DNA of 64,000 nt from an uncultured Eubacterium sp. (GTDB taxonomy: Bacteria > Bacillota > Clostridia > Oscillospirales > Acutalibacteraceae). This document shows, in pieces, positions 1 to 64,000 of this stretch. The notes under the pieces are model-generated. The model did no database searches. It saw only the letters and a list, made by a program, of their open reading frames with translations, and was not told where the DNA came from. The DNA lies in the NCBI GenBank assembly GCA_944380545.1, contig CALWHV010000005.1, positions 1-64,000 on the forward strand, in the 5' to 3' direction. A program made the translations under genes and the position numbers. How positions within the stretch are numbered: the first letter of the stretch is position 1; every line of letters begins with the position of its first letter.

Positions 1-234
1 CCGAAAAAACAATTCTGTTGCCTGCCGATCAATATCCGCAAGATAGCCGTTCAGCCTGCCGCTTGTGAGCAGATTGGTGTAAAACACTTTTCTGTGCTGC
101 CGGATATACCGCAAATGCCGCTGTCCCTATATCCCTATGGTCTTGTTTCCTTCGGCAGGTAAAGTAACATTCGGCAAGTAATAGTCGCCTTACAGTGTAT
201 AAGTGCCGCCCATCTGTTCAAATAATGATTTCAT
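1..234 (-). pseudogene. tnpV: tnpV-like transposon protein, broken and cut by window edge
   Basis: Read on the minus strand from ATG 234 (preceded by a GGAGGAAA ribosome site) the frame gives MKSLFEQMGGTY, then LPNVTLPAEGNKTIGI, then RHLRYIRQHRKVFYTNLLTS and GRLNGYLADIDRQATELF. These match the typical order of TnpV proteins found in Clostridia integrative elements and transposons of the Tn4451 type. The frame is interrupted by in-frame stops at 190-192 (TAA) and 127-129 (TAG), while the homology continues in the same frame across both, so these are nonsense mutations and not frameshifts. The C-terminus lies beyond position 1. No recombinase or other transposon gene is visible here. The role of TnpV is unknown even in intact elements. 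Confidence 0.8.
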
Positions 235-454
235 TGCAGTTTCCTCCAAATTAAGTTTTAGATTTTTCTGCAATATACCGTACCGATTGTCTTTACCACT
301 TGTTTTAAAACCTTCGTTACGGAACCTCATCATTTGCAAAAGCCCTGTTTTTTGTATTGCTTTATCAAAAGCGCGCGTTTTCGACGCAAAAAATTTGGAA
401 AAATTTCATTTTCGGCATTGACAGAGGCGGTGAGATGTGGTATATTTACTTGTG

Positions 455-545
455 GTTAGCGGCGGCTAACAAAAGTTGCATAAAGCTAACTTATATTTTT
501 TACGGCTGCGTTAGTTGTAACTAACAAATGTTAACGCAAACTAAC
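455..545 (+). promoter_or_regulatory. Operator array upstream of feoA (GTTAG-N6-CTAAC boxes)
   Basis: Four 16-bp sites share the pattern GTTAG-N6-CTAAC: 455-470 (perfect), 475-490 (left half degenerate, GTTGC), 510-525 (perfect) and 530-545 (one mismatch, GTTAA). Sites 1/2 and 3/4 each start 20 bp apart, about two helical turns. TTAG-N6-CTAA is exactly the unit bound by one dimer in the interlocked DtxR/IdeR box, so an iron-sensing DtxR-family repressor is the likely reader (inference). An A/T-rich stretch at 491-501 lies between the pairs, but I cannot assign a convincing -35/-10. The rest of 235-567 shows nothing else I can support. Confidence 0.65.
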
Positions 546-567
546 ATGACAAAAAGGAGATGCGAAT

Positions 568-777
568 ATGTTTCTTTCCATGGCTGATTTCGGCGAGGAA
601 AGGGTCATAGCCGGCGTGCGCGGCGGCGACGAGCTCAAGCACCGCCTTGAGGCGATGGGCTTTGTTTCCGGCGAGAGGGTTACGGTGCTTTCCGTTTTGG
701 GCGGCAATCTTATAGTTGATGTTAAAGGTACGCGCGTTGCGATAAGCCGCGCGATAGCCGATAAAATCATTGTTTAA
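568..777 (+). CDS. feoA: Ferrous iron transport protein A (first copy)
   Basis: A 69-residue FeoA-family protein: a small cytoplasmic SH3-like beta-barrel thought to act on the FeoB transporter. Family features visible are the opening hydrophobic strand, HRLEAMGF with the conserved L-x-x-MG turn, the VTVLSVLGGNLIVDVKGTRV strand pair, and the closing AISRAIADKIIV. The start is ATG 568 with AAAAAGGAG 12 bp upstream. It is the first gene of the feo operon, just downstream of four putative iron-repressor boxes, and is followed after 20 bp by a second FeoA. Length is normal for the family. Two separate FeoA proteins ahead of FeoB are common in Clostridia. Confidence 0.9.
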   Translation: MFLSMADFGEERVIAGVRGGDELKHRLEAMGFVSGERVTVLSVLGGNLIVDVKGTRVAISRAIADKIIV

Positions 778-797
778 AAATAACAGGAGGGCATTAT

Positions 798-1016
798 ATG
801 ACATTGAAGGACGCAAGGATAGGCTCAACAGTTACCGTTAAAAAAATCAACGGCACGGGCGCAACAAGGCGGCGAATAATGGATATGGGCGTCACAAAGG
901 GCGTTGAGATCTATATCCGCAAGGCGGCGCCGCTCGGCGACCCGATAGAGGTCACGGTGCGCGGATACGAGCTTTCCGTAAGAAAGAGCGACGCTGCCGA
1001 CATAGAGGTTGAATAA
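798..1016 (+). CDS. feoA: Ferrous iron transport protein A (second copy)
   Basis: A 72-residue FeoA-like SH3 barrel. The sequence GATRRRIMDMGVTKGVEIYI contains the R-x-x-x-x-MG-x-x-G turn typical of FeoA, followed by GDPIEVTVRGYELSVRK, also a family signature. The start is ATG 798 with a strong AGGAGGG site. It is more canonical than the first copy, which lacks the DPI motif. It probably works with the first copy and FeoB in Fe2+ uptake. A perfect GTTAG-N6-CTAAC box lies between its end and feoB, so feoB may also be controlled by an internal operator. Confidence 0.92.
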   Translation: MTLKDARIGSTVTVKKINGTGATRRRIMDMGVTKGVEIYIRKAAPLGDPIEVTVRGYELSVRKSDAADIEVE

Positions 1017-1034
1017 AAAATTTTTTGCACGCGG

Positions 1035-1050
1035 GTTAGCTCAGACTAAC
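1035..1050 (+). promoter_or_regulatory. Fifth GTTAG-N6-CTAAC box, between feoA and feoB
   Basis: A perfect copy of the 16-bp inverted repeat seen four times upstream of feoA, with the six-base spacer CTCAGA. It ends 12 bp before the GAGG ribosome site of feoB. A bound repressor here could block read-through or an internal promoter. Position and perfect match make a chance occurrence unlikely. Confidence 0.6.
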
Positions 1051-1070
1051 TTGGTGCGGGGAGGAAAGAT

Positions 1071-3482
1071 ATGAGCATAAAAATAGCGCTTGCCGGTAAT
1101 CCGAACAGCGGTAAAACAACGCTTTTCAACGCGCTTACCGGCGCAAATCAGTTTGTGGGCAACTGGCCCGGAGTAACGGTGGAGAAAAAAGAGGGAAAGC
1201 TCAGGTGGGATAAAACGGTAACCATAACCGACCTGCCGGGCATTTACAGCCTTTCGCCGTACACCTTAGAGGAGGTCGTTGCCAGAAACTACATACTTGA
1301 CGAACGCCCCGATGTGATACTGAATATCATAGACGGTATGAATCTTGAGAGAAACCTTTATCTCACCACCCAGCTTCTGGAGCTTGGAATACCGGTCGTT
1401 GCGGCGGTCAATATGGCGGACCTCATTAAAAAATCCGGAGTGAGGATAGAGCTTGAAAAGCTCTCGCAGTCGCTCGGCTGCGAAGTGGTGGAGATCTCCG
1501 CTCTCAAGGGCACGGGCGTGCGCGAGGCGGCGCAGGCAGCCGTTGCGGCGGCGGGTAAGCCTCAGAGCGTAAAGCATACCTTCAGCGTTGCCGCAGAGCA
1601 GTACCTGGGCGAGATCGAGGCGCGCCTTGCGCTTCCAGACAAGCTTAAAAGGTTTTACGCCGTAAAGCTCTTTGAGCGCGACGACAAGATAGGCGGCAGC
1701 GGCGTGAGCCTGCCCGATGTTGAGGATATAATCAAGCGCGCCGAGGATGAGTTTGACGACGACAGCGAAAGCATCATCACAAACGAAAGATACGAATACA
1801 TAGCCGGAGTGATGAAGCGCTGCTGCAAAAACAGCCGAAGGGGCAGGTTGACGGTATCGGATAAAATTGATAAAATAGTTACGAACCGATTTCTTGCCCT
1901 GCCGATCTTCGTGCTTGTTATGTTTGTGGTCTATTACATCTCGTGGACTACCGTGGGCACGATAGTTACCGACTGGACAAACGACGGCGCGTTCGGCGAC
2001 GGCTGGCACCTTACCGGCCAGGGCGAATACGACGAGGCAATGAACGAATACGCCGGCGAATATATCTTTACGAGCGAGGTCGCCTCTGCAGTGGACGCGG
2101 CTGCAGCCGCCGATGTTGCGGGCGCAGTGGATATAAAGAGCGCGATCGAGAGCGGCGATTTTGCCGCGTTTGACGAGGCGTACGGCTCTTACGGCGACGC
2201 GCTTGCCGAAGCGGGGTACGACATCTCGGCATCCGTTGACGCCGCGCTGGAGAGCGAGAGCGTTCCCGCAACGGAGGATTACGGCATCTGGGTGCCGGGT
2301 ATACCCGTTTTTGTTGAGCGCGGGCTTGACGCGCTCAACTGCGCCGATTGGCTCAAGGGCCTTGTGCTGGACGGCATCGTCGGCGGCGTAGGCGCGGTGC
2401 TCGGCTTCGTGCCGCAGATGCTGGTGCTGTTCATCCTGCTTGCCGTGCTTGAGGGCTGCGGCTATATGGCGCGCGTTGCGTTTATTATGGACAGGATATT
2501 CCGCCGCTTCGGGCTTTCGGGCAAATCGTTCATCCCGATGCTGATAGGCACGGGCTGCGGCGTTCCCGGCGTTATGGCAAGCCGCACCATAGAAAACGAC
2601 AGAGACAGAAAAATGACTGTTATGACCACCACCTTTATCCCCTGCGGTGCAAAGATGCCCATAGTTGCGCTGATTGCCGGCGCGCTGTTCCACAACGCGT
2701 GGTGGGTTGCGGCAAGCGCGTATTTCATAGGCATAGCGGCGGTGGTTATCTCCGGCATAATCCTGAAAAAAACAAAGATATTTGCCGGCGATCCGGCTCC
2801 GTTCGTTATGGAGCTGCCGTCCTACCATATGCCCACCTTCGGCTTTGTTATCCGCTCTATGTGGGAGCGCGGCTCCTCCTTCATCAAAAAGGCGGGCACC
2901 ATAATCCTGCTTTCTTCAATATTCATCTGGGCGGGCTCGCATCTCGGCACAACCGCCTCCGGCTCCTTTGGCTTTGACGTCGAAATGGCGCTTGAGAGCA
3001 GCGTGCTCGGAATGATTGCAAACGCCGTGAAATGGCTGTTCCTGCCCCTCGGCTTTGACAATATCAAGGCAACCATCGCAACGGTTATGGGTCTTGTGGC
3101 AAAAGAGGAGGTCGTCGGCGTATTCGGCGTGCTTGATTTTGAAAATATGTCCGCCGTCGCCGCGTATTCCTTCCTGATATTCAATCTGCTCTGCGCGCCC
3201 TGCTTTGCAGCTATCGGCGCAATCAAAAGAGAGATGAACAGCGCTAAATGGACCTGGATCGCCATAGGCTATCAGACCGGCTTTGCGTACTGTATGTCGC
3301 TGATAGTATATCAGCTTGTCGGCATCGTCACCGGAGCGGTAGCGTTCTCCGTTTGGACCGTGCTTGCCGTGATAGTTCTTGCCGGAATGCTCTATCTGCT
3401 GTTCAGAAAGAACAAGTACGATGAAAACACGCTGAAATATACGGCCGCCAAGGCGCGCAAAAAGGCAAAGGCGGCAAAATAA
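1071..3482 (+). CDS. feoB: Ferrous iron transporter FeoB
   Basis: An 803-residue inner-membrane Fe2+ transporter with an N-terminal G domain. The G motifs are GNPNSGKTT (residues 10-17 region), the NWPGVTVEKKEG switch, DLPG (54-57) and NMAD (114-117). A helical NFeoB spacer follows to about 265, then the membrane core begins near 274. TM2 begins in LVLDGIVGGVGAVLGFVPQM, and the conserved GTGCGVPGVMA lies in the permease gate region. The loop between TM1 and TM2 (about 295-430) is enlarged, rich in Ala, Asp and Glu, and should face outside. The C-terminus is Lys/Ala-rich. It follows two feoA genes and precedes a FeoB-associated Cys-rich protein, so the operon is complete. The 803 residues exceed the usual 650-750 mainly because of the loop. 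Confidence 0.97.
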   Translation: MSIKIALAGNPNSGKTTLFNALTGANQFVGNWPGVTVEKKEGKLRWDKTVTITDLPGIYSLSPYTLEEVVARNYILDERPDVILNIIDGMNLERNLYLTTQLLELGIPVVAAVNMADLIKKSGVRIELEKLSQSLGCEVVEISALKGTGVREAAQAAVAAAGKPQSVKHTFSVAAEQYLGEIEARLALPDKLKRFYAVKLFERDDKIGGSGVSLPDVEDIIKRAEDEFDDDSESIITNERYEYIAGVMKRCCKNSRRGRLTVSDKIDKIVTNRFLALPIFVLVMFVVYYISWTTVGTIVTDWTNDGAFGDGWHLTGQGEYDEAMNEYAGEYIFTSEVASAVDAAAAADVAGAVDIKSAIESGDFAAFDEAYGSYGDALAEAGYDISASVDAALESESVPATEDYGIWVPGIPVFVERGLDALNCADWLKGLVLDGIVGGVGAVLGFVPQMLVLFILLAVLEGCGYMARVAFIMDRIFRRFGLSGKSFIPMLIGTGCGVPGVMASRTIENDRDRKMTVMTTTFIPCGAKMPIVALIAGALFHNAWWVAASAYFIGIAAVVISGIILKKTKIFAGDPAPFVMELPSYHMPTFGFVIRSMWERGSSFIKKAGTIILLSSIFIWAGSHLGTTASGSFGFDVEMALESSVLGMIANAVKWLFLPLGFDNIKATIATVMGLVAKEEVVGVFGVLDFENMSAVAAYSFLIFNLLCAPCFAAIGAIKREMNSAKWTWIAIGYQTGFAYCMSLIVYQLVGIVTGAVAFSVWTVLAVIVLAGMLYLLFRKNKYDENTLKYTAAKARKKAKAAK

Positions 3483-3496
3483 TCAGAGGTGATATT

Positions 3497-3673
3497 ATGA
3501 CTTGGGGAACGGCTGCCGTACTGGCTGTCATCGCCGCAGCCGTCATCGCTGCGGTAGTTAAAATAGTGCGCGATAAAAAGGCGGGCAAGTCCTCCTGCGG
3601 GTGCGACTGCTCCTCCTGCGGCGCGTGCTCCTCCTGCTGCGGCGGGGAAAAGGATAAAAAGAAAGAGTCCTGA
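3497..3673 (+). CDS. FeoB-associated Cys-rich membrane protein
   Basis: A 58-residue protein encoded 14 bp after feoB. It has one N-terminal transmembrane helix (AAVLAVIAAAVIAAVV), a short basic stretch (KIVRDKKAGK) and a cysteine cluster CGCDCSSCGACSSCC with eight Cys, then a charged tail. This is the layout of the FeoB-associated Cys-rich membrane protein family, which always sits beside feoB in Firmicutes and probably handles iron at the cytoplasmic face (function unproven). The start is ATG 3497 with AGAGGTGA upstream. It is the last gene of the operon, followed by a strong terminator. Confidence 0.88.
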   Translation: MTWGTAAVLAVIAAAVIAAVVKIVRDKKAGKSSCGCDCSSCGACSSCCGGEKDKKKES

Positions 3674-3704
3674 CCCTTTTGCTTTCAAAATAAACCGCAC
3701 ATCG

Positions 3705-3740
3705 CCGTGCGCCGTATGCTTTTACGGCGCACGGTTTTTT
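3705..3740 (+). terminator. Rho-independent terminator of the feo operon
   Basis: A perfect 12-bp stem (3705-3716 with 3723-3734, arms CCGTGCGCCGTA and TACGGCGCACGG), a 6-base loop, then six T at 3735-3740. It ends the feo operon and separates it from the PAP2 gene. Confidence 0.93.
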
Positions 3741-3791
3741 CTGTTGCCAAAACGCCCTCGCCGTAATATAATTGAAGCGAGGGGTGATATT

Positions 3792-4619
3792 ATGCTTAAG
3801 GCTTACAGAAAAAATATAATTTTGTTTTACATACTCACGGCGGCTGCGCTCGTTGCCGCGGCGTTCGTTGACCTGGAGCTCGACAAGCTCCTAAACGCGC
3901 CCGAAAACGCCTTTGCCGTGTGGTTTTACAACACCGGCGAGATCCCGTGCCGCCTTATCTGCCCGATCGCCGGAGCGGCGCTGTTTTACTGCTGCCGCCG
4001 CGATTTTTCGCGCTTCGTGGGCGTCTGCGTTTCCCTGGGCGGCGGAGCGTATTTCGGCTATTATTTTGCAAAGCATTTCTTTGTGGAGGAAAATAATCTT
4101 GCCTTCGGTATAGTTTTCGGCGTGGGCTTTTCAATAGTTGTGCTGATAACTGGCAAATTCGTCAAGATCCCCGAAAAGCTCAAGAAGCCGCTCGCCGCGC
4201 TCGCCGTGGCGGGAATCGTCGTTATGGCGGTCCAGCTTTCGCTTGTGGAGGCTATGAAATATCTCTGGGGGCGCGTGCGCTTCAGGGATCTGCTGGCTGC
4301 CGGCAGCTTTGACGCATTCACGCCGTGGTATGTGATAAACGGCATAAATGGCAACAAATCATTCCCCAGCGGTCACACGGGCGGCGCCGCTATGAGCTTT
4401 CTTATGATGCTGCTGCCGTATGTGAGCAAATCGGCGGGCAAGCACCGCAATCTGTGCTTTTTCATTCCGTTTGCCTACACCTGCACCGTGGCGGTAACGC
4501 GGCTCGTGATGGGCGCCCATTATCTTTCGGATGTTGCAATGGGCGGCGCCGTGGGGCTGCTGTGCGTCATCATCGCCCTTGCCGTGCTTGATAAAAAATT
4601 CAAGCCCGCGCACATTTGA
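3792..4619 (+). CDS. PAP2-family membrane phosphatase
   Basis: A 275-residue membrane protein of the type 2 phosphatidic acid phosphatase family. The three active-site motifs are visible in order: KYLWGRVRF (the KX6RP motif with Phe replacing Pro), SFPSGHTGGA (PSGH) and TRLVMGAHYLSD (RX5HX3D). About six hydrophobic segments surround them. It probably dephosphorylates a lipid phosphate or undecaprenyl pyrophosphate, but the substrate cannot be read. The start is ATG 3792, preceded by GAGGGGTGAT; an upstream in-frame ATG at 3744 has no ribosome site and lies against the feo terminator. It stands alone, convergent with mrnC. Confidence 0.88.
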   Translation: MLKAYRKNIILFYILTAAALVAAAFVDLELDKLLNAPENAFAVWFYNTGEIPCRLICPIAGAALFYCCRRDFSRFVGVCVSLGGGAYFGYYFAKHFFVEENNLAFGIVFGVGFSIVVLITGKFVKIPEKLKKPLAALAVAGIVVMAVQLSLVEAMKYLWGRVRFRDLLAAGSFDAFTPWYVINGINGNKSFPSGHTGGAAMSFLMMLLPYVSKSAGKHRNLCFFIPFAYTCTVAVTRLVMGAHYLSDVAMGGAVGLLCVIIALAVLDKKFKPAHI

Positions 4620-4632
4620 ATATAAATATAAT

Positions 4633-4669
4633 AAAGACCCGCGGGAGGAAACGCTTCCCGCGGGTCTTT
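4633..4669. terminator. Bidirectional terminator between PAP2 and mrnC
   Basis: A perfect 14-bp stem (4633-4646, 4656-4669, arms AAAGACCCGCGGGA and TCCCGCGGGTCTTT). The A/T ends supply a T run on both strands. It sits between two convergent genes and likely serves both. Confidence 0.85.
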
Positions 4670-4670
4670 G

Positions 4671-5063
4671 CTATTCTGAATCTATGATTTTAAAGAGCTG
4701 CCGTATGCGCTCGCCCTGCCCGGAAAGATAAAGGTAGCCGAACAGCGCCTCAACTCCCGTGGCTGTGTGGTATTCCGCGGCGGACGCGCTTTTCGGCTGA
4801 TGGCCGGTCTTGGCGTTTCTGCCGCGCTTGAACTGAGCGGTCTCCTCCTGCGTCAGCAGGTCTTTTATCTTTTCATATGCCGCCGTCTGCGCCCTTGCGC
4901 TCACGAATTTAACGCTTTCGCGGTGCAGGTCGTTAACGGGTCTGTTCGCCCGCGCTACAAGCGTTTCGCGCACAAGCATCTCGTAAACGCAGTCGCCTAT
5001 AAACGCAAGGTTCAGCGGGCTCAGAGCCTTCGGGTCCGTATCGTAATCCGTAAATCTTATCAT
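4671..5063 (-). CDS. mrnC: Mini-ribonuclease III (23S rRNA maturation)
   Basis: A 130-residue RNase III catalytic domain without the dsRNA-binding domain, as in Bacillus MrnC, which trims 23S rRNA precursors. Signatures: LNLAFIGDCVYEMLVRE (the conserved IGD-x-x-x-E helix), RGRNAKTGHQPKSASAAEYHTATGVEAL (the second acidic region with E-A-L-x-G). The start is chosen at ATG 5063, two bases after the obg stop, which leaves the normal 14 residues before the first helix. An in-frame ATG at 5093 would overlap obg by 29 bp. No clear ribosome site precedes it, so translation is probably coupled to obg. Confidence 0.88.
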   Translation of the reverse strand: MIRFTDYDTDPKALSPLNLAFIGDCVYEMLVRETLVARANRPVNDLHRESVKFVSARAQTAAYEKIKDLLTQEETAQFKRGRNAKTGHQPKSASAAEYHTATGVEALFGYLYLSGQGERIRQLFKIIDSE

Positions 5064-5064
5064 A

Positions 5065-6336
5065 TCAGGGCACATACTCAAATTCAATGTCATAAACGAT
5101 AACCGTGTCTCCCTCTTTTATGCCGCGCTCGCGCAGCGCGTCGAACACGCCGCTTTTTTCAAGCACTCTCTGCATATATTGCAGGCTTTCGTAATCATCC
5201 GTGTCAACGCCCTTAAGCACGCGCGGAAACCACGCCGCCTCCACAATGAAGCAGCCCGCCTCCGGCTGGGTTATCTTAAAGCAGCCGTCGTTTTTAACTA
5301 TGCTTTCAAGCGGTATATCCTCCGCCTCATATTCCTTTACGGGCGGCAGCTTTTGCAGCGCGTTCCACGCGGCGTTCATAAGCTCCTGGGTGCCCTCGGA
5401 GATCGGCGCGCAGATGGAGTGGTATTCAAGCCCCTTTGCCTCTATCCAGCTTTTAAAATCCTCTATCTGCTCCGGCTCGGCCATATCTATCTTGTTGCCG
5501 GCAACTATCTGCGGCTTTTCGGCAAGCTCGGCGTTGAAGCGGCGCAGCTCGTCATTTATCTTTTCAAAATCCTCTTTCGGGTCGCGCCCCTCAAAGCCGC
5601 TCACATCCACAATGTGTATAAGCAGGCGGCAGCGCTCTATATGGCGCAGAAATTCGTGGCCGAGGCCGATACCGTCCGCCGCGCCCTCTATAAGTCCGGG
5701 TATGTCCGCAATAACGAACGAGCTGCCCTCGCCCATATAAACCACGCCCAAATTCGGCGAAAGCGTGGTGAAATGATAGTCCGCAATCTTTGGCTTTGCC
5801 TGAGAAACAACGGAGATAAGACTCGATTTGCCCACGGAGGGGTAGCCGATAAGCCCTACATCCGCAATCAGCTTCAGCTCCAGGCTGATCTCCCATTCCT
5901 CGCCGGGCGCGCCGGGCTTTGCAAAGCGTGGAGCCTGCCTTGTGGGCGTGGCAAAATGCCTGTTGCCCCAGCCGCCTCTGCCGCCCCTTGCGGCAACAAA
6001 GCGCTCGGTCTTGCTCATATCCGCCATAACGGCGCCGCTCGTCAGCTCGCGTATAACGGTGCCGCGCGGCACGCGGATGATAAGGTCCTCGCCGTTTTTG
6101 CCGTGCTTTTTGCCGCCCTCGCCGGGCAGGCCGTTTTTTGCCGCGTATTTTCTTTTGTATCTGAAATCGGCAAGCGTGGCAAGATTGTCGTCAACCTCAA
6201 AAATCACATCGCCGCCCTTGCCGCCGTCGCCGCCGTCCGGCCCGCCGGAGGCAACATATTTTTCGCGGTGAAACGCCACCGCCCCGTCGCCGCCGCTGCC
6301 GGCCTTTATCTTTATCCTTGCTATATCCGCAAACAT
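5065..6336 (-). CDS. obg: GTPase Obg/CgtA
   Basis: A 423-residue ribosome-associated GTPase needed for late 50S assembly. The glycine-rich Obg fold covers about residues 1-158 (GSGGDGAVAFHREKYVASGG, GPGG-like turns). The G domain follows: GYPSVGKSSL (G1), FTTLSPNLG (switch I), DIPGLIEGA (G3), NKID (G4). The C-terminal OCT domain (about 345-423) is present, as in many Firmicutes. It overlaps or abuts mrnC downstream, and metY ends 12 bp upstream on the same strand, so a shared transcript is likely. Confidence 0.97.
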   Translation of the reverse strand: MFADIARIKIKAGSGGDGAVAFHREKYVASGGPDGGDGGKGGDVIFEVDDNLATLADFRYKRKYAAKNGLPGEGGKKHGKNGEDLIIRVPRGTVIRELTSGAVMADMSKTERFVAARGGRGGWGNRHFATPTRQAPRFAKPGAPGEEWEISLELKLIADVGLIGYPSVGKSSLISVVSQAKPKIADYHFTTLSPNLGVVYMGEGSSFVIADIPGLIEGAADGIGLGHEFLRHIERCRLLIHIVDVSGFEGRDPKEDFEKINDELRRFNAELAEKPQIVAGNKIDMAEPEQIEDFKSWIEAKGLEYHSICAPISEGTQELMNAAWNALQKLPPVKEYEAEDIPLESIVKNDGCFKITQPEAGCFIVEAAWFPRVLKGVDTDDYESLQYMQRVLEKSGVFDALRERGIKEGDTVIVYDIEFEYVP

Positions 6337-6348
6337 TATTTTAATTCC

Positions 6349-7617
6349 TTATATTTTATCCAGCGCCTGTTGGATGTCGGAGATGATGTCGTCGGCGTCC
6401 TCGATGCCGCAGGAGAAGCGCACCATATCGGGCGTTACGCCGCATTCCTCAAGCTCCTGCTCCGTAAGCTGGCGGTGCGTGGTGGAGGCGGGGTGCAGGC
6501 AGCAGGTGCGCGCGTCCGCAACATGGGTAACTATTGCGGCAAGCTTTAAGCTGTCCATAAACACGGTGGCAGCCTTTCTGCCGCCCTTTATGCCGAAGGA
6601 AACAACGCCGCAGGTGCCGCCGGGCATATATTTCTTTGCAAGCTCATACTGGGGGTCGTCCTCCAGCATAGCGCATTTCACCCAGGTGATCTTGTCGTTA
6701 TTTTTAAGGTATTCGGCAACCTTTTTGGCGTTTTCGCAGTGGCGCTTCATACGAAGGTGGAGTGTTTCAAGCCCTAAATTCAGAAGAAACGCGTTTTGCG
6801 GCGCCTGCATTGAGCCGAGGTCGCGCATAAGCTGCGCCGTGCATTTCATTATGAACGGCATTTCGGGAAAATCCTTGGCGTAGGTCAGACCGTGGTAGCT
6901 TTCGTCCGGTGTTGTGAGGCCGGGGAACTTATCGTTTTGGAACCAGTCGAAGCCGCCCTTTTCAACTATTGCGCCGCCTATCGTTGAGGCGTGGCCCTCC
7001 ATATATTTCGTGGTGGAGTGGGTAACGATGTCGCATCCGAAATCAAACGGGCGGCAGTTTATCGGCGTTGCAAAGGTGTTGTCTATGATAAGCGGGATTC
7101 CGTGCGCGTGCGCCGCGGCGGCAAATGTCTCTATATCGAGCACATCAAGGCTGGGGTTTGAGATGGTTTCGCCGAAAACGCATTTCGTGTTCGGCCGGAT
7201 CGCAGCCTCTATCTCCCCGCGCGTTGCCGTGGGCGGGATAAAGGTGAAATCAATGCCCAGCTTTTTCATAGTTACATTGAAAAGGTTGAAGGTGCCGCCG
7301 TAGATGGCGGAGCTTGCAACAACATGGTCTCCCGCGCTTGCGATATTGAAAACGGCGTAAAAATTGGCAGCCTGGCCGCTTGATGTCAGCATCGCCGCCG
7401 CGCCGCCCTCAAGCAGGGCTATCTTGCCCGCCGCAAGATCGCAGGTGGGGTTTTGCAGGCGGGAATAGAAATATCCGCTCTTTTTAAGGTCAAAAAGATC
7501 GCCCATCTCGCTGCTGGAATCGTATTTGAATGTGGTGCTCTGGATGATGGGCACCACTCTGGGCGCGCCGTTTTCCGGCTTGTATGCGCCCTGCACGCAG
7601 ATTGTGTCTTTATTCAT
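6349..7617 (-). CDS. metY: O-acetylhomoserine sulfhydrylase (PLP enzyme)
   Basis: A 422-residue Cys/Met metabolism PLP enzyme. YSRLQNPT (51-58), SSGQAA (79-84), IDNTFATP (178-185) and HSTTKYMEGHAS with the PLP Lys at 204 are all present. The long form, and the GHAS/GG and HPASTTHRQL motifs, favour O-acetylhomoserine aminocarboxypropyltransferase (homocysteine synthesis with sulfide) over cystathionine lyases. The reading starts at ATG 7617 with AAAGGACAA before it. No SAM riboswitch or T-box is visible in the 33 bp upstream; it may be co-transcribed with the lipoprotein gene. Confidence 0.92.
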   Translation of the reverse strand: MNKDTICVQGAYKPENGAPRVVPIIQSTTFKYDSSSEMGDLFDLKKSGYFYSRLQNPTCDLAAGKIALLEGGAAAMLTSSGQAANFYAVFNIASAGDHVVASSAIYGGTFNLFNVTMKKLGIDFTFIPPTATRGEIEAAIRPNTKCVFGETISNPSLDVLDIETFAAAAHAHGIPLIIDNTFATPINCRPFDFGCDIVTHSTTKYMEGHASTIGGAIVEKGGFDWFQNDKFPGLTTPDESYHGLTYAKDFPEMPFIMKCTAQLMRDLGSMQAPQNAFLLNLGLETLHLRMKRHCENAKKVAEYLKNNDKITWVKCAMLEDDPQYELAKKYMPGGTCGVVSFGIKGGRKAATVFMDSLKLAAIVTHVADARTCCLHPASTTHRQLTEQELEECGVTPDMVRFSCGIEDADDIISDIQQALDKI

Positions 7618-7650
7618 ATTGATTGTCCTTTCGCTTTGCTTTTTGCCGAT

Positions 7651-8085
7651 TCAGTCGCCCATATATCCGGAATAGAGGATATCGCCGGTAACGGCGTCAA
7701 CGCAGTAGTAGGCTACATCCGCCACGGAATCGGTGTAAAAAAATGTAACGGCGTAGTACGGATTGCCGGCGGTGTTTTCCGTTTCGGCGGAATCCCCGTA
7801 GCCGGCGTTGAACGCCATAAATTCCTCGTTTGCCGCAAGAAGCTGAGTGTCCTGAAGCTCAAAATCCTCGGCGGAAAAGATCTCGCCCCTTGCCGCCTGC
7901 TCGTTAAGCGCTTTTTGCGCCGCCTCCTGCGCGTCCTCTTTAGTTAAAACGATCTGCGCCTCGCTTGCAGACTGCGAGGGCTCGGATTCGCTCTGCGCGC
8001 CGGGCGCGGGCTTATCCGCCGAGCAGCCCGCAAGGCAGATCGCGGCAAGCGCGGCGGCTGTTAAGGCGGTTAATATCCTTTTCAT
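7651..8085 (-). CDS. Small lipoprotein with PepSY-like region
   Basis: A 144-residue exported protein. The signal ends in a lipobox LAGC with the lipidated Cys at 21, followed by a Ser/Glu/Gln-rich linker. The region 47-144 (LTKEDAQEAAQKALNEQA, then a strand pair ending AVTGDILYSG) looks like a PepSY-type domain, which often inhibits peptidases or senses cell-envelope conditions; the match is by layout only. Four positions before the end, GDI-x-Y is the usual PepSY closing motif. It lies 24 bp before apgM's stop on the same strand. Function unknown. Confidence 0.75.
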   Translation of the reverse strand: MKRILTALTAAALAAICLAGCSADKPAPGAQSESEPSQSASEAQIVLTKEDAQEAAQKALNEQAARGEIFSAEDFELQDTQLLAANEEFMAFNAGYGDSAETENTAGNPYYAVTFFYTDSVADVAYYCVDAVTGDILYSGYMGD

Positions 8086-8109
8086 ATATCATCACCGTTT
8101 CGCCGCAGC

Positions 8110-9318
8110 TTATTCATTGAGGAAATGCGGCATTATGTCCGGCCCGAAGTCGATGAAAATGCCCGTTTCCTTTGCGGTTTCCTCGTTTAAGGTAACAACG
8201 CCCTCGCACTCTCTGTCGCTCCTGTAGATAACGAACGGCACCGGGTCGGACGCGTGCGTGCGCGTAACTATCGGCGTGGGGTGGTCCGGCAGGCACATTA
8301 TTCTGTATTTGCCGTATTTTTTCAGTCCGTCAATAAGCACGGGCAGCACCTTTTCGTCTATCAGCTCTATTGAGCGCACCTTGTTTTCCGGCTCGTTCCT
8401 GTGGCCGCATTCGTCCGGCGCTTCAAAGTGGATGTAAACAAGGTCGTCCTTTTCAAGCAGCTTTAACGCCGCTTTTGCCTTGCCTTCAAAATCCGTGTCT
8501 ATATATCCCGTTGCTCCGGGCACCTCGGCAACATCCATCCCGGCGCACCTGCCGATGCCCTTGATGAGGTCAACGGCGGAAACAACGCCGCCCTTGATGC
8601 CGAAAAGCTGCTCAAAGCTGCCCATAGCGGGGCGCGTGCCCTCGCCCCAGAGCCATATTGAGTTGGCGGGGCGCTTGCCCTCGCGCTGCCTTTTTATGTT
8701 TACGGGATGCTTGCTGAGTATCTCGTAGGAGCGCCTCATCATATCTATGAGCGGCTGCGCGTTTTCGCTTCTTGAAAGGTATTTTTTTATTGCTTTGCCG
8801 GAGATGTCGTGCGGTGGGGTCATTGCGCCCAGCTCCGTTGTGCCGCCGTGCCAGATAAGGCAGTGGCGGTATGAAACGCCGGCGTAAAAATGAAATTCGT
8901 CGTTTCCGAAAGCCGCCTGCACGGCATCTATCAGCTCGCGCGCCTCCTCGGTTGAGATGTCGCCCGCGCAGTAATCCTCCATCGTTTTTTCGTCGTACGG
9001 CTTATCCTCCGGCGAAAGGGTAACAAGATTGCAGCGCAGCGAAACATCCTGCGGCTTCATATCTATGCCTATGGACGCCGCCTCAAGCGGGCTTCTGCCG
9101 GTGTAGTATTCAACGGGGTCAAAGCCCATAACGCTCATATTGGCAACATCCGAGCCAGGCTTCATGCCGGGGGCGACGGTGCGCACGAGCCCCACCTCGC
9201 CGCGGCGGGCGAGCGCGTCAAGATTCGGCTTCTTCGCCGCCATCATCGGCGTTTTGCCGCCGAGCGCCGGAACGGGGTAATCCGCCATTCCGTCATAGAG
9301 TACAACTGCATATTTCAT
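8110..9318 (-). CDS. apgM: Cofactor-independent phosphoglycerate mutase, ApgM type
   Basis: A 402-residue alkaline-phosphatase-superfamily enzyme interconverting 3- and 2-phosphoglycerate. The N-terminus YAVVLYDGMADYP holds the metal Asp9, and GSDVANMSVMGFDP holds the presumed nucleophile Ser62. EAPDECGHRNE and LPDHPTPI (metal His/Asp) are conserved family blocks. It belongs to the archaeal-type ApgM family (about 400 residues), not GpmI (about 510). Such enzymes occur in many Clostridia; some members act as homoserine kinase-like proteins (ThrB2), and the neighbouring metY makes that alternative worth noting. Spacing to purL is 37 bp. Confidence 0.88.
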   Translation of the reverse strand: MKYAVVLYDGMADYPVPALGGKTPMMAAKKPNLDALARRGEVGLVRTVAPGMKPGSDVANMSVMGFDPVEYYTGRSPLEAASIGIDMKPQDVSLRCNLVTLSPEDKPYDEKTMEDYCAGDISTEEARELIDAVQAAFGNDEFHFYAGVSYRHCLIWHGGTTELGAMTPPHDISGKAIKKYLSRSENAQPLIDMMRRSYEILSKHPVNIKRQREGKRPANSIWLWGEGTRPAMGSFEQLFGIKGGVVSAVDLIKGIGRCAGMDVAEVPGATGYIDTDFEGKAKAALKLLEKDDLVYIHFEAPDECGHRNEPENKVRSIELIDEKVLPVLIDGLKKYGKYRIMCLPDHPTPIVTRTHASDPVPFVIYRSDRECEGVVTLNEETAKETGIFIDFGPDIMPHFLNE

Positions 9319-9355
9319 CTGAATATATCTCCTTTGCGCGCTTTTCGCGTGGATA

Positions 9356-12300
9356 TTATTTAAAGTAGCTTACGCCGCTTTCAAACAGCTTAAGGTCCTT
9401 TTCAAACGGCACATTGGCGTAAAGGTCCGCGCCCTTTCTTTCGCAGTGGCCCATCTTGCCCAGAACGCGGCCGTCAGGCGAGGTGATTCCCTCCACCGCG
9501 CAGACGGAGCCGTTGGGGTTAAACGGCATATCAGCCGCGGGTACGCCGTTAAGGTCAACATACTGCGTTGCGATCTGACCGTTTGCGGCAAGGCGCGCTA
9601 TCGTTTCGGCGTCCGCCGTGAACCTGCCCTCGCCGTGAGAGATGGGCACGGCAAACACATCGCCCGCCTCAACGCCGGCAAACCACGGCGATTTAACGCT
9701 CGTAACCCTTGTGTACGCCATCTGCGATATATGCCTGCCTATCGTGTTGAAGGTAAGCGTCGGGTCGCCGGGCTTTATCTCCTTGATCTCGCCGAACGGC
9801 ACAAGGCCGAGCTTTATCAGCGCCTGGAAGCCGTTGCAGATGCCCAGCATAAGTCCGTCGCGGCAGTTGAGCAGCTTTGTAACCGCCTCTGCAACGCGCG
9901 GATTGCGGAAGGTGGTGGCTATAAACTTGCCGGAGCCCTCGGGCTCGTCTCCGCCGGAGAAGCCGCCGGGCAGCATAACTATCTGGGCGTTGTTTATCGC
10001 CTTCACCATCTTATCTATGGTCTCGTTTATCGCGGCGGGGGAGAGGTTGTTTACAACAAGCACATCCGCCTTTGCGCCCGCCTTTTCAAACGCGCGCGCC
10101 GTGTCAACCTCACAGTTCGTGCCGGGGAATGCCGGTATGAACACGCGCGGCTGCGCAACCTTGTTTTCGCATATGAATATGGAGCGCTCCGTGTAAAGCT
10201 CCGCCTCCTGCGGCATATCGGCGCTTATTCCGCTCGTTTGCGGGAACACCTTTTCAAGCTTGCCGCACCAAGCGCTCACAAGCTCGTCAACGGTAAGCAC
10301 CTCGCCGTCTATTATGAACACGCCGTTTGCGTTCGTTGTGCCCAGCAGCGTGCCCTCAAGACCTGCGGGCAGCTTGCCGTCGCACTCAACAACAAAATTG
10401 CCCTGGAGCGGCGCAAACAGGGTGCGCATATCAAGCCCCTGCTCAAAGGTGAAGCCCAGCTTATCGCCGAACGCCATCTTGCAGACCGCGGCGGCGGCGC
10501 CGCCCTCCTTAACAACGCCGGCGGCAAGCAGCTCGCCGCTGCGCACGCCCTCGTAAACGCGCATCATAACGCCCATTGCGCGTTCGTATTCGGGCAGACC
10601 GCTCTTTTCGTCAACGGGTATCTCTATCATATATGCCTTGGAGCCGCTTCTCTTGAACTTGGCGGAAACGGTTTTTGAAGCCTTGCTCATACCTACGGCA
10701 AAGGAAACAAGGGTGGGCGGCACATCAAGCTCGTTGAACGAGCCGCTCATACTGTCCTTTCCGCCTATCGAGGGCGCGCCGTAGCCTATTTGCGCGGTTA
10801 TCGAGCCGAGCAGCGCGGCGGCGGGCTTGCCCCAGCGCTTCGGGTCCGTGCCGAGCCTTTCAAAATATTCCTGGAAGGTGAGCCTTGCGCAGGAGGGGTC
10901 GCAGCCCACTGCGGCAAGCTTTGAGAGCGATTCCGTAACGGCAAACGCCGCGGAGTGGAACGGGCTCCATTCCGATTCCTTGGGAATAAAGCCGTAGCTC
11001 ATAACGGTGCAGTCGTCCGTTTCACCGCTGAGAACGGGCAGCTTTGCAGCCATCGCCTCCTCGGGCGTAAGCTGGTATTTGCCCGCAAAGGGCATAAGCA
11101 CCGTAGCCGCGCCTATCGAGGAGTCGAACCTTTCGGCAAGGCCCTTCTGGCAGCACACCTCAAGCCTTTCAAGATTTGCCTTAAGAGCCGTGTGCGCCGT
11201 CATCCCGCGCAGCGCCTCGGGCACATCGTTTCTGTAATTTTTTTCGCCGTCAACAGCCTCTATAACGGCGCTTGCGTGCTGCGTTACGCCGTTCGTGTTC
11301 AGAAATTCGCGGCTGATGTCAACTATCTTATCTCCGCGCCAGGTCATTGTGAGCCTGCCTGTGGAGGTTACGACGGCAACGGGAGTTGCCTCAAGATTTT
11401 CCGCGTTTGAAAGTGCAATGAATCTCTCAACATCGCCCTTGTCAAGCACAACAGCCATTCTCTCCTGCGATTCGGATATGGCAAGCTCGGTGCCGTCAAG
11501 GCCGTCGTATTTCTTGGGCACCTTGTCAAGGTCTATGTCAAGCCCGTCCGCAAGCTCGCCTATGGCAACGGAAACGCCGCCCGCGCCGAAATCGTTGCAG
11601 CGCTTTATCATCCTTGCAACCTCTTCGTTTCTGAAAAGGCGCTGTATCTTTCTCTCCGTGGGGGGATTGCCCTTTTGAACCTCCGCGCCGCAGGTCTCTA
11701 TGCTCATACTGTTGTGCGCCTTTGACGAGCCGGTTGCGCCGCCGCAGCCGTCGCGCCCGGTGCGCCCGCCGAGCAGAACTATGATGTCGCCGTCCTGCGG
11801 GGTCTCGCGTATAACATTCTTTTTGGGCGACGCGCCTATAACCGCGCCTATCTCCATTCTTTTTGCAACATAGCCCTCGTCGTAGAGCTCAACCACCTGG
11901 CCGGTGGCAAGGCCTATCTGGTTGCCGTAGCTCGAATAGCCCTGAGCCGCGCCTGTGGTTATCTTTTTCTGCGGCAGCTTTGCCTCAAGCGTGTCCTCAA
12001 ACGGCACGGTCGGGTCGCCGGAGCCCGTTATGCGCATCGCCTGGTAAACATACGCCCTGCCGGAGAGCGGGTCTCTTATCGCGCCGCCGAGGCAGGTCGC
12101 CGCGCCGCCGAACGGCTCTATCTCCGTGGGGTGGTTATGGGTCTCGTTTTTGAACTGAACGAGCCACTGCTCGGTTTTGCCGTCTATCGTAACGGGCACT
12201 TCTATGGAGCAGGCGTTTATCTCCTCGCTCTCGTCAAGGTTGTTGAGCACGCCGCGCTTTTTGAGTGCCTTTGCGCCGATGACCGCCATATCCATAAGGC

Positions 12301-13111
12301 AAACATTCTTCTGCCTGCCGCCGTAAACCTCCTTGCGCAGCTCAAAATACTGCTTTATCGCATCCTCCACGGCTTCGGAGTATGCGGACGGCTCAACGGT
12401 TATCTCGTCAAGTATGGTGCTGAAGGTGGTGTGGCGGCAGTGGTCGCTCCAATAGGTGTCTATCACCTTGAGCTCGGTAAGGCTGGGGTCCCTGCCCTCG
12501 CTCTTGAAGTAGTCGCGCACCCAGCAAAGGTCGGCAACGCTCATCGCAAAGCCCATTTCTGCGTGGTAGGCGGCGATCTCTTCGTCGCTCTTTGCCGTGA
12601 AGCCGGTTATCCTTGCTATGTCGGCGGGGCGCACGGCGGTGATGTTTAGGCTTTCGGGAATATCCATTGAAGCCTCGCGCGATTCAACGGGGTTTATTAT
12701 GTAGCTCTTTATCTTTTCAAACAGCTCGTCGCTTATATCGCCGCGCAGCAGATATACCTTTGCGCTGGCAACAAGCGGCCTTTCGCCCTGGGTAAGAAGC
12801 TGGATGCACTGCGCCGCGCTGTCCGCCCTTTGGTCGTACTGGCCGGGCAGATATTCGCAGGCAAAGCACCTCCAGCCCTCCTCAACCTCAAGGGAATCGT
12901 AAACATTGTCAAGGTTGGGCTCTGAAAGTATCATCCTTGACGCGCGTGAAAATTCCTCCTCGGAAAGCCCCTCGGCGTCGTACCTGTTTATAAGTCGCAG
13001 CTCCTCAAGCTGCGTAACGCCGACGGTGGAAACAAGGTCCTCCAAAAGCTGCCTTGCCTCAATATCGTTTCCTTTGCTCTTTTCAACGAAAACGCGAAAA
13101 ACCTTTGCCAT
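9356..13111 (-). CDS. purL: Phosphoribosylformylglycinamidine synthase (large, fused form)
   Basis: A 1,251-residue purine biosynthesis enzyme converting FGAR to FGAM with glutamine. Order: PurS-like N-terminus, linker (LCWVRDYFKSEGRDPSLTEL), first AIR-synthase-like half (THNHPTEIEPFGGAATC, ATGSSKAHN), second half (GGKDSMSGSF), and a C-terminal class I glutaminase (FPGTNCEVD, GICNGFQALI with the nucleophile Cys, SHGEGRF with the His). Length matches the single-chain form usual in Clostridia. The start is ATG 13111 with AAAAGGAGC upstream. A hairpin (CTCCGC/GCGGAG) lies just before the ribosome site. No purine riboswitch was seen. Confidence 0.97.
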   Translation of the reverse strand: MAKVFRVFVEKSKGNDIEARQLLEDLVSTVGVTQLEELRLINRYDAEGLSEEEFSRASRMILSEPNLDNVYDSLEVEEGWRCFACEYLPGQYDQRADSAAQCIQLLTQGERPLVASAKVYLLRGDISDELFEKIKSYIINPVESREASMDIPESLNITAVRPADIARITGFTAKSDEEIAAYHAEMGFAMSVADLCWVRDYFKSEGRDPSLTELKVIDTYWSDHCRHTTFSTILDEITVEPSAYSEAVEDAIKQYFELRKEVYGGRQKNVCLMDMAVIGAKALKKRGVLNNLDESEEINACSIEVPVTIDGKTEQWLVQFKNETHNHPTEIEPFGGAATCLGGAIRDPLSGRAYVYQAMRITGSGDPTVPFEDTLEAKLPQKKITTGAAQGYSSYGNQIGLATGQVVELYDEGYVAKRMEIGAVIGASPKKNVIRETPQDGDIIVLLGGRTGRDGCGGATGSSKAHNSMSIETCGAEVQKGNPPTERKIQRLFRNEEVARMIKRCNDFGAGGVSVAIGELADGLDIDLDKVPKKYDGLDGTELAISESQERMAVVLDKGDVERFIALSNAENLEATPVAVVTSTGRLTMTWRGDKIVDISREFLNTNGVTQHASAVIEAVDGEKNYRNDVPEALRGMTAHTALKANLERLEVCCQKGLAERFDSSIGAATVLMPFAGKYQLTPEEAMAAKLPVLSGETDDCTVMSYGFIPKESEWSPFHSAAFAVTESLSKLAAVGCDPSCARLTFQEYFERLGTDPKRWGKPAAALLGSITAQIGYGAPSIGGKDSMSGSFNELDVPPTLVSFAVGMSKASKTVSAKFKRSGSKAYMIEIPVDEKSGLPEYERAMGVMMRVYEGVRSGELLAAGVVKEGGAAAAVCKMAFGDKLGFTFEQGLDMRTLFAPLQGNFVVECDGKLPAGLEGTLLGTTNANGVFIIDGEVLTVDELVSAWCGKLEKVFPQTSGISADMPQEAELYTERSIFICENKVAQPRVFIPAFPGTNCEVDTARAFEKAGAKADVLVVNNLSPAAINETIDKMVKAINNAQIVMLPGGFSGGDEPEGSGKFIATTFRNPRVAEAVTKLLNCRDGLMLGICNGFQALIKLGLVPFGEIKEIKPGDPTLTFNTIGRHISQMAYTRVTSVKSPWFAGVEAGDVFAVPISHGEGRFTADAETIARLAANGQIATQYVDLNGVPAADMPFNPNGSVCAVEGITSPDGRVLGKMGHCERKGADLYANVPFEKDLKLFESGVSYFK

Positions 13112-13180
13112 ATTCTGCTCCTTTTCCCCCTCCGCGCAGGGCGGAGAGAAGTTATTAAAGTTTTGAGTTTTTTAATATTC

Positions 13181-13216
13181 TGTTTTAATAATACCACGGC
13201 TAATATAATAACACAA
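13181..13216 (-). promoter_or_regulatory. Predicted promoter of purL
   Basis: On the minus strand, TTGTGT (13216-13211) is followed by a 17-bp spacer and TATTAT (13193-13188). Transcription should begin near 13181, giving a leader of about 70 bases. It includes the GC-rich hairpin at about 13128-13146 next to the purL ribosome site. Confidence 0.55.
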
Positions 13217-13272
13217 TGTTTTTATTTTGCATATAGCAAAAATGATATTTCGGCGGTTTTATTAACAAAAAA

Positions 13273-13410
13273 TTAGCAAAATTATAATTTTTGTGTTATA
13301 ATGACGATATAATATATAAACAGGTGCAGTCCCGCCTCAAACGCCGCGCGGGTCAGGTCAGCATAAAGACTTGAGAGCGGCAAAAGCATTTGAAAGGAGC
13401 AGGCAGAGCC
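13273..13410 (+). promoter_or_regulatory. Promoter and structured leader of the PAS gene
   Basis: An extended -10 (TG-T-TATAAT, 13294-13302) with a weak TTAGCA 18 bp upstream; a second TATAAT sits at 13308-13313. The roughly 90-base leader contains potential pairings: CCCGC with GCGGG across 13331-13354, and CTCAA (13336-13340) with TTGAG (13371-13375). I do not recognise a riboswitch class. AAAGGAGC at 13394-13401 is the ribosome site of the PAS gene. Confidence 0.4.
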
Positions 13411-14532
13411 GTGACCGAAACCAATGAGGACAGAGCCTATGAGGTTGAATTTTTAAACTGCGTTGTTGATAAGGAGGACGATTTCAGGATCGTTGATTCA
13501 GACACGCATTTTGCCGAATTTGCCGGAATCCACCCCTCCAAGATAAAGGAGGGCAAGCTGTTTTTGCAGGATGTTATTATACCGGCGGACCGGCAGGAGG
13601 TTTTTGAGCGTATCTGCAAAAAGGATTCGCGATTTATATATATGGACCTTGATATGACGGACGGGCAGGGCAGGCAGGTGTTCGTTCACTGCACGGCGCA
13701 GAACACGGAGGGCTCGCCCCTTTGCCGCCTTGTGTTTGCCGATGTTTCAAAAAGCAGGGAGAAAAACAGACTGCTAAAGGAGCGCGCCAGCGAGATAAAC
13801 CATTTGATAGACCTTGTAAACGGCGGAGTCTGCCTGTTTAAGGTGACGGAGAATATGCACTTTGAAACGCTCTATATCAACGAGGGCGGCTGCCGCATCT
13901 TCGGCACAACAAAGGAGCAGGTAAGAAAACAGACCTATCGGCTTGACGAGGTCATCCACCCGGACGATAAAACGCTTGTTTACCAGGCTGTGGGCAAGGC
14001 GATGGCAACCGGCGAGGCGATAGACCTTGAATACCGCGTCCGCCGCCACAGGGATGAATACATATGGTGCAAATGCAACGCCGCCGTGCATAAGCTTGCG
14101 CAGGACGGCTGCCCCGTCTTTCACGCGATGTTCACCGATATAACGCGCGTTAAGGAGGCGGAGGCGCGCGCCGATTCCGCTAATGACAAGCTGATAAACC
14201 TGCTTGAAAATCTGAGCGGCGCTATCTTTTTTACAACGCCCGAAAAGCCCTTTGAGTGCGACCTTATAAGCGGCGATTTCGTGAAGCTCACCGGCTATTC
14301 CAGAGCGGAATTTTTCGAGCGGTTCGACGGCGATCTTTCGCGCCTTATAAGCGGTGACAGAAGCGCCCTTGAAAAGCAGCTTTCGCAGGAGATAAAAAGC
14401 GGCGCGTGCGAGGCGCAGTACACGATAACTGCGCGCGGCTCAAGGCTTAAAAGGGTGCGCGATGTGCGCAAGCTCATAACCCAGCAGGACGGCTCAACGG
14501 CTGTTATCTGCGAGCTTGAGGAGATCTGCTGA
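13411..14532 (+). CDS. PAS-domain protein without an output domain
   Basis: A 373-residue soluble protein made of about three PAS-like folds: residues 12-115 (ends LVFADVSKSREK), 128-250 (LYINEGGCRIFG, RLDEVIHPDDK, ends HAMFTDITRVKEAEAR) and 258-373 (SGDFVKLTGYSRAEFFERF, ends STAVICELEEI). Short helical linkers join them. No kinase, GGDEF, EAL or HTH domain follows, and a terminator comes directly after the stop, so the protein is complete. It resembles the sensor half of a diguanylate cyclase or kinase. The start is GTG 13411, seven to ten bases after AAAGGAGC. It may signal by binding a partner; the ligand is unknown. Confidence 0.75.
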   Translation: MTETNEDRAYEVEFLNCVVDKEDDFRIVDSDTHFAEFAGIHPSKIKEGKLFLQDVIIPADRQEVFERICKKDSRFIYMDLDMTDGQGRQVFVHCTAQNTEGSPLCRLVFADVSKSREKNRLLKERASEINHLIDLVNGGVCLFKVTENMHFETLYINEGGCRIFGTTKEQVRKQTYRLDEVIHPDDKTLVYQAVGKAMATGEAIDLEYRVRRHRDEYIWCKCNAAVHKLAQDGCPVFHAMFTDITRVKEAEARADSANDKLINLLENLSGAIFFTTPEKPFECDLISGDFVKLTGYSRAEFFERFDGDLSRLISGDRSALEKQLSQEIKSGACEAQYTITARGSRLKRVRDVRKLITQQDGSTAVICELEEIC

Positions 14533-14542
14533 AAACAGACCG

Positions 14543-14571
14543 AGCGGGAGGCATCAGCCTCCCGCTTTTTT
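14543..14571 (+). terminator. Terminator of the PAS gene
   Basis: A perfect 10-bp stem (14543-14552 with 14557-14566, arms AGCGGGAGGC and GCCTCCCGCT), tetraloop ATCA, then a T run to 14571. Confidence 0.93.
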
Positions 14572-14745
14572 GCTGCCGTAAAACGGGCGCGCTTCCTGTT
14601 TTTGTATTTCTCCGCGGGCGGAAAAATCGCATATTGTTCTTAAAAAATCCGCGTTTTTATAAAAGACGCGCCGGAGGCGGGGAAATGACGCGGAGTATAT
14701 AAACAATATACAAATCGGAAACGAAAAATTTGTGAAAATTAACAA

Positions 14746-14802
14746 TAGACTTAATCTGTAAAAATCACTATAATTAAATCGCATAATTATTATATAATAT
14801 GC
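14746..14802 (+). promoter_or_regulatory. Promoter of the Big_2 gene with a stem-loop at the start site
   Basis: TAGACT (14746-14751), 17-bp spacer, TATAAT (14769-14774). Seven bases later a hairpin begins: GCATA pairs with TATGC at 14781-14802, with TTAT/ATAA inside after one bulged A. The mRNA would therefore start in or just before a stem. The stretch 14572-14745 is A/T-rich with nothing else I can name. Confidence 0.55.
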
Positions 14803-14844
14803 GTAGGCAAATTCCGTATCAAATTTATCGGAGGTTTGAAACCA

Positions 14845-17800
14845 ATGAAAACAACAGCGGGAAAAAGACTGCTCAGCATTCTGCTGGCGGTGCTCATGGT
14901 CGCAGGCGTGTCGGCGCCCGGCTTCTCCGCACTTGCGGCTGAAACCGAAGGGGGCAGCGGCATCGAGATTGGCGATGTCATTGAGATATTTTATGAGGAC
15001 GGAACTCTTGTGCCCGAATATGAAGAGGACGGGGAAACACAGTTCATCCAGCATCTTACCGAGGGCGATAAGGTGCAGTTCACCTATCAGCTTATAGACT
15101 ATGTTATGCCCGACAACGGCTATGTTAAATGGACGAGCGACACGCCCACCGTCTGCGATGTAACGGAGGACGGCATCGTGCGCGCGTTCGACTCGTCAAA
15201 GGGCGCGGCGGTAAGGCTGTGGATAGATAACGAGGTAGCAACGATACCTCTTATCGGCTCCGTGCTGAAAACCGTGTTTGAAAAGGCGCTGTTCAACGAC
15301 ACCGTTAATATAGACACGATGGATACGGACGCCATTATCGCGCTGGTTGAGGCGGCATTCGGCTCCGATTCGCTGCTTGACCAGTACATAGATTCCTACA
15401 AGGGCGAGCTCATAGATTCGCTTCGGGAGTATCTTGAAAAGGTAAACACCAAGATAACCGTTTCGCTGTATGACGGAAACGATGTTTTGATAGATTCCGA
15501 CACGATGAGCGTGTGCGTTGATAAGTCGCAGGAGCCTTATGCCGATTTCATCCCGAACGGCACGCACATCACCAACAAGCAGGATCTTCCCACCACGGTC
15601 GCTGTTGGCTCAACGCTTCAGCTCTCCGCCTGCACCACGCCCACAAGGCTTCATATGGGCGTTATCTATTCGGTCAAAAATTCGTCCATATTCTCAAGCG
15701 GCAAGGTCATCGCCACGGTGGACGATACCGGCCTTGTGACCTTCAAGAACCCCGGCGAGGTAACGATACTTGTTTCACCGGATACGGACGGATTTATACA
15801 AAACCTGCTCAAATACATCAACTACATATACGAGCTCGGCGACTTCAGCTCGATAGATTCCAGCCAGGTTGCCGATATCCTGATAAAGTATGTTGGCCTT
15901 GATATAAACAGAACGGTGCTTACCGCCATTCTGGACGCGTGCTTTGCAATCTCCGATATAGTGGGCGATTCGGCAAACGCCGTTCAGCTCACGGCAACCG
16001 CGGTAAGGGTCATCGCAAACATCATCTATCAGTTCACCACCAACGATTCAATCACCTTCACGGTTGTTGAGGGCGTGCCGGTAACCGATTTTCAGATAAC
16101 CGGCGCCACCACGGTGCGCGAGGGCACGGATATCCAGCTTGAGATAGACGGCGTTGAGCCGGAGGCTGCAGACACCTCCGATATCACCTGGAGCTCGTCC
16201 GACCCGTCCATAGCCTCCGTTGACCCGAAAACCGGCGTGGTAACGGGGCGCGACGCGGGCGGCTCGCTCGGCCAGCTCTCAAAGCAGGAGGTAACGATAA
16301 CCGCTACCTCCGCGGCAAACAATGTTTCAAAATCAGTAACGATAACCGTTACCGGCCGTGTGGGCAATTACCTTTCCGATGTGGAGGTAACGGCGGACAG
16401 CAGCTCGCTCAATCTGGGGCAGAGCCAGTATATGCACGCGGCGGTCTATCCGCAGCGCGTTGCCGAATCGGATCTTCTCAGCTTCGTTTGGGGCGTTAAA
16501 ACAACCAACGCCGAAACAGGCGAGGAGGAGATAATCTGGGCTTCTGACCCGTATCAGGAAACGGACGCCGAGGGCAATCCGCTTTACGATGAAAACGGCG
16601 AGCCCGTTATGAACAGCGGCGTTGCCTCAAACGGCATCGGCAGCATTGATAAAGACGGGCTTTACACCGCCGTTGCGGGCGGTAACTGCACCGTTGTGTG
16701 CAAGGCGCAGACGGGCTACGAGCTTGCCGGCAGCTATCTTGAGATAAGCTCCGTGCAGGATGAGATGGATATAGACAACGGCCAGCCGGTAACGGGTCTT
16801 GACATAAGCGTCACCGGCAGCGTCGGCGGCAGCGATGTTGCCGTGACGGAGGCGGATATAAACGGCGAGAAGAGCCTTTACGCCGTTGTTCAGATAAAGG
16901 CGGGCGACGCCAATGTTACCTACACGGGCAAGGGCGTTTCGCTTGCCGTTGACATAGAGCCGCAGGACGCCACCAACAAAAACCTTATTTGGTATGTAGA
17001 TAACGAAAATTACGAGCTTGAAACGAGTGCGTCGGGCGATACGGCAACGATCAAACTGAAGGCGTTTGTAGCAGAGGAGGCGCAGAGCGCGAATATCTAC
17101 TGCACCTCGGCTGACGGCGCTGTTAAAAGCAATGTAGTTACCGTTACGGTCGCCAGAAACTACGCCGTTTCAAACACGATAGACGGCGACGAGCTTTCCG
17201 TGACGAACGGCAAAACGCTCAGCGTTACCCACACGATGGAATTTGAGGGCAGCCTCACGGGCTCAAACGCCGCCACGAGGGACGCCAACTGGTATGCCGC
17301 TGACCCGGAGCTTGTAGAGATAGTAAGCAAGGATACTTCAAGCGGCAATGCCGTTATCAAGGGCGTTGATGTAGGCACAACCACGCTTTACTGCGTTTCA
17401 ACGGACGGCGGCATTGTTGACACCGCCAAGGTAACCGTTTATCCCGATAAGGAAAGGCTTTCCGAGATACTGCACCTGTGCGAGCGCGCCATGCTTTACC
17501 GCACTGAAGAAAACGCGCAGTATTATGCGGAATATATGCGCCTGCTCAACTACTGCTATTATGTGAATGAAAATCTTGTGCTCGTTTCGCAGGATGTTGT
17601 AAACACATATGCCGACGATCTGCTGTATGTTTTCTATCAGCTCGGCGGCTATGTGGGCTTCAACGAAATCAGGATAACGGATAATACCGGCGCAGAGGCT
17701 GCGGATTACATATCCGTGGATGTGTCCTCGTTCCTGTATAAGGACACCTCCTATCAGCTGAGCTACGAGATATATCCGGAAACGGCGATGTACAGCAATC

Positions 17801-20800
17801 TGCGCTGGGAGTCCAGCAGCGGCGATGTTGCGGTTGACCGCAGCGGCAAGGTGACCCCCACCACGGACGCCACCGCCTGCTATGCCACCATTACCGTTTA
17901 TGCGGACGATTATTTCGGAAACACGGTTTCAGACAGCGTTGTCGTGGCATTCTCAAGAACGCAGGCAACGGGCATAACGCTTGATAAAACGGAGCTTTCC
18001 GGCAAAACCGGCGAGGGCGCGAGCCTCAAGGCGGAGGTTCAGCCGTGGCTCGGTCTTGTTTCCGGCGCGGACATCAAGGATGTTATCTGGAAATCGAGCG
18101 ACGAGGGCGTTGCCACCGTTGACGGCAACGGCAATGTTAAATATGTTTACGGCGGCGAGTGCGTGATTTACGCCATAACGGCGGACGGCGGCCACACGGC
18201 GGAGTGCAGGGTCACCGTTTCCACGAATTACGACGCGCTGCAAAACCTTATAAATACATACAAAAACCTGAATCTTCAGGCGGAAAATTATTATCCGGAC
18301 ACCTATAACGCCCTGATGAGCGCGCTTGACGAGGCGCAGGCGATGGTAGACGCCGCCTCCTCTACGCAGGACGAGGCGGACGCGATGTACGAGCGCCTTG
18401 AGGCGGCGTACAACGGGCTCAAGAAATACACCTTTATCCAAAAGGTAGAGCTTTATCTGGACGGCGAGGAAACGGACGATTATTATCAGTACGACCTCTC
18501 CCTGTTCCAGGACGGCATCTCTTATAAAAACGCAAAGCTCAACCTCAAGGTTAGGCTTTATCCCGGCAACGCTGATTACGAAAGCGTTGAATGGACCACC
18601 TCCACAGCGAATATCGCCGTAACGCAGGACGGCGTTGCAAGCCCCGCGATAGATGACAGCTGCTACGGTATGGTGACCTGCACGGTTACGGACCATTTCG
18701 GCAATCAGTACAGCGATGATGTTTGGGTTTCGTTTGCTTACACCCCGGTAACGGGCATCAGCATTAACGAAAGCGAGATAGGCGGCAGCATAGGCGGCAC
18801 CTTCCAGCTCAACGCGGCCGTGGAGCCGGTCGGCGTTCTCGGCATCGGCGCGGCAACCATTCAGAAGGTGTTCTGGCAGTCCGATAACGAGGCGGTTGCA
18901 ACGGTTGACCAAACCGGCCTTGTAACCTTTACCGGCGCGGGCGCAACAACCATCCGCGTAACAAGCTACGACGGCGGCTACACCGCCGAGTGCCGCGTTT
19001 CCACAGAGGGCGACAGAACCGCCCTTAACGAGGCGATAGAAAAATACGCAGGCGTAAATTATATGGATTACACATATGATTACGGTATGGCGTTCAAGCA
19101 GGCGTATGAAAACGCCGTTGCGGCGGTGAATGACGACACGCTGCTTCAAAGCGAGATAGACGAGGCTGCAGCCGCCCTCAACGCCGCGGGCGAGGCGCTT
19201 GCCGGCAACGAATTTATCAAGGCGAGCGTTATAAAGCTTCATTTTGACGATTACAAGCAGAACCTGGTGTGGAACTACGGCGACCCGAAGCAGAGCGGCG
19301 AGCTTGAGGATTCCGCCGCGGCGCACAGCTTTAACAGCGACGAGGCGGGAACGGGCTACAAGGCAAAATCGGTGCTTACGGCGTCCATCCCTGCGGAGGC
19401 TGCGGCGAATTATCCCTCGATTTCCTGGAGTATCGTAAGCTCAAGCGGCGCAGATGTGAAAATCAACGGCGCGGTCGCAGAGGTGGAGCAGTCAAGCACA
19501 ACCAGCCCGAACGCCCGCGCGGAGCTTATCGTAACGGCTACCGACACCTACGGCAGAACCGTAACGAGGAACATAAGGGTCGTTGTTTCAGACAATATCG
19601 TTACCGGCATTTCGCTTGACCAAACGAATGTTGAAAGATACGCCAACGAGGGCGCGTTCAAGCTCAACGCAACCGTAACGCCGGACAACGCCTATGCAAA
19701 GGATATAATCTGGCGCTCCAGCAACACGAATATCGCCACGGTGGACGGCAACGGCAATGTTGCCCCCGTAAACACCGGCACGGCGGTCATAACCGCGGAG
19801 ACCTTTGACGGCGGCTACAAGGCAACCTGCACCGTTACCTTTAAAACGGACTACACCCAGCTTGCCGAGCTGTGCGCAAGGTATCTTGAATTTTATAACA
19901 GCACAAAGGATACGCATACCTACACGAACGCCTCTCTTGCAAACTTCAAAACGGCGATAGACCTTGCCGAAAAGGTGGTGAGCGAGGGCGTTGCGGACCA
20001 GGCAGATGTTCAGATTGCGATAGACACGCTCAACAACGCCTATAACGCGCTTGAAAAATTTGTTGCGGTAACGGGCGTTTCACTTGCCCTTGTTGAAAAC
20101 GAAAACGCCGTTTTGGCAAACGAGGGCTATGTAAGCTATTCCGCCACAACGCTGAACGGCAAGCAGCTACAGCTCAGCGCTGTGCTTGAGCCTGCAAACT
20201 GCACGGGCGCGGATATAGAATGGAGCTCGTCGAGCGACAGCATCACCGTTGACGAAAACGGCATTGTTACAAAGAGCGGACTCTCCGCAGGTCACGCCGT
20301 TATAACGGCAAAGGCAACGGACGAGGCGGGCAACACCGCCGAGGGCAGCATCATAGTTGCGTTCACGCTCGTAAGGGTAAGCAGCGTCTCGTTTGACACG
20401 GAGATGGTTTACGGCGCGCCGGGCGAAACGGCGCAGCTCAGCCCTGTATTCGAGCCGAGCCTCGCAACCTATCAGCACTGCACATATGTTTCCTCAAATC
20501 CGGAGATCGCCACGGTGGACGACAGCGGCAAGGTCACCTTCATAAAGGGCGGCCAGTGTACGATAACGGCGTATTCGATCGACGGCGGCTATTCCGCCTC
20601 TGTGACGGCGTACACCACGAACGACACCTCCGCGCTCAAGGCAAAAATAGCCGAGGTATCCTCCGTAAACTATATGGATTACGAATACGAATACGGTATT
20701 GCGTTCAAGACCGCGCTTGAAACGGCGCAAACGGTCGCCGCGGATTACGCCGCAACGCAGGAGGCGATAGACACCGCCTGCGCCGAGCTTATCGAGGCGT

Positions 20801-21465
20801 ATAACGCTTTGGCGGAGCATCCGTTCATCGCCCCCGGCGAGCTTGCGCTCAAGATAAACGGGCAGAATGTGGAGGATAACGCCGCCTATGTTAAGGATGA
20901 GCTTACCAATCAGGTTGTTATCACCGCCTCCTACGCCGCGGGCGCAATGGTTAAATCGGCTGTGCTCACCTATGAAAACGCCGAAAATCTTACGGCGCAG
21001 GTCAGCGGCAATGTTGTTACCGTAACCAAGGATAACGACACCGAGTACGGCAGCATAACCGTTAGATACACCGTAACGGATGATTACGACCGCGTTTCCG
21101 AGATAGTGCGCACCATAAAGGTGACCGATAAGGTGCAGATGATAGAGAGCTTCAGCTTCGTCTATAACGGGCAGGAGGTTCAAAGCGTAACGCACGAATC
21201 AAACACGATGGTGGATCTGAGAAACGCAAGCGTTCAGCTCTCCGTAAAAACTTATCCGGAGGCCGCGGAGGCTTACACGGATATCCAGTGGTCTTCAAAC
21301 AACAGCAAGGTCGTAGTTGACCAAAACGGTCTTGTAACGGTCGATATAGGCATCGGCGACATTGCTACCAAAACCTTCACCGGCACCATAACCTGCCGCA
21401 TAACGCTGAGCGACGGCACGGTGCTTTCAAAGGATATTACAGTAACATTCAGCCGCAAATATTAA
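14845..21465 (+). CDS. Giant secreted protein with Big_2 and FIVAR-like helical repeats
   Basis: A 2,206-residue exported protein. A signal peptide (RLLSILLAVLMVAGVSAPGF, ending ALAAE) is followed by many bacterial Ig-like (Big_2) domains, recognisable by W-x-S-S-D-x-x-I/V-A-T-V-D and GxCxIxAxTxDGG patterns. From about residue 865 a composite unit repeats with a period of roughly 260 residues: a three-helix FIVAR-like segment (starts near 866, 1125, 1390, 1669, 1927), a beta region, then a Big_2 domain. No LPXTG motif, SLH domain or C-terminal helix is seen, so it is released or held by other means. The start is ATG 14845 after CGGAGG; TTG 14836 is in frame but too near that site. The next gene is 17 bp downstream. 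Confidence 0.85.
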   Translation: MKTTAGKRLLSILLAVLMVAGVSAPGFSALAAETEGGSGIEIGDVIEIFYEDGTLVPEYEEDGETQFIQHLTEGDKVQFTYQLIDYVMPDNGYVKWTSDTPTVCDVTEDGIVRAFDSSKGAAVRLWIDNEVATIPLIGSVLKTVFEKALFNDTVNIDTMDTDAIIALVEAAFGSDSLLDQYIDSYKGELIDSLREYLEKVNTKITVSLYDGNDVLIDSDTMSVCVDKSQEPYADFIPNGTHITNKQDLPTTVAVGSTLQLSACTTPTRLHMGVIYSVKNSSIFSSGKVIATVDDTGLVTFKNPGEVTILVSPDTDGFIQNLLKYINYIYELGDFSSIDSSQVADILIKYVGLDINRTVLTAILDACFAISDIVGDSANAVQLTATAVRVIANIIYQFTTNDSITFTVVEGVPVTDFQITGATTVREGTDIQLEIDGVEPEAADTSDITWSSSDPSIASVDPKTGVVTGRDAGGSLGQLSKQEVTITATSAANNVSKSVTITVTGRVGNYLSDVEVTADSSSLNLGQSQYMHAAVYPQRVAESDLLSFVWGVKTTNAETGEEEIIWASDPYQETDAEGNPLYDENGEPVMNSGVASNGIGSIDKDGLYTAVAGGNCTVVCKAQTGYELAGSYLEISSVQDEMDIDNGQPVTGLDISVTGSVGGSDVAVTEADINGEKSLYAVVQIKAGDANVTYTGKGVSLAVDIEPQDATNKNLIWYVDNENYELETSASGDTATIKLKAFVAEEAQSANIYCTSADGAVKSNVVTVTVARNYAVSNTIDGDELSVTNGKTLSVTHTMEFEGSLTGSNAATRDANWYAADPELVEIVSKDTSSGNAVIKGVDVGTTTLYCVSTDGGIVDTAKVTVYPDKERLSEILHLCERAMLYRTEENAQYYAEYMRLLNYCYYVNENLVLVSQDVVNTYADDLLYVFYQLGGYVGFNEIRITDNTGAEAADYISVDVSSFLYKDTSYQLSYEIYPETAMYSNLRWESSSGDVAVDRSGKVTPTTDATACYATITVYADDYFGNTVSDSVVVAFSRTQATGITLDKTELSGKTGEGASLKAEVQPWLGLVSGADIKDVIWKSSDEGVATVDGNGNVKYVYGGECVIYAITADGGHTAECRVTVSTNYDALQNLINTYKNLNLQAENYYPDTYNALMSALDEAQAMVDAASSTQDEADAMYERLEAAYNGLKKYTFIQKVELYLDGEETDDYYQYDLSLFQDGISYKNAKLNLKVRLYPGNADYESVEWTTSTANIAVTQDGVASPAIDDSCYGMVTCTVTDHFGNQYSDDVWVSFAYTPVTGISINESEIGGSIGGTFQLNAAVEPVGVLGIGAATIQKVFWQSDNEAVATVDQTGLVTFTGAGATTIRVTSYDGGYTAECRVSTEGDRTALNEAIEKYAGVNYMDYTYDYGMAFKQAYENAVAAVNDDTLLQSEIDEAAAALNAAGEALAGNEFIKASVIKLHFDDYKQNLVWNYGDPKQSGELEDSAAAHSFNSDEAGTGYKAKSVLTASIPAEAAANYPSISWSIVSSSGADVKINGAVAEVEQSSTTSPNARAELIVTATDTYGRTVTRNIRVVVSDNIVTGISLDQTNVERYANEGAFKLNATVTPDNAYAKDIIWRSSNTNIATVDGNGNVAPVNTGTAVITAETFDGGYKATCTVTFKTDYTQLAELCARYLEFYNSTKDTHTYTNASLANFKTAIDLAEKVVSEGVADQADVQIAIDTLNNAYNALEKFVAVTGVSLALVENENAVLANEGYVSYSATTLNGKQLQLSAVLEPANCTGADIEWSSSSDSITVDENGIVTKSGLSAGHAVITAKATDEAGNTAEGSIIVAFTLVRVSSVSFDTEMVYGAPGETAQLSPVFEPSLATYQHCTYVSSNPEIATVDDSGKVTFIKGGQCTITAYSIDGGYSASVTAYTTNDTSALKAKIAEVSSVNYMDYEYEYGIAFKTALETAQTVAADYAATQEAIDTACAELIEAYNALAEHPFIAPGELALKINGQNVEDNAAYVKDELTNQVVITASYAAGAMVKSAVLTYENAENLTAQVSGNVVTVTKDNDTEYGSITVRYTVTDDYDRVSEIVRTIKVTDKVQMIESFSFVYNGQEVQSVTHESNTMVDLRNASVQLSVKTYPEAAEAYTDIQWSSNNSKVVVDQNGLVTVDIGIGDIATKTFTGTITCRITLSDGTVLSKDITVTFSRKY

Positions 21466-21482
21466 GAGGGGAAGGGTAAGTA

Positions 21483-22778
21483 ATGAAAAAGGCAACTAAA
21501 AAATATATTTCGCTGCTGCTGGCGGCGGTGCTTGCTCTCTCCTGCTTTGCGGGGGCAACGGTGGCTTCTGCGGAAAGTGATGTTGAGATAAACGCCGCCA
21601 ATTTCCCTAACGCCGCGTTTCGCTCCTTCATAAGCACGCTTTATGACACGGATCAAAACGGCTTTCTGAGCGCGGAGGAACGCGCCGTTGAGGATATGTT
21701 CATCTTTTGTGCAGAGCCTGTTGAGGATATAACGGGCATAGAGCATTTTGCATCGCTCAAAAGCCTTAACGCCGGCTATGTGGGACTTAAAACCGCAGAT
21801 CTTTCCGCGCTTGTTGCGCTTGAGAGCCTAACGATAAACGGCAACAGCATCACCTCGCTCGATCTCTCTGCAAACACCTCGCTCAGGGTGGTGCGCTGCA
21901 ACGGCAACAACTCGCTTTCACAGCTTGTTCTGCCGCCGAGCGTTGTGGAGCTGTGGTGCGATGACTGCGCGCTGACCTCGCTTGATGTCAGCGCCTGCGC
22001 GGGGCTTCAGCGGCTGTTTTGCGCGCATAATCAGATAGCGTCGCTCGATCTTTCGCACAACGCCGCGCTCACTGAGATCCGCTGCGCCGACAACAGGCTT
22101 GCATCGCTCGATCTTTCCGCAAGCACGGCGCTTCAGGAAACGAATCCCGATATGATAGGCCCGCAACGCGTTAGCTCGGCGCTCTCGTTCTCCGGCAAAA
22201 CGGTGCTGGCTCCCGTGGCTGTTGCAAACGCGGCGATGGTTTCTGCACCGCAGGGCTCCGGCGTGTCGTATAACGCCTCGCTCGCGGCGTTTGAGATGCA
22301 GGCGCTGCCGCAGGGCTCCTTTGAATATTCATATAATGTAAGCAATTCCGCCGCCACGGGCGCAATGGAGGTGCTTGTTGAAACAACACGCGATTTCTTT
22401 GTTGTTTCGTTCTACGCCTCGCAGGGCGGCGAGCTGATAGACTACGCCTACACGGCTGCGGGCGGCAGCGTTGACGCGCCGGCTATCCCGCAGGGCGACG
22501 GCTGCCCCTCGTGGAGCGCCGCCGCGCAAAATATAACGGCGGATACGGATATATATGTAGTCCGCGCCGAGCAGCATTCGCATAAGGCCGTTTCAATCAG
22601 CGAGGACGATGTTATCACCGTACGCTGCACGGTCTGCGGCGATGAATATACGGTCGCTTTCAGAGACTGCTACAACAGCCGCAGCGGCGAGGCGGGCTAT
22701 GACGCCGCCGTAGACGCAAACGGCGACGGCTATATCAATTCGCACGATTTTGCGCTTCTTCACGGATATACGGGCTGA
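21483..22778 (+). CDS. Secreted leucine-rich-repeat protein with half a dockerin
   Basis: A 431-residue exported protein. Signal peptide about 1-30 (SLLLAAVLALSCFAG). Next comes the cap seen in many Clostridia LRR proteins (NFPNAAFRSFI, then an EF-hand-like loop DTDQNGFLSAEE). About six short LRR units follow (LTSLDVSACAGLQRLFCAHN, IASLDLSHNAALTEIRCADN and similar). A beta region of InlB-repeat type (VVSFYASQGGELID) leads to a C-terminal DANGDGYINSHDFALLHGY, one dockerin-like calcium loop; a full dockerin has two. It is probably co-transcribed with the Big_2 gene. It may bind polysaccharide, protein or a cohesin; unproven. Confidence 0.82.
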   Translation: MKKATKKYISLLLAAVLALSCFAGATVASAESDVEINAANFPNAAFRSFISTLYDTDQNGFLSAEERAVEDMFIFCAEPVEDITGIEHFASLKSLNAGYVGLKTADLSALVALESLTINGNSITSLDLSANTSLRVVRCNGNNSLSQLVLPPSVVELWCDDCALTSLDVSACAGLQRLFCAHNQIASLDLSHNAALTEIRCADNRLASLDLSASTALQETNPDMIGPQRVSSALSFSGKTVLAPVAVANAAMVSAPQGSGVSYNASLAAFEMQALPQGSFEYSYNVSNSAATGAMEVLVETTRDFFVVSFYASQGGELIDYAYTAAGGSVDAPAIPQGDGCPSWSAAAQNITADTDIYVVRAEQHSHKAVSISEDDVITVRCTVCGDEYTVAFRDCYNSRSGEAGYDAAVDANGDGYINSHDFALLHGYTG

Positions 22779-22793
22779 TAAACGATTCATAAC

Positions 22794-22826
22794 TGCGCCG
22801 CCCCAAAAAGGCGGCGCAATTTTTTT
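22794..22826 (+). terminator. Terminator after the LRR gene
   Basis: A 9-bp stem TGCGCCGCC/GGCGGCGCA (22794-22802, 22810-22818) with a 7-base A-rich loop and a seven-T run. Confidence 0.92.
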
Positions 22827-22845
22827 GTATTCCAATATTTATTCC

Positions 22846-22919
22846 TTGAATAAATGCGCCGTATCATTTATAATAAAATCAGCGGCGGCTCAGCTTCGTG
22901 CGAGGCGCGCCCCGCCGCC
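22846..22919 (+). promoter_or_regulatory. Promoter of the FN3 gene with a 5' stem-loop
   Basis: TTGAAT (22846-22851), 17-bp spacer, TATAAT (22869-22874). The expected start near 22881 coincides with a hairpin: GCGGCGG (22882-22888) pairs with CCGCCGC (22912-22918), with a second short stem GCTTCG/CGAGGC inside. The ribosome site GGGAG lies beyond it. Confidence 0.7.
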
Positions 22920-22944
22920 TAAAATCCTTTATGGGAGTGGTAAA

Positions 22945-25080
22945 ATGAAAAGATTTATAAGCCTCTTTTTAAGCGTTTTGCTTGCGCTTTCAGTGCTGCC
23001 CGCAGGGGCTGCGTTTGCGTCGGAAGAAACGATGGCGATAAGCGCGGGGCAGAGCGTCACCGTCAAGCTCGACGGCGCAGGCAATGTTCAGGAGCTTGTG
23101 TTCAAGCCGGTAAGAGACGGCGAATACAGAATATTCTCTCAGGCGCAGACGGGAACAGACCCGTACTGCCTGTTCCTTGATTCGGCGGGCGACCTCGTTT
23201 TGCCGCAGACGGATACGGACGATACCGTGCTTGAGAGCGGCAGGAATTTTAATTTTGATTTCACGGCGCAGCTTTCCGCCGGCGAGGCGTACACCATCGC
23301 CTGCGGAGTTAATAATGCGTCGTCCGCTGTTTCGTACAGCGTGACTGTGATTGAGCTCAACCCTCCGGCTGCTCCGGATGCGGTCGGCGGCCTTAAGGCG
23401 CAGGATATAACCCAAACGGGCTTCACCGTTGTTTGGGAGCCCTCCGCCGGCGCGGATTCCTATGTGGTCTACGACCCGTCCACCGATCCGGCAAAGGCCG
23501 TGACCGGCATAACGGAATGTAAATATACCGTGACCGGCCTTAAAGCGAACACGCAGTATGAGGTGCGCGTGCTTGCCAGCAATCAGGGCGTTACCTCAGC
23601 TGCTTCAACCGTCACGGTAAAAACACTCGGCGAGCCTGAGCCCGAACCTGTAGACCCGCCCTCAGCCCCCACGGGCTATAATGTTTACGCCAGGGGCGAC
23701 AACGGCACTGATCTGTATCTTGAATGGAACGCAAGCGAGCGCGCCGACGGCTACAGAGTGTATATCACTAACGGAAATTACGGCGAGCCGGGCTACCAGG
23801 AGATACTCAAGGGCATAACAACCGAAAACCGCTTTGTGTTCACCGACCTCACCGCCGGCTGGGACTACAGAGTTATGGTGGTTGCGTTCAACGACGGCGG
23901 CAGCGCCTCGTCAAAGGTAACGGTGTGCGCCGCTCTCCCGCGCGTTGAGGGCGCGTCTGCGTCGCGCTCCGGCGGCAGCGTAACCGTTAAATGGCAGGAT
24001 ATGCCCTGCCACGGCTATGTTATCCAGTGGGGCACGGACGAGAAATTCGCCTCCTATTCCGGCAGCGTAACGATAAGCGGCTCCGCCGTCAACAGCTATA
24101 CAATTAAAAACGCCCCCGCGGGCACCTGCTATGTAAGGGTCAGGGCGTGGCGCAATTTCGGCTCGGAAAAGGTGTACGGCGAATTTTCCTCTCCGGCAAA
24201 GGCGGGAGCTGCTCCGCTTGCGCCGTCCGGCTTTGAGGTTTACGCCAGGGGCGACAACGGCACGGATCTTTATCTCAGGTGGAACGGCAACACCGGCGCG
24301 GACAACTTCAGGGTCTATATCTATTCCGGCACTCCCGGCACTTCAAGCTACAGGGAGACCCTTAAGGGCGTAACCACGGAGAACCGCTATGTGTTCACGG
24401 ATCTTACCGCCGCGTGGGAATATAATGTTATGGTGGTTGCCGCCAATGATTACGGCACAACCTCCGCAAAAACGATGATAAGCGCCGCGCCGCAGAACAT
24501 AGAGGCGGCCTACGCTATCACGGACGGCTCCGCGGTCAATATTATGTGGGATGCCGTTGCGTGCCACGGCTATGTTTTGCAGTGGTCTAAAGCAAGCGAT
24601 TTTTCATCCGTTGAGGGCAGCGTTAACATAAACGGCTCGGAAAACATCACATACACTTTGTATCTTGCCGATGCGTCCGAATACTATGTGCGCGTAAGGG
24701 CGTTCAGAAATTCCAGGGGCGAGTTTATAGGCGGCGGCTATTCGCCGGCAGCGTCGCTCAAAACGCTTGGGCTTGACGAAGCAGAGGAGGCCGCGCGGCT
24801 CGTAAACCTTATCATATCCGAAACAGAGGGGCTGGCGCTTGACGAAGCTCTTGCCCAAAACGGCGCGGAGGCGCTGGTGATGTATGCCGATATGTATAAC
24901 GACGAGCAGTTCCTCGCCGAGGTGGTGGGCTATATCGCCGTTATGGCAGGCGAGACCGTCAACAGCTATCCCGGCTGGGAGGATGAGACGGTGCCGCTTT
25001 ACTGCACTGCGCAGATCGATTCAGACGGCAGAGTGACGATCACCCTGCTTATGGACGAGGAGATGGCTGCGCTCGGATGA
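22945..25080 (+). CDS. Secreted fibronectin type III repeat protein
   Basis: A 711-residue exported protein with signal peptide (FISLFLSVLLALSVLPAGAA), a pre-peptidase-like beta domain (about 30-130), then about five FN3 domains. A two-domain unit is duplicated: NVYARGDNGTDLYLEWN near residue 245 and EVYARGDNGTDLYLRWN near 432, 187 residues apart, each followed by a second FN3 with CHGYVIQW or CHGYVLQW. The final 100 residues form a separate alpha/beta segment I do not recognise. No anchor signal is visible. ATG 22945 follows GGGAGTGG; upstream in-frame codons lie before the promoter. Likely a cell-surface or secreted adhesion or scaffold protein. Confidence 0.82.
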   Translation: MKRFISLFLSVLLALSVLPAGAAFASEETMAISAGQSVTVKLDGAGNVQELVFKPVRDGEYRIFSQAQTGTDPYCLFLDSAGDLVLPQTDTDDTVLESGRNFNFDFTAQLSAGEAYTIACGVNNASSAVSYSVTVIELNPPAAPDAVGGLKAQDITQTGFTVVWEPSAGADSYVVYDPSTDPAKAVTGITECKYTVTGLKANTQYEVRVLASNQGVTSAASTVTVKTLGEPEPEPVDPPSAPTGYNVYARGDNGTDLYLEWNASERADGYRVYITNGNYGEPGYQEILKGITTENRFVFTDLTAGWDYRVMVVAFNDGGSASSKVTVCAALPRVEGASASRSGGSVTVKWQDMPCHGYVIQWGTDEKFASYSGSVTISGSAVNSYTIKNAPAGTCYVRVRAWRNFGSEKVYGEFSSPAKAGAAPLAPSGFEVYARGDNGTDLYLRWNGNTGADNFRVYIYSGTPGTSSYRETLKGVTTENRYVFTDLTAAWEYNVMVVAANDYGTTSAKTMISAAPQNIEAAYAITDGSAVNIMWDAVACHGYVLQWSKASDFSSVEGSVNINGSENITYTLYLADASEYYVRVRAFRNSRGEFIGGGYSPAASLKTLGLDEAEEAARLVNLIISETEGLALDEALAQNGAEALVMYADMYNDEQFLAEVVGYIAVMAGETVNSYPGWEDETVPLYCTAQIDSDGRVTITLLMDEEMAALG

Positions 25081-25127
25081 CGGGGCGTGACATCAAATTA
25101 ACGGCATTTTAATAAAATAAAGGCTTT

Positions 25128-25163
25128 CACCCGTTCGGCGCGGCGCCGGACGGGTGCTTTTTT
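25128..25163 (+). terminator. Terminator after the FN3 gene
   Basis: A long GC stem: CACCCGTTCGGCGC pairs with GCGCCGGACGGGTG (25128-25156, with one T/G wobble region), then a run of T to 25163. Confidence 0.9.
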
Positions 25164-25232
25164 GCCCGTTATCGGTAAAATAGATAAAATTTTAACAAAA
25201 TATTTAAAATAATTATTAAAAAGTATGGATTT

Positions 25233-25260
25233 TTGTTAATTTTTATAGTAAAATTAACAG
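25233..25260 (+). promoter_or_regulatory. Inverted repeat upstream of the hydrogenase operon
   Basis: TTGTTAATTTT (25233-25243) and AAAATTAACAG (25250-25260) form an 11-bp inverted repeat with one mismatch around TATAGT, which may be a -10 element. No good -35 is found at the right spacing. A bound regulator here would overlap the promoter or early transcript. The arms contain TTGTTAA/TTAACA, the Rex half-site, but at 14-base spacing instead of the usual 4. Confidence 0.4.
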
Positions 25261-25289
25261 TAATATGTTTAATTTTCAGGGGGTATTTT

Positions 25290-25808
25290 ATGAAGCATTC
25301 GCTCACGGACGAAACACGCAGCCAGCGCGAAGCGCTGGAAAAGGTGTTTGCAAAATATAAGGACACTCCCGGCAGGCTTATGCCCGTTTTGCAGGAGGCG
25401 CAGGATATCTACGGCTATCTGCCGTACGAGATACAGCAGCGCATTTCAGACGCGCTTCGCATCCCCATTTCCGATGTTTACGGCGTCGCGTCCTTTTACA
25501 GCCAGTTCAACCTTTCGCCAAAGGGCAAGCACAGGATTTCCGTCTGCCTCGGCACGGCGTGCTATGTTAAGGGCGCAAACAAGGTGCTTGAAAAGATAGA
25601 GGAAAGGCTCGGCATCAAAAACGGCGAGTGCACGGATGACAGGCTCTTCAGCATAGATTCCTGCCGCTGCGTGGGCGCGTGCGGCCTTGCGCCCGTCATT
25701 ATGATAGACGACGAGGTCTACGGCAACCTTGATGTCAATAAGGTGGACGCCATACTTGATATGTATATCAGCAACGAGAAGGGCGGTGAGTCGGATGACG
25801 ATAAATGA
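25290..25808 (+). CDS. hydC: Electron-bifurcating hydrogenase, NuoE-like subunit HydC
   Basis: A 172-residue thioredoxin-like [2Fe-2S] protein. Cluster ligands are Cys86 and Cys91 (CLGTACYVKGA) and Cys127 and Cys131 (CVGACGLAP). The helical N-terminus (LMPVLQEAQDIYGYLP) is typical of NuoE. Length is normal. The start is ATG 25290 after CAGGGGGT. It is the first gene of hydCBA and overlaps hydB by 14 bp. In the complex it passes electrons with HydB between NADH, ferredoxin and the hydrogenase subunit. Confidence 0.93.
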   Translation: MKHSLTDETRSQREALEKVFAKYKDTPGRLMPVLQEAQDIYGYLPYEIQQRISDALRIPISDVYGVASFYSQFNLSPKGKHRISVCLGTACYVKGANKVLEKIEERLGIKNGECTDDRLFSIDSCRCVGACGLAPVIMIDDEVYGNLDVNKVDAILDMYISNEKGGESDDDK

Positions 25809-27687
25809 GCTCAACGAGATAAGGGATAAAAACCGCGATCTTGTGCTTGTGCGCAAGCTTGCCGCGGCAGACAGCGAAAGGCTGGAGCAGAAAACGGCTT
25901 ACAGAAAGCAGGTGCTTGTGTGCGGCGGCACCGGCTGCACCTCCTCCGGCTCAAAAAAGGTGCTCAAGGCGCTCAGAAAAGAGCTTGAAAAGCAGGGTGT
26001 GGACGATGTTCTTGTTGTAAGGACAGGCTGCTTCGGCCTCTGCTCGCTCGGCCCTATTATGATAGTTTATCCCGAGGGCTCCTTTTACAGCAAGGTAACC
26101 GCGCAGGAGATACCGGAGATTGTTTCCGGCCACCTCAAAAAGGGCGGCAAGCCCATCAACAAGTATCTTTATCCGGAAACCGTGCAAAAGGACGGCAGCA
26201 CGATCCCGCTTGCCGAAACCCCGTTTTATAAAAAGCAGATGAGGATAGCCCTCAGAAACTGCGGTATGATAGACCCCGAAAATATAGAGGAGGCGATCGG
26301 CGCAAACGCCTATCAGGCGCTTGCAAAGGTGCTCACTCAGATGACCCCGCAGCAGGTTATAGACGAGCTGCTTGCGGCGGGGCTGCGCGGCCGCGGCGGC
26401 GCGGGCTTCCCCACGGGGCGCAAATGGTCCTTCGCTATGGCGCAGGACAACGATGTTAAATATGTTTGCTGCAATGCGGACGAGGGCGACCCCGGCGCGT
26501 TTATGGACCGCTCCGTGCTTGAGGGCGATCCGCACGCCGTTATAGAGGCTATGGCGATAGCGGGCTACACGATAGGCGCAAAGCAGGGCTATGTTTATGT
26601 GCGCGCCGAATATCCCATCGCCGTTTCGCGTCTGAGAATAGCCATAGAGCAGGCAAAGGAATACGGCCTTCTCGGCAAAAACATCCTGGGCACGGGCTTT
26701 GATTTTGACATAGATATACGCCTCGGCGCCGGCGCGTTCGTCTGCGGCGAGGAAACGGCGCTTATGACCTCCATAGAGGGCAACCGCGGCGAGCCGCGCC
26801 CAAGGCCGCCCTATCCGGCGGTAAAGGGCCTTTTCGGCAAGCCCACAATCCTCAATAATGTTGAAACCTATGCCAATGTTGCGCCCATAATCCTGCGCGG
26901 CGCAAAATGGTATTCCTCAATAGGCACGGAAAATTCAAAGGGCACCAAGGTGTTCGCCCTCGGCGGCAAGATAAATAATGTGGGCCTTGTTGAGGTGCCT
27001 ATGGGCACCACCATCCGCGAGATAGTGGAGGAGATAGGCGGCGGCGTGCCGAACGGCAAAAAATTCAAGGCGGCGCAGACGGGCGGCCCCTCCGGCGGCT
27101 GCATAAGCGCGGAATATATGGATGTGCCCATTGATTACGACAATCTGGTTGAGATAGGCTCAATGATGGGCTCCGGCGGTATGATAATCCTTGACGAGGA
27201 TACATGTATGGTGGATCTTGCCAAGTTCTATCTTGAATTCACCGTCGACGAAAGCTGCGGCAAATGCACGCCCTGCCGTATCGGCACGCGCAAGCTGCTC
27301 GATTACCTCACCGGAATAACGGACGGCACCGCACAAACCGAGGATCTTGACAAGATAAAAGAGCTTTCAAATCATATGAAAAGCTCCTCTCTGTGCGCGC
27401 TCGGCCAGACCGCCGCAAACCCCATCCTCTCAACTCTCAACGCGTTCGGCGAGGAATATCTTGAGCATATCAAGAATAAGCACTGCCCCGCGCATGTCTG
27501 CACGGCGCTGCTCTCCTTTACCATAAATCCCGAAAAGTGCCGCGGCTGCACGCTTTGCGCGCGCAACTGCCCCGTGGGCGCTATCACGGGCAATGTGCGC
27601 GAGCCGCACACAATAGATCCTGAAAAGTGCATCAAATGCGGCCTTTGTATGAGCAACTGCCACTTTGAAGCAATCGAAAAGAGATAA
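25795..27687 (+). CDS. hydB: Electron-bifurcating hydrogenase, NuoF-like subunit HydB
   Basis: A 630-residue flavoprotein. Order: N-terminal [2Fe-2S] domain (CGGTGC at 43-48, CFGLCSLG), NuoF core with NAD and FMN sites (GRGGAGFPTGRKW, ADEGDPGAFMDRS), SLBB-type region, [4Fe-4S] motif CGKCTPCRIGTRKLLDY, and a C-terminal pair of [4Fe-4S] sites (CRGCTLCARNCPVG, CIKCGLCMSNCHFE). This layout, with both an N-terminal thioredoxin-like and a C-terminal ferredoxin domain, is that of bifurcating HydB proteins. ATG 25795 has GGCGGTGAG upstream and overlaps hydC. It is the probable site of flavin-based electron bifurcation. Confidence 0.96.
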   Translation: MTINELNEIRDKNRDLVLVRKLAAADSERLEQKTAYRKQVLVCGGTGCTSSGSKKVLKALRKELEKQGVDDVLVVRTGCFGLCSLGPIMIVYPEGSFYSKVTAQEIPEIVSGHLKKGGKPINKYLYPETVQKDGSTIPLAETPFYKKQMRIALRNCGMIDPENIEEAIGANAYQALAKVLTQMTPQQVIDELLAAGLRGRGGAGFPTGRKWSFAMAQDNDVKYVCCNADEGDPGAFMDRSVLEGDPHAVIEAMAIAGYTIGAKQGYVYVRAEYPIAVSRLRIAIEQAKEYGLLGKNILGTGFDFDIDIRLGAGAFVCGEETALMTSIEGNRGEPRPRPPYPAVKGLFGKPTILNNVETYANVAPIILRGAKWYSSIGTENSKGTKVFALGGKINNVGLVEVPMGTTIREIVEEIGGGVPNGKKFKAAQTGGPSGGCISAEYMDVPIDYDNLVEIGSMMGSGGMIILDEDTCMVDLAKFYLEFTVDESCGKCTPCRIGTRKLLDYLTGITDGTAQTEDLDKIKELSNHMKSSSLCALGQTAANPILSTLNAFGEEYLEHIKNKHCPAHVCTALLSFTINPEKCRGCTLCARNCPVGAITGNVREPHTIDPEKCIKCGLCMSNCHFEAIEKR

Positions 27688-27700
27688 GGGGGGCATAAAT

Positions 27701-29416
27701 ATGGTTAATCTTAAAATAAACGGCATCCCCGTTCAGGCCCAGGAGGGCACCACTATAATAGAGGCGGCTCGCCTTGCGGGTATAGACATTCCATCCCTGT
27801 GCTACTTAAAGGATATAAACTGCATCGGCTCCTGCCGCGTGTGCGTTGTGGAGGTAAAGGGCGCAAGAAGCCTTGTAGCCTCCTGCGTCTATCCCGTTGA
27901 GGAGGGGCTTGAGGTGTGGACAAATACGCCCAAGGTGCGCCAGTCCCGCCAGACCACGCTTGAGCTGCTGCTTTCGGAGCATCATAAAAAATGCCTCTCC
28001 TGCGTCCGCTCGGACCGCTGCGAGCTGCAAAAGCTCTGCAAGGATTACGGCGTGGACGAGGACAGGTTCCCGGACACGGATAAGCTTCAGGAGGTGGATT
28101 ACTCATCCTCCTACCTTGTGCGCGACAATAACAAGTGCATCCACTGTATGCGCTGCACGGCGATGTGCCATAAGCAGACCGTGGGCGTTATCGGCCCCAG
28201 AAACAGGGGGCACAACAAAACCATCGGCTGCGCGTTTGATATTCCGCTTCAGGAAACGGCGTGCGTCGGCTGCGGCCAGTGCGTAGTTTCCTGCCCCGTA
28301 GGCGCGCTTTATGAAAAATCGAGCGTGCCCGATGTTTGGGAGGCGATTGCAAACGAAAGCAAAAAGGTCGTTTTCTTCACCGCTCCGGCAATCAGGGCAA
28401 CGCTGGGCGAGGAGTTTGATCTGCCGATAGGCACAAATGTTGAAAAAAAGCTGCCCGGCGCAATCAGAAGGCTCGGAGTTAACGCCGTTTTCGATATGGA
28501 TGTAACGGCTGATCTAACAATTCTTGAAGAGGCGAACGAGCTTGTTTACAGAATAAAGAACAACAAGCCCCTGCCGATGTTCACCTCCTGCTGCCCCGGC
28601 TGGGTGAAATTTGCCGAGCATAATTTTCATTCGCTGCTGCCGAACCTTTCCACCTGCAAATCGCCGCAGCAGATGTTCGGCGCGCTGCTGAAAACCTACT
28701 ACTGCGAAAAGAACGGCATTAAGCCGGAGGAGCTTTTCGTTGTTTCCGTTATACCATGCACGGCAAAGAAGTTTGAGATGACCCGACCGGAGATGGAGGG
28801 CGATGTTGACGCTGCAATAACCACAAGGGAGCTTGCCCAGATGATAAGCGGCGCGGCTATAAACTTCAATTCGCTCAAGGACGAGGAATTTGATTCCCCG
28901 TTTGATGTTGCAAGCGGCGCGGGCGTTATCTTCGGCGCAACGGGCGGCGTTATGGAGGCGGCGCTCAGAACTGCCGCAAATATTCTGGACGGCGATTTCA
29001 AGCTGGTTGATTTCGGCGATGTGAGGGGTATGGACGGCATAAGAGCCGCAACCTATAATGTTGCCGGGCTTGAGATAAAGGTTGCCGCGGCAAGCGGGCT
29101 TGATAATGCAAGAACGCTGTGCGAGGAAGCGGCGGCGGGAAAATCGCCCTATCAGTTTATAGAGATAATGGCGTGCCCCGGCGGGTGCATCAACGGCGGC
29201 GGCCAGCCCATCCAGCGCGACGCCACCAGAAACACCGTGCCCATCCGCGAGCTGCGCGCCAAGGCGCTTTATGACGAGGATAAGGCGCTCAAGATAAGGC
29301 GCAGCCACGATTCGCCCGTTATAGAAAGGCTTTATAAGGAATATTTCGGCAAGCCGAACAGCGAAAAGGCGCACCATATCCTGCACACCTCGTACACCCC
29401 CAGAGAAAAATACTGA
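27701..29416 (+). CDS. hydA: [FeFe]-hydrogenase catalytic subunit HydA
   Basis: A 571-residue enzyme that makes or uses H2. The N-terminal [2Fe-2S] ferredoxin domain (Cys34, 45, 48, 62 region) is followed by a NuoG-type His/Cys cluster (HHKKCLSCVRSDRCELQKLC), two [4Fe-4S] sites (CIHCMRCTAMCH, CVGCGQCVVSCPVG) and the H-cluster domain with TSCCPGW, IPCTAKKFEM and MACPGGCINGGGQP. These are the P1, P2 and P3 signatures, with all four Cys ligands. The start is ATG 27701 after AAGGGGGG. With hydC and hydB it forms a complete trimeric bifurcating hydrogenase; maturases HydE/F/G are not in this window. Confidence 0.97.
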   Translation: MVNLKINGIPVQAQEGTTIIEAARLAGIDIPSLCYLKDINCIGSCRVCVVEVKGARSLVASCVYPVEEGLEVWTNTPKVRQSRQTTLELLLSEHHKKCLSCVRSDRCELQKLCKDYGVDEDRFPDTDKLQEVDYSSSYLVRDNNKCIHCMRCTAMCHKQTVGVIGPRNRGHNKTIGCAFDIPLQETACVGCGQCVVSCPVGALYEKSSVPDVWEAIANESKKVVFFTAPAIRATLGEEFDLPIGTNVEKKLPGAIRRLGVNAVFDMDVTADLTILEEANELVYRIKNNKPLPMFTSCCPGWVKFAEHNFHSLLPNLSTCKSPQQMFGALLKTYYCEKNGIKPEELFVVSVIPCTAKKFEMTRPEMEGDVDAAITTRELAQMISGAAINFNSLKDEEFDSPFDVASGAGVIFGATGGVMEAALRTAANILDGDFKLVDFGDVRGMDGIRAATYNVAGLEIKVAAASGLDNARTLCEEAAAGKSPYQFIEIMACPGGCINGGGQPIQRDATRNTVPIRELRAKALYDEDKALKIRRSHDSPVIERLYKEYFGKPNSEKAHHILHTSYTPREKY

Positions 29417-29438
29417 TGCCGGCAAAAGCGGCAAAATA

Positions 29439-29470
29439 TTCCCCGTGCTTAGGCGCGGGGAAATTTTTTT
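29439..29470 (+). terminator. Terminator of the hydrogenase operon
   Basis: TTCCCCGTGC pairs with GCGCGGGGAA (29439-29448, 29453-29462, one G-T wobble), followed by seven T. Confidence 0.88.
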
Positions 29471-29479
29471 ATGAAATTT

Positions 29480-29546
29480 TTTTGATTTATGCATATTTTT
29501 ATGCATCAAAAAGCCGTTTTCCGCCTATAGGTGAAAGGACCTTTCA
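29480..29546 (+). promoter_or_regulatory. Two dyads upstream of the phage-like cassette
   Basis: TTTATGCAT occurs twice in the same direction (29486-29494 and 29498-29506, 12 bp apart). As ATGCAT is a palindrome, the pair also folds as a hairpin flanked by TTTGAT/ATCAAA. Further on, TGAAAGGACCTTTCA (29532-29546) is a perfect dyad ending 14 bp before the GGAGG ribosome site. These are candidate operator or leader structures for the cassette; I find no clear sigma-A promoter. Confidence 0.4.
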
Positions 29547-29567
29547 AAAAAACGAACGGAGGACGGT

Positions 29568-29903
29568 ATGGCAAAAAGAAAAAAGAAGACGGTGCAGGAG
29601 GAGGTCTGCGAGGGCTGCCGCAGGCTGGCGTTCGGCAGCGTGCGCGACGCCGCGGCCCTGCTTTTTACGCCGGAGGAGGAGATAATCGAAAAGCTGCCGG
29701 AATACGACCTTTTCAATATCAGCGAGATAAAAAGGCCCAAGGGCGGCGGTATGGAGATAAAATTCTACAACAGGCTCGATGCGCTTCAGAAGCTCTGGGA
29801 GTTTTCGCTCAGCGAATCGGGCGAGCCGCTCAGCTTTTATCAGGCGCTTGAGGAAAGCGCAAAAAAGGCGGCGGGCGCTTTGGACGGCGATAATGCAAAG
29901 TAA
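29568..29903 (+). CDS. Terminase small subunit-like protein
   Basis: A 111-residue protein with basic start (KRKKKTVQEEVCEGCRRL). The segment FNISEIKRPKGGGMEIKFYN, followed by RLDALQKLWEF, resembles the end of PBSX XtmA-type small terminases, where a beta strand pair precedes a helix. The N-terminal HTH of full-length small terminases is missing, so it is shorter than usual. It overlaps the large subunit gene by 11 bp, which supports the role. The start is ATG 29568 with ACGGAGGAC upstream. Partner recognition could still occur through the C-terminus, but pac-site binding may be lost. Confidence 0.65.
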   Translation: MAKRKKKTVQEEVCEGCRRLAFGSVRDAAALLFTPEEEIIEKLPEYDLFNISEIKRPKGGGMEIKFYNRLDALQKLWEFSLSESGEPLSFYQALEESAKKAAGALDGDNAK

Positions 29904-31152
29904 GTTTTATCCGTTTTCAAAAAAGCAGCTTGCCGTTCTCACCTGGTGGTGTGCGGGCAGCCCGTCAGCGGGCAGAAACGGCGTTATATGCGACGGCGCC
30001 GTGCGCTCCGGCAAAACGCTTTGTATGAGCATATCGTTCGTGAGCTGGGCGTTTTACAGATTCAGCGACGCCTCCTTTGCCATCTGCGGCAAAACGATAG
30101 CCTCGCTCAGGCGCAATGTTGTAACGCCGCTGCTGCCGGTGCTGCGCTCGCTCGGCTTTCGCTGCGAGCTGAAGCTCAGCCGCAATCTGCTTGAGGTGGA
30201 AAGGGGCGGCAGAAGAAACCGCTTTTATCTTTTCGGCGGGCGCGACGAATCCTCCGCGTCCTTGATTCAGGGGATGACCCTGGGCGGCGTTATGCTGGAC
30301 GAGGTTGCGCTGATGCCGCGCTCCTTCGTTGAGCAGGCGCTTGCAAGGTGCTCGCTTCGCGACTCAAAATACTGGTTCAACTGCAATCCGGAGCATCCCT
30401 ACCACTGGTTTTATAACGAGTGGATTCTTAAATCGCAGCAGAAGAATATGCTGTATCTTCATTTCACGATGCAGGATAATCCCTCGCTCGGGCGCGATGT
30501 TATAGAACGCTACAAAAGCCTTTATTCCGGCGCGTTCTACGAGCGGTTCATCGAGGGCAAATGGGTGGCGGCGGACGGGCTCGTGTATCCGATGTTCAGC
30601 GCAAAGCTGCACCTCAGGGAGCCGCCGGGCGAGCCGGAGCAGTTCTATCTCTCCTGCGATTACGGCACCGTCAATCCCTTTTCCCTCGGCCTGTGGGGAA
30701 GATGCGGCTCAAAATGGTACAGGATAGGCGAATACTACCATTCGGCAAGGGACAGCGGCGTGCAGCTTACGGACGAGGAATATTACGCCCGTCTGCGCCG
30801 CCTTGCCGCGGGGCGCAGGATAGAGGCGGTGGTGATAGACCCCTCCGCCGCCAGCTTCTGCGAAACGGTGCGCCGCCACGGCGAATACAGGGTGGTGCGC
30901 GCAAACAACGATGTGCTGCGCGGGATCAGCCTTGTGTGCCGCGCGCTCAAGGAGCAGGCGGTGTTTTTCAGCCCGCGGTGCGAGGACACGGTGCGCGAGT
31001 TCTCCGTTTACCGCTGGGATAACGACATCAAAAGAGATTCGCCTAAAAAAGAAAACGACCACGCGATGGACGATATCCGCTATTTTGTTTCCACCGTTTT
31101 ATATGCCGGCGGTTCTGGGGATATCTGCACCTTCGCGGTAGAAAGGAAGTGA
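29893..31152 (+). CDS. Phage terminase large subunit (PBSX type)
   Basis: A 419-residue packaging motor. Walker A GAVRSGKT (35-42), Walker B with adjacent Glu VMLDEVALM (about 133-141), and the coupling motif region NPEHPYHWFYNEW follow. The nuclease domain keeps three acidic sites: SCDYGTVNP (about 254), VVIDPSAASF (about 312) and DHAMDDIRYF (about 388). All catalytic features therefore appear intact, notable in a cassette lacking tail genes. The start is ATG 29893, overlapping the small subunit gene. Confidence 0.93.
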   Translation: MQSKFYPFSKKQLAVLTWWCAGSPSAGRNGVICDGAVRSGKTLCMSISFVSWAFYRFSDASFAICGKTIASLRRNVVTPLLPVLRSLGFRCELKLSRNLLEVERGGRRNRFYLFGGRDESSASLIQGMTLGGVMLDEVALMPRSFVEQALARCSLRDSKYWFNCNPEHPYHWFYNEWILKSQQKNMLYLHFTMQDNPSLGRDVIERYKSLYSGAFYERFIEGKWVAADGLVYPMFSAKLHLREPPGEPEQFYLSCDYGTVNPFSLGLWGRCGSKWYRIGEYYHSARDSGVQLTDEEYYARLRRLAAGRRIEAVVIDPSAASFCETVRRHGEYRVVRANNDVLRGISLVCRALKEQAVFFSPRCEDTVREFSVYRWDNDIKRDSPKKENDHAMDDIRYFVSTVLYAGGSGDICTFAVERK

Positions 31153-31156
31153 ATGC

Positions 31157-32290
31157 TTGGGGCTTATCGGCAAAAGAAAGCGCCGTTCGGCAGCCCCGCC
31201 GCCGGTGCAGACCTCGGCGGGCGTCGGGCGCGAGCTTTCGCGCTTCAGCGGCTTTTCAAACCTTGGGCTCAACGCCGGCGTTTACCGCTCACTCAGGGAA
31301 AATGTGCCGGTCATAGACGCCGCTGTGATGAAGATCGTGCGCCTTGTGAACGATTTTTCCTTTGAAACGGGAAACGAGCGGGTCGACGAGGCTATGAACG
31401 CCTTTTTTGAGGAGATACCCGTCGGCGGCAACCAGACGGGCATAAGCGCGTTCGCCGCCTCGTATCTGAGCGACCTTCTTACCTACGGCAGCGCCTGCGG
31501 AGAAATGATAGCCGATGATTACGGCTTTTACGCCCTGAATAACGGCGAGCTGTGCGCGCTTGAGGTGAGGCGCGCGGAAAACGGTCTTGATCTGGAGTTT
31601 TACAATTCCGGCAAAAGGCTCAAAAGGCAGGAGCTGATACTTTTTTCCGCTCTTGACCCGCAGCCGGGGCAGATAATGGGCACCAGCCTGCTGCGCGGTC
31701 TGCCGTTCATCGGCGATGTGCTGCTCACGATCTACAACACCATCGCCAGAAACTGGGAGCACGCCGGAAATATCAGGTATGCCGTAACATATAACCCGCG
31801 CGACGGCGAAACGGACGCGCAGACGGCGCGCGAGCGGGCGCAGCAGATATGCCGCGCCTGGCAGGACGCGATGAGCAGCACCGACCGCGTTAAGGATTTT
31901 GTTGCCGTGGGCGATGTCAGCGTAAAGGTGATAGGCGCGGACAGCAATGTGCTTTCAAGCGAGATACCCGTGCGTCAGCTGCTTGAGCAGATCGTGGCGA
32001 AAACGGGGCTGCCGCCGTATATGCTGGGCTTTTCGTGGTCCACAACGGAGCGTATGAGCCTTCAGCAGGCGGATATGCTCACAACGGAGCTTGAGGCGTA
32101 CAGAAAGGTGCTTACGCCCGTGCTGCTCAAGATCGCGCGAAAATATCTTGAGCTGAATTCGCTTTGCCTGAGCGTAAGGGTAAAATGGGAGCCAATAACG
32201 CTTCAGGATGAAACGGAGCTTGCCAGGGCGCGGCTTTACGACGCCCAGGCGCAGAATCTGCAAAAGGAGGGCGCAGAGGATGAGGATTGA
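31157..32290 (+). CDS. Phage portal protein
   Basis: A 377-residue portal of the SPP1/PBSX-like type. After a basic linker, the body contains INNGE-like and FYN-rich strands (ALEVRRAENGLDLEFYNSGK), SALDPQPGQIMGTSLLRGLP, and TGLPPYMLGFSW-x-TTERMS, the usual portal signature where the protein forms the wing and stem of the dodecamer. TTG 31157 is the start, seven bases after AGGAAG; ATG 31153 is in another frame. It overlaps the next gene by 11 bp. Confidence 0.88.
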   Translation: MGLIGKRKRRSAAPPPVQTSAGVGRELSRFSGFSNLGLNAGVYRSLRENVPVIDAAVMKIVRLVNDFSFETGNERVDEAMNAFFEEIPVGGNQTGISAFAASYLSDLLTYGSACGEMIADDYGFYALNNGELCALEVRRAENGLDLEFYNSGKRLKRQELILFSALDPQPGQIMGTSLLRGLPFIGDVLLTIYNTIARNWEHAGNIRYAVTYNPRDGETDAQTARERAQQICRAWQDAMSSTDRVKDFVAVGDVSVKVIGADSNVLSSEIPVRQLLEQIVAKTGLPPYMLGFSWSTTERMSLQQADMLTTELEAYRKVLTPVLLKIARKYLELNSLCLSVRVKWEPITLQDETELARARLYDAQAQNLQKEGAEDED

Positions 32291-33236
32291 ATCAATAAAG
32301 GCGTATGATCCGGACGCCGGAGATTACGAAAAGATCTCGCATTTCACGCGGCGCAGCTTTTCGCCGCAGGAGCTTTATGTGTTTGAGGCGGTGCTTTGCG
32401 ACAACGATATAGACCGCGATTTTGAAAGCTTTTCCCTGCCGGCGCTTTACGAGCTGCAAAAGCTTTTTATCGGCAAGACCGGCATAAAGGACCATTCAAT
32501 GCTTTCAAGCGACCAAACGGCAAGAGTGTTTGACACGCGCGTTGAAAAGGTGCCGGGGATGAAAACGGCGGGCGGTGAGGATTACGCGGCGCTCAAGGCA
32601 AAGATCTATATGGTGCGCACGGCTGAAAACGAATCGCTGATACGCGATATAGACGCCGGCATCAAAAAGGAGCTGTCCGTTTCCTGCCGCGCGGAAAAGC
32701 GCGTCTGCTCCGTTTGCGGCAGGGATAAGAACGCCGCCTCCTGCCGCCATATTCCCGGCAAAACATACGGGGGCAGGCTTTGCCACATAATTCTTGACGG
32801 CATCAGCGACGCGTATGAGTTCAGCTTTGTTGCCGTGCCCGCGCAGCGCAACGCGGGCGTTAAAAAATCATTTGAAAAGGATTCGGTGAATATGACGGAC
32901 GATATTTTCACAAGGCTCAAATCGGGCGGCGCAGAGGTGTCGGACGACGAGGCTGCGGCAATCGTAAAGCGCTTCAGCTCGCTTGAGGACGACGCCGAGC
33001 TCGGCAGGCGGTACAGAAGCGACCTTGTGGACGACATTGTTAAGCTCTGCGCCGCGCAGCTTCCGGAGCTGGACACGGGCGTGTTCAAAAGGCTTGCCGG
33101 AGTGATGACGGCAAACGAGCTTATAAGCTTTAAGCGCGCGTTTGAAAAGCGCCGCGCTTCGGATTCGCGCCCGGCGCCGCAGCTTGCCTCGGCGGGGAAA
33201 GCAGACGGCGACGAGCTTAAGGAATTTCGCATTTAG
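32280..33236 (+). CDS. Prohead protease-like protein (XkdF position)
   Basis: A 318-residue protein that sits between portal and capsid, as phage proteases do. The N-terminal half shows YVFEAVLCDNDIDRDFESFS and IKDHSMLSSDQTARV (a candidate catalytic His-Ser region), then YEFSFVAVPAQRNAGV, the typical closing strand of the Herpesvirus-like protease fold. A CSVCGRDKNAASCRH insertion (about 141-155) may bind zinc. The C-terminal region (about 210-318) is helical and could act as a scaffold. ATG 32280 overlaps the portal end. Alternatively it may be an XkdF head protein without activity. Confidence 0.72.
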   Translation: MRIESIKAYDPDAGDYEKISHFTRRSFSPQELYVFEAVLCDNDIDRDFESFSLPALYELQKLFIGKTGIKDHSMLSSDQTARVFDTRVEKVPGMKTAGGEDYAALKAKIYMVRTAENESLIRDIDAGIKKELSVSCRAEKRVCSVCGRDKNAASCRHIPGKTYGGRLCHIILDGISDAYEFSFVAVPAQRNAGVKKSFEKDSVNMTDDIFTRLKSGGAEVSDDEAAAIVKRFSSLEDDAELGRRYRSDLVDDIVKLCAAQLPELDTGVFKRLAGVMTANELISFKRAFEKRRASDSRPAPQLASAGKADGDELKEFRI

Positions 33237-33248
33237 GAGGAAAATTGA

Positions 33249-33593
33249 ATGAGAATAGGCTTTAAAGGCTTTATGGAGCAGGTTATAACCTTTCCGGCGT
33301 CCGCAGAGGTAAAGGCGGGCTATCCCGTTACGATAGCGGATACCGGTCTTATTGCAAACAGCGCCGCGGACGCGGAGTTTGCCGGCGTTGCAACGGCAGG
33401 CGGCGCGGAATACGCGCCCGTTATGGTGAGCGGCTACACAACGCTTTCGTACAGCTCCGGCACGCCGAAATGCGGCTGGCAGTATATCACGGCGGACGGA
33501 AACGGCGGCGTTAAGATAGCGTCGAGCGGCAAAAAGGCGCGCCTTGTTGTGGAGACGGACACCGCCGCCAAAACGATAGGCGTTATACTTTGA
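33249..33593 (+). CDS. Head decoration-like protein
   Basis: A 114-residue beta-rich protein located between protease and capsid genes. Composition and layout (AGYPVTIADTGLIANSAADA, then repeated G-x-x-T and V-x-V strands) resemble DUF2190/head decoration proteins that stabilise capsids. The match is by position and pattern only. ATG 33249 has AGGAGGAAAA before it. Confidence 0.6.
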   Translation: MRIGFKGFMEQVITFPASAEVKAGYPVTIADTGLIANSAADAEFAGVATAGGAEYAPVMVSGYTTLSYSSGTPKCGWQYITADGNGGVKIASSGKKARLVVETDTAAKTIGVIL

Positions 33594-33611
33594 TAACGGA
33601 GGTATATTTTT

Positions 33612-34604
33612 ATGGCATTTGATAATTTAAGGCTTGATAAGGGGCTTTATGCCTCCCCAAAGGGCTTTACGGCTTCGCTTGAGGCGGCTGACCCGTCCGA
33701 AAACTACAAGGGCACCGCGCTTGAGGGGCTGGACGCGTATCAGCGCCAGCTCAAAAGATTCGGCATCAAGGTTTCGGGCGCCGGCTCCGATTCGGTGTCT
33801 AAATTCTTCCAGACCGGCGATTCGGCGGTGCTTTTCCCCGAATATGTCAGCCGCGCCGTGCAGCAGGGTATGGAGGATGCGGACCTGCTTTCGCAGATAA
33901 TCGCAACCACCACTCAGGTGGATTCGCTCGATTACCGCTCTGTTGAAAGCGTGCCGGCCGATGAGGAAAAGGAGCTTGCAGCCGTGGGCGAGGGCGCCTT
34001 TATACCCGAAACAACGATAAGGGCAAAGGACAAGCTTACGCGCCTTCACAAAAGGGGCAGGATGCTCGTTGCCTCCTATGAGGCGATAAAGTTTCAAAAG
34101 CTTGACCTCTTCACCGTAACGCTCAGGCAGATAGGCGCGTATATCGCGCGCTCACAGTTTGCGGACGCGATAGATGTGCTGCTTGACGGCTCGTCCGAAA
34201 CGCTTGAGAGCGCGGGCAGCGCCGTTTCCTATCAGGATCTTATCGATATGTGGGCGGGGCTTTCGCCGTACAGGATGACAACCGTTATCGCCGGCGTTCC
34301 CTCAATCTCCGCGCTGCTCAATATGGAGCAGTTCAGGGATTCCGCCGCGGGTCAGGATTTCCACGGCACGGGCAGAATGATAACCCCGCTCGGAGCGCAG
34401 GTGGTGCGCTGCGATAAGCTGGGCGGCGAAAAGCTCATTGCGCTCGATAAAAGCGCAGCGCTTGAAAAGGTGTGCGCCGGCGGCGTTGCCACGGAGTACG
34501 ACAAGCTGATAGACAGGCAGCTTGAAAGAGCAACCGTTACGGCGATAACCGGCTTTTCAAAGATATTCCCCGACGCCTGCAAGATAATGCAGATAGGCGA
34601 ATGA
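33612..34604 (+). CDS. Major capsid protein (HK97-like)
   Basis: A 330-residue protein. The sequence shows the usual capsid layout: an acidic/helical start, SVSKFFQTGDSAVLFPEYVS, a hairpin and long helix (FVxTLRQIGAYIARSQFADA), TTVIAGVPSISALLN and a final strand VTAITGFSKIFPDACK. The sequence LYASPKGFTASLEAADPS at the start could be a delta segment cleaved by the protease. The ribosome site ACGGAGGTA is followed by ATG 33612. It is the longest structural gene of the cassette. Confidence 0.83.
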   Translation: MAFDNLRLDKGLYASPKGFTASLEAADPSENYKGTALEGLDAYQRQLKRFGIKVSGAGSDSVSKFFQTGDSAVLFPEYVSRAVQQGMEDADLLSQIIATTTQVDSLDYRSVESVPADEEKELAAVGEGAFIPETTIRAKDKLTRLHKRGRMLVASYEAIKFQKLDLFTVTLRQIGAYIARSQFADAIDVLLDGSSETLESAGSAVSYQDLIDMWAGLSPYRMTTVIAGVPSISALLNMEQFRDSAAGQDFHGTGRMITPLGAQVVRCDKLGGEKLIALDKSAALEKVCAGGVATEYDKLIDRQLERATVTAITGFSKIFPDACKIMQIGE

Positions 34605-34620
34605 TGAAAGGAGCGCTGCG

Positions 34621-34968
34621 ATGATAGACACAGCGGCGGTTGCCGAAAGCCTTGCGGAGCTTGGGATACCGCACAGCGAGCAGCAGGGGCTGGGCGCCGT
34701 GGTCGGCTTTGCCTGCGGCGCAGTAAGCTCAAGGCTGAGTGATAAAACGCTTGAGGCGGACCCGCGCGCCTCGTTTCTTGCGGCGGCGCTGGCAAACTAT
34801 CTGATTTGCTGCGGCTCGCAGTCGCAGGGCTTCGACTCCTTTTCCGCGGGCGATGTTTCGTTCAGCGTTTCCTCACAGCGCGCCGAGAATGCAAGGCTGG
34901 TGCTCAGCGCCGCCGAAAAGGGCGCCGAGGGGTTTCTGGGCGGCGCGTTCGATTTCAGGGCGGTGTGA
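34621..34968 (+). CDS. Head-tail connector-like protein (XkdH position)
   Basis: A 115-residue mainly helical protein right after the capsid gene, at the position of head-tail connector proteins (gp6/XkdH). Helices are suggested by AAVAESLAELGIPHSEQQ and RASFLAAALANYLICC. I cannot make a firm family call. ATG 34621 has AAAGGAGCG upstream, and the stop TGA directly abuts the next ATG. Confidence 0.5.
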   Translation: MIDTAAVAESLAELGIPHSEQQGLGAVVGFACGAVSSRLSDKTLEADPRASFLAAALANYLICCGSQSQGFDSFSAGDVSFSVSSQRAENARLVLSAAEKGAEGFLGGAFDFRAV

Positions 34969-35322
34969 ATGAACAGGGCTGAACTTATTAAAAAAGGGCT
35001 GAGGGACGCGGGCAAGCAGGTGTATTTAAAGGACGGCGAATGGATCTCTACCCCGTTTTTTGCGGTGATCGCTCAAAAATACCGTGCCACAAGGTCTAAT
35101 TTTGAATATGTGCGCACTCCTTTGGGCAGGTCCAGCCGCGATTATTTCACCTTTATCGGCCCTTACGACCACAATATTATGTCTCTTTCCGAAAGCGCCC
35201 GCGTGCTTTTCGGGGACGAGGAATATGTTTTCAGAAAAAAGGAAGAGGTCTCTGTCGGCGGCGAAAAGCTGTTTTACTGGGGCATTTTAAGAAAGGTGTG
35301 GAACGGCGATGATAAAACTTGA
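34969..35322 (+). CDS. Head-tail joining-like protein (XkdI position)
   Basis: A 117-residue protein whose start follows the upstream stop without a gap. A beta barrel is suggested by strand-rich sequence (GEWISTPFFAVIAQKYRAT, EEVSVGGEKLFYWGILRKVW). Its position matches head closure or adaptor proteins of phages of this order. Overlaps the next frame by 14 bp. Confidence 0.5.
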   Translation: MNRAELIKKGLRDAGKQVYLKDGEWISTPFFAVIAQKYRATRSNFEYVRTPLGRSSRDYFTFIGPYDHNIMSLSESARVLFGDEEYVFRKKEEVSVGGEKLFYWGILRKVWNGDDKT

Positions 35323-35716
35323 CGAGCTGTGCCCGCTTGCGCTCGATAAGCTGAGGGCAGACGAATATTTTGAGGGCTTCGGGCTTACCTGCGCGTTTGA
35401 GCCGCTCGAAAGACCCACCGTTCCCGCTAAGCCCGCCGTCGTTTGCGGAATAGCACAGGTCAGCGCGCAAACATCCGCCCTTGAAGAGGAATGTGCGGCG
35501 GGCAGCGTAAGCATGTTTGCCGATATTTATATCCCCTTTGATTTGCGCGGCTTTGATATTCGGCAGGCGGCGGTAAGGGCGCTCAAATGCCTTGCGGCAA
35601 GGCCGGCGGTGCGGTTTGAAATAGGGCAGGTAAGGGCGGATAACGCGGCGGAATGCTTCGTTATGCGCGTAACGGTTGCCTTTTCGGGCGAAATATCGCT
35701 TCTTCCGGCAGACTGA
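35309..35716 (+). CDS. Tail completion/connector-like protein (XkdJ position)
   Basis: A 135-residue protein. DIYIPFDLRGFDIRQAAVRA and LAARPAVRFEIGQVRADNAA suggest an alpha/beta fold as in tail terminator proteins, which cap the tail tube. The tube gene that should follow is absent. ATG 35309 is preceded by AAAGGTGTGG. The family call is by position and weak pattern. Confidence 0.5.
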   Translation: MIKLDELCPLALDKLRADEYFEGFGLTCAFEPLERPTVPAKPAVVCGIAQVSAQTSALEEECAAGSVSMFADIYIPFDLRGFDIRQAAVRALKCLAARPAVRFEIGQVRADNAAECFVMRVTVAFSGEISLLPAD

Positions 35717-35735
35717 TTTATACACGGTGATAAAG

Positions 35736-35822
35736 ATGGATTCATATGAAGAGATTTGTGAATTTTCCGAGTATTTAAGGCACGATTCAAAAAGGTACGA
35801 CCCTTCGTCGGCAGAAGAATAA
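35736..35822 (+). CDS. Possible 28-residue ORF at the missing tail-gene junction
   Basis: ATG 35736 to TAA 35822 encodes a 28-residue acidic/basic peptide beginning MDSYEEICEFSEYL. A GGTGA stretch at about 35727 could be a ribosome site. It fills the only gap in the cassette, where sheath, tube, chaperone and tape-measure genes would lie. It could be a remnant of one of those genes or a real small protein. I do not recognise it. Confidence 0.35.
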   Translation: MDSYEEICEFSEYLRHDSKRYDPSSAEE

Positions 35823-35836
35823 CTTCGGAGAAAAAT

Positions 35837-36349
35837 ATGATAAGGCTTAAATACAAGGATTTTGAATTTTTGCGCAATCCGTCGGTAATAAGCGTGGAGC
35901 AGTCAAAAAAGCTCAGCGAGCGCACCCTGCCGTTTTCGGCGGGGAGCGCCGTTGACGAGATCGCTCTGCGTCCGGCAAGAATATCCGTCAGCGGCAGCTT
36001 TTACGGCTCCGGCGCGTCCGCCGCCGCGGCAAGGCTTGCCGCCCTTTATAACGACGGCGGCGCGGGCGAGCTGTTTTTGCCCGCAGGCGAATATTTTGTT
36101 GCCTTCCTTTCGGATATGCGCCTTGAGTTTGACGCGCAGAAAAACGCATTGGAATATTCGCTGAAGTTTACGGAAAGCGGCTTTGGAAAGCCGTATAAAA
36201 GAAAACGCCGCTGCGTGTTTGCGCGCGCGGGGCAGAACTGCTTTGACATCGCCTTTGAAAACGGCGTTTCGGTGGATGATGTGGTAAGGCTAAACGATCT
36301 TGAAACGCCGTTTTCCGTAGAGGAGGGTCAGGCGGTGAGGATAAGATGA
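35837..36349 (+). CDS. LysM-containing tail/baseplate protein (XkdP position)
   Basis: A 170-residue protein. The N-terminal 115 residues are beta-rich (FEFLRNPSVISVEQSKKLSE, GSFYGSGASAAAARLAAL), then AGQNCFDIAFENGVSVDDVV with LNDLETPFSVEEGQAVRI forms a LysM domain at the end. This matches the XkdP/gp53-like tail proteins that sit between tape measure and hub. It overlaps the next gene by 4 bp. Confidence 0.72.
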   Translation: MIRLKYKDFEFLRNPSVISVEQSKKLSERTLPFSAGSAVDEIALRPARISVSGSFYGSGASAAAARLAALYNDGGAGELFLPAGEYFVAFLSDMRLEFDAQKNALEYSLKFTESGFGKPYKRKRRCVFARAGQNCFDIAFENGVSVDDVVRLNDLETPFSVEEGQAVRIR

Positions 36350-37311
36350 CGGTAAGGCTTTACGACGGCGGCGGCGCGGAGCTAGAAGATCTTGAGCTGA
36401 GCTCCTTTGAGCTTGTGAGCGAGGAGTCGGCGGCGTGCGACGGGCTTTCCGCCGTGTTTTACGCCGAAGGCGTAGAAAGGATATACGGCGCGCGCACGGC
36501 GCAGGTATACAGCGGCGGCGAAAAGGTGTTTTTCGGCTATGTTGATTCCGTTCGCGCGGCGCAGGATGAAAACGGGCTTCGCGTGTATGTTTACGCGCGC
36601 TCCTCCGCCTGTCTGCTCGTTGACAGCGAGGCGTTTCCGGGGCAGTACAGCTGCCCCACCTCGCGCCAGCTCTGGCATATGCACGCAAAAAGCTTCGGCT
36701 TCGGCTTTGCGCTGCCCGAGATCGCCTCCCAGCACGATTATGTTGTAACCAAGGGGCAAAGCTGCTTCGGCGCGATAAACACCTTTATGCAGTACGCCTG
36801 CGGGCGCGGGATATATGCGGACGCCGAAAACAATCTCAGGCTGCTCGATTCAAGCGGCGCTCCGGCTCAGCCGGACACGGGCAGGCTGATAAGCGCAAGC
36901 GCAAAGGCGGACAGAAGCTCGGTCATCGGCAGGATAGACTACAAAATCTCGTCCGGCGAAAAATATCTGCACCGCCTTGCAAGCGGCTTTGCGGAGAAAA
37001 ACGGCGTTTCCTCAAGAAAGCTCATCAATCTTTCCGCGCTCCCGCCGTGGCAGCGCGAGGCTGAGGCTCAGCGCAGGATAACGCGCTCGCTTGAGGGCTT
37101 TTTCACCGTTACGGCCGTGTTTGACGGCGATCCCGGCGTGCGCCTTGCGCAGCGCGTTTTCCTTGAACTGCCGGGCCTCGGCGTTTCGGGAGAGCTTATC
37201 GCCTCTTCAATCATACGCAAAAAAGACGAAGATTCGCAGCGCACAACGCTTGTGCTGAGAAAGGAAACGGACGGGGAGCTGAAAAACTATGTGGCTGAGC
37301 AGGAGATTTAA
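36346..37311 (+). CDS. Baseplate hub protein (XkdQ/gpD-like)
   Basis: A 321-residue protein of the late control D/XkdQ type, which forms the trimeric hub at the end of contractile tails. Strands such as VYSGGEKVFFGYVDSVRAAQ and VYVYARSSACLLVDSEAFPG match the beta-barrel start, and the central QHDYVVTKGQSCFGAINTFM with YADAENNLRLL is typical. ATG 36346 overlaps the previous stop in ATGA fashion. Confidence 0.75.
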   Translation: MTVRLYDGGGAELEDLELSSFELVSEESAACDGLSAVFYAEGVERIYGARTAQVYSGGEKVFFGYVDSVRAAQDENGLRVYVYARSSACLLVDSEAFPGQYSCPTSRQLWHMHAKSFGFGFALPEIASQHDYVVTKGQSCFGAINTFMQYACGRGIYADAENNLRLLDSSGAPAQPDTGRLISASAKADRSSVIGRIDYKISSGEKYLHRLASGFAEKNGVSSRKLINLSALPPWQREAEAQRRITRSLEGFFTVTAVFDGDPGVRLAQRVFLELPGLGVSGELIASSIIRKKDEDSQRTTLVLRKETDGELKNYVAEQEI

Positions 37312-37642
37312 CGCCGGCGCTCAGAGCGCGGCGGAAAGCGGCGTGGTAACGCTCAGCGAGAACGGCGTTACGGACGCAAGCTCGTCGCTTCCCGCGCGAA
37401 ACGCGGGCTGCTACGCGCCCTACGGCTATTGCGCCGCCGTGCCCGTGGGCGAGGAGGTGCTCGTTATAAACGGCGCCTCCGGCGCGGCGGTGGCGGGCGC
37501 TAAAATGCGCGCGTCAAGCCTTGAGCAGGGCGAGATAGAGCTGCGCTCGCGCGGCGGGGCGAGCATCGTGCTCAAAAACGACGGCAGCGTGGTGATAAAC
37601 ACGCTTGTTATTGACAAAAACGGAAATATAGCGGAGGGGTGA
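37289..37642 (+). CDS. Small baseplate/spike-like protein (XkdR/gpV-like)
   Basis: A 117-residue protein overlapping the hub gene by 23 bp. The C-terminal part (GEIELRSRGGASIVLKNDGS, then VVINTLVIDKNGNI) resembles the OB-fold to beta-helix end of baseplate V proteins, but the N-terminal OB part is short. It may be a reduced spike. ATG 37289. Confidence 0.55.
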   Translation: MWLSRRFNAGAQSAAESGVVTLSENGVTDASSSLPARNAGCYAPYGYCAAVPVGEEVLVINGASGAAVAGAKMRASSLEQGEIELRSRGGASIVLKNDGSVVINTLVIDKNGNIAEG

Positions 37643-37647
37643 GCGGT

Positions 37648-37923
37648 ATGTTTATATTTGAAAGCGAAGGCGAATACTGCGATCGCCTGCTGCAAAACGC
37701 GGCGGCGGCGATAAGCACGAAGCGCGGCGAATTTTATCCGCAGTGCGATTACGGCTGCGAGCTCGCCGGCGCCGATAAAAGCGAGCGCGCGCTTTCACAG
37801 GCGAGGCGGGCGCTGAAAAACGCGCGCGGGATTTTTCCCGTAAGCGCGTGTGAAACTCAAAAAGGCTGGAGCTTTTCGCTTTTGGTAAACGGTGTTGAAA
37901 GGCAGGTGAGCGCGGAGCTTTGA
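37648..37923 (+). CDS. Baseplate wedge protein (gp25/XkdS-like)
   Basis: A 91-residue protein, or 94 from GTG 37639. ISTKRGEFYPQCDYGCELAG and the paired ALSQARRALKNARGIFPVSA resemble the gp25/DUF2634 proteins that begin contractile-tail baseplate wedges. ATG 37648 sits nine bases after GGAGGG and is preferred. It overlaps the next frame by 4 bp. Confidence 0.6.
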   Translation: MFIFESEGEYCDRLLQNAAAAISTKRGEFYPQCDYGCELAGADKSERALSQARRALKNARGIFPVSACETQKGWSFSLLVNGVERQVSAEL

Positions 37924-38993
37924 GCGTTCTTTACAACGACATAATTAAAGCGATGGAAACGGAATTCTTCAACGAGTGCGGCGAATACGCGTCGGATTAC
38001 GACGATGTGGAGCTGCGCTTCAAGGCGGTGGCGGGCGAGATCTATGCCGCGCACACAGCCGCCGAATACGCGATGCGTCAGGCGTTTGCCCAAACGGCAA
38101 GCGGCGAATATCTTGATATGCACGCCGAGATGCGTGGAATCACAAGAAAAACGGCGGCTTCGGCGTTGGGCGAGCTGACCTTCACCCTGCCGCAGGAGCT
38201 GGAATACGATGTTCAGATACCGGCGGGCACCGTCTGCTCCGTCAGCGGAGAGCCGCTCGTGCAGTTCGTAACGGACGAGGGCAAAACGATACCCGCGGGC
38301 AGCCTGAGCGCAACCGTGCCGGCAAGCGCGCTTGCGCCGGGAGCTGCTTTCAACGCGGGCGCGGGCGCCGTTACAGTTATGGTGAACCCGCCGGAATATG
38401 TGCTTTCGGTAACAAACGAAAGCGCGTTCACCGGCGGCTGCGACGAGGAGACGGACGAGGCGCTCAGAGAAAGGCTGCTGCGCTCCTATTCCCAGCCGAC
38501 TAACGGCGCAAACGCCAAATCGCTCGAAGAGCAGCTTTTAACGATAGACGGCATAACGGACGCCCGTATCGCCGCCGACCCTGAGCAGGCGATGCTTACG
38601 GTGTGCGTGCGCACGAAAAGCGGCGCGTTTCCGGACGGCGATATGCTGAAGCTCATTCAGGAAAAGCTGGGCATACTTGAAATCTGCGGGGCGCAGTACG
38701 GCATCGCGCTTGCAAGACCAGCGCTGTTTTCGGTGTTTGCGGCGGTGCGCGCCTCTGCCGGAGCGGACAAGAAGCAGCTTGCAGCCGATGCTCAAGGCGC
38801 GGTTCGCGCCGTATGCTCTGCGGCGGGTATAGGGCGTGAGATAAGCCTTTCGCAGCTCACCTCCGCCGTGCTGGCGGTGCAGGGCGTTGAATCGGCGGAG
38901 ATATCGGCGTCGCCGAGCGCGGGCGGCACGGTCTCCTGCGGCGCGCACGAATATCTCTCGCTTTCTCAGGTGCAGGTGGATGTGTATGAATGA
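37920..38993 (+). CDS. Baseplate J-like protein (XkdT)
   Basis: A 357-residue wedge protein. YMDMHAEMRGITRK-like start (EYLDMHAEMRGITRK), LPAGTVCS-type region, GCDEETDEALRERLL and GANAKSLEEQLLTIDGITDA are characteristic of gpJ/XkdT, as is the closing ESAEISAS with a TVSCGAHEYLSLSQV strand. TTG 37920 overlaps the previous stop codon (translational coupling). This gene marks a contractile-tail ancestry. Confidence 0.88.
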   Translation: MSVLYNDIIKAMETEFFNECGEYASDYDDVELRFKAVAGEIYAAHTAAEYAMRQAFAQTASGEYLDMHAEMRGITRKTAASALGELTFTLPQELEYDVQIPAGTVCSVSGEPLVQFVTDEGKTIPAGSLSATVPASALAPGAAFNAGAGAVTVMVNPPEYVLSVTNESAFTGGCDEETDEALRERLLRSYSQPTNGANAKSLEEQLLTIDGITDARIAADPEQAMLTVCVRTKSGAFPDGDMLKLIQEKLGILEICGAQYGIALARPALFSVFAAVRASAGADKKQLAADAQGAVRAVCSAAGIGREISLSQLTSAVLAVQGVESAEISASPSAGGTVSCGAHEYLSLSQVQVDVYE

Positions 38994-39546
38994 CGCGGTT
39001 TTTAAACGGCTGCTCGGCGTTCTTGAGAGCGTGAGCCTTGCGGGCGAGGAGGGCAGCCCTAAGCGGGCCGAGGCGAGGGCGTACGCCGCCGCGATCTCGG
39101 CAGCGGCACAGCGCTCGCGCGCGGCGCTTGAGGAGGCGTTCGTGCAAACGGCGGGTGAAAAGGGGCTTTTGATGTTTTGCTCGCTTCTCGGCGCAGAGCC
39201 GCTTGACGATTTGGAGGAAACGCGAAAAAAGCTTGCCGGTCTGCTGGCGCGCGGCGCGTTCATCCTCGGCAGCGAGGAGTTCAAGCAGGCGCAGGAGGCG
39301 GTGCCGGGACTCAAAGCGGAATATACGCTTATGGGCGAGCATATCACCGTTGACCCGGTAACGCGCGAATCGCTTGAGGAATTTTCGCGGCTTTTAAACG
39401 ATTATTATCCGGCGTTTCGCACGCCGGATATGGCGGGCGGCGGGCTCACCTGGGACGAGCTGGACGGCTTTGATTTCAGATGGTACGAGCTTGATTTGCT
39501 GCGCCTGCCGTTTTATATTTGGGAAAGGCTCGGCGCGGCGGATTAG
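38986..39546 (+). CDS. XkdU/DUF2313-like baseplate protein
   Basis: A 186-residue protein following baseplate J, where PBSX has xkdU. FLGVLESVSLAGEEG-like start, AAQRSRAALEEAFVQTAGEK and a Pro/Trp-rich C-terminus (YYPAFRTPDMAGGGLTWDEL, GFDFRWYELDLLRLPFYIW) fit baseplate proteins that link to fibres. ATG 38986 lies 6 bp after AGGTGG; ATG 38980 is also possible. It overlaps the J gene by 8 bp. Confidence 0.65.
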   Translation: MNDAVFKRLLGVLESVSLAGEEGSPKRAEARAYAAAISAAAQRSRAALEEAFVQTAGEKGLLMFCSLLGAEPLDDLEETRKKLAGLLARGAFILGSEEFKQAQEAVPGLKAEYTLMGEHITVDPVTRESLEEFSRLLNDYYPAFRTPDMAGGGLTWDELDGFDFRWYELDLLRLPFYIWERLGAAD

Positions 39547-39565
39547 CGCCGGGGGAAAGGAAGAT

Positions 39566-40042
39566 ATGAGCGCAACAAACCAAACCTCGTTTCTGGGGCT
39601 TTCAAGCTGGCTTTCGGGTGATAAGCCGCAGAGAAGCGATTTTAATTCCGACAATCAAAAGGTGGATGATTTTGCGGCGGAGCACACCGCGGATATGCAG
39701 CACCACCTATCTGATGAGGACAGGGAAAAATTCGATCTGCCGTATTATATGGGCGTCTATTACGGCGACAATCAGGCAAGCAGAACCGTGGCGACCCAGT
39801 GCCCGTTTGAGCCGCAGCTCTGTATGGTGTTTTGCATAAACTCGGCGGTTCAGCAAAGCGATTTTGAAATCGGCAGAAGCGTAAACCGCGTGGGGTTAGC
39901 CTCCGTGCGCGGCGGCACTCCCGGAATCGGCATCTCGGGCTGCAACATCACGGTGCAGAACATAGATGCTTTTGCCTCAAGCGATGAATGGATACGCCTT
40001 AACGAAAGCGGAAAAACATATTTTTATTTTTTGCTCAGATAG
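39566..40042 (+). CDS. Short tail fibre-like protein
   Basis: A 158-residue protein. The opening (TSFLGLSSWLSGDKPQRSDF, NSDNQKVDDFAAEH) is the common start of phage tail fibre proteins, where an early hinge is followed by the shaft. Only about 120 more residues follow, with a beta-rich tip (GTPGIGISGCNITVQNIDA, ending TYFYFLLR), so this is far shorter than most fibres. ATG 39566 follows GGGGGAAAGGAAG. A terminator follows at once; no fibre chaperone, holin or lysin is seen. Confidence 0.65.
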   Translation: MSATNQTSFLGLSSWLSGDKPQRSDFNSDNQKVDDFAAEHTADMQHHLSDEDREKFDLPYYMGVYYGDNQASRTVATQCPFEPQLCMVFCINSAVQQSDFEIGRSVNRVGLASVRGGTPGIGISGCNITVQNIDAFASSDEWIRLNESGKTYFYFLLR

Positions 40043-40056
40043 AGCGCGTTTGCGGC

Positions 40057-40093
40057 AAGCCCTGCCCCCGATTACGGGAGCGGGGCTTTTTTT
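40057..40093 (+). terminator. Terminator of the phage-like cassette
   Basis: AAGCCCTGCCCCCG pairs with CGGGAGCGGGGCTT (40057-40070, 40075-40088, with two one-base mismatches), loop ATTA, followed by a T run. Confidence 0.85.
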
Positions 40094-40157
40094 CTTTACT
40101 TTGCGGATTTTTTATAATATAATATATAGCAATCTTGATATGAAAGGCGCGGCGGCA

Positions 40158-40919
40158 ATGATCCTTGTTATTGATGTGGGAAACACAAATATAGTTTTGG
40201 GCGTGTGGAACGGCGATAAGCTCGTTTGCAGCGGCAGGCTCTCCACGCACACCGGGGAAACGACGATTGAATTTTCAATGCGGCTCAAGAGCTTTCTGGA
40301 GCTAAACGGCGTTGAAAAGATAGATGGCGCGGTGCTTTCAAGCGTTGTGCCCGCGCTTGTTTACACCATCAAAAAGGGCGTTAAGCTCGTCTGCGGCGTG
40401 GATGTGCTCGTTGTCGGGCCCGGCATAAAAACGGGGCTCAACATAAAGCTTGACAACCCCGCCGAAATGGGCGCGGACCTTGTTGTGGGCGATGTTGCGG
40501 TTATCAACAAATATCCGCTGCCGGCAATCGTTTTTGATATCGGCACAGCCACCACCGCCTCGGTGATAGACAAAAGCGGCGCGCATCTCGGCGGCGCGAT
40601 AATGTGCGGCATCAAAACGGCGCTGCGCGCGCTTTCGGGCGAAACGGCGCAGCTTCCGCAGATAGATATATCCGCCCCGTCAAAGGCGATAGGCTCAAAC
40701 ACAGTGGACGCTATGAAGTGCGGCAGCGTTGTGGGCACGGCTGCTCTTATAGAGGGTATGACGGCGCGCTTTGAAAAGGAGCTGGGCGAAAAGGCAACGG
40801 TCGTTATCACCGGCGGCCTCGGCGCGGCTGTTGCAAGCGAGCTCACGATTCCCGCCGTGGTGGATTCGGATCTGCTGCTGGAGGGTCTGCGCATAATCTA
40901 TGAAAAAAATCAAAAGTGA
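40158..40919 (+). CDS. coaX: Type III pantothenate kinase
   Basis: A 253-residue ASKHA-fold kinase for the first step of CoA synthesis. DVGNTNIVLGVW (phosphate 1, residues 6-17), GADLVVGDVAV, FDIGTATTASVID and GGAIMCGIKTALRAL are CoaX signatures. Asp6 and the GTATT loop bind ATP. The start is ATG 40158 after GAAAGGCG; ATG 40140 in frame is possible. Upstream TATAAT-rich sequence at 40116-40130 is a likely promoter. It follows the phage-like cassette terminator. Confidence 0.95.
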   Translation: MILVIDVGNTNIVLGVWNGDKLVCSGRLSTHTGETTIEFSMRLKSFLELNGVEKIDGAVLSSVVPALVYTIKKGVKLVCGVDVLVVGPGIKTGLNIKLDNPAEMGADLVVGDVAVINKYPLPAIVFDIGTATTASVIDKSGAHLGGAIMCGIKTALRALSGETAQLPQIDISAPSKAIGSNTVDAMKCGSVVGTAALIEGMTARFEKELGEKATVVITGGLGAAVASELTIPAVVDSDLLLEGLRIIYEKNQK

Positions 40920-40934
40920 TCCGGAGGCGTAATC

Positions 40935-42173
40935 TTGGCAGTTTTCAGACCGTTTAGGGCGTTCAGACCCGCAGAAAAATATCAGCGGCTCATCCCCGCG
41001 CTGCCCTACGACTGTATGAGCAGCGACGAGGCGCGCGAGGCAGTAAAGGGCAATCCGCTCTCATTTTTGCATGTGGACAGGGCGGAGATAGACCTGCCGC
41101 CCGGCACCAGCCCTTATGAGGAGCAGGTCTATCAAAGGGCGCGCGAGAATCTGCTATCGCTTGAAAAGAGCGGCGCGCTGGTTCAGGACGATTCCCCCTG
41201 CTTTTATATCTACCGCCAGGAGATGCACGGCAGGGTGCAGACCGGGCTTGCCGGCTGCGCGTCCATAGACGATTATATGAACAATGTTATTAAAAAGCAC
41301 GAAAAAACGCTTGCCAAAAAAGAGGCGGACAGGATACGCCATGTAAGCGCCACAAACGCCAATACCGGCCCCATATTCCTTACATACAGAAAGGATGCCC
41401 GCATTTCGCAGATCCTTGAGGAATACACGGCGTCGCGCAGGCCGGTCTATAATTTTGAGGCGGCGGGCGCGCTGCAAACCGTTTGGGTAATAGACGAGCC
41501 GGCGGTGATAAACGAGCTGTCGTCGCTTTTTTCGCAGGTGAAGGCGTTTTATATTGCGGACGGGCATCACCGCTGCGAATCCGCGGTGCGCGTAGGCAGA
41601 ATGAAGAGGTATGAAAGCCCCTGCTACACGGGCGACGAGGAGTTCAATTTCTTCCTTGCCGTGGCGTTTGCCGATTCGGATCTTAAAATTATGGACTACA
41701 ACAGGGTGGTGCGCGACCTTGCCGGCTTTTCACCGCAGGAATTTCTCGGCAGGATAGCCGATTCCTTTGAGATTGAAAAAAAGGAGCGCGCATTTTCTCC
41801 GCAGAAAAGGCACACCTTCGGAATGTACCTTGACTCTCAGTGGTATTCTCTTGAGGCAAAGCCCAAGATAATAGACGAGAGCGACCCCGTCGGCTCGCTT
41901 GATGTTTCCGTGCTGCAAAATTCGCTGCTTGAGCCGGTTCTGGGCATAAAGGACCCTAAAAACGACGAGCGCATAGATTTCATCGGCGGCATACGCGGCC
42001 TTTCGGAGCTTGAAAGGCGCGCCTCAAGCGATATGCGCCTTGCATTTTCAATGTACCCCACCACGGTTCGGGAGCTTATGAGCATCGCGGACGCGGGCGA
42101 GATAATGCCGCCCAAATCCACCTGGTTTGAGCCGAAGCTGCTCTCGGGGCTTTTTATCCACCATCTTTCATAG
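40935..42173 (+). CDS. DUF1015 family protein
   Basis: A 412-residue protein of the conserved DUF1015 family. Opening FRPFRAFRPAEKYQRLIPALPYD, VDRAEIDLPPG, FYIADGHHRCESAVRV (the ADGHHR motif, positions about 210) and the final SVLQNSLLEPVLGIKDPKND are all typical. The function is unproven; the family often lies near serine biosynthesis genes. TTG 40935 lies five bases after CGGAGGCG. It starts 15 bp after coaX, so they are probably one operon. Confidence 0.9.
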   Translation: MAVFRPFRAFRPAEKYQRLIPALPYDCMSSDEAREAVKGNPLSFLHVDRAEIDLPPGTSPYEEQVYQRARENLLSLEKSGALVQDDSPCFYIYRQEMHGRVQTGLAGCASIDDYMNNVIKKHEKTLAKKEADRIRHVSATNANTGPIFLTYRKDARISQILEEYTASRRPVYNFEAAGALQTVWVIDEPAVINELSSLFSQVKAFYIADGHHRCESAVRVGRMKRYESPCYTGDEEFNFFLAVAFADSDLKIMDYNRVVRDLAGFSPQEFLGRIADSFEIEKKERAFSPQKRHTFGMYLDSQWYSLEAKPKIIDESDPVGSLDVSVLQNSLLEPVLGIKDPKNDERIDFIGGIRGLSELERRASSDMRLAFSMYPTTVRELMSIADAGEIMPPKSTWFEPKLLSGLFIHHLS

Positions 42174-42191
42174 ATAATTCGCATATTTGCA

Positions 42192-42220
42192 TTGTAAAAC
42201 ACGGCAAAATGTGTTAAAAT
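42192..42220 (+). promoter_or_regulatory. Promoter of the M28 peptidase gene
   Basis: TTGTAA (42192-42197), 17-bp spacer, extended -10 TG-T-TAAAAT ending 42220. The start of transcription is expected near 42227. Confidence 0.6.
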
Positions 42221-42251
42221 AATTTATCATTATTTTTCAGGAGAGGCAGTT

Positions 42252-43514
42252 ATGAAAATCGCACTTGAATACGGCAAGGATTTTGACATCAAGCGCCAAA
42301 CCGAATACGCCGTAAAAGGAATCACAAAAATCTGCAAAAAGATAGGCCCCAGAAAGCCCGGCTCGCCGGAGGAGCACCGCGCGCAGCAGTGGTTTGAAAG
42401 GGATATGAAAAATTACTGCGAGGAAACAAGGATAGAGGAATTCACCCTCCACCGCCAGGGCTTTATGGGCTTTATCCCGTTCACCGTGGCGTGCGGCATA
42501 GCCAGCGTGTTCGTAAACTGGTTCGCAAGCCCCATCGCGGCGTTCATCCTCTGCATTTTGGCGTTTATTCCGCTCGTGTTCGAGTTTTTGATGTATAAGC
42601 AGTTTGACGATTTTCTTTTCCCGAAGCAGACCTCGCATAATATGATAGCAGTCAGAAAGCCGTCCGGCGAGGTAAAGAAAAGAATAGTTATGGTGGGCCA
42701 TTCAGATTCCCAGTTTGAATGGACGCTCAATTATCTCATCGGCGGCCTTCAGGCAAAGCTTTTCGTAGAGATACCCGCCGTTGTGGGCCTTGTGGTAGAC
42801 ACGGTGTTCGCCCTCGTGTGCATCATCGTTGGCAAGGGCGCGGCGGCGTCGGACATCCAAAGCGCGCGCGGCTTCTTCATCGCTCTCTTTGTTGTCTGCT
42901 GCGTGTTCATCCCGTTTGAATTTGCTTTCCTCTTCTTCCAGAGCTGGACGAAATCCGTTCCCGGCGCTTCCGATAACCTCTCCGGCTGCTATGTAGGCAT
43001 GGCAACCATCAAGGCTCTTGCCGAGGCGGGGATCAGGTATGAAAACACAGAGGTCGTTATGATCTGCTCCGGCTCGGAGGAGGCGGGCCTTCGCGGCGCA
43101 AAGGCGTATGCAAAGGCGCACGAAAAGGAGCTTAAGGACATCCCCACCGCCGTTATCGCCATAGATACCTTCAGGGATCTTGAAACCATGGCGGTTTATG
43201 ACAGGGATCTCTCCGGCACGCTTCAGCACCACAAGGGCGTTAAGGAGCTTGTGCACGATGCGTGTGCAAACTGCGGCTTTGATGTTAAATACGAATCCAT
43301 ATATATCGGCGGGTCGGACGCTGCGGCGTTTACGCAGCGCGGCGTTCCGGCAACGGGCTTTGCGGCAATGGACCCCGCCCCGCCCAGATATTATCACACC
43401 CGTCTTGACAATGTTGAAAATCTTCGCCCGGACGCGATTGAGGCGGGCATCTCCGTTATGATAGAGGCCTGCTGTATGTTTGATAAAAACGGCGCAGAGG
43501 GCGTAGCGGACTGA
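42252..43514 (+). CDS. Membrane-inserted M28-family zinc aminopeptidase
   Basis: A 420-residue zinc peptidase of the M28 type. Ligands appear in order: GHSDSQF (H), GASDNLSG (Asp), CSGSEEAGLRG (Glu pair), AIDTF (Asp), YYHTRLDN (His). Unusually, two hydrophobic helix pairs lie inside: about 77-115 (FIPFTVACGIASVFVNWFAS, FILCILAFIPLVFEFLMY) and about 170-225 (VVGLVVDTVFALVCIIVGKG, FFIALFVVCCVFIPFEFAFL). They split the catalytic domain and should anchor it in the membrane. ATG 42252 follows AGGAGAGG. The substrate is unknown. Confidence 0.85.
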   Translation: MKIALEYGKDFDIKRQTEYAVKGITKICKKIGPRKPGSPEEHRAQQWFERDMKNYCEETRIEEFTLHRQGFMGFIPFTVACGIASVFVNWFASPIAAFILCILAFIPLVFEFLMYKQFDDFLFPKQTSHNMIAVRKPSGEVKKRIVMVGHSDSQFEWTLNYLIGGLQAKLFVEIPAVVGLVVDTVFALVCIIVGKGAAASDIQSARGFFIALFVVCCVFIPFEFAFLFFQSWTKSVPGASDNLSGCYVGMATIKALAEAGIRYENTEVVMICSGSEEAGLRGAKAYAKAHEKELKDIPTAVIAIDTFRDLETMAVYDRDLSGTLQHHKGVKELVHDACANCGFDVKYESIYIGGSDAAAFTQRGVPATGFAAMDPAPPRYYHTRLDNVENLRPDAIEAGISVMIEACCMFDKNGAEGVAD

Positions 43515-43527
43515 CACGGCTTATATT

Positions 43528-43566
43528 CCGGCTTTCACGGGGCATCCTGATGAAAGCCGGTTTTTT
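43528..43566 (+). terminator. Terminator after the M28 peptidase gene
   Basis: CCGGCTTTCA (43528-43537) and TGAAAGCCGG (43551-43560) form a perfect 10-bp stem with TTTTTT at 43561-43566. Its position rules out early polA start codons near 43550. Confidence 0.92.
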
Positions 43567-43612
43567 AAAGCCGGTATTTAAGCGGCGCGCGCGCCGTTCG
43601 GAGGTTGATGAT

Positions 43613-46186
43613 TTGAAGCTTCTTGCTCTTGATTCAAACAGCATTATGAACAGGGCGTTTTACGGCATAAAGCCCCTTACCACAAAAAGCGGCGTTTATA
43701 CGAACGCCGTGTACGGATTTTTGAATATTCTTTTAAAGCTTTGCGAGGTGGCTCAGCCGGACGCCGTTGCCGCGGCGTTTGACCTGCACGAGCCCACTTT
43801 CAGGCACAAGATGTACGACGGCTATAAAGCCGGCCGCCGCCCGATGCCTGAGGAGCTGCGTATGCAGATGCCCATAATCAAGGAGATACTCCGCGCCCTC
43901 GGCATCAAAACGGTTGAATGTGCCGGCTGGGAGGCGGACGATATTCTGGGCACGCTTGCCGCCGCCTGCCGCGAAGCCGGCAACGAGTGCTTTATCGCCA
44001 CGGGCGACAGGGATTCGCTCCAGCTTGCCCACGGCGGAGTCAAGGTGCTGCTTGCCCACACAAAAATGGGCAGGCCGTCAACCGATGTTTTTGACGAAAA
44101 CGAGGTTATGGCGCATTACGGCGTAACGCCGCAGGAGCTTATCCAGGTAAAGGCGCTCCAGGGCGATTCAAGCGATAATATTCCAGGCGTTGCGGGCGTC
44201 GGCGAAAAGACCGCGCTTGCGCTCGTGGCAAAATTCCACACCATTGATAAGCTTTACGCCTCGCTCGACGACCCGGACATAAAAAAAGGCGTGCGCGAAA
44301 AGCTTGAGCGCGACAGGGAAAACGCCTATCTTTCGCTCGATCTGGGCACTATCCGCACAAACGCGCCCGTGGATACGCAGATTGCGGACTATATCCCCAA
44401 AAAAGAGCCGCACGCGGCAAGAACGCTTGCAAAATACGAGCTTTTCAGCCTTATAGATAAATTCGGGCTCAGCGCGGCGGACGCCGCCGGGGAAAAGCCG
44501 AGCGAAGCCGCCGCTCCCGTCAGCCTTGAGGAGCTTTCAAGCCCCGCCGCCTTTGAGCCGGGCGAAAGGCTGTATTTCACCTTTGACGCAGAGGATAACC
44601 GCATAACGCGGCTTTATATCGCTTCCGAAAACAGGGTGCTTACAGCGGGCGCGGAGCAGTCGGGCTTTGAGGAGCTGCTTGAAAAGATAATAAAAAGCGG
44701 CTGTAAAAAATATTCGCACAACACGAAGCTGCTTCACAGAGAGGCTGCCGAGCGCGATCTGAAATGCCTTAATATCTGCGGAGATCTTATGCTCTCCGCC
44801 TATCTGCTGCGCCCGTCCGACACCAAGTATGATTTAGAGCATCTCTGCCTTGAATACGGCATAGCCGCGCCCGCCCTGCCCGATGAATGTGAATATCCCG
44901 CCGCGGCGTACGCAGCCGTGCTTGAAAGGCTGTTTGAAAAGACCGATCTGCTGCTTGAGGAGGCGGGGCAGACCTCGCTGCTGCACGATATAGAGCTTCC
45001 GCTTGCGCGCGTGCTTGCCAAGATGGAGACCGCGGGCTTTGCCGTGGATAAGAAGGGAATAGAGGAATTTTCGCAGCGCCTCGGCAAAAGGATAGACGAG
45101 CTTGTGGGCGAGATATACGAATCCGCCGGGCGCGAGTTCAACATAAATTCGCCGAAGCAGCTCGGAGCCGTGCTGTTTGAGGATATGGGCATCCCCTGCA
45201 AAAAGAGAACAAAAAGCGGCTACTCAACAAACGCCGAGGTGCTTGAGGAGCTTGCCCCCGATTATCCCATAGTGGGGCTGATACTTGAATACAGAAAGCT
45301 TGCAAAGCTGCGCTCAACCTATTGCGACGGGCTTTTGAAGGTCATAAAAGAGGACGGCAGGATACACACCTTCTTCAATCAGGTAGAAACGCGCACCGGC
45401 AGAATATCGTCGCTTGAGCCGAATCTTCAGAATATCCCCATAAGAACCGAGCTTGGGCGCGAGATGCGCCGCTTCTTCGTTGCCGGCGAGGGCTGCACGC
45501 TGATAGATTCCGACTACAGCCAGATTGAGCTGCGCGTGCTTGCCGCGCTTTCCGACGATAAAAATATGATAGAGGCGTTCAACAGCGGCGAGGATATCCA
45601 CCGCACCACCGCCTCACAGGTGTTCGGACTGCCGCCGGAGATGATAACGCCGCTTTTAAGATCGCGCGCAAAGGCGGTTAATTTCGGCATCGTTTACGGC
45701 ATAGGCGCGTTCAGCCTTGCAAAGGATACCGGCGTTTCCGTCAAGGAGGCAAAGGAGTATATAAACGGCTATCTGCGCCATTTTTCCGGTGTTGCGGATT
45801 ATATGGAAAAAATGATCTCCCTTGCAAAGGACAGGGGCTATTCGGAAACCCTGTTTCACCGCAAAAGATACCTGCCGGAGCTTGCCTCCTCAAACCATAT
45901 GCAGCGCGCCTTCGGCGAAAGGGTGGCAAGAAATATGCCCATTCAGGGCACAGCCGCCGATATAATCAAGATTGCTATGATACGGGTGGACAGGCGGCTC
46001 GAGCAGGAGCATATGAAGGCGCGGCTGATACTTCAGGTCCACGACGAGCTGATAGTTGAAACGCCGCTTGAAGAGGCGAACAGAGCGCTTGATATAGTTA
46101 AAGAGGAGATGGAGAACGCCTGCCGGCTCAGCGTGCGCCTTTCGGCGGACGCAAAGACCGGCAAAACCTGGTACGATTCTCACTAA
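43613..46186 (+). CDS. polA: DNA polymerase I
   Basis: An 857-residue enzyme for repair and Okazaki fragment processing. The 5'-3' exonuclease domain (1 to about 290) has LLALDSNSIMNRAFYG, GWEADDILG and GDSSDNIPGVAGVGEKTA. The middle domain (about 300-460) lacks the Asp/Glu residues of 3'-5' exonuclease, so it should not proofread, as in many Firmicutes. The polymerase domain has motif A (DSDYSQIELRVLA, about 631), the O-helix RSRAKAVNFGIVYG (about 683) and motif C (QVHDELIVE, about 806). TTG 43613 is the start, eight bases after GGAGG, and the preceding terminator excludes upstream starts. RimI follows after 6 bp. Confidence 0.96.
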   Translation: MKLLALDSNSIMNRAFYGIKPLTTKSGVYTNAVYGFLNILLKLCEVAQPDAVAAAFDLHEPTFRHKMYDGYKAGRRPMPEELRMQMPIIKEILRALGIKTVECAGWEADDILGTLAAACREAGNECFIATGDRDSLQLAHGGVKVLLAHTKMGRPSTDVFDENEVMAHYGVTPQELIQVKALQGDSSDNIPGVAGVGEKTALALVAKFHTIDKLYASLDDPDIKKGVREKLERDRENAYLSLDLGTIRTNAPVDTQIADYIPKKEPHAARTLAKYELFSLIDKFGLSAADAAGEKPSEAAAPVSLEELSSPAAFEPGERLYFTFDAEDNRITRLYIASENRVLTAGAEQSGFEELLEKIIKSGCKKYSHNTKLLHREAAERDLKCLNICGDLMLSAYLLRPSDTKYDLEHLCLEYGIAAPALPDECEYPAAAYAAVLERLFEKTDLLLEEAGQTSLLHDIELPLARVLAKMETAGFAVDKKGIEEFSQRLGKRIDELVGEIYESAGREFNINSPKQLGAVLFEDMGIPCKKRTKSGYSTNAEVLEELAPDYPIVGLILEYRKLAKLRSTYCDGLLKVIKEDGRIHTFFNQVETRTGRISSLEPNLQNIPIRTELGREMRRFFVAGEGCTLIDSDYSQIELRVLAALSDDKNMIEAFNSGEDIHRTTASQVFGLPPEMITPLLRSRAKAVNFGIVYGIGAFSLAKDTGVSVKEAKEYINGYLRHFSGVADYMEKMISLAKDRGYSETLFHRKRYLPELASSNHMQRAFGERVARNMPIQGTAADIIKIAMIRVDRRLEQEHMKARLILQVHDELIVETPLEEANRALDIVKEEMENACRLSVRLSADAKTGKTWYDSH

Positions 46187-46192
46187 TGCGCT

Positions 46193-46648
46193 ATGGAGAT
46201 ACAGGAGCTTACCGAAAAATATATAAAGGATGTTGCGCTGATTGAAAGCGAATGCTTTTCAAGGCCGTGGAGCGAAGCGGCTATCGCGGCGGAGCTTAAA
46301 AACGAGTTTTCGCATTTTTATATAGCCGTTGAGGGCGGCAGGGCAGTCGGCTTCGTGGGCGTGTACGCGCTTTCCGGCGAGGCGGATATCGTGCGCGTGG
46401 GCGTGCTGCCGCAGTTTCGCCGCCGCGGAATAGCCCGCGCCGTGCTTCGGGCGGCTCTTGAGCAAACGGCGGGCGACATCTTTCTTGATGTGCGCGAAAG
46501 CAATTCGGCCGCCATCAGGCTTTACCGCTCGCTCGGCTTTTACGACACGGGCGTGCGCAAGAATTATTATTCCGAGCCGGAGGAAAACGCCGTGCTTATG
46601 AAAAAAGACGCAGAAAGGGGAGACGCCGATGCTGGTGCTGGGAATTGA
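46193..46648 (+). CDS. rimI: Ribosomal protein S18 alanine N-acetyltransferase RimI-like
   Basis: A 151-residue GNAT acetyltransferase. VGVLPQFRRRGIARAVLRAA holds the acetyl-CoA R-R-x-G-I/x-A loop, and LDVRESNSAAIRLYRSLGF the RimI signature. Its place next to tsaD is the usual tsaD-rimI arrangement. ATG 46193 has no strong ribosome site and likely depends on polA translation; its end overlaps tsaD by 20 bp. Confidence 0.92.
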   Translation: MEIQELTEKYIKDVALIESECFSRPWSEAAIAAELKNEFSHFYIAVEGGRAVGFVGVYALSGEADIVRVGVLPQFRRRGIARAVLRAALEQTAGDIFLDVRESNSAAIRLYRSLGFYDTGVRKNYYSEPEENAVLMKKDAERGDADAGAGN

Positions 46649-47642
46649 ATCCTCGTGCGATGAAACGGCAGCCGCCGTTGTCAGGGACGGGCGCGAGGTG
46701 CTGTCAAATGCTATCGCGTCGTCGCTGGAGGAGCATAAGCTCTACGGCGGCGTAGTGCCGGAGATAGCCTCGCGCCGCCACGCGCAGGCGATAAGCGGCG
46801 TAGTTTCGCAGGCGCTCTCTCAGGCGGGCTGCGAAGCAGGCGATATAGACGCCGTCGCCGTCACATATGCTCCGGGGCTGATCGGCTCGCTGCTTGTGGG
46901 CGTCGGCTTTGCAAAGGGGCTTTCCGTTTCGGCAAAAAAGCCGCTCGTGCCGGTGCATCACCTGCGCTCTCATATCGCCGCAAATTACCTCACCTCAAAG
47001 CTTGAGCCTCCGTTTCTCAGCCTTGTGGTCAGCGGCGGCCATTCGCATATAGTTGCCGTAAACGGATATACTGATTATAAAGTGATAGGAAAAACAAGGG
47101 ACGACGCCGCAGGTGAAGCGCTCGACAAGGCTGGCCGCGCAATGGGTCTGCCCTATCCGGGCGGCGTCAGCATAGATAAGATAAGCGCGCAGGGAAACGA
47201 AAACGCCTTTTCGTTTCCGCACCCGCGCGTGGAGGGCGCGCCGTTCGATCTTTCGTTCAGCGGGCTCAAAACCTCCGTTATAAACACCATCCACAACGCC
47301 TCGCAAAAAGGCGTAGAGATAAATACGGCGGATCTTGCCGCCTCGTTCCAAAAGGCGGTGGCGGACTGCCTTATAGGCGCGCTTGAAAGGGCGGCGGCTT
47401 CAACCGGCGCAAAAAAGATTGCGCTTGCCGGCGGCGTGTCCGCAAATTCGCTGCTCAGGCGCCGCTGCGCCGATCTGTGCAAAAGGCGCGGCATAGCGCT
47501 CTTTATGCCGGAGCTTAAATACTGCGGCGATAACGGCGCTATGGTGGCGTCGCAGGGGTATTATGAGTTTTCGGCGGGCGTCAGGGCGGGCGCGTCGCTG
47601 AACGCTTATGCAAATATGCCAATAGATGATGTTAAAATTTAG
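46629..47642 (+). CDS. tsaD: tRNA threonylcarbamoyladenosine transferase TsaD
   Basis: A 337-residue ASKHA enzyme that makes t6A at position 37 of ANN-reading tRNAs. LGIESSCDETAAAVV opens the protein; His111 and His115 in HHLRSH bind metal; VSGGHSHI and the terminal CGDNGAMVASQGYYE are family signatures. ATG 46629 follows GGGGAG. TsaB and TsaE are not in this window. Confidence 0.96.
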   Translation: MLVLGIESSCDETAAAVVRDGREVLSNAIASSLEEHKLYGGVVPEIASRRHAQAISGVVSQALSQAGCEAGDIDAVAVTYAPGLIGSLLVGVGFAKGLSVSAKKPLVPVHHLRSHIAANYLTSKLEPPFLSLVVSGGHSHIVAVNGYTDYKVIGKTRDDAAGEALDKAGRAMGLPYPGGVSIDKISAQGNENAFSFPHPRVEGAPFDLSFSGLKTSVINTIHNASQKGVEINTADLAASFQKAVADCLIGALERAAASTGAKKIALAGGVSANSLLRRRCADLCKRRGIALFMPELKYCGDNGAMVASQGYYEFSAGVRAGASLNAYANMPIDDVKI

Positions 47643-47663
47643 TTAATTAGTACAGTATAACTA

Positions 47664-47717
47664 TTGAATTTTAAAAATAAATTGCTATAATAATAATGCC
47701 CGCGGGAATTGCCCGCC
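47664..47717 (+). promoter_or_regulatory. Promoter of pckG with a 5' stem-loop
   Basis: TTGAAT (47664-47669), 16-bp spacer, TATAAT (47686-47691). Near the expected start a hairpin forms from GCGGG (47702-47706) and CCCGC (47712-47716). The ribosome site GGAG precedes ATG 47759 at the end of an A/T-rich leader. Confidence 0.65.
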
Positions 47718-47758
47718 GGCTTTTAAAGCAGTTAATAATTGATAAAGGAGAATAAATA

Positions 47759-49540
47759 ATGGAAACGAATTTTACCAAAAATCCGTCGCTCCTTGCCTGG
47801 CTCGATGAAAAGATCGAGCTTCTCAAGCCGTCCAATGTCGTTTGGATAGACGGCTCTAAGGAGCAGATAGCCGCTCTTGAGGAAGAGAGCGTTAAGACCG
47901 GCGAGATGATCAAGCTCAACCAGGATCTGCTGCCGGACTGCTATCTTCACAGAACTGCGGTAAACGATGTTGCCCGTGTGGAGGACAGAACGCTCATCTG
48001 CTCCCGCGAAGAAAAGGACGCCGGCCCCACCAACCACTGGATGGCCCCCGACAAGGCGTATAAGATGCTTTACGACATCGCCCGCGGCTCCTATCAGGGC
48101 AGAACGATGTATATCATCCCGTATTCAATGGGTCCCATCGGCTCTCCGTTTTCAAAGATCGGTATCGAGATAACCGATTCCATCTATGTTGTTCTCAATA
48201 TGAATATTATGACCAGAGTTGGCAAAAAGGTGCTTGAAACTCTCGGCGATTCAAACGACTGGGTTCGCGGTATGCACTGCAAGTGCAGCGTAGACCCCGA
48301 AAACAGATGGATCTGCCAGTTCCCGGAGGACAACACCATCATCTCCGTAAACTCCGCTTACGGCGGCAATGTGCTTCTCGGCAAAAAGTGCTTCGCGCTT
48401 CGCATAGCCTCCTATCTCGGCAAAAACGAGATGTGGCAGGCAGAGCATATGCTCATCCTCGGCCTTGAAAAGCCGAACGGCGAAGTTAAGTATATCTGCG
48501 CCGCATTCCCCAGCGCCTGCGGCAAAACCAACCTTGCAATGCTCATCCCGCCGGAGGGGTATAAAAAGAAGGGCTACAAGGTTTGGTGCGTCGGCGACGA
48601 CATCGCCTGGATAAGAAAGGGCCCGGACGGCAGGCTTTACGCCATCAACCCCGAAAACGGCTTCTTCGGCGTTGCTCCCGGCACAAACGAAAAGTCCAAC
48701 CCGAACGCGCTTGCGGCAACAAGAAAGGGCACCATCTTCACCAATGTATGCCACGATCTTGACAACAACACCGTTTGGTGGGAGGGGCTTGACGATAACC
48801 CGCCCACAAACGCCATAGACTGGAAGGGCCAGCCCTGGAACGGCGCCGAGTCAAGCGAAAAGGGCGCTCATCCCAATTCAAGGTTCACCGCTCCGGCAGT
48901 CAACTGCCCCTGCATCTCCTCTGAATTCGAAAATCCGCAGGGCGTGCCGATCTCTGCGTTCGTATTCGGCGGCCGCCGCGCAAAGCTCACCCCGCTGGTT
49001 TATCAGTCAAAGAGCTGGAACCACGGCGTGTTCGTAGGCTCCATTATGGGCTCTGAAACCACCGCGGCAGCAACGGGCGCAGTAGGCGTGGTTCGCCGCG
49101 ACCCGATGGCTATGCTTCCCTTCTGCGGCTACAATATGGGCGATTACTGGAAGCACTGGATCGAGATCGGCGAAACGCTCGACCCCGAAAAGGCTCCCAA
49201 GATCTTCAATGTAAACTGGTTCCGCAAGGATGACGAGGGTCATTTCCTGTGGCCGGGCTTCGGCGACAATCTTCGCGTGCTTGACTGGATCATCGACCGC
49301 TGCGAGGGCAAGGTTGACGCTGTTGAAACTCCCATCGGCTATCTTCCCAAGGCTGAGGACATCAATCTTGAAGGCCTTGATATGACCAAGGAAGAGCTTG
49401 AGAACATCCTTGATGTTGATGTTGACGCTTGGAAGGAAGAACTCAAGGGCGTTGAGGAACTTTACGCTAAATTCGGCGACGCGCTTCCCGCAGAGCTCAA
49501 GGCAGAGCTTGAAGAGGAAAAGGCGCAGCTTAATAAATAA
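47759..49540 (+). CDS. pckG: Phosphoenolpyruvate carboxykinase (GTP)
   Basis: A 593-residue enzyme interconverting oxaloacetate and PEP with GTP. The GTP-type motif FPSACGKTNLAM (about 250-261) differs from the ATP type's P-loop. YSMGPIGSPFSKIGIEITDS, GDDIAWI and NWFRKDDEGHFLWPGFGDN are GTP-class signatures. In an anaerobe it may run in the carboxylating direction toward C4 acids, saving energy (inference). ATG 47759 follows AAAGGAG. A terminator lies 13 bp after the stop. Confidence 0.97.
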   Translation: METNFTKNPSLLAWLDEKIELLKPSNVVWIDGSKEQIAALEEESVKTGEMIKLNQDLLPDCYLHRTAVNDVARVEDRTLICSREEKDAGPTNHWMAPDKAYKMLYDIARGSYQGRTMYIIPYSMGPIGSPFSKIGIEITDSIYVVLNMNIMTRVGKKVLETLGDSNDWVRGMHCKCSVDPENRWICQFPEDNTIISVNSAYGGNVLLGKKCFALRIASYLGKNEMWQAEHMLILGLEKPNGEVKYICAAFPSACGKTNLAMLIPPEGYKKKGYKVWCVGDDIAWIRKGPDGRLYAINPENGFFGVAPGTNEKSNPNALAATRKGTIFTNVCHDLDNNTVWWEGLDDNPPTNAIDWKGQPWNGAESSEKGAHPNSRFTAPAVNCPCISSEFENPQGVPISAFVFGGRRAKLTPLVYQSKSWNHGVFVGSIMGSETTAAATGAVGVVRRDPMAMLPFCGYNMGDYWKHWIEIGETLDPEKAPKIFNVNWFRKDDEGHFLWPGFGDNLRVLDWIIDRCEGKVDAVETPIGYLPKAEDINLEGLDMTKEELENILDVDVDAWKEELKGVEELYAKFGDALPAELKAELEEEKAQLNK

Positions 49541-49552
49541 GTTCAAAAACAG

Positions 49553-49580
49553 AGCCGTTTCGAAAGAAGCGGCTTTTGTT
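49553..49580 (+). terminator. Terminator of pckG
   Basis: AGCCGTTTC pairs with GAAGCGGCT (49553-49561, 49566-49574, one wobble) around GAAA, followed by TTTTGTT. Confidence 0.75.
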
Positions 49581-49717
49581 CTGAGCGGTTTTCCAAAATT
49601 TTAATCATATTTTAATATTTATTATCAAAAAATGTATTGATATCGTATGCCGGTTAGTGTACAATAGCCGTGCGGAAAGGTAAATCACGGATCGCGATTT
49701 GTTTGAGGTGAAATGCG

Positions 49718-49900
49718 TTGGAGCTTTTGTGCGAAAAATGCCGCTGGTATCAGCTTGACGAGGAGAACGGCGAGGATTTTTGCACCGCCGTGCTTGATGA
49801 GGACGAGTACAGACAGGCGCAGGCGGGAATTTCATCCGGCAGATGCAGATTCTTTTGTCCGGACAGCGATGATTATCAGATCGTAAGGAGGCAGAACTGA
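49718..49900 (+). CDS. Small cysteine protein, DUF6472 family
   Basis: A 60-residue protein with four Cys (CEKCRWYQLDEENGEDFC..., then RCRFFCPDSD) and the closing YQIVRRQN. This follows the layout of the DUF6472 family in Clostridia: C-x-x-C, an acidic DEDEYR segment, a Cys pair, and a conserved end. It may bind zinc. TTG 49718 is preceded by GAGGTGA. ATG 49713 lies in another frame. It is followed by the deacetylase after 2 bp, so both are likely co-transcribed. Confidence 0.75.
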   Translation: MELLCEKCRWYQLDEENGEDFCTAVLDEDEYRQAQAGISSGRCRFFCPDSDDYQIVRRQN

Positions 49901-49902
49901 AT

Positions 49903-51333
49903 ATGGCGGCCGAAACAAAAAAACGCGTCGGCATCGCGCCGGCTCTGGCGTTCATAGCTCTGCTGATAATAATAGCGATAGTTGCCGTTGTGTGGAACAG
50001 CAACGACCGCGCCGCCGCGGAATACGCAAACGGCAGCGCGATGGTGCTCGGCGTCGGCCAGGAATACGAGATGCCGGTGGATAACAGGGGCGTCGTGCGC
50101 TTTAAGAGCTACGACAAGGATGTTGTCACCGTCAGCGGCAGCGGCGTTTTCAAGGCGGTCTCAAAGGGAACTGCGCGCGTAAAGGTGGGCAGCGGCGAGA
50201 TAACCGTTCAGGTAGAGGACGCGCCCACGGCTATATCCTTTGCCGAAAGCGAGATAGCGATAGGCAGCGGCGAGAAATACAAGCCCGCCGTTAAGGTGGA
50301 GGGCAGCGAGCTCAACACCGGCTTCAAATTCGCTTCAACGGATACGAATATCATTACGATAGACGCAGCGGGGAATATAACCGGCGTTGCCGAGGGCAGC
50401 GCAGATATAAGCGTTGAAAGCTACAACGGCCTCTCCTCAAAGGCGCGCGTAAATGTGCTCAAAGCGCCGGAGAGCGTCACCTTCCCGAAAACGCATCTGT
50501 CCGTGTTCACCGGCTCTGAGGAGGAGCTGAGGCCCTCTATACCGAGCGGCAGCGCCTGCGCCGAATTCACGCTTGAATCAAGCGACACGAATATCGCAAA
50601 AACAGACGGTATGCGCCTTATTCCCGTTTCAGCCGGCACCTGCGAGATAACCGCAACCTCATATAACGGCAAAAGCGCGGTGTGCACCGTAACGGTCACG
50701 GACGCTCCGTTTTATATCAGAACCAACCTTGACCCGAACAAAAAGATGATCGCGCTTTCGTTTGACGACGGCCCGAATTATAAAACCACAAGCATTGTTT
50801 TAGACACGCTTGAAAAATACGACGCCTCCGCAACCTTCTTTATGGTTGCAAACCGCGTCAACGGCAAAAGCGCCGAGTGCGCCAACCGTATGGTGGAGCT
50901 GGGCTGCGAGCTCGGCAACCATACATACGACCATAAGCATTACGGCAACGATGTTACAGCCGCCGATATCCAAAACGGCATAAACCACATAAAGGAAAAA
51001 ACCGGTCACGCCCCAACGGCGTTCAGACCCACGGGCGGCTATCTTTCAGACACGATAAAGCAAAACGCCGGCGCGCCGGTATGCCTTTGGAGCATCGACA
51101 CCAACGACTGGAAATACAAAAATGCAGACAGGATCGCAAGCACCGTGCTGAAATATGCCGACGACGGCGATATCGTTCTTATGCACGATATCTATAAAAC
51201 AAGCGCCGAGGCCGTTCAGAAATTCGTGCCGGAGCTTGTAAACAGGGGCTTTCAGATAGTAAATATAGCGGAGCTTGCATATTACAAGGGCGTGGACCTC
51301 AAAAACGGCGAGGTATACAGCTCTATAAAATAA
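49903..51333 (+). CDS. Membrane-anchored polysaccharide deacetylase with Big_2 domains
   Basis: A 476-residue protein. One helix (about 10-30, LAFIALLIIIAIVAVVW) anchors it, then about three Big_2 domains (35-260) lead to a NodB homology domain. Active-site motifs: SFDDGPN (Asp pair), NHTYDHKHYG (HxxxH), RPTGG, DTNDWKY and LMHDI. It probably removes acetyl groups from peptidoglycan or surface glycans outside the cell. ATG 49903 follows AAGGAGG. It shares the Big_2 architecture with the large secreted protein. Confidence 0.93.
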   Translation: MAAETKKRVGIAPALAFIALLIIIAIVAVVWNSNDRAAAEYANGSAMVLGVGQEYEMPVDNRGVVRFKSYDKDVVTVSGSGVFKAVSKGTARVKVGSGEITVQVEDAPTAISFAESEIAIGSGEKYKPAVKVEGSELNTGFKFASTDTNIITIDAAGNITGVAEGSADISVESYNGLSSKARVNVLKAPESVTFPKTHLSVFTGSEEELRPSIPSGSACAEFTLESSDTNIAKTDGMRLIPVSAGTCEITATSYNGKSAVCTVTVTDAPFYIRTNLDPNKKMIALSFDDGPNYKTTSIVLDTLEKYDASATFFMVANRVNGKSAECANRMVELGCELGNHTYDHKHYGNDVTAADIQNGINHIKEKTGHAPTAFRPTGGYLSDTIKQNAGAPVCLWSIDTNDWKYKNADRIASTVLKYADDGDIVLMHDIYKTSAEAVQKFVPELVNRGFQIVNIAELAYYKGVDLKNGEVYSSIK

Positions 51334-51350
51334 GCAGGGGGGTAATCGTT

Positions 51351-51755
51351 ATGGTAAAGCTTTTGGGCTGCAAGGTCAACAAGCTTGAGATTGAAAACCG
51401 CGTTAAGCCGGGCACAAGGCTCAGCCTTCAGAATCAGATAAAATATAATGTAAGCTATATGGACGCTCAGCACAGATGCGTGGGCGTTGCGCAGCTTCGC
51501 ATAACGGACCGCGATATGGCTCCTTTTGAGCTTCGTATGGAGATGGCGGGCGAATTCAGCTACGACGAGGGCGATGAAAAGGCGGATATCCACACCGAAT
51601 CGTTCGACCAGCTTTTTGCATATGTTCGCGCCGCAGTCAGCAGCGCCGCCGGTTTAACGGGGCTGCCGGGGCTTATGATACCCATCCTGCGCCTCAATAA
51701 GGACACCGTTACGGTTGCCGGAGCAGAGGAAAAAGAAAATTCGCCGCTTAATTGA
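51351..51755 (+). CDS. SecB-like chaperone family protein
   Basis: A 134-residue protein with the SecB layout: NQIKYNVSYMD, strand FELRMEMAGEFSYDE, then FDQLFAYVRAAVSSAAGLTG and PGLMIPIL, the final helix and strand of the fold. SecB-like proteins in Gram-positives often serve toxin-antitoxin-chaperone systems, but no toxin gene is adjacent. ATG 51351 follows AGCAGGGGGG. It follows the deacetylase after 17 bp, so it may help export or folding of its neighbours (inference). Confidence 0.7.
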   Translation: MVKLLGCKVNKLEIENRVKPGTRLSLQNQIKYNVSYMDAQHRCVGVAQLRITDRDMAPFELRMEMAGEFSYDEGDEKADIHTESFDQLFAYVRAAVSSAAGLTGLPGLMIPILRLNKDTVTVAGAEEKENSPLN

Positions 51756-51765
51756 GCCTCTTTTA

Positions 51766-51827
51766 TTGACTTAAAATCGTTAATAGGATATAATCAAACA
51801 GGGAATGGGTCTTGTTGTCCCGTTCCC
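51766..51827 (+). promoter_or_regulatory. Strong promoter of purA with a hairpin at +1
   Basis: TTGACT (51766-51771), 17-bp spacer, TATAAT (51789-51794). A 9-bp stem begins at the expected start: GGGAATGGG (51801-51809) with CCCGTTCCC (51819-51827). No T run follows, so it is not a terminator; it may protect the 5' end. Confidence 0.8.
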
Positions 51828-51878
51828 GTTTGTGCGTCATAAAACGGCGCGTATAATTTTTTGATTGGAGAATGTGAT

Positions 51879-53156
51879 ATGGTAAGAGCAATCGTCGGCG
51901 CCAACTGGGGCGATGAGGGCAAGGGCAAGATAACCGATATGTTTGCCCAGGAGGCCGATATCGTTATCCGCTTTCAGGGCGGGGCAAACGCCGGCCACAC
52001 CATAATAAACGAGCACGGGCGCTTTGCGCTTCACCTTATGCCCAGCGGCGTATGCAGCGAAAACACCGTATGCATAATCGGAAACGGCGTTGCGCTCGAT
52101 ATTGATAAGTTTATCAGCGAGCTTTCCGATATCAAAAAGGCGGGGCTTGAGCCGAAGCTGCTTGTTTCGGAGCGCTGCCAGATACTTATGCCGTATCATA
52201 TCCTGCTTGATACTTATGAGGAGGAGCGCCTCGGCAAGGCGGCGTTCGGCTCCACGAAAAGCGGCATCGCGCCGTTCTTTTCGGATAAATTCTCAAAGAT
52301 AGGCATCCAGGTAAACGAGCTTTTTGACGAGGATGTGCTCCGCGCCAAGCTCAAAAATATCTGCACGCTTAAAAACCTAACCTTAAAATATGTTTACAAC
52401 AAGCCCCTGCTCAATGAGGAGGAGCTGTTTGAGACCTGTATGAGATATAAGGAGCAGATAGCCCCCTTCGTTTGCGACACGCATACATATATCCAAAACG
52501 CCCTGAGGCAGGGCAAAAGGATACTGCTTGAGGGCCAGCTCGGCACGCTTAAGGACCCCGATTTCGGCATCTATCCGATGGTCACCTCATCGTCAACGCT
52601 TGCCGGCTACGGCTGCGTCGGCGCGGGCATCTCGCCGAAGGAGATAGAGGATATAGTCGTAGTTACAAAGGCGTATTCAAGCGCCGTGGGCGCGGGCGAG
52701 TTCGTGTCCGAGATACTTGACGATAAAGAGGCGCAGGAGCTTCGTATCCACGGCGGCGATAAGGGCGAATTCGGCGCCACCACGGGCAGGCCGCGCCGCG
52801 TTGGCTGGTTCGACTGCGTTGCCACGCGCTACGGCGTTGAGTGCCAGGGAGCAACAAGGGTGGTTATGACCGCGCTTGACTGCCTCTCGTATCTTGAGGA
52901 GATAAAGGTCTGCGTCGGCTACGAGCTGGACGGCGAGATAATCAGATATTTCCCCACCACGCCTTCACTCAAAAGATGCAGGCCCGTATATAAAACGCTC
53001 AAGGGCTGGCACTGCGATATCCGCGGCATAAGAAAGTATTCCGAGCTGCCGCAGGAAACGCGCGATTATGTTGAATTTATTGAAAAAGAGATAGGTCACC
53101 CCATCGCAATGGTCTCAAACGGGCCGGAGCGCGAGGCAATCATTTATAAGGACTGA
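51879..53156 (+). CDS. purA: Adenylosuccinate synthetase
   Basis: A 425-residue enzyme joining IMP and aspartate with GTP in AMP synthesis. GANWGDEGKGK (about 7-17) is the P-loop, with the catalytic Asp13; NAGHTI, TTGRPRRVGWFD and the GTP-binding NGPERE are family signatures. The start is ATG 51879, eight bases after TTGGAG; an in-frame ATG at 51861 has no ribosome site. Its own promoter lies about 80 bp upstream. Confidence 0.97.
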   Translation: MVRAIVGANWGDEGKGKITDMFAQEADIVIRFQGGANAGHTIINEHGRFALHLMPSGVCSENTVCIIGNGVALDIDKFISELSDIKKAGLEPKLLVSERCQILMPYHILLDTYEEERLGKAAFGSTKSGIAPFFSDKFSKIGIQVNELFDEDVLRAKLKNICTLKNLTLKYVYNKPLLNEEELFETCMRYKEQIAPFVCDTHTYIQNALRQGKRILLEGQLGTLKDPDFGIYPMVTSSSTLAGYGCVGAGISPKEIEDIVVVTKAYSSAVGAGEFVSEILDDKEAQELRIHGGDKGEFGATTGRPRRVGWFDCVATRYGVECQGATRVVMTALDCLSYLEEIKVCVGYELDGEIIRYFPTTPSLKRCRPVYKTLKGWHCDIRGIRKYSELPQETRDYVEFIEKEIGHPIAMVSNGPEREAIIYKD

Positions 53157-53182
53157 CGGATTTTCCGTATTTTCCGTAAAAC

Positions 53183-53216
53183 AACGCCGCTCGACATTCG
53201 CGCCGGGCGGCGTTTT
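53183..53216. terminator. Hairpin between convergent purA and dinB
   Basis: AACGCCGC (53183-53190) pairs with GCGGCGTT (53207-53214), loop 16 bases with a short inner GC stem, followed by TTTT. It probably ends both genes. Confidence 0.6.
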
Positions 53217-53221
53217 GGCGT

Positions 53222-54418
53222 TTATTTCTTTTTAGGGCGCTTGGAATTCAGCGTGGAGCCCGGCAGAATGGAGGAGTCGCCGAATCTGCCGCGTATCGAA
53301 TCCACGGCGGCGTCCACCTTCCTCTTCCTCTCGCTGCCGCCGTCCGCACCGAAAAGGCTTAGCTGCTGCTCCTCGCCGTCTGTCAGCTCTGAAAGCGAAA
53401 CTCCGAGCAGCCGCAGCTCCTCGCCGTGCCAAAGCTCGGAAAACAGCTTCTTCACCTCGGCGTATAAATCGAGCGTTATGTCCGTCGCCTGCTCAAGCTG
53501 CCTGCCGTGGGAGCTGTTTTTAAACGCGCTCGTGCGTATGCTCACGGTCACGCACCGCGCTCGCTTTCCTCCCGCCCTCATACGCGACGCCGCCGCGTCG
53601 GTCAGCGCAAGCAGCAGGCTCAGCGCGGCTGAGCGGTCGGTAACATTCTCCTCAACCGTTATAGAGTGGCCGTAGCTCTTCACCTCGCGCGCGGCGGGGG
53701 AAACGGGCGAATCGTCTATCCCGTTTGCGTAGTCGTGAAGCTGCCTTGCCGCCTTTTCACCCGTAAGGGCGCGCAGCATTCGTATGTCGGCGCTTGCAAG
53801 CTCGCCTATCGTGCATATGCTCACCGAGCGCAGCTTTTTCGCCGTTGCCCCGCCCAGAAAAAGCAGGTCCTCAACCGGCAGCGGCCACAGCTTTTTTTCT
53901 ATCTCCGCCGAAAACAGGGTATGCACCCTGTCCGGCTTTTCAAAGTCGCTCGCCGTTTTTGCAAGCAGCTTGTTGGAGCCGACGCCGATATTCACGGTAA
54001 AGCCCAGCTCTTTTTTTATCCGCTTCTTTATCTCAAACGCGGCGTCTGTGATATTAGGGTAAAGGCGCTCCATTCCGCTCATATCAAGAAAGCACTCGTC
54101 TATTGAGAATTTTTCAAGGCAGGGCGAATATTCGGCGCATATCTCGGTAAAGGCGGCGGAGCAGCGGGAATAAAGCTTAAAATCAGGCGGCGCGGCTTCA
54201 AGCTGCGGGCATTTTCGCAGCGCCATTGAAACAGGCTCGCCCGTTTTTATTCCGTATTTTTTGGCGGGCACGGATTTTGCCAGCACCACGCTCATGCGCT
54301 TTTCGGGGTCTCCGCCTATTATCGCGGGAACCTCTCTTAAATCGCTTTTTCCGTTTTTTATGCGCTCAACGCTTGTCCACGATAAAAACGCGCTGTTTAC
54401 ATCTATGTGGAATATCAC
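53222..54418 (-). CDS. dinB: DNA polymerase IV (Y family)
   Basis: A 398-residue translesion polymerase. IFHIDVNSAFLSW (metal Asp6), FSIDECFLDMSG (catalytic SIDE) and VGVGSNKLLAKTASDFEKP are Y-family signatures. The C-terminal little-finger domain ends with QQLSLFG, a sliding-clamp binding motif. It should bypass damaged bases under stress. GTG 54418 is used, after GGGAGAAA; an upstream in-frame start at 54484 adds residues with no ribosome site. Confidence 0.92.
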   Translation of the reverse strand: MIFHIDVNSAFLSWTSVERIKNGKSDLREVPAIIGGDPEKRMSVVLAKSVPAKKYGIKTGEPVSMALRKCPQLEAAPPDFKLYSRCSAAFTEICAEYSPCLEKFSIDECFLDMSGMERLYPNITDAAFEIKKRIKKELGFTVNIGVGSNKLLAKTASDFEKPDRVHTLFSAEIEKKLWPLPVEDLLFLGGATAKKLRSVSICTIGELASADIRMLRALTGEKAARQLHDYANGIDDSPVSPAAREVKSYGHSITVEENVTDRSAALSLLLALTDAAASRMRAGGKRARCVTVSIRTSAFKNSSHGRQLEQATDITLDLYAEVKKLFSELWHGEELRLLGVSLSELTDGEEQQLSLFGADGGSERKRKVDAAVDSIRGRFGDSSILPGSTLNSKRPKKK

Positions 54419-54517
54419 TCTTTCTCCCGTTTTTCCCACCTCCGCTTTCGCTTTTATTTTATCACCGCGCGGCGCTTTTTGCAATCAAAACGCATTTTGC
54501 GGCGGCTTAAAAATTTA

Positions 54518-54546
54518 TTGTATATTGCGCCGTCTTGTGCTATTAT
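54518..54546 (+). promoter_or_regulatory. Promoter of glyS
   Basis: TTGTAT (54518-54523), 17-bp spacer, TATTAT (54541-54546). The short leader holds no T-box. AAGGAGAAC is the ribosome site for ATG 54583. Confidence 0.6.
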
Positions 54547-54582
54547 ATTAGCGTATAAATATCATTTTCAAGGAGAACAGAT

Positions 54583-55965
54583 ATGGAAAACACTCAAAAA
54601 TCGCTTGAAACGCTCGTAACGCTCTGCAAGGGCAGGGGCTTCGTGTATCCCGGCTCGGAGATATACGGCGGTCTTGCAAACACCTGGGATTTCGGCCCCC
54701 TCGGCGTGGAGCTTAAAAACAATATCAAGGCGGCTTGGCGCAGAAAATTCATCCAGGAAAACAAGCTCAATGTGGGGCTTGATTCGGCAATTCTTATGAA
54801 TCCGCAAACCTGGGTCGCCAGCGGCCACCTGGGCGGATTTTCAGACCCGCTTATGGATTGCTGCCAGTGCAAGACCCGCCACCGTGCAGACGACCTTATT
54901 GAGAATTTTGACGGCACCAATGTTGCCGGCTGGAGCAATGAGGAGATGAGCGCCTATATCAAAGAGCACAATATCCCGTGCCCCAACTGCGGCGCGCACG
55001 ATTTCACCGATATCAGGCAGTTCAATCTGATGTTCAAAACCTTCCAGGGCGTAACGGAGGATACGAAGGACGAGATCTATCTTCGCCCGGAAACGGCGCA
55101 GGGCATCTTCGTCAACTTCGCCAATATCCAGCGCACCACCAGAAAAAAGATACCGTTTGGCGTTGCGCAGGTGGGCAAATCCTTCAGAAACGAGATAACG
55201 CCCGGCAAATTCATCTTCCGCGTGCGTGAGTTCGAGCAGATGGAGCTTGAGTTCTTCTGCAAGCCCGGCACGGACCTTGAGTGGTTCGATTACTGGCGCT
55301 CCTACTGCCGCGATTTCCTGTATTCCATCGGCATCAGCAAAGAGAATCTGCGCCTGCGCGACCACGAAAAGGAGGAGCTTTCCTTCTATTCAAAGGCAAC
55401 AACCGATTTTGAATATATGTTCCCGTTCGGCTGGGGCGAGCTTTGGGGAATCGCGGACAGAACCGATTACGACCTCACCCAGCACATCAACACAAGCGGC
55501 AAGAATCTGGAGTATTTCGACCAGGAGAGCGGCGAAAAATATGTTCCCTATGTAATCGAGCCGTCGCTCGGCGTTGAAAGGCTCTTCCTTGCCGTGCTCA
55601 CGGAGGCGTACGACGAGGAAATAGTTGACGAGGCAAAGAACGACAAGCGCGTGGTTATGCGCTTTCATCCGGCGCTCGCCCCGTTCAAGGCGGCAGTTCT
55701 GCCGCTCTCCAAAAAGCTCGGCGAGCAGGCAGGCGCGGTATACGACAGCCTTTGCAAAAAATTCAGCGTAGATTATGACGACGCCGGCTCCATCGGCAAG
55801 CGCTACCGCAGGCAGGATGAGATCGGCACGCCGTTTTGCATCACTTATGATTTTGAGTCGGAGGAGGACGGCTGCGTCACCGTGCGCGACAGGGATACGA
55901 TGCAGCAGGTAAGGCTTCCGATAGCTCAGCTTGAAAGCTATATTTCAGAAAAACTTGATTTTTAA
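54583..55965 (+). CDS. glyS: Glycyl-tRNA synthetase (dimeric type)
   Basis: A 460-residue class II synthetase. [33 protein letters not shown] (motif 2 region), [20 protein letters not shown] and EPSLGVERL (motif 3) are all present. The C-terminal anticodon-binding domain follows (about 355-460). It is the single-chain homodimer form (as in Bacteroidetes, Gram-positives and eukaryotes), not the alpha2beta2 GlyQS. A conserved CPNCGAHDF zinc-like insertion is present. DUF975 gene follows after 29 bp. Confidence 0.97.
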
Positions 55966-55994
55966 GCCGCTTTCGCGGCGCGGAGGGCAGTCTT

Positions 55995-57287
55995 ATGTGG
56001 CTGAACAGAAAAATAATAAAGCGTCAGGCTAAAAACCTTATTTCCGGCAGGGAAACGCGCCTTTTCGGCGTTTGCGCAGTTTCCGCTCTACCGATATTCG
56101 TCGTAGTTCTCGTCCTGTATTTCTCGATGTTCGGCGCCGTTTTTGCAATGGTGCCCGAATACGAGGAGATGCCAGCGGGCGGCTACGAGCAGTATTTTAA
56201 CGAAAATTTCAGCGATGAGGACAGGGCTGAGCACGATTTCAACAGCTTCGGCACGGCGCAGCCGTCCGATATGCCGCAGTATGCTCCGCGGGAATACGGC
56301 GAGCAGTATTCCCGTCAGCTAAACGAGCGCGAATTGATGAAATCGCTTGCCGTAACGGGCTCGGTATTTCTGCTTGCCCTGATAGGGGAGATCGCGCTGA
56401 TTTTTATGATGCCGATTCAGGTGCGGCTGCCGTATTATTTTACGGAGGTCGCCCGCGGCGGTTACCGCGGCTTTAAAGAGGGCGTAAGGCGCGTCTACCG
56501 CGGCTCGTTTAAGGAGAAATACGATAAAAAGCTCGGCCTCGCGCTGCTCAAAAGCATCCTTGTTTCTCTGCTCTCTCAGCTGTTTTGGGTTCCCGGCATC
56601 ATCTTCTCTTACAGCTCGGCGTTCGCGTTTTTCATAGCGTGCGAATATCCGGAGCTTCCCGTTTGGGATTCAATAAAGCTCAGCCGCAAAATGGTCAGGG
56701 GCTACCGCACGGAGCTGTTTGTCCTTGAGCTGTCGGTTCTGCCGTGGGCGCTGGCATCGTGCCTAATATTCCCGATGATCTTCACTGTTCCGTATATGCA
56801 CGCCTTAGCCGCGCTTTATTATGAGAATTTCAAGCGCCGCGCCCTTGCAACGGGAGCGGTAACACAGGATGATTTCCTCACCGAGCAGCAGCGCTTTATG
56901 AAGTATATGCAAAAGGCGCAGCAGAACGCTCAGTCGCCGAACGGCGGCTTTCAGCCGCAGCCATACCCGCCCTTCGCCCCGCGCCCGATAGACCCGCAGG
57001 CGTACCGCGAGTATTATTTTGAGCCGGTCATGCCGCGGAGCGCGGCAGCGATCGATCCTCTGCAAAACCCGTATCATCAGCAGCCCGCCGCGCCGCAGCA
57101 GGCGCAGTGGCAGCAGGAAGGCGCGCCGCAGCAGCCGCCGGCAGAGGGCGTTTCGCAGCCGGTCAACTTCACCGCCGCCCAGCCGCAGGAGCCCGCGGAG
57201 CCGGAGTTCATCGAGCCTCAGGAGCCGAGCGAGGAGCTGACCGAGCCGCAGGAGCCGCAAGAGCCGCAGGACGGCGATATAAAATAA
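55995..57287 (+). CDS. DUF975 family membrane protein with Pro/Gln-rich tail
   Basis: A 430-residue membrane protein. The segments ALPIFVVVLVLYFSMFGAVF, VFLLALIGEIALIFMM, ILVSLLSQLFWVPGIIFSYS and ALASCLIFPMIFTVPYMHAL give about five transmembrane helices, with the conserved PELPVWDSIKLSRKMVRGYR between them, typical of DUF975. The last 130 residues are rich in Pro, Gln and Glu, with many QEPQEP repeats, and should be disordered. Function is not known. ATG 55995. Confidence 0.8.
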   Translation: MWLNRKIIKRQAKNLISGRETRLFGVCAVSALPIFVVVLVLYFSMFGAVFAMVPEYEEMPAGGYEQYFNENFSDEDRAEHDFNSFGTAQPSDMPQYAPREYGEQYSRQLNERELMKSLAVTGSVFLLALIGEIALIFMMPIQVRLPYYFTEVARGGYRGFKEGVRRVYRGSFKEKYDKKLGLALLKSILVSLLSQLFWVPGIIFSYSSAFAFFIACEYPELPVWDSIKLSRKMVRGYRTELFVLELSVLPWALASCLIFPMIFTVPYMHALAALYYENFKRRALATGAVTQDDFLTEQQRFMKYMQKAQQNAQSPNGGFQPQPYPPFAPRPIDPQAYREYYFEPVMPRSAAAIDPLQNPYHQQPAAPQQAQWQQEGAPQQPPAEGVSQPVNFTAAQPQEPAEPEFIEPQEPSEELTEPQEPQEPQDGDIK

Positions 57288-57304
57288 AATAACGCAAACA
57301 GTAA

Positions 57305-57340
57305 AAATCCCCCGTGCAGATCACGCACAGGGGATTTTTT
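57305..57340. terminator. Bidirectional terminator between DUF975 gene and mgtE
   Basis: AAATCCCC, a bulged C, then GTGC pair with GCAC, a bulged A, then GGGGATTT (57305-57317, 57325-57337), followed by T on both sides. It separates convergent genes. Confidence 0.85.
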
Positions 57341-57355
57341 GCTTTGTTATATCGG

Positions 57356-58738
57356 CTATATTCCGAGTATCGAGGTGGCGAAAAGGATGTAGATAAGCAG
57401 CGAAACGGCGTCCGTTATCGTGGTGATAAACGGATTTGCCATAACCGCCGGGTCAAAGCCCAGCCGCTTTGCGATTATCGGCAGGCTGCACCCTATCACC
57501 TTAGAGAACACAACCTCCACCACAATGGTAAGGCTCACAACAAGCGAAATCATCACCGTGATCTCGCTGTTGCCCAGCACATATTTGTCAAACAGGATAA
57601 GCTTCACAAAGCACACGCCCGCAAGCGCAAGACCGCAGGCGGCGCCGACGCGTATCTCCTTCCAGATCACCTTAAATATATCGCGCATCGAGATCTCGCC
57701 CAGCGAAAGGGCGCGCACAACGGTAACGCTTGACTGCCCGCCGGAGTTTCCGCCCGTGCCCATCAGCATCGGGATAAAGGCTATCAGCGTTGCAACGGAG
57801 GCAAGCTTGCTTTCAAAATTCGTAAGTATCTCGCTCGTTATGGTTGCGGAGATCATCAAAAGCAGCAGCCAGGGTATGCGCTTTTTAAAGGTTTCGGCAA
57901 CGCTTGTTTTAAGATACGGCGTGTCCGTAGGCACGATGGCGGCCATCTTTTGGATGTCCTCCGTGTTTTCCTCCTGCAAAACATCAATAACATCGTCTAC
58001 CGTTATGATGCCCACAAGGCGGTTTTCCATATCCACAACGGGCAGCGCAAGGAAATCGTATTTGGAAAGCAGCGAGGACGCCTTTTCCTGGTCGTCAAGC
58101 GTGTTTACGCTGATAACATTCGTTTCCATCAGCTCGTCTATCACATCGTCGTAATCGTGAAGCAGCAGCTCCTTGACTGTCGTAACGCCCAGCAGATGGC
58201 GCGATTCATCCGTAACATAGCAGGTGTAGATGGTTTCCTTGTCAACGCCGGTGCGCCTTATGCGCTTAAACGCGTCCTCAACCGTCATATCCCTTTTAAG
58301 GTCCACAAATTCCGGCGTCATTATAGAGCCGGCGGAGTCCTCAGGGTATTTCAGTATGGAGTTGATTGCCTCGCGCATCTCGCTGTCCGTGTTTTTTAGG
58401 ATGCGCTTAACAACGCTTGCCGGCATCTCCTCAACTATGTCCGCCGCGTCGTCAATATAAAGCTCGTCCAAAACCTCTTTTAGCTCCGCGTCGGAAAAGG
58501 AGCGGATAAGGCTCTCCTGCGTGTCGCCGTCAAATTCAACAAAGGTGTCGGCGGCGTTTTCCTTGGTGAGCATACGGAAAAGGAACATTCGCTTCTTTTC
58601 CGTTTCTGCGCGCTCCAGCAAAAGCGCAATGTCGGCGGGATTAAGGTCGTTTAAAAATTTCTTAAGGCTGCGGATGTCCTTTTTTTCGTGCAGGCTGTCC
58701 GCATATTCAAGCATCTCTTCAAGCTCCGTAATCCTCAC
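57356..58738 (-). CDS. mgtE: Magnesium transporter MgtE
   Basis: A 460-residue Mg2+ channel. N-terminal superhelical domain (about 1-130, LNPADIALLLERAETEKKR), two CBS domains (about 130-255, YPEDSAGSIMTPEFV, LALPVVDMENRLVGIITVDD) and five helices (285-460) with MLMGTGGNSGGQSSVTVVRAL and FDPAVMANPFITTITDAVSL. The acidic cytosolic part senses Mg2+ and gates the channel. GTG 58738 has its ribosome site very close; ATG 58714 has a better-spaced GGAG and may be the true start. Confidence 0.95.
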   Translation of the reverse strand: MRITELEEMLEYADSLHEKKDIRSLKKFLNDLNPADIALLLERAETEKKRMFLFRMLTKENAADTFVEFDGDTQESLIRSFSDAELKEVLDELYIDDAADIVEEMPASVVKRILKNTDSEMREAINSILKYPEDSAGSIMTPEFVDLKRDMTVEDAFKRIRRTGVDKETIYTCYVTDESRHLLGVTTVKELLLHDYDDVIDELMETNVISVNTLDDQEKASSLLSKYDFLALPVVDMENRLVGIITVDDVIDVLQEENTEDIQKMAAIVPTDTPYLKTSVAETFKKRIPWLLLLMISATITSEILTNFESKLASVATLIAFIPMLMGTGGNSGGQSSVTVVRALSLGEISMRDIFKVIWKEIRVGAACGLALAGVCFVKLILFDKYVLGNSEITVMISLVVSLTIVVEVVFSKVIGCSLPIIAKRLGFDPAVMANPFITTITDAVSLLIYILFATSILGI

Positions 58739-58767
58739 TTCCTTTCATTGCGCCGCGGCGAGGGCCG

Positions 58768-59601
58768 TTATTTTTCCGAATAAAAGCTCTTTTCCTCGGC
58801 GTCGTACGGATTTGCGGCAAATCTTCTTACAAGCGCCGCTATGATTATTATAAGCGCAAGCCCTCCGGCGGCGGACGCCGCGGCAACGGCAAATTCCGGC
58901 TGCTCGTAAAAGCGCTCGCCCTCCACAAAGGATTTAAAATCCGGCTGCGCCATAAGCGCCTTTATCTCGTCGCAGGTCTTGTCTACTCGCTTAACATCAA
59001 ATGTGTATTTCTTTGTGCTGCCGTCGGAGGCGGTAACGGTTATCGGTATCTCCGGCTCCTGCCCGTCGCGCAGCGTAAGCATAACGGGCGCGGCGGAGGC
59101 GTTCACATCCTGCGTTACGGGCGTTATGGTAAGCTCTGTAAGGTCGCTCGGTATGTAGAGCTTATACGCCGTGTCGTCGCCGTTTATCTGCGGGCGCACC
59201 TCGGCAAGGCTGCAGCTTATGTCCTCAAGGTTTGCGTTTGAGCTTATCGTGTACTGCGGCGGGTTCGTGTAATCAAAGGTGTAGATAACGCTGCCGCTGT
59301 CAAAAAGCAGGGTAACGGTGAGCCCCGTCTTTTTCTGCGCCTCGTCCTGCGTGTAGGCAACCGTAACATTCGCATCGCCGCTGAGCGTGTAGCTCTTGAG
59401 CGAAACATTTTTGCGCGGGTCGTCAAGCGTTACGGTAAAATATGTCTCTCCCGTGCGAAAGCCGCCGTCTATCTGCGCGTTGTTGAAGGCTATGCTCTCA
59501 AGATACGGCGGGTTTTGTATTGGCGCCTCTGCCGCGTGAACGCAAAAAGGCGCCGCCATCATCATTATTGCGCCCAAAAGGGCTGCCGTCAGTTTTTTCA
59601 T
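58768..59601 (-). CDS. Exported cadherin-like beta-sandwich membrane protein
   Basis: A 277-residue protein with signal peptide (LTAALLGAIMMMAAPFCVHA), two cadherin-like beta-sandwich segments (about 35-110 and 125-210; typical LTITPVTQDVNASAAPVMLT and GSTKKYTFDVKR), and a C-terminal helix (AAASAAGGLALIIIIAALV). It should be anchored with its beta domains outside. It ends 30 bp upstream of mgtE on the same strand. Function is unknown. It overlaps the next gene's coding end by 4 bp. Confidence 0.75.
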   Translation of the reverse strand: MKKLTAALLGAIMMMAAPFCVHAAEAPIQNPPYLESIAFNNAQIDGGFRTGETYFTVTLDDPRKNVSLKSYTLSGDANVTVAYTQDEAQKKTGLTVTLLFDSGSVIYTFDYTNPPQYTISSNANLEDISCSLAEVRPQINGDDTAYKLYIPSDLTELTITPVTQDVNASAAPVMLTLRDGQEPEIPITVTASDGSTKKYTFDVKRVDKTCDEIKALMAQPDFKSFVEGERFYEQPEFAVAAASAAGGLALIIIIAALVRRFAANPYDAEEKSFYSEK

Positions 59602-60740
59602 AGCTGTTCGGCGTCAAGGATAAATGCTCCTGTTCCGCCTTCCTCCAGTATCTGTTTTATTTTATCAGCGCCGCTTTCGGAGTGAACAACATAGATAGAA
59701 TCGTTTGAAAGCTCACCGTCAAACAGCTCAAGCAGCTCGGCAGCGGCGCCCGTCGGCTCACCGCCCTGATAGGAGCTTTGAGAGTCCTCCTCGTCCTTTT
59801 CTTCATCCTCTTCGCCGGCTAAGCGGGAGGCAAGAGAGGAGCTTACCTGCACATCAATCGGGCGCAGGAGCTTTATGTCGGTGCCGAGGTCGGCGTAGAG
59901 CCTGCGGCACAGCTCGTCAAAGTGCTCCGTATACTCGCCGCCTTCAGACGGCGTTTCGGTGCCGCGCAGCAAAAATATGCTGACCCCCATATCGCGCGCC
60001 TCGGAGATTATGTCCTTAAGATATTTATACACCGTTTCGGACTGCGGATTCAGATATGTTCTGCCCTGCGAGTCCTCCAGCGGAACGCCGTTTCTGTCAA
60101 GCAGCGCCAGAGCGCGGTCGCGGCGGGGGATCAGATCGTCCTGATAGCAGCAAACAACGCCCACGGTCAGAATATCCTGCTGCGCAAGCTGCGCTGCTGA
60201 GGAGCGCAGGTCGGCAGCCTCGTAAGCCGCCGCGCTGTATGCGTTCACCGTGGCAAGCGCGCTGCGGTAGCCTATGGTGCCGTCCGCCCTTTTTATGTCA
60301 AAGGCAACGCTGTTGTAGCCGCCGGCGGCAAGGCTTTCGGCAACGGATTCAAGTATCACGGAGCCGTCCAGCGAAATGCTGTCCTCATACGCGCCGTGCA
60401 GATCTATGCGCATCTCGTTCATAACTCCGCCCTGCTCCGCTGCGGCGGAGGCAAGGTCCGGCATCGAATTGCGTATCATATAAACATCCATCGCCGTGTA
60501 GCCCACGCCCATAACGGCAAGGCAGAGCGCCGCGATGCCGAGCCTTTTGAGCAGCGTTCTCGCCTGCGCCTTCCTGCGGCGTTTTTTCTTGACCTTGGGG
60601 CGCATATAATCGAATTTGTCGGAATAAACGCCCTCCTCGGCTATGTATTTGTCCGCAAAATCTATCGGGCGGCCGGTTTCCTCTTCGGTCCAGCTGCCGC
60701 CTCGTTTTATGTTTTTGTAAAAGCGTTTTCTCTTTTTCAT
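59598..60740 (-). CDS. Membrane protein with glycoside-hydrolase-like (DUF4015-type) domain
   Basis: A 380-residue protein. A basic start and one helix (LGIAALCLAVMGVGYTAMDV) precede an alpha/beta domain: YNSVAFDIKRADGTIGYRSA, then GVVCCYQDDLIPRRDRALAL, LEDSQGRTYLNPQSETVYKY and ISEARDMGVSIFLLRGTET. This is the layout of DUF4015/GH-like TIM barrels, but shorter and without the usual catalytic F-D-Y-V-R-F segment, so activity is doubtful. A Glu/Asp-rich insertion (GEEDEEKDEED) lies near residue 315. It overlaps rpe by 4 bp (ATGA). Confidence 0.6.
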   Translation of the reverse strand: MKKRKRFYKNIKRGGSWTEEETGRPIDFADKYIAEEGVYSDKFDYMRPKVKKKRRRKAQARTLLKRLGIAALCLAVMGVGYTAMDVYMIRNSMPDLASAAAEQGGVMNEMRIDLHGAYEDSISLDGSVILESVAESLAAGGYNSVAFDIKRADGTIGYRSALATVNAYSAAAYEAADLRSSAAQLAQQDILTVGVVCCYQDDLIPRRDRALALLDRNGVPLEDSQGRTYLNPQSETVYKYLKDIISEARDMGVSIFLLRGTETPSEGGEYTEHFDELCRRLYADLGTDIKLLRPIDVQVSSSLASRLAGEEDEEKDEEDSQSSYQGGEPTGAAAELLELFDGELSNDSIYVVHSESGADKIKQILEEGGTGAFILDAEQL

Positions 60741-61390
60741 ATCTGCGCCGCGTCTTCCGCGTTCTTCCTAAGCTCATTTATCGTTTTTTTCGGGTCGGCG
60801 CTTTTGAACACGGCGCTGCCCGCAACAAACACATTTGCTCCGGCAGCCGCCGCAAGCTTTATCGTTTCGGGGTTTATGCCGCCGTCAACCTCAATGTCAA
60901 TATCCGGCGCCGCCTCGCGCACGGCGCGCACCTTTTGCATCATATCCGCCATAAAGCTCTGCCCGCCGAAGCCGGGCTCAACCGTCATCACCAGCACCAT
61001 ATTAAGCTCGTCTATATATCTCAGCGCAGCCTCTGCGGGCGTTGCAGGCTTAAGCGCCAGCGCCGCGCGGCAGCCGCAGTCCTTTATCATCCTTATCGTG
61101 TCGGCGGTGCAGCCGTCACTCTCCTCGTGAAAGCAGATGATGTCCGCGCCGGCATCGGCAAAATCCTTTATGTATCTCTGCGGCTCGCTTATCATCAGGT
61201 GGGCGTCAAACACCTTGCCGCTCACGCGCCTGAGCGCTTTTATAACGGGCGCGCCGATAGAGATGTTCGGCACAAAATGGCCGTCCATAACATCCAGGTG
61301 AATATATTCCGCGCCGCTGCATTTTTGAAGCTCCGATTCAAGATTTGCATAATCTGCCGCCAGCACGGACGGCGCTATTTTCATTTCCAT
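60737..61390 (-). CDS. rpe: Ribulose-phosphate 3-epimerase
   Basis: A 217-residue TIM barrel that interconverts ribulose- and xylulose-5-phosphate. IAPSVLAADYANLESEL, LDVMDGHFVPNISIG (catalytic Asp/His), TVEPGFGGQSFM and VDGGINPETIKLA are the standard blocks. ATG 61390 follows GGAGG and heads a leftward operon with the three genes to its left. Length is usual. Confidence 0.96.
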   Translation of the reverse strand: MEMKIAPSVLAADYANLESELQKCSGAEYIHLDVMDGHFVPNISIGAPVIKALRRVSGKVFDAHLMISEPQRYIKDFADAGADIICFHEESDGCTADTIRMIKDCGCRAALALKPATPAEAALRYIDELNMVLVMTVEPGFGGQSFMADMMQKVRAVREAAPDIDIEVDGGINPETIKLAAAAGANVFVAGSAVFKSADPKKTINELRKNAEDAAQI

Positions 61391-61413
61391 TTTTTAACCT
61401 CCGCTCAGTCGGC

Positions 61414-61464
61414 GCGGTTTTCCGCCTTTTTTAGTATTATACATTTCGACCGCCCTAAAATCAA
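61414..61464 (-). promoter_or_regulatory. Promoter of rpe with a 5' stem-loop
   Basis: On the minus strand: TTGATT (61464-61459), 17-bp spacer, TATAAT (61441-61436). A hairpin GCGG-AAAA-CCGC lies at 61425-61414, just after the expected start. Confidence 0.65.
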
Positions 61465-61482
61465 CCTTTATTATACTAATTA

Positions 61483-61515
61483 ACACTTGTATTTATATAA
61501 TAAGTGTAGTAAAAT
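61483..61515 (+). promoter_or_regulatory. Promoter of the ABC-F gene with flanking inverted repeat
   Basis: TTGTAT (61487-61492), 17-bp spacer, TAAAAT (61510-61515). ACACTT (61483-61488) and AAGTGT (61502-61507) form an inverted repeat across the spacer, a possible operator. It is divergent from rpe. Confidence 0.5.
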
Positions 61516-61582
61516 ATATCAGTCTTAAATCTGAAAAAACCGTTTTTTTATATTTTTTTACGATATTTATCGGGGTGAGCTA

Positions 61583-63196
61583 ATGATTCAGGCAAACAAT
61601 GTTACCGTTCAGTTCGGCGGCAAGGCGCTGTTTGAACGGGTCAATGTGGTGTTTTCCGCCGGCAACTGCTACGGCATAATTGGCGCGAACGGCGCTGGAA
61701 AATCCACCTTTTTAAAGGTGCTCAGCGGCGAGCTTGAGCCGCAGAAGGGCGAGGTTGTGATAACCCCCGGCGAGCGTCTTTCCGTTTTGGAGCAGGACCA
61801 TTTCAAATACGATGAATACGAGGTTGTAAGAACCGTTCTTATGGGCAACCCGCGCCTTATAGAGATTATGGAGGAAAAGGACGCGCTTTACGCCAAGCCG
61901 GATTTTTCCGAGGAGGACGGGATACGCGCCGGAGAGCTTGAGGCGGAATTTGCCGATATGGACGGCTGGAACGCCGAGAGCGACGCCGAATTTATGCTAA
62001 ACAAGCTCGGCGTTACGGACGAGTATCATTATATGAAGATGGCTCAGCTGCCGTCCGACCTCAAGGTCAAGGTGCTGCTTGCTAAGGCGCTTTTCGGCAA
62101 TCCCGATATCCTGCTGCTCGACGAGCCCACCAACCACCTTGACCTTGCGGCGATACGCTGGCTTGAGGACTTTCTGCTTGATTTTGAAAACACCGTTATC
62201 GTTGTTTCGCACGACAGGTATTTTCTCAACAAGGTCTGCACGCATATCTGCGATGTTGATTTCGGCAAGATCCAGATGTATGCCGGAAACTACGATTTCT
62301 GGTACGAATACACCCAGATGCGCCAGCGCCAGATGAGGGACCAAAACAAGAAAAACGAGCAGAAGATCAAAGAGCTTCAGGATTTTATTCAGCGCTTTTC
62401 CGCAAACGCCTCAAAATCAAAGCAGGCAACAAGCCGCAAAAAGCAGCTTGACGCGCTTGAGATGATAGAGATGCCCGTTTCCTCGCGCCGCTTTCCGTAT
62501 GTTGATTTCAAGCCGGACAGGGAGTGCGGAAACGACCTGCTGCGCGTAGATCACCTCACCAAAACCGTGGGCGACAGAAAGGTGCTGGACGATGTTTCCT
62601 TCATCATCCACCCGCGTGAAAAGGTGGCGTTCGTCGGCTCCGATACCGTGGCGAAAACCACGCTGTTTCAGATCCTGATGGGCGAAATCGAGCCCGACGA
62701 GGGCGAGTTCAAATGGGGCGTAACTACCACTCAAAGCTATTTTCCGAGCGACAATTCAAAATATTTCGACGGCGTTGATCTCTCGCTTGTTGACTGGCTC
62801 AGGCAGTACACCACGCAGACCCTTGAGGCGGATATCAGAAGCTGGCTCGGCAGGATGCTCTTCAGCGGCGACGATGCGCTGAAAAAAGCCACGGTGCTCT
62901 CCGGCGGCGAGCGCGTTCGCTGTATGCTGTGCAAGATGATGCTCAGCGGCGCCAATGTGCTTGTGCTCGACGAGCCCACGAACCACCTTGACCTTGAATC
63001 AATCACCGCGCTCAACAACGGCCTCATCCGCTATCCGGAAACGGTGCTGTTCACCTCGCACGACCACCAGTTCATCCAAACCATTGCAGACAGAATTATC
63101 GATATAGCGGACGGCGGCATAACCGACTACAAGGGCACTTACGACGAGTTTATAGAGACTTTTGACGAGGATAAGCTCAAAAAATATAAAAGCTGA
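61583..63196 (+). CDS. ABC-F family ATPase (YbiT-like)
   Basis: A 537-residue protein with two ABC domains and no membrane part; such proteins act on the ribosome. Domain 1: GANGAGKST, then LPSDLKVKV in place of LSGGQ, then LLLDEPTNHLDL. The linker is charged (DQNKKNEQKIKELQDFIQ...). Domain 2: GSDTVAKTT with Ala replacing Gly, then LSGGERVR and LVLDEPTNHLDL. Since each site pairs one Walker A with the other domain's signature, both changes fall in one site. GTG-free start ATG 61583. AKTT occurs in YbiT-like members, so this may be ancestral. Confidence 0.88.
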   Translation: MIQANNVTVQFGGKALFERVNVVFSAGNCYGIIGANGAGKSTFLKVLSGELEPQKGEVVITPGERLSVLEQDHFKYDEYEVVRTVLMGNPRLIEIMEEKDALYAKPDFSEEDGIRAGELEAEFADMDGWNAESDAEFMLNKLGVTDEYHYMKMAQLPSDLKVKVLLAKALFGNPDILLLDEPTNHLDLAAIRWLEDFLLDFENTVIVVSHDRYFLNKVCTHICDVDFGKIQMYAGNYDFWYEYTQMRQRQMRDQNKKNEQKIKELQDFIQRFSANASKSKQATSRKKQLDALEMIEMPVSSRRFPYVDFKPDRECGNDLLRVDHLTKTVGDRKVLDDVSFIIHPREKVAFVGSDTVAKTTLFQILMGEIEPDEGEFKWGVTTTQSYFPSDNSKYFDGVDLSLVDWLRQYTTQTLEADIRSWLGRMLFSGDDALKKATVLSGGERVRCMLCKMMLSGANVLVLDEPTNHLDLESITALNNGLIRYPETVLFTSHDHQFIQTIADRIIDIADGGITDYKGTYDEFIETFDEDKLKKYKS

Positions 63197-63203
63197 TAAA
63201 ATG

Positions 63204-63234
63204 AACGGCAGGAATGACTCCTGCCGTTAATTTT
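63204..63234 (+). terminator. Terminator of the ABC-F gene
   Basis: AACGGCAGGA (63204-63213) and TCCTGCCGTT (63219-63228) form a perfect 10-bp stem, followed by AATTTTAT. Confidence 0.85.
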
Positions 63235-63304
63235 ATCAAATCATCTAAGTATCCCGCTTGGGGGCAATCGCCGAAATTACGGCTTTTAGCGGTCTCATCG
63301 GGGT

Positions 63305-63330
63305 CCCCGAAAAGCGCAAGCTTTTTGGGG
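63305..63330 (+). repeat. Long hairpin in the intergenic repeat region
   Basis: CCCCGAAAAGC pairs with GCTTTTTGGGG (one wobble) around GCAA. The surrounding sequence (63267-63275 and 63358-63366) repeats GCAATCGCC on either side. It resembles noncoding repeats seen in Clostridia, but I cannot name the family. Confidence 0.5.
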
Positions 63331-63383
63331 GGAGGAGAAATTCATATTTGGAGCGAGCAATCGCCAAGGCGCCGCTTCTTAGC

Positions 63384-63616
63384 GGTCCGCAGGTTGCGGA
63401 CCCTACGCGGCGTTCAGTAAAACAACATTATTTTCAATCGGCGGTTGCGAACGGAATTGTATGAATTTCGACGAAGCGGACCCTACGCGATGTTTGGTAA
63501 AACAACATATTTTTATTCGGCGGTTGCGAACGAAACGGTATGAATTTCGACGACGCGTAGGGGCTGCGATTCGCAGCCCGCCAACAACCACGCGTAGGGG
63601 CTGCTATCAGCAGCCC
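63384..63616. repeat. Three REP-like palindromes with CGCGTAGGG tags
   Basis: Palindrome 1 (63384-63402, stem 8, loop GGT) is followed by CTACGCG, the reverse of CGCGTAG. Palindromes 2 (63561-63579, GGGCTGCG/CGCAGCCC, loop ATT) and 3 (63598-63616, GGGCTGCT/AGCAGCCC, loop ATC) each follow CGCGTAG. A conserved tag plus variable-loop stem is the layout of REP elements mobilised by a transposase elsewhere. Confidence 0.7.
63396..63555 (+). repeat. Two tandem copies of an 80-bp repeat
   Basis: Copies at 63396-63475 and 63476-63555 each run GCGGACCCTACGCG, GTAAAACAACAT, CGGCGGTTGCGAACG, GTATGAATTTCGACGA. They differ at scattered bases. The first begins inside a palindrome (GGTCCGCA/TGCGGACC, 63384-63402). 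No open frame of note exists here. Confidence 0.8.
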
Positions 63617-63646
63617 GCCCGTTTGAAGTCATCCCGCCTTTTGCGT

Positions 63647-64000
63647 TTATTTAATCCTTTTGAATATGAATATCTCGCTTTCAAGCGGCTTGTAATAAAC
63701 AACATCTATGCCGCGGTTCATAAGGTATGCGCCGCTTTTTTTGAAATGCCTGTGCTCGGATTTTACCTCGTAAACGGCGTTTTCATCCAGTCCGTCAAAG
63801 CGCAGCGTAACAAACCTGTCCTCAAAAAACGAATTTGCCGCGGTGCAGGCAAAATATACCGCCTCGTCACCGTTCGGCGAAACAAAGCCGTTCAGATATA
63901 TCTTGCCGCTCGGCGGGGCAAGAACCCTGTAACGCCTGCCGAACTGCACTATGTGCCTTATTTTTTTGTAGAGTGCGATATGCTTTTTGTATTGCGCAAG
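63647..64000 (-). CDS. Alpha-galactosidase C-terminus (GH36), partial
   Basis: The minus-strand frame runs to position 64000 without a start, so only the last 117 residues are here. YKKHIALYKKIRHIVQFGRR, followed by YRVLAPP, and the end ENAVYEVKSEHRHFKKSGAY with LMNRGIDVVYYKPLESEIF, match the end of family GH36 alpha-galactosidases, where the C-terminal beta domain follows the catalytic barrel. The catalytic Asp residues lie off the window. The GTG at 63949 is not the start. It is convergent with the ABC-F gene. Confidence 0.85.
   Translation of the reverse strand, partial: LAQYKKHIALYKKIRHIVQFGRRYRVLAPPSGKIYLNGFVSPNGDEAVYFACTAANSFFEDRFVTLRFDGLDENAVYEVKSEHRHFKKSGAYLMNRGIDVVYYKPLESEIFIFKRIK

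Follow-up and report, generated by a model that had tools for sequence, protein, structure and literature searches.

What connects the head of a phage-like particle to its baseplate when the genes for the tail shaft are missing? The window, by which we mean the whole 64,000-nucleotide stretch of DNA analyzed here (contig CALWHV010000005.1, from an uncultured Eubacterium sp. of the Acutalibacteraceae), poses this question at a spacer of 120 bp between con3, which stops at 35716, and a LysM gene that starts at 35837. The first-pass annotation pointed out that sheath, tube, chaperone, and tape measure lie at this place in PBSX-type clusters and that the spacer here holds a short open reading frame (ORF), which it suggested could be either a scar or a selected small protein replacing the shaft. 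The junction itself is confirmed from the sequence and its translation: GGTGA, a ribosome-site-like sequence, occupies 35726 to 35730 on the forward strand, 5 nt ahead of the ATG at 35736, and the ORF (35736..35822, forward strand) encodes MDSYEEICEFSEYLRHDSKRYDPSSAEE, 28 amino acids with no match in Pfam or PHROG. A 28-codon ORF by itself is within what chance would give, and conservation was therefore used as the test of its status as a gene. The translation, together with the conservation and selection described below, identifies a peptide gene whose product we propose as a minimal tape measure.

Gene content of the cluster and the missing tail shaft

The cluster around the peptide gene comprises 17 genes (29568 to 40042; all features below are on the forward strand), and homologues of its genes were counted over 95 loci, made up of the window, two named relatives, and 92 family matches. 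The first gene (29568..29903) is TerS-like, named by its position before TerL, with no Pfam match and with homologues in 83 of the 95 loci. It is followed by the gene for the large terminase TerL (29890..31152, a start that we chose, the longest frame beginning at 29779), which matches PF03237 (E value = 6e-14 for the frame from 29779; 85/95 loci). The portal-position gene (31157..32290; 89/95 loci) and the prohead protease-position gene (32277..33236; 90/95 loci) are likewise named by position and have no Pfam match. Next come a head decoration or virion structural protein (33249..33593; phrog_4588, E value = 1e-17; 61/95 loci) and the major capsid protein (33612..34604; PF25209, E value = 2.5e-14; 91/95 loci). 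Two neck genes are named by position, con1 at the adaptor position (34621..34968; 93/95 loci) and con2 at the stopper position (34969..35322; 86/95 loci), the latter being fused to a tube in some relatives.

The functions of the genes on either side of the spacer were examined by predicted folds. PDB sequence searches with profiles of con3 and of the N-terminal domain of the LysM protein returned nothing useful. The AlphaFold2 (AF2) model of con3 (35309..35716; pLDDT 89) matches the lambda gpU terminator 3fz2_D (Z score = 10.9, 121 residues aligned, root mean square deviation [rmsd] = 3.3), the diffocin collar chain (Z score = 10.6, 121 aligned, rmsd = 2.7), and the RcGTA virion chain 6tba_4A (Z score = 10.5, 120 aligned, rmsd = 3.4). 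The LysM protein (XkdP-like; 35837..36349; PF01476 and phrog_184), whose model has a pLDDT of 92, matches 8fqc_U1 of phage Milano (Z score = 13.8, 114 aligned, rmsd = 2.2), 9g8s_S of phiCD508 (Z score = 12.6, 169 aligned, rmsd = 10.1 over two domains), and the diffocin baseplate chain 8v3w_T (Z score = 12.4, 114 aligned, rmsd = 1.9). The phiCD508 entry gives its LysM chain the name "gp61 - Tail tube initiator," and tail-tube proteins also match the model at lower Z scores. The predicted folds are thus those of a tail terminator for con3 and of a tube initiator for the LysM protein, and in the window a terminator would be followed directly by a tube initiator.

Downstream lie a baseplate hub (XkdQ-like; 36346..37311; phrog_177, E value = 1e-9), a spike (37289..37642; profile match to 9ki1_V, "Baseplate puncturing device gp45," Mu-type, E value = 4e-4), and the baseplate wedge protein gpJ (37920..38993; PF04865, E value = 9e-39). 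The gp25/XkdS-position gene (37639..37923) and the gpI-position wedge protein (38986..39546) are named by position, each having no Pfam match and homologues in 90 of the 95 loci. The last gene, at the fiber position (39566..40042; 60/95 loci), matches phrog_33092, a family of unknown function, over its first 46 residues. With the LysM tube initiator, hub, spike, and gpJ wedge, a contractile-type baseplate set of the XkdP-Q-S-T type is present. None of the 17 ORFs matched an integrase or replication gene in Pfam, and no holin or endolysin was recognized among them; most had no Pfam match at all. The 10 flanking genes scanned are housekeeping genes, namely, [FeFe]-hydrogenase subunits on the 5' side and pantothenate kinase, DUF1015, M28 peptidase, polA, acetyltransferase, tsaD, and PEPCK on the 3' side.

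Profile searches and gene content agree with the first-pass annotation that sheath, tube, chaperone, and a full tape measure are missing from this cluster. The sheath profile PF04984 had no match at an E value of 0.001 in the whole genome of the window; it matched the Bacillus subtilis positive control and does detect the sheath of a sheath-bearing relative of the cluster (5e-12). The XkdM tube profile PF09393 likewise had no match in the genome and matched the B. subtilis control, a weak test given that this model misses the tube of the lineage studied here. A tube profile built from the lineage itself matched in none of 11 genus genomes; of 5 control genomes that had not contributed to the profile, it matched in 4. 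Within the cluster there is also no chaperone and no long tape measure. The sheath and tube that define a contractile-tailed phage or tailocin are absent from the window's cluster.

Conservation and selection of the 28-residue peptide

The LysM protein was found in 50 of 60 genomes of the genus (own genome included), as a rule in a single copy. The genus set consists of long stretches for 44 of these 50 positives and for one further genus genome (L034), that is, 45 distinct genomes in 46 rows (L159 duplicates L033). The same junction is present in all 46 rows, and conservation in relatives, which the first-pass annotation had proposed as a check, is complete at this level: every one of the 46 rows has the peptide directly 5' of the LysM gene, at a length of 23 to 41 residues by our choice of start. 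Its core is ISEYLRLDSKRYD or a close variant, its start overlaps the terminator gene in 27 of the 46 rows, and a ribosome-site-like sequence, judged by eye, usually precedes it. It occurs in one further genus genome (G303) as well; the count leaves out G355, in which the contig ends there, and G304, G315, G332, and G338 among the 50 positives.

Pooled over 17 close pairs, three of which share the window triad, the pN/pS ratio of the peptide was 0.25, compared to 0.39 for the terminator (14 pairs), 0.30 for the LysM protein, 0.24 for con2, and 0.14 for the capsid; pooled values were below 0.4 for all five cluster genes measured. In 11 disjoint pairs, pN/pS was 0.18 when read in the frame of the peptide, and the two alternative frames gave 1.80 and 2.03. 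For a wider comparison, we used 186 loci, composed of the 95 loci described above, 38 more from the genus, and 53 from IMG/VR (of 80 there, 27 had no LysM match). A profile of the peptide was trained on family loci that are themselves among the 186 scored. At the site itself, 163 of the 186 loci gave 10 bits or more; of the 86,764 ORF segments from the rest of these loci, 13 scored that high. Sheathless loci with no match to the peptide do exist (e.g., L062, L079, L081, L084, L091, L104, and L120).

The 28-residue ORF is a selected gene. That several tail genes are gone and that the LysM gene is split in G338 would fit a decaying prophage in which the peptide is a deletion scar, and these points have to be set against the presence of the peptide in every genus row, at one and the same junction, with pN/pS values of 0.18 to 0.25 (capsid, 0.14) and with constraint specific to its frame. 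Apart from the split in G338, the LysM gene is also uninterrupted by stops among the matches listed for the 50 positive genus genomes. We reject the scar and the decaying prophage on conservation and frame-specific selection and regard them as extremely improbable. Of the two options offered by the first-pass annotation, the selected small protein therefore stands and the scar falls. Random variation of the gap among relatives, which it had named, along with a lack of similarity to tail genes, as evidence to the contrary, was not seen; the gap falls into few classes, and the motif recurs in every one of them.

Junction classes among relatives and the identity of the peptide

The 186 loci range from complete shafts to junctions such as that of the window. 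Sheath, tube, and chaperone occur together in 29 loci and sheath and tube in 3; a separate tube is present in 54 loci, one of them with a chaperone. Terminator-tube fusions account for 19 loci (e.g., con3-tube in L058, L080, and L088), of which L114, L124, and L096 were classed by ORF length alone with no tube-profile match, and stopper-tube fusions with no terminator account for 15 (e.g., con2-tube in L041, L050, and L061). L239 was read as truncated. A terminator with no tube is found in 46 loci (45 of the window's genus plus L038), neither tube nor terminator is found in 13, and 7 are unresolved. In a FastTree phylogeny built from 167 loci, the states changed 4 times for the tube, 6 times for the sheath, and 7 times for the fusion, counted with no direction assigned. 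A fusion of the tube to the terminator or to the stopper would permit just one tube ring, and relatives in which the tube is fused to con3 or con2 are what would be expected if there is a single tube ring. Across all these classes, the peptide motif stays at the same place, while the sequence upstream of it varies.

The gene next upstream of the LysM tube initiator is at the tape-measure position, and here this is the peptide gene; in phage phiC2 (DQ466086), an annotated tape measure of 762 amino acids sits at the corresponding position. Among the 29 loci with sheath, tube, and chaperone, the motif ends an ORF of 95 to 265 residues (longest start) ahead of the LysM gene in 22 by profile, with a score of at least 10 bits for the motif in 18. 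The remaining seven have no profile match; four of them (L269, L288, L296, and L299) show the motif by eye, and L076, L109, and L237 lack a separate ORF with the motif and have motif-like residues at the end of the chaperone ORF, which suggests a chaperone-tape fusion. In other families of the order, the motif ends ORFs of 163 to 276 residues in 8 of 13 loci, at 6.5 to 26 bits. Since the motif ends the ORF at the tape-measure position in most loci that have sheath and chaperone, this ORF is most simply the tape measure itself. No sequence similarity was found between the peptide and a recognized tape measure in Pfam, in PHROG, or at the end of the phiC2 protein, the one recognized tape measure compared, which does not carry the motif.

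Two other origins have to be weighed here. A tail assembly chaperone is the G or frameshifted T product, and the peptide could be a remnant or minimal form of one, kept to guide assembly of the baseplate or neck. The chaperone ORFs of L076, L109, and L237, ending as they do in motif-like residues with no separate peptide ORF, point that way; against it, L097, L110, and L067 have both a chaperone and a motif that ends a separate ORF behind the chaperone, L097 and L110 have a further 51-residue frame between the two, and in L055 the tube, the chaperone, and the peptide each have an ORF of their own. We consider a chaperone origin unlikely. Slightly less unlikely, in our judgment, is that the peptide is a separate small structural protein, either plugging the channel or clamping the terminator and initiator rings together, that never derived from a tape measure and became fused to a real one in the sheath loci. 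A motif that stays constant while everything upstream varies would suit such a protein, as would the missing sequence link to known tape measures, whereas its occurrence at the tape-measure position, where it ends the ORF in most loci with sheath and chaperone, speaks for a tape measure.

Median lengths of the ORF with the motif by longest start were 176.5 residues with sheath, tube, and chaperone, 71 with sheath and tube, 48 with a tube, 43 with a terminator fusion, 30 with a stopper fusion, 35 with a terminator only, and 36.5 with neither; by the best ribosome-site start, the corresponding medians were 130, 67, 44, 42, 30, 32, and 33. Sheath loci have ORFs of 54 to 265 residues (longest start) versus medians of 30 to 56 in the sheathless classes, and sheath and long ORF agreed in 3.7 of 4 independent pairs, with none opposite, a number of pairs too small to reach significance (P value = 0.125 at best). 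Among sheathless loci, it is not supported that peptide length tracks tube loss. Independent sheathless pairs comparing presence of a tube with a peptide of at least 38 residues gave means of 1.0 with, 0.4 against, and 1.5 with no difference. Comparing terminator plus tube or more with fewer rings gave, in the same order, 0.7, 0.3, and 0.9 at a cutoff of 36, 0.9, 0.2, and 0.9 at 38, and 0.6, 0.2, and 1.2 at 40. Peptides are no shorter in loci with neither tube nor terminator than in terminator-bearing loci (medians of 33 versus 32), and an arithmetic of one ring per 27 residues, into which the former loci do not fit, is not claimed.

Work on other particles shows what the end of a tape measure may do. 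What is resolved of the tape-measure end in diffocin is a C-terminal helix of 23 residues (795 to 817), which is bound to the spike trimer, according to the available text of PMC11329794. In TP901-1, as described in the portion of PMC5099701 available to us, tail length drops linearly with tape-measure length, a tail of zero length extrapolates to a tape measure of 127 residues, and the N- and C-terminal parts are essential. We moderately favor the reading that the peptide is a tape measure remnant, namely, the C-terminal end that docks in the hub and spike, in a domesticated and nearly tailless particle that is probably a gene transfer agent (GTA). This would modify the idea that the small protein replaces the shaft: the evidence favors a trimmed tape-measure C terminus that survived the loss of the shaft over a substitute for it.

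The arrangement that we infer, from tape-measure identity and docking to ring order, stoichiometry, and DNA packaging or transfer, would be as follows. The cluster at 29568 to 40042 would encode a domesticated phage-derived particle with a DNA-packaging head, a neck ended by the terminator, and a contractile-type baseplate, with no sheath, tube, or chaperone. The peptide would be the surviving C-terminal segment of the tape measure and would dock inside the hub, against the N-terminal helices of the spike. No tube ring would be added once the remainder of the ruler had been lost, and the terminator ring would directly cap the tube-initiator ring, so that the baseplate would sit on the neck. 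The peptide may have been kept for seeding the hub and spike complex or for plugging the channel until release, and the particle would most likely carry fragments of host DNA.

Inheritance of the cluster and its possible role

At the level of the family, the LysM protein was found in 93 of 300 genomes (own genome included), with one match in each, representing 45 of 135 genera. A profile of the initiator N-terminal domain matched, at a threshold of 1e-6, 7 of 391 genomes in a sample of the class, six of them from the window's family (own genome included) and the seventh (G905) a weak match; full-length homologues of the LysM protein were also found in three other families of the order. A search of the order with the full LysM profile (139/295 genomes) was dropped as a measure of distribution, being swamped by matches to the LysM domain only. 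Host genes (pantothenate kinase, DUF1015, or M28) lie downstream of the cluster in 34 of the 46 genus rows, the contig ends within 1 kb of the cluster in 4, and more than 4 kb of downstream sequence lacks the usual host neighbors in 8, so that the position of the cluster is mostly, not always, conserved. Vertical retention of a phage-like cluster in a single copy and under purifying selection is a feature of GTAs and was found here; the lack of Pfam matches to integrase or replication genes in the window's cluster is a second such feature.

Relatives of the capsid occur on 298 IMG/VR contigs (80 kept, L232 to L311), and many of these, classed as viruses, may be domesticated clusters encoded by a host. 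A 46.7-kb GenBank record named "Bacteriophage sp." (L195, MT835508) holds only the head half, from terS to con3, next to an apparent ribosomal-protein operon (by eye) and is likely host chromosome. Faecal "Bacteriophage sp." records, of which this scaffold is one, were not used as evidence of packaging, since they may include contamination. In L091 and L120, head, tube, LysM, and hub genes are kept, and no spike, gp25, gpJ, or gpI gene was detected on that strand in the ~9.6 kb that follow, an arrangement reminiscent of the split operons of FpGTA.

Known particles resemble the cluster in part. The tail of RcGTA is siphovirus-like. RcGTA, from Rhodobacter capsulatus (PMC7296036, available text), is a gene transfer agent with a virion chain that matches con3, in a different host phylum. 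Diffocin and PBSX-type particles share with the cluster the order of tape-measure position, LysM initiator, hub, spike, and wedge, and diffocin shares the predicted folds of terminator and initiator; they differ from it in having a sheath and a tube as well as a tape measure, of 762 residues in phiC2 (DQ466086) or 817 in diffocin (PMC11329794, in part), none of which the window's cluster has. Another particle that resembles it is FpGTA of Faecalibacterium, for which the available text of PMC12946183 (Borodovich et al. 2026) describes a 10.5-kb operon with TerS, TerL, portal, and capsid genes, together with baseplate and fiber genes, and lacking replication genes; its authors report it from each of the twelve Faecalibacterium genomes that they examined. 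FpGTA particles are capsids of ~40 nm with no identifiable tail and with ~9 kb of DNA. By description, FpGTA and the window's cluster are alike in coming from gut Clostridia and in their head, baseplate, and fiber genes, and the particle of the window's cluster would likewise be nearly tailless. In contrast to the window's cluster, FpGTA is split: a second operon, which in one strain lies ~125 kb from the first and which was detected in some strains only, carries the baseplate genes along with holin and endolysin. The particle is called podovirus-like. The same source describes a GTA cluster for Faecalibacterium only, does not use the term "tape measure" in its main text, and reports GTA-like packaging of host DNA in other gut Clostridia, one of which yielded capsids with no visible tail. 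No other paper on this cluster or peptide was recognized in a literature search that mostly did not extend to subscription journals and preprints.

A cargo of host DNA is not the only role that a tailless particle could have. A PBSX-like alternative, raised for FpGTA itself in the available text of PMC12946183, would make the particle a capsid with a killing or signaling baseplate that carries no DNA, which would leave the reading of the peptide unchanged. Against this alternative stand the terminase and head genes kept in most loci and the packaging of host DNA that the same text reports for other gut Clostridia; we regard it as improbable, if slightly less so than the rival origins considered for the peptide.

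On a broader scale, we tentatively propose, at somewhat less than an even chance, that the clusters form an old GTA family of one order of gut Clostridia that shed its tail stepwise, first losing the sheath and chaperone and then the tube, which in places was first fused to the terminator or stopper, and that its tape measure shrank to a 28-residue, zero-length ruler, the smallest known. Because relatives range from a sheathed tail to no tube, these natural variants could be used to test the minimum that a tape measure has to do, initiation or plugging as opposed to measuring. The clusters are also candidates for the host-DNA packaging reported in gut Clostridia outside Faecalibacterium (PMC12946183, available text) and would account for the tailless look of such particles. 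Among the 298 IMG/VR contigs with capsid relatives, some may represent clusters encoded by the host and not viruses.
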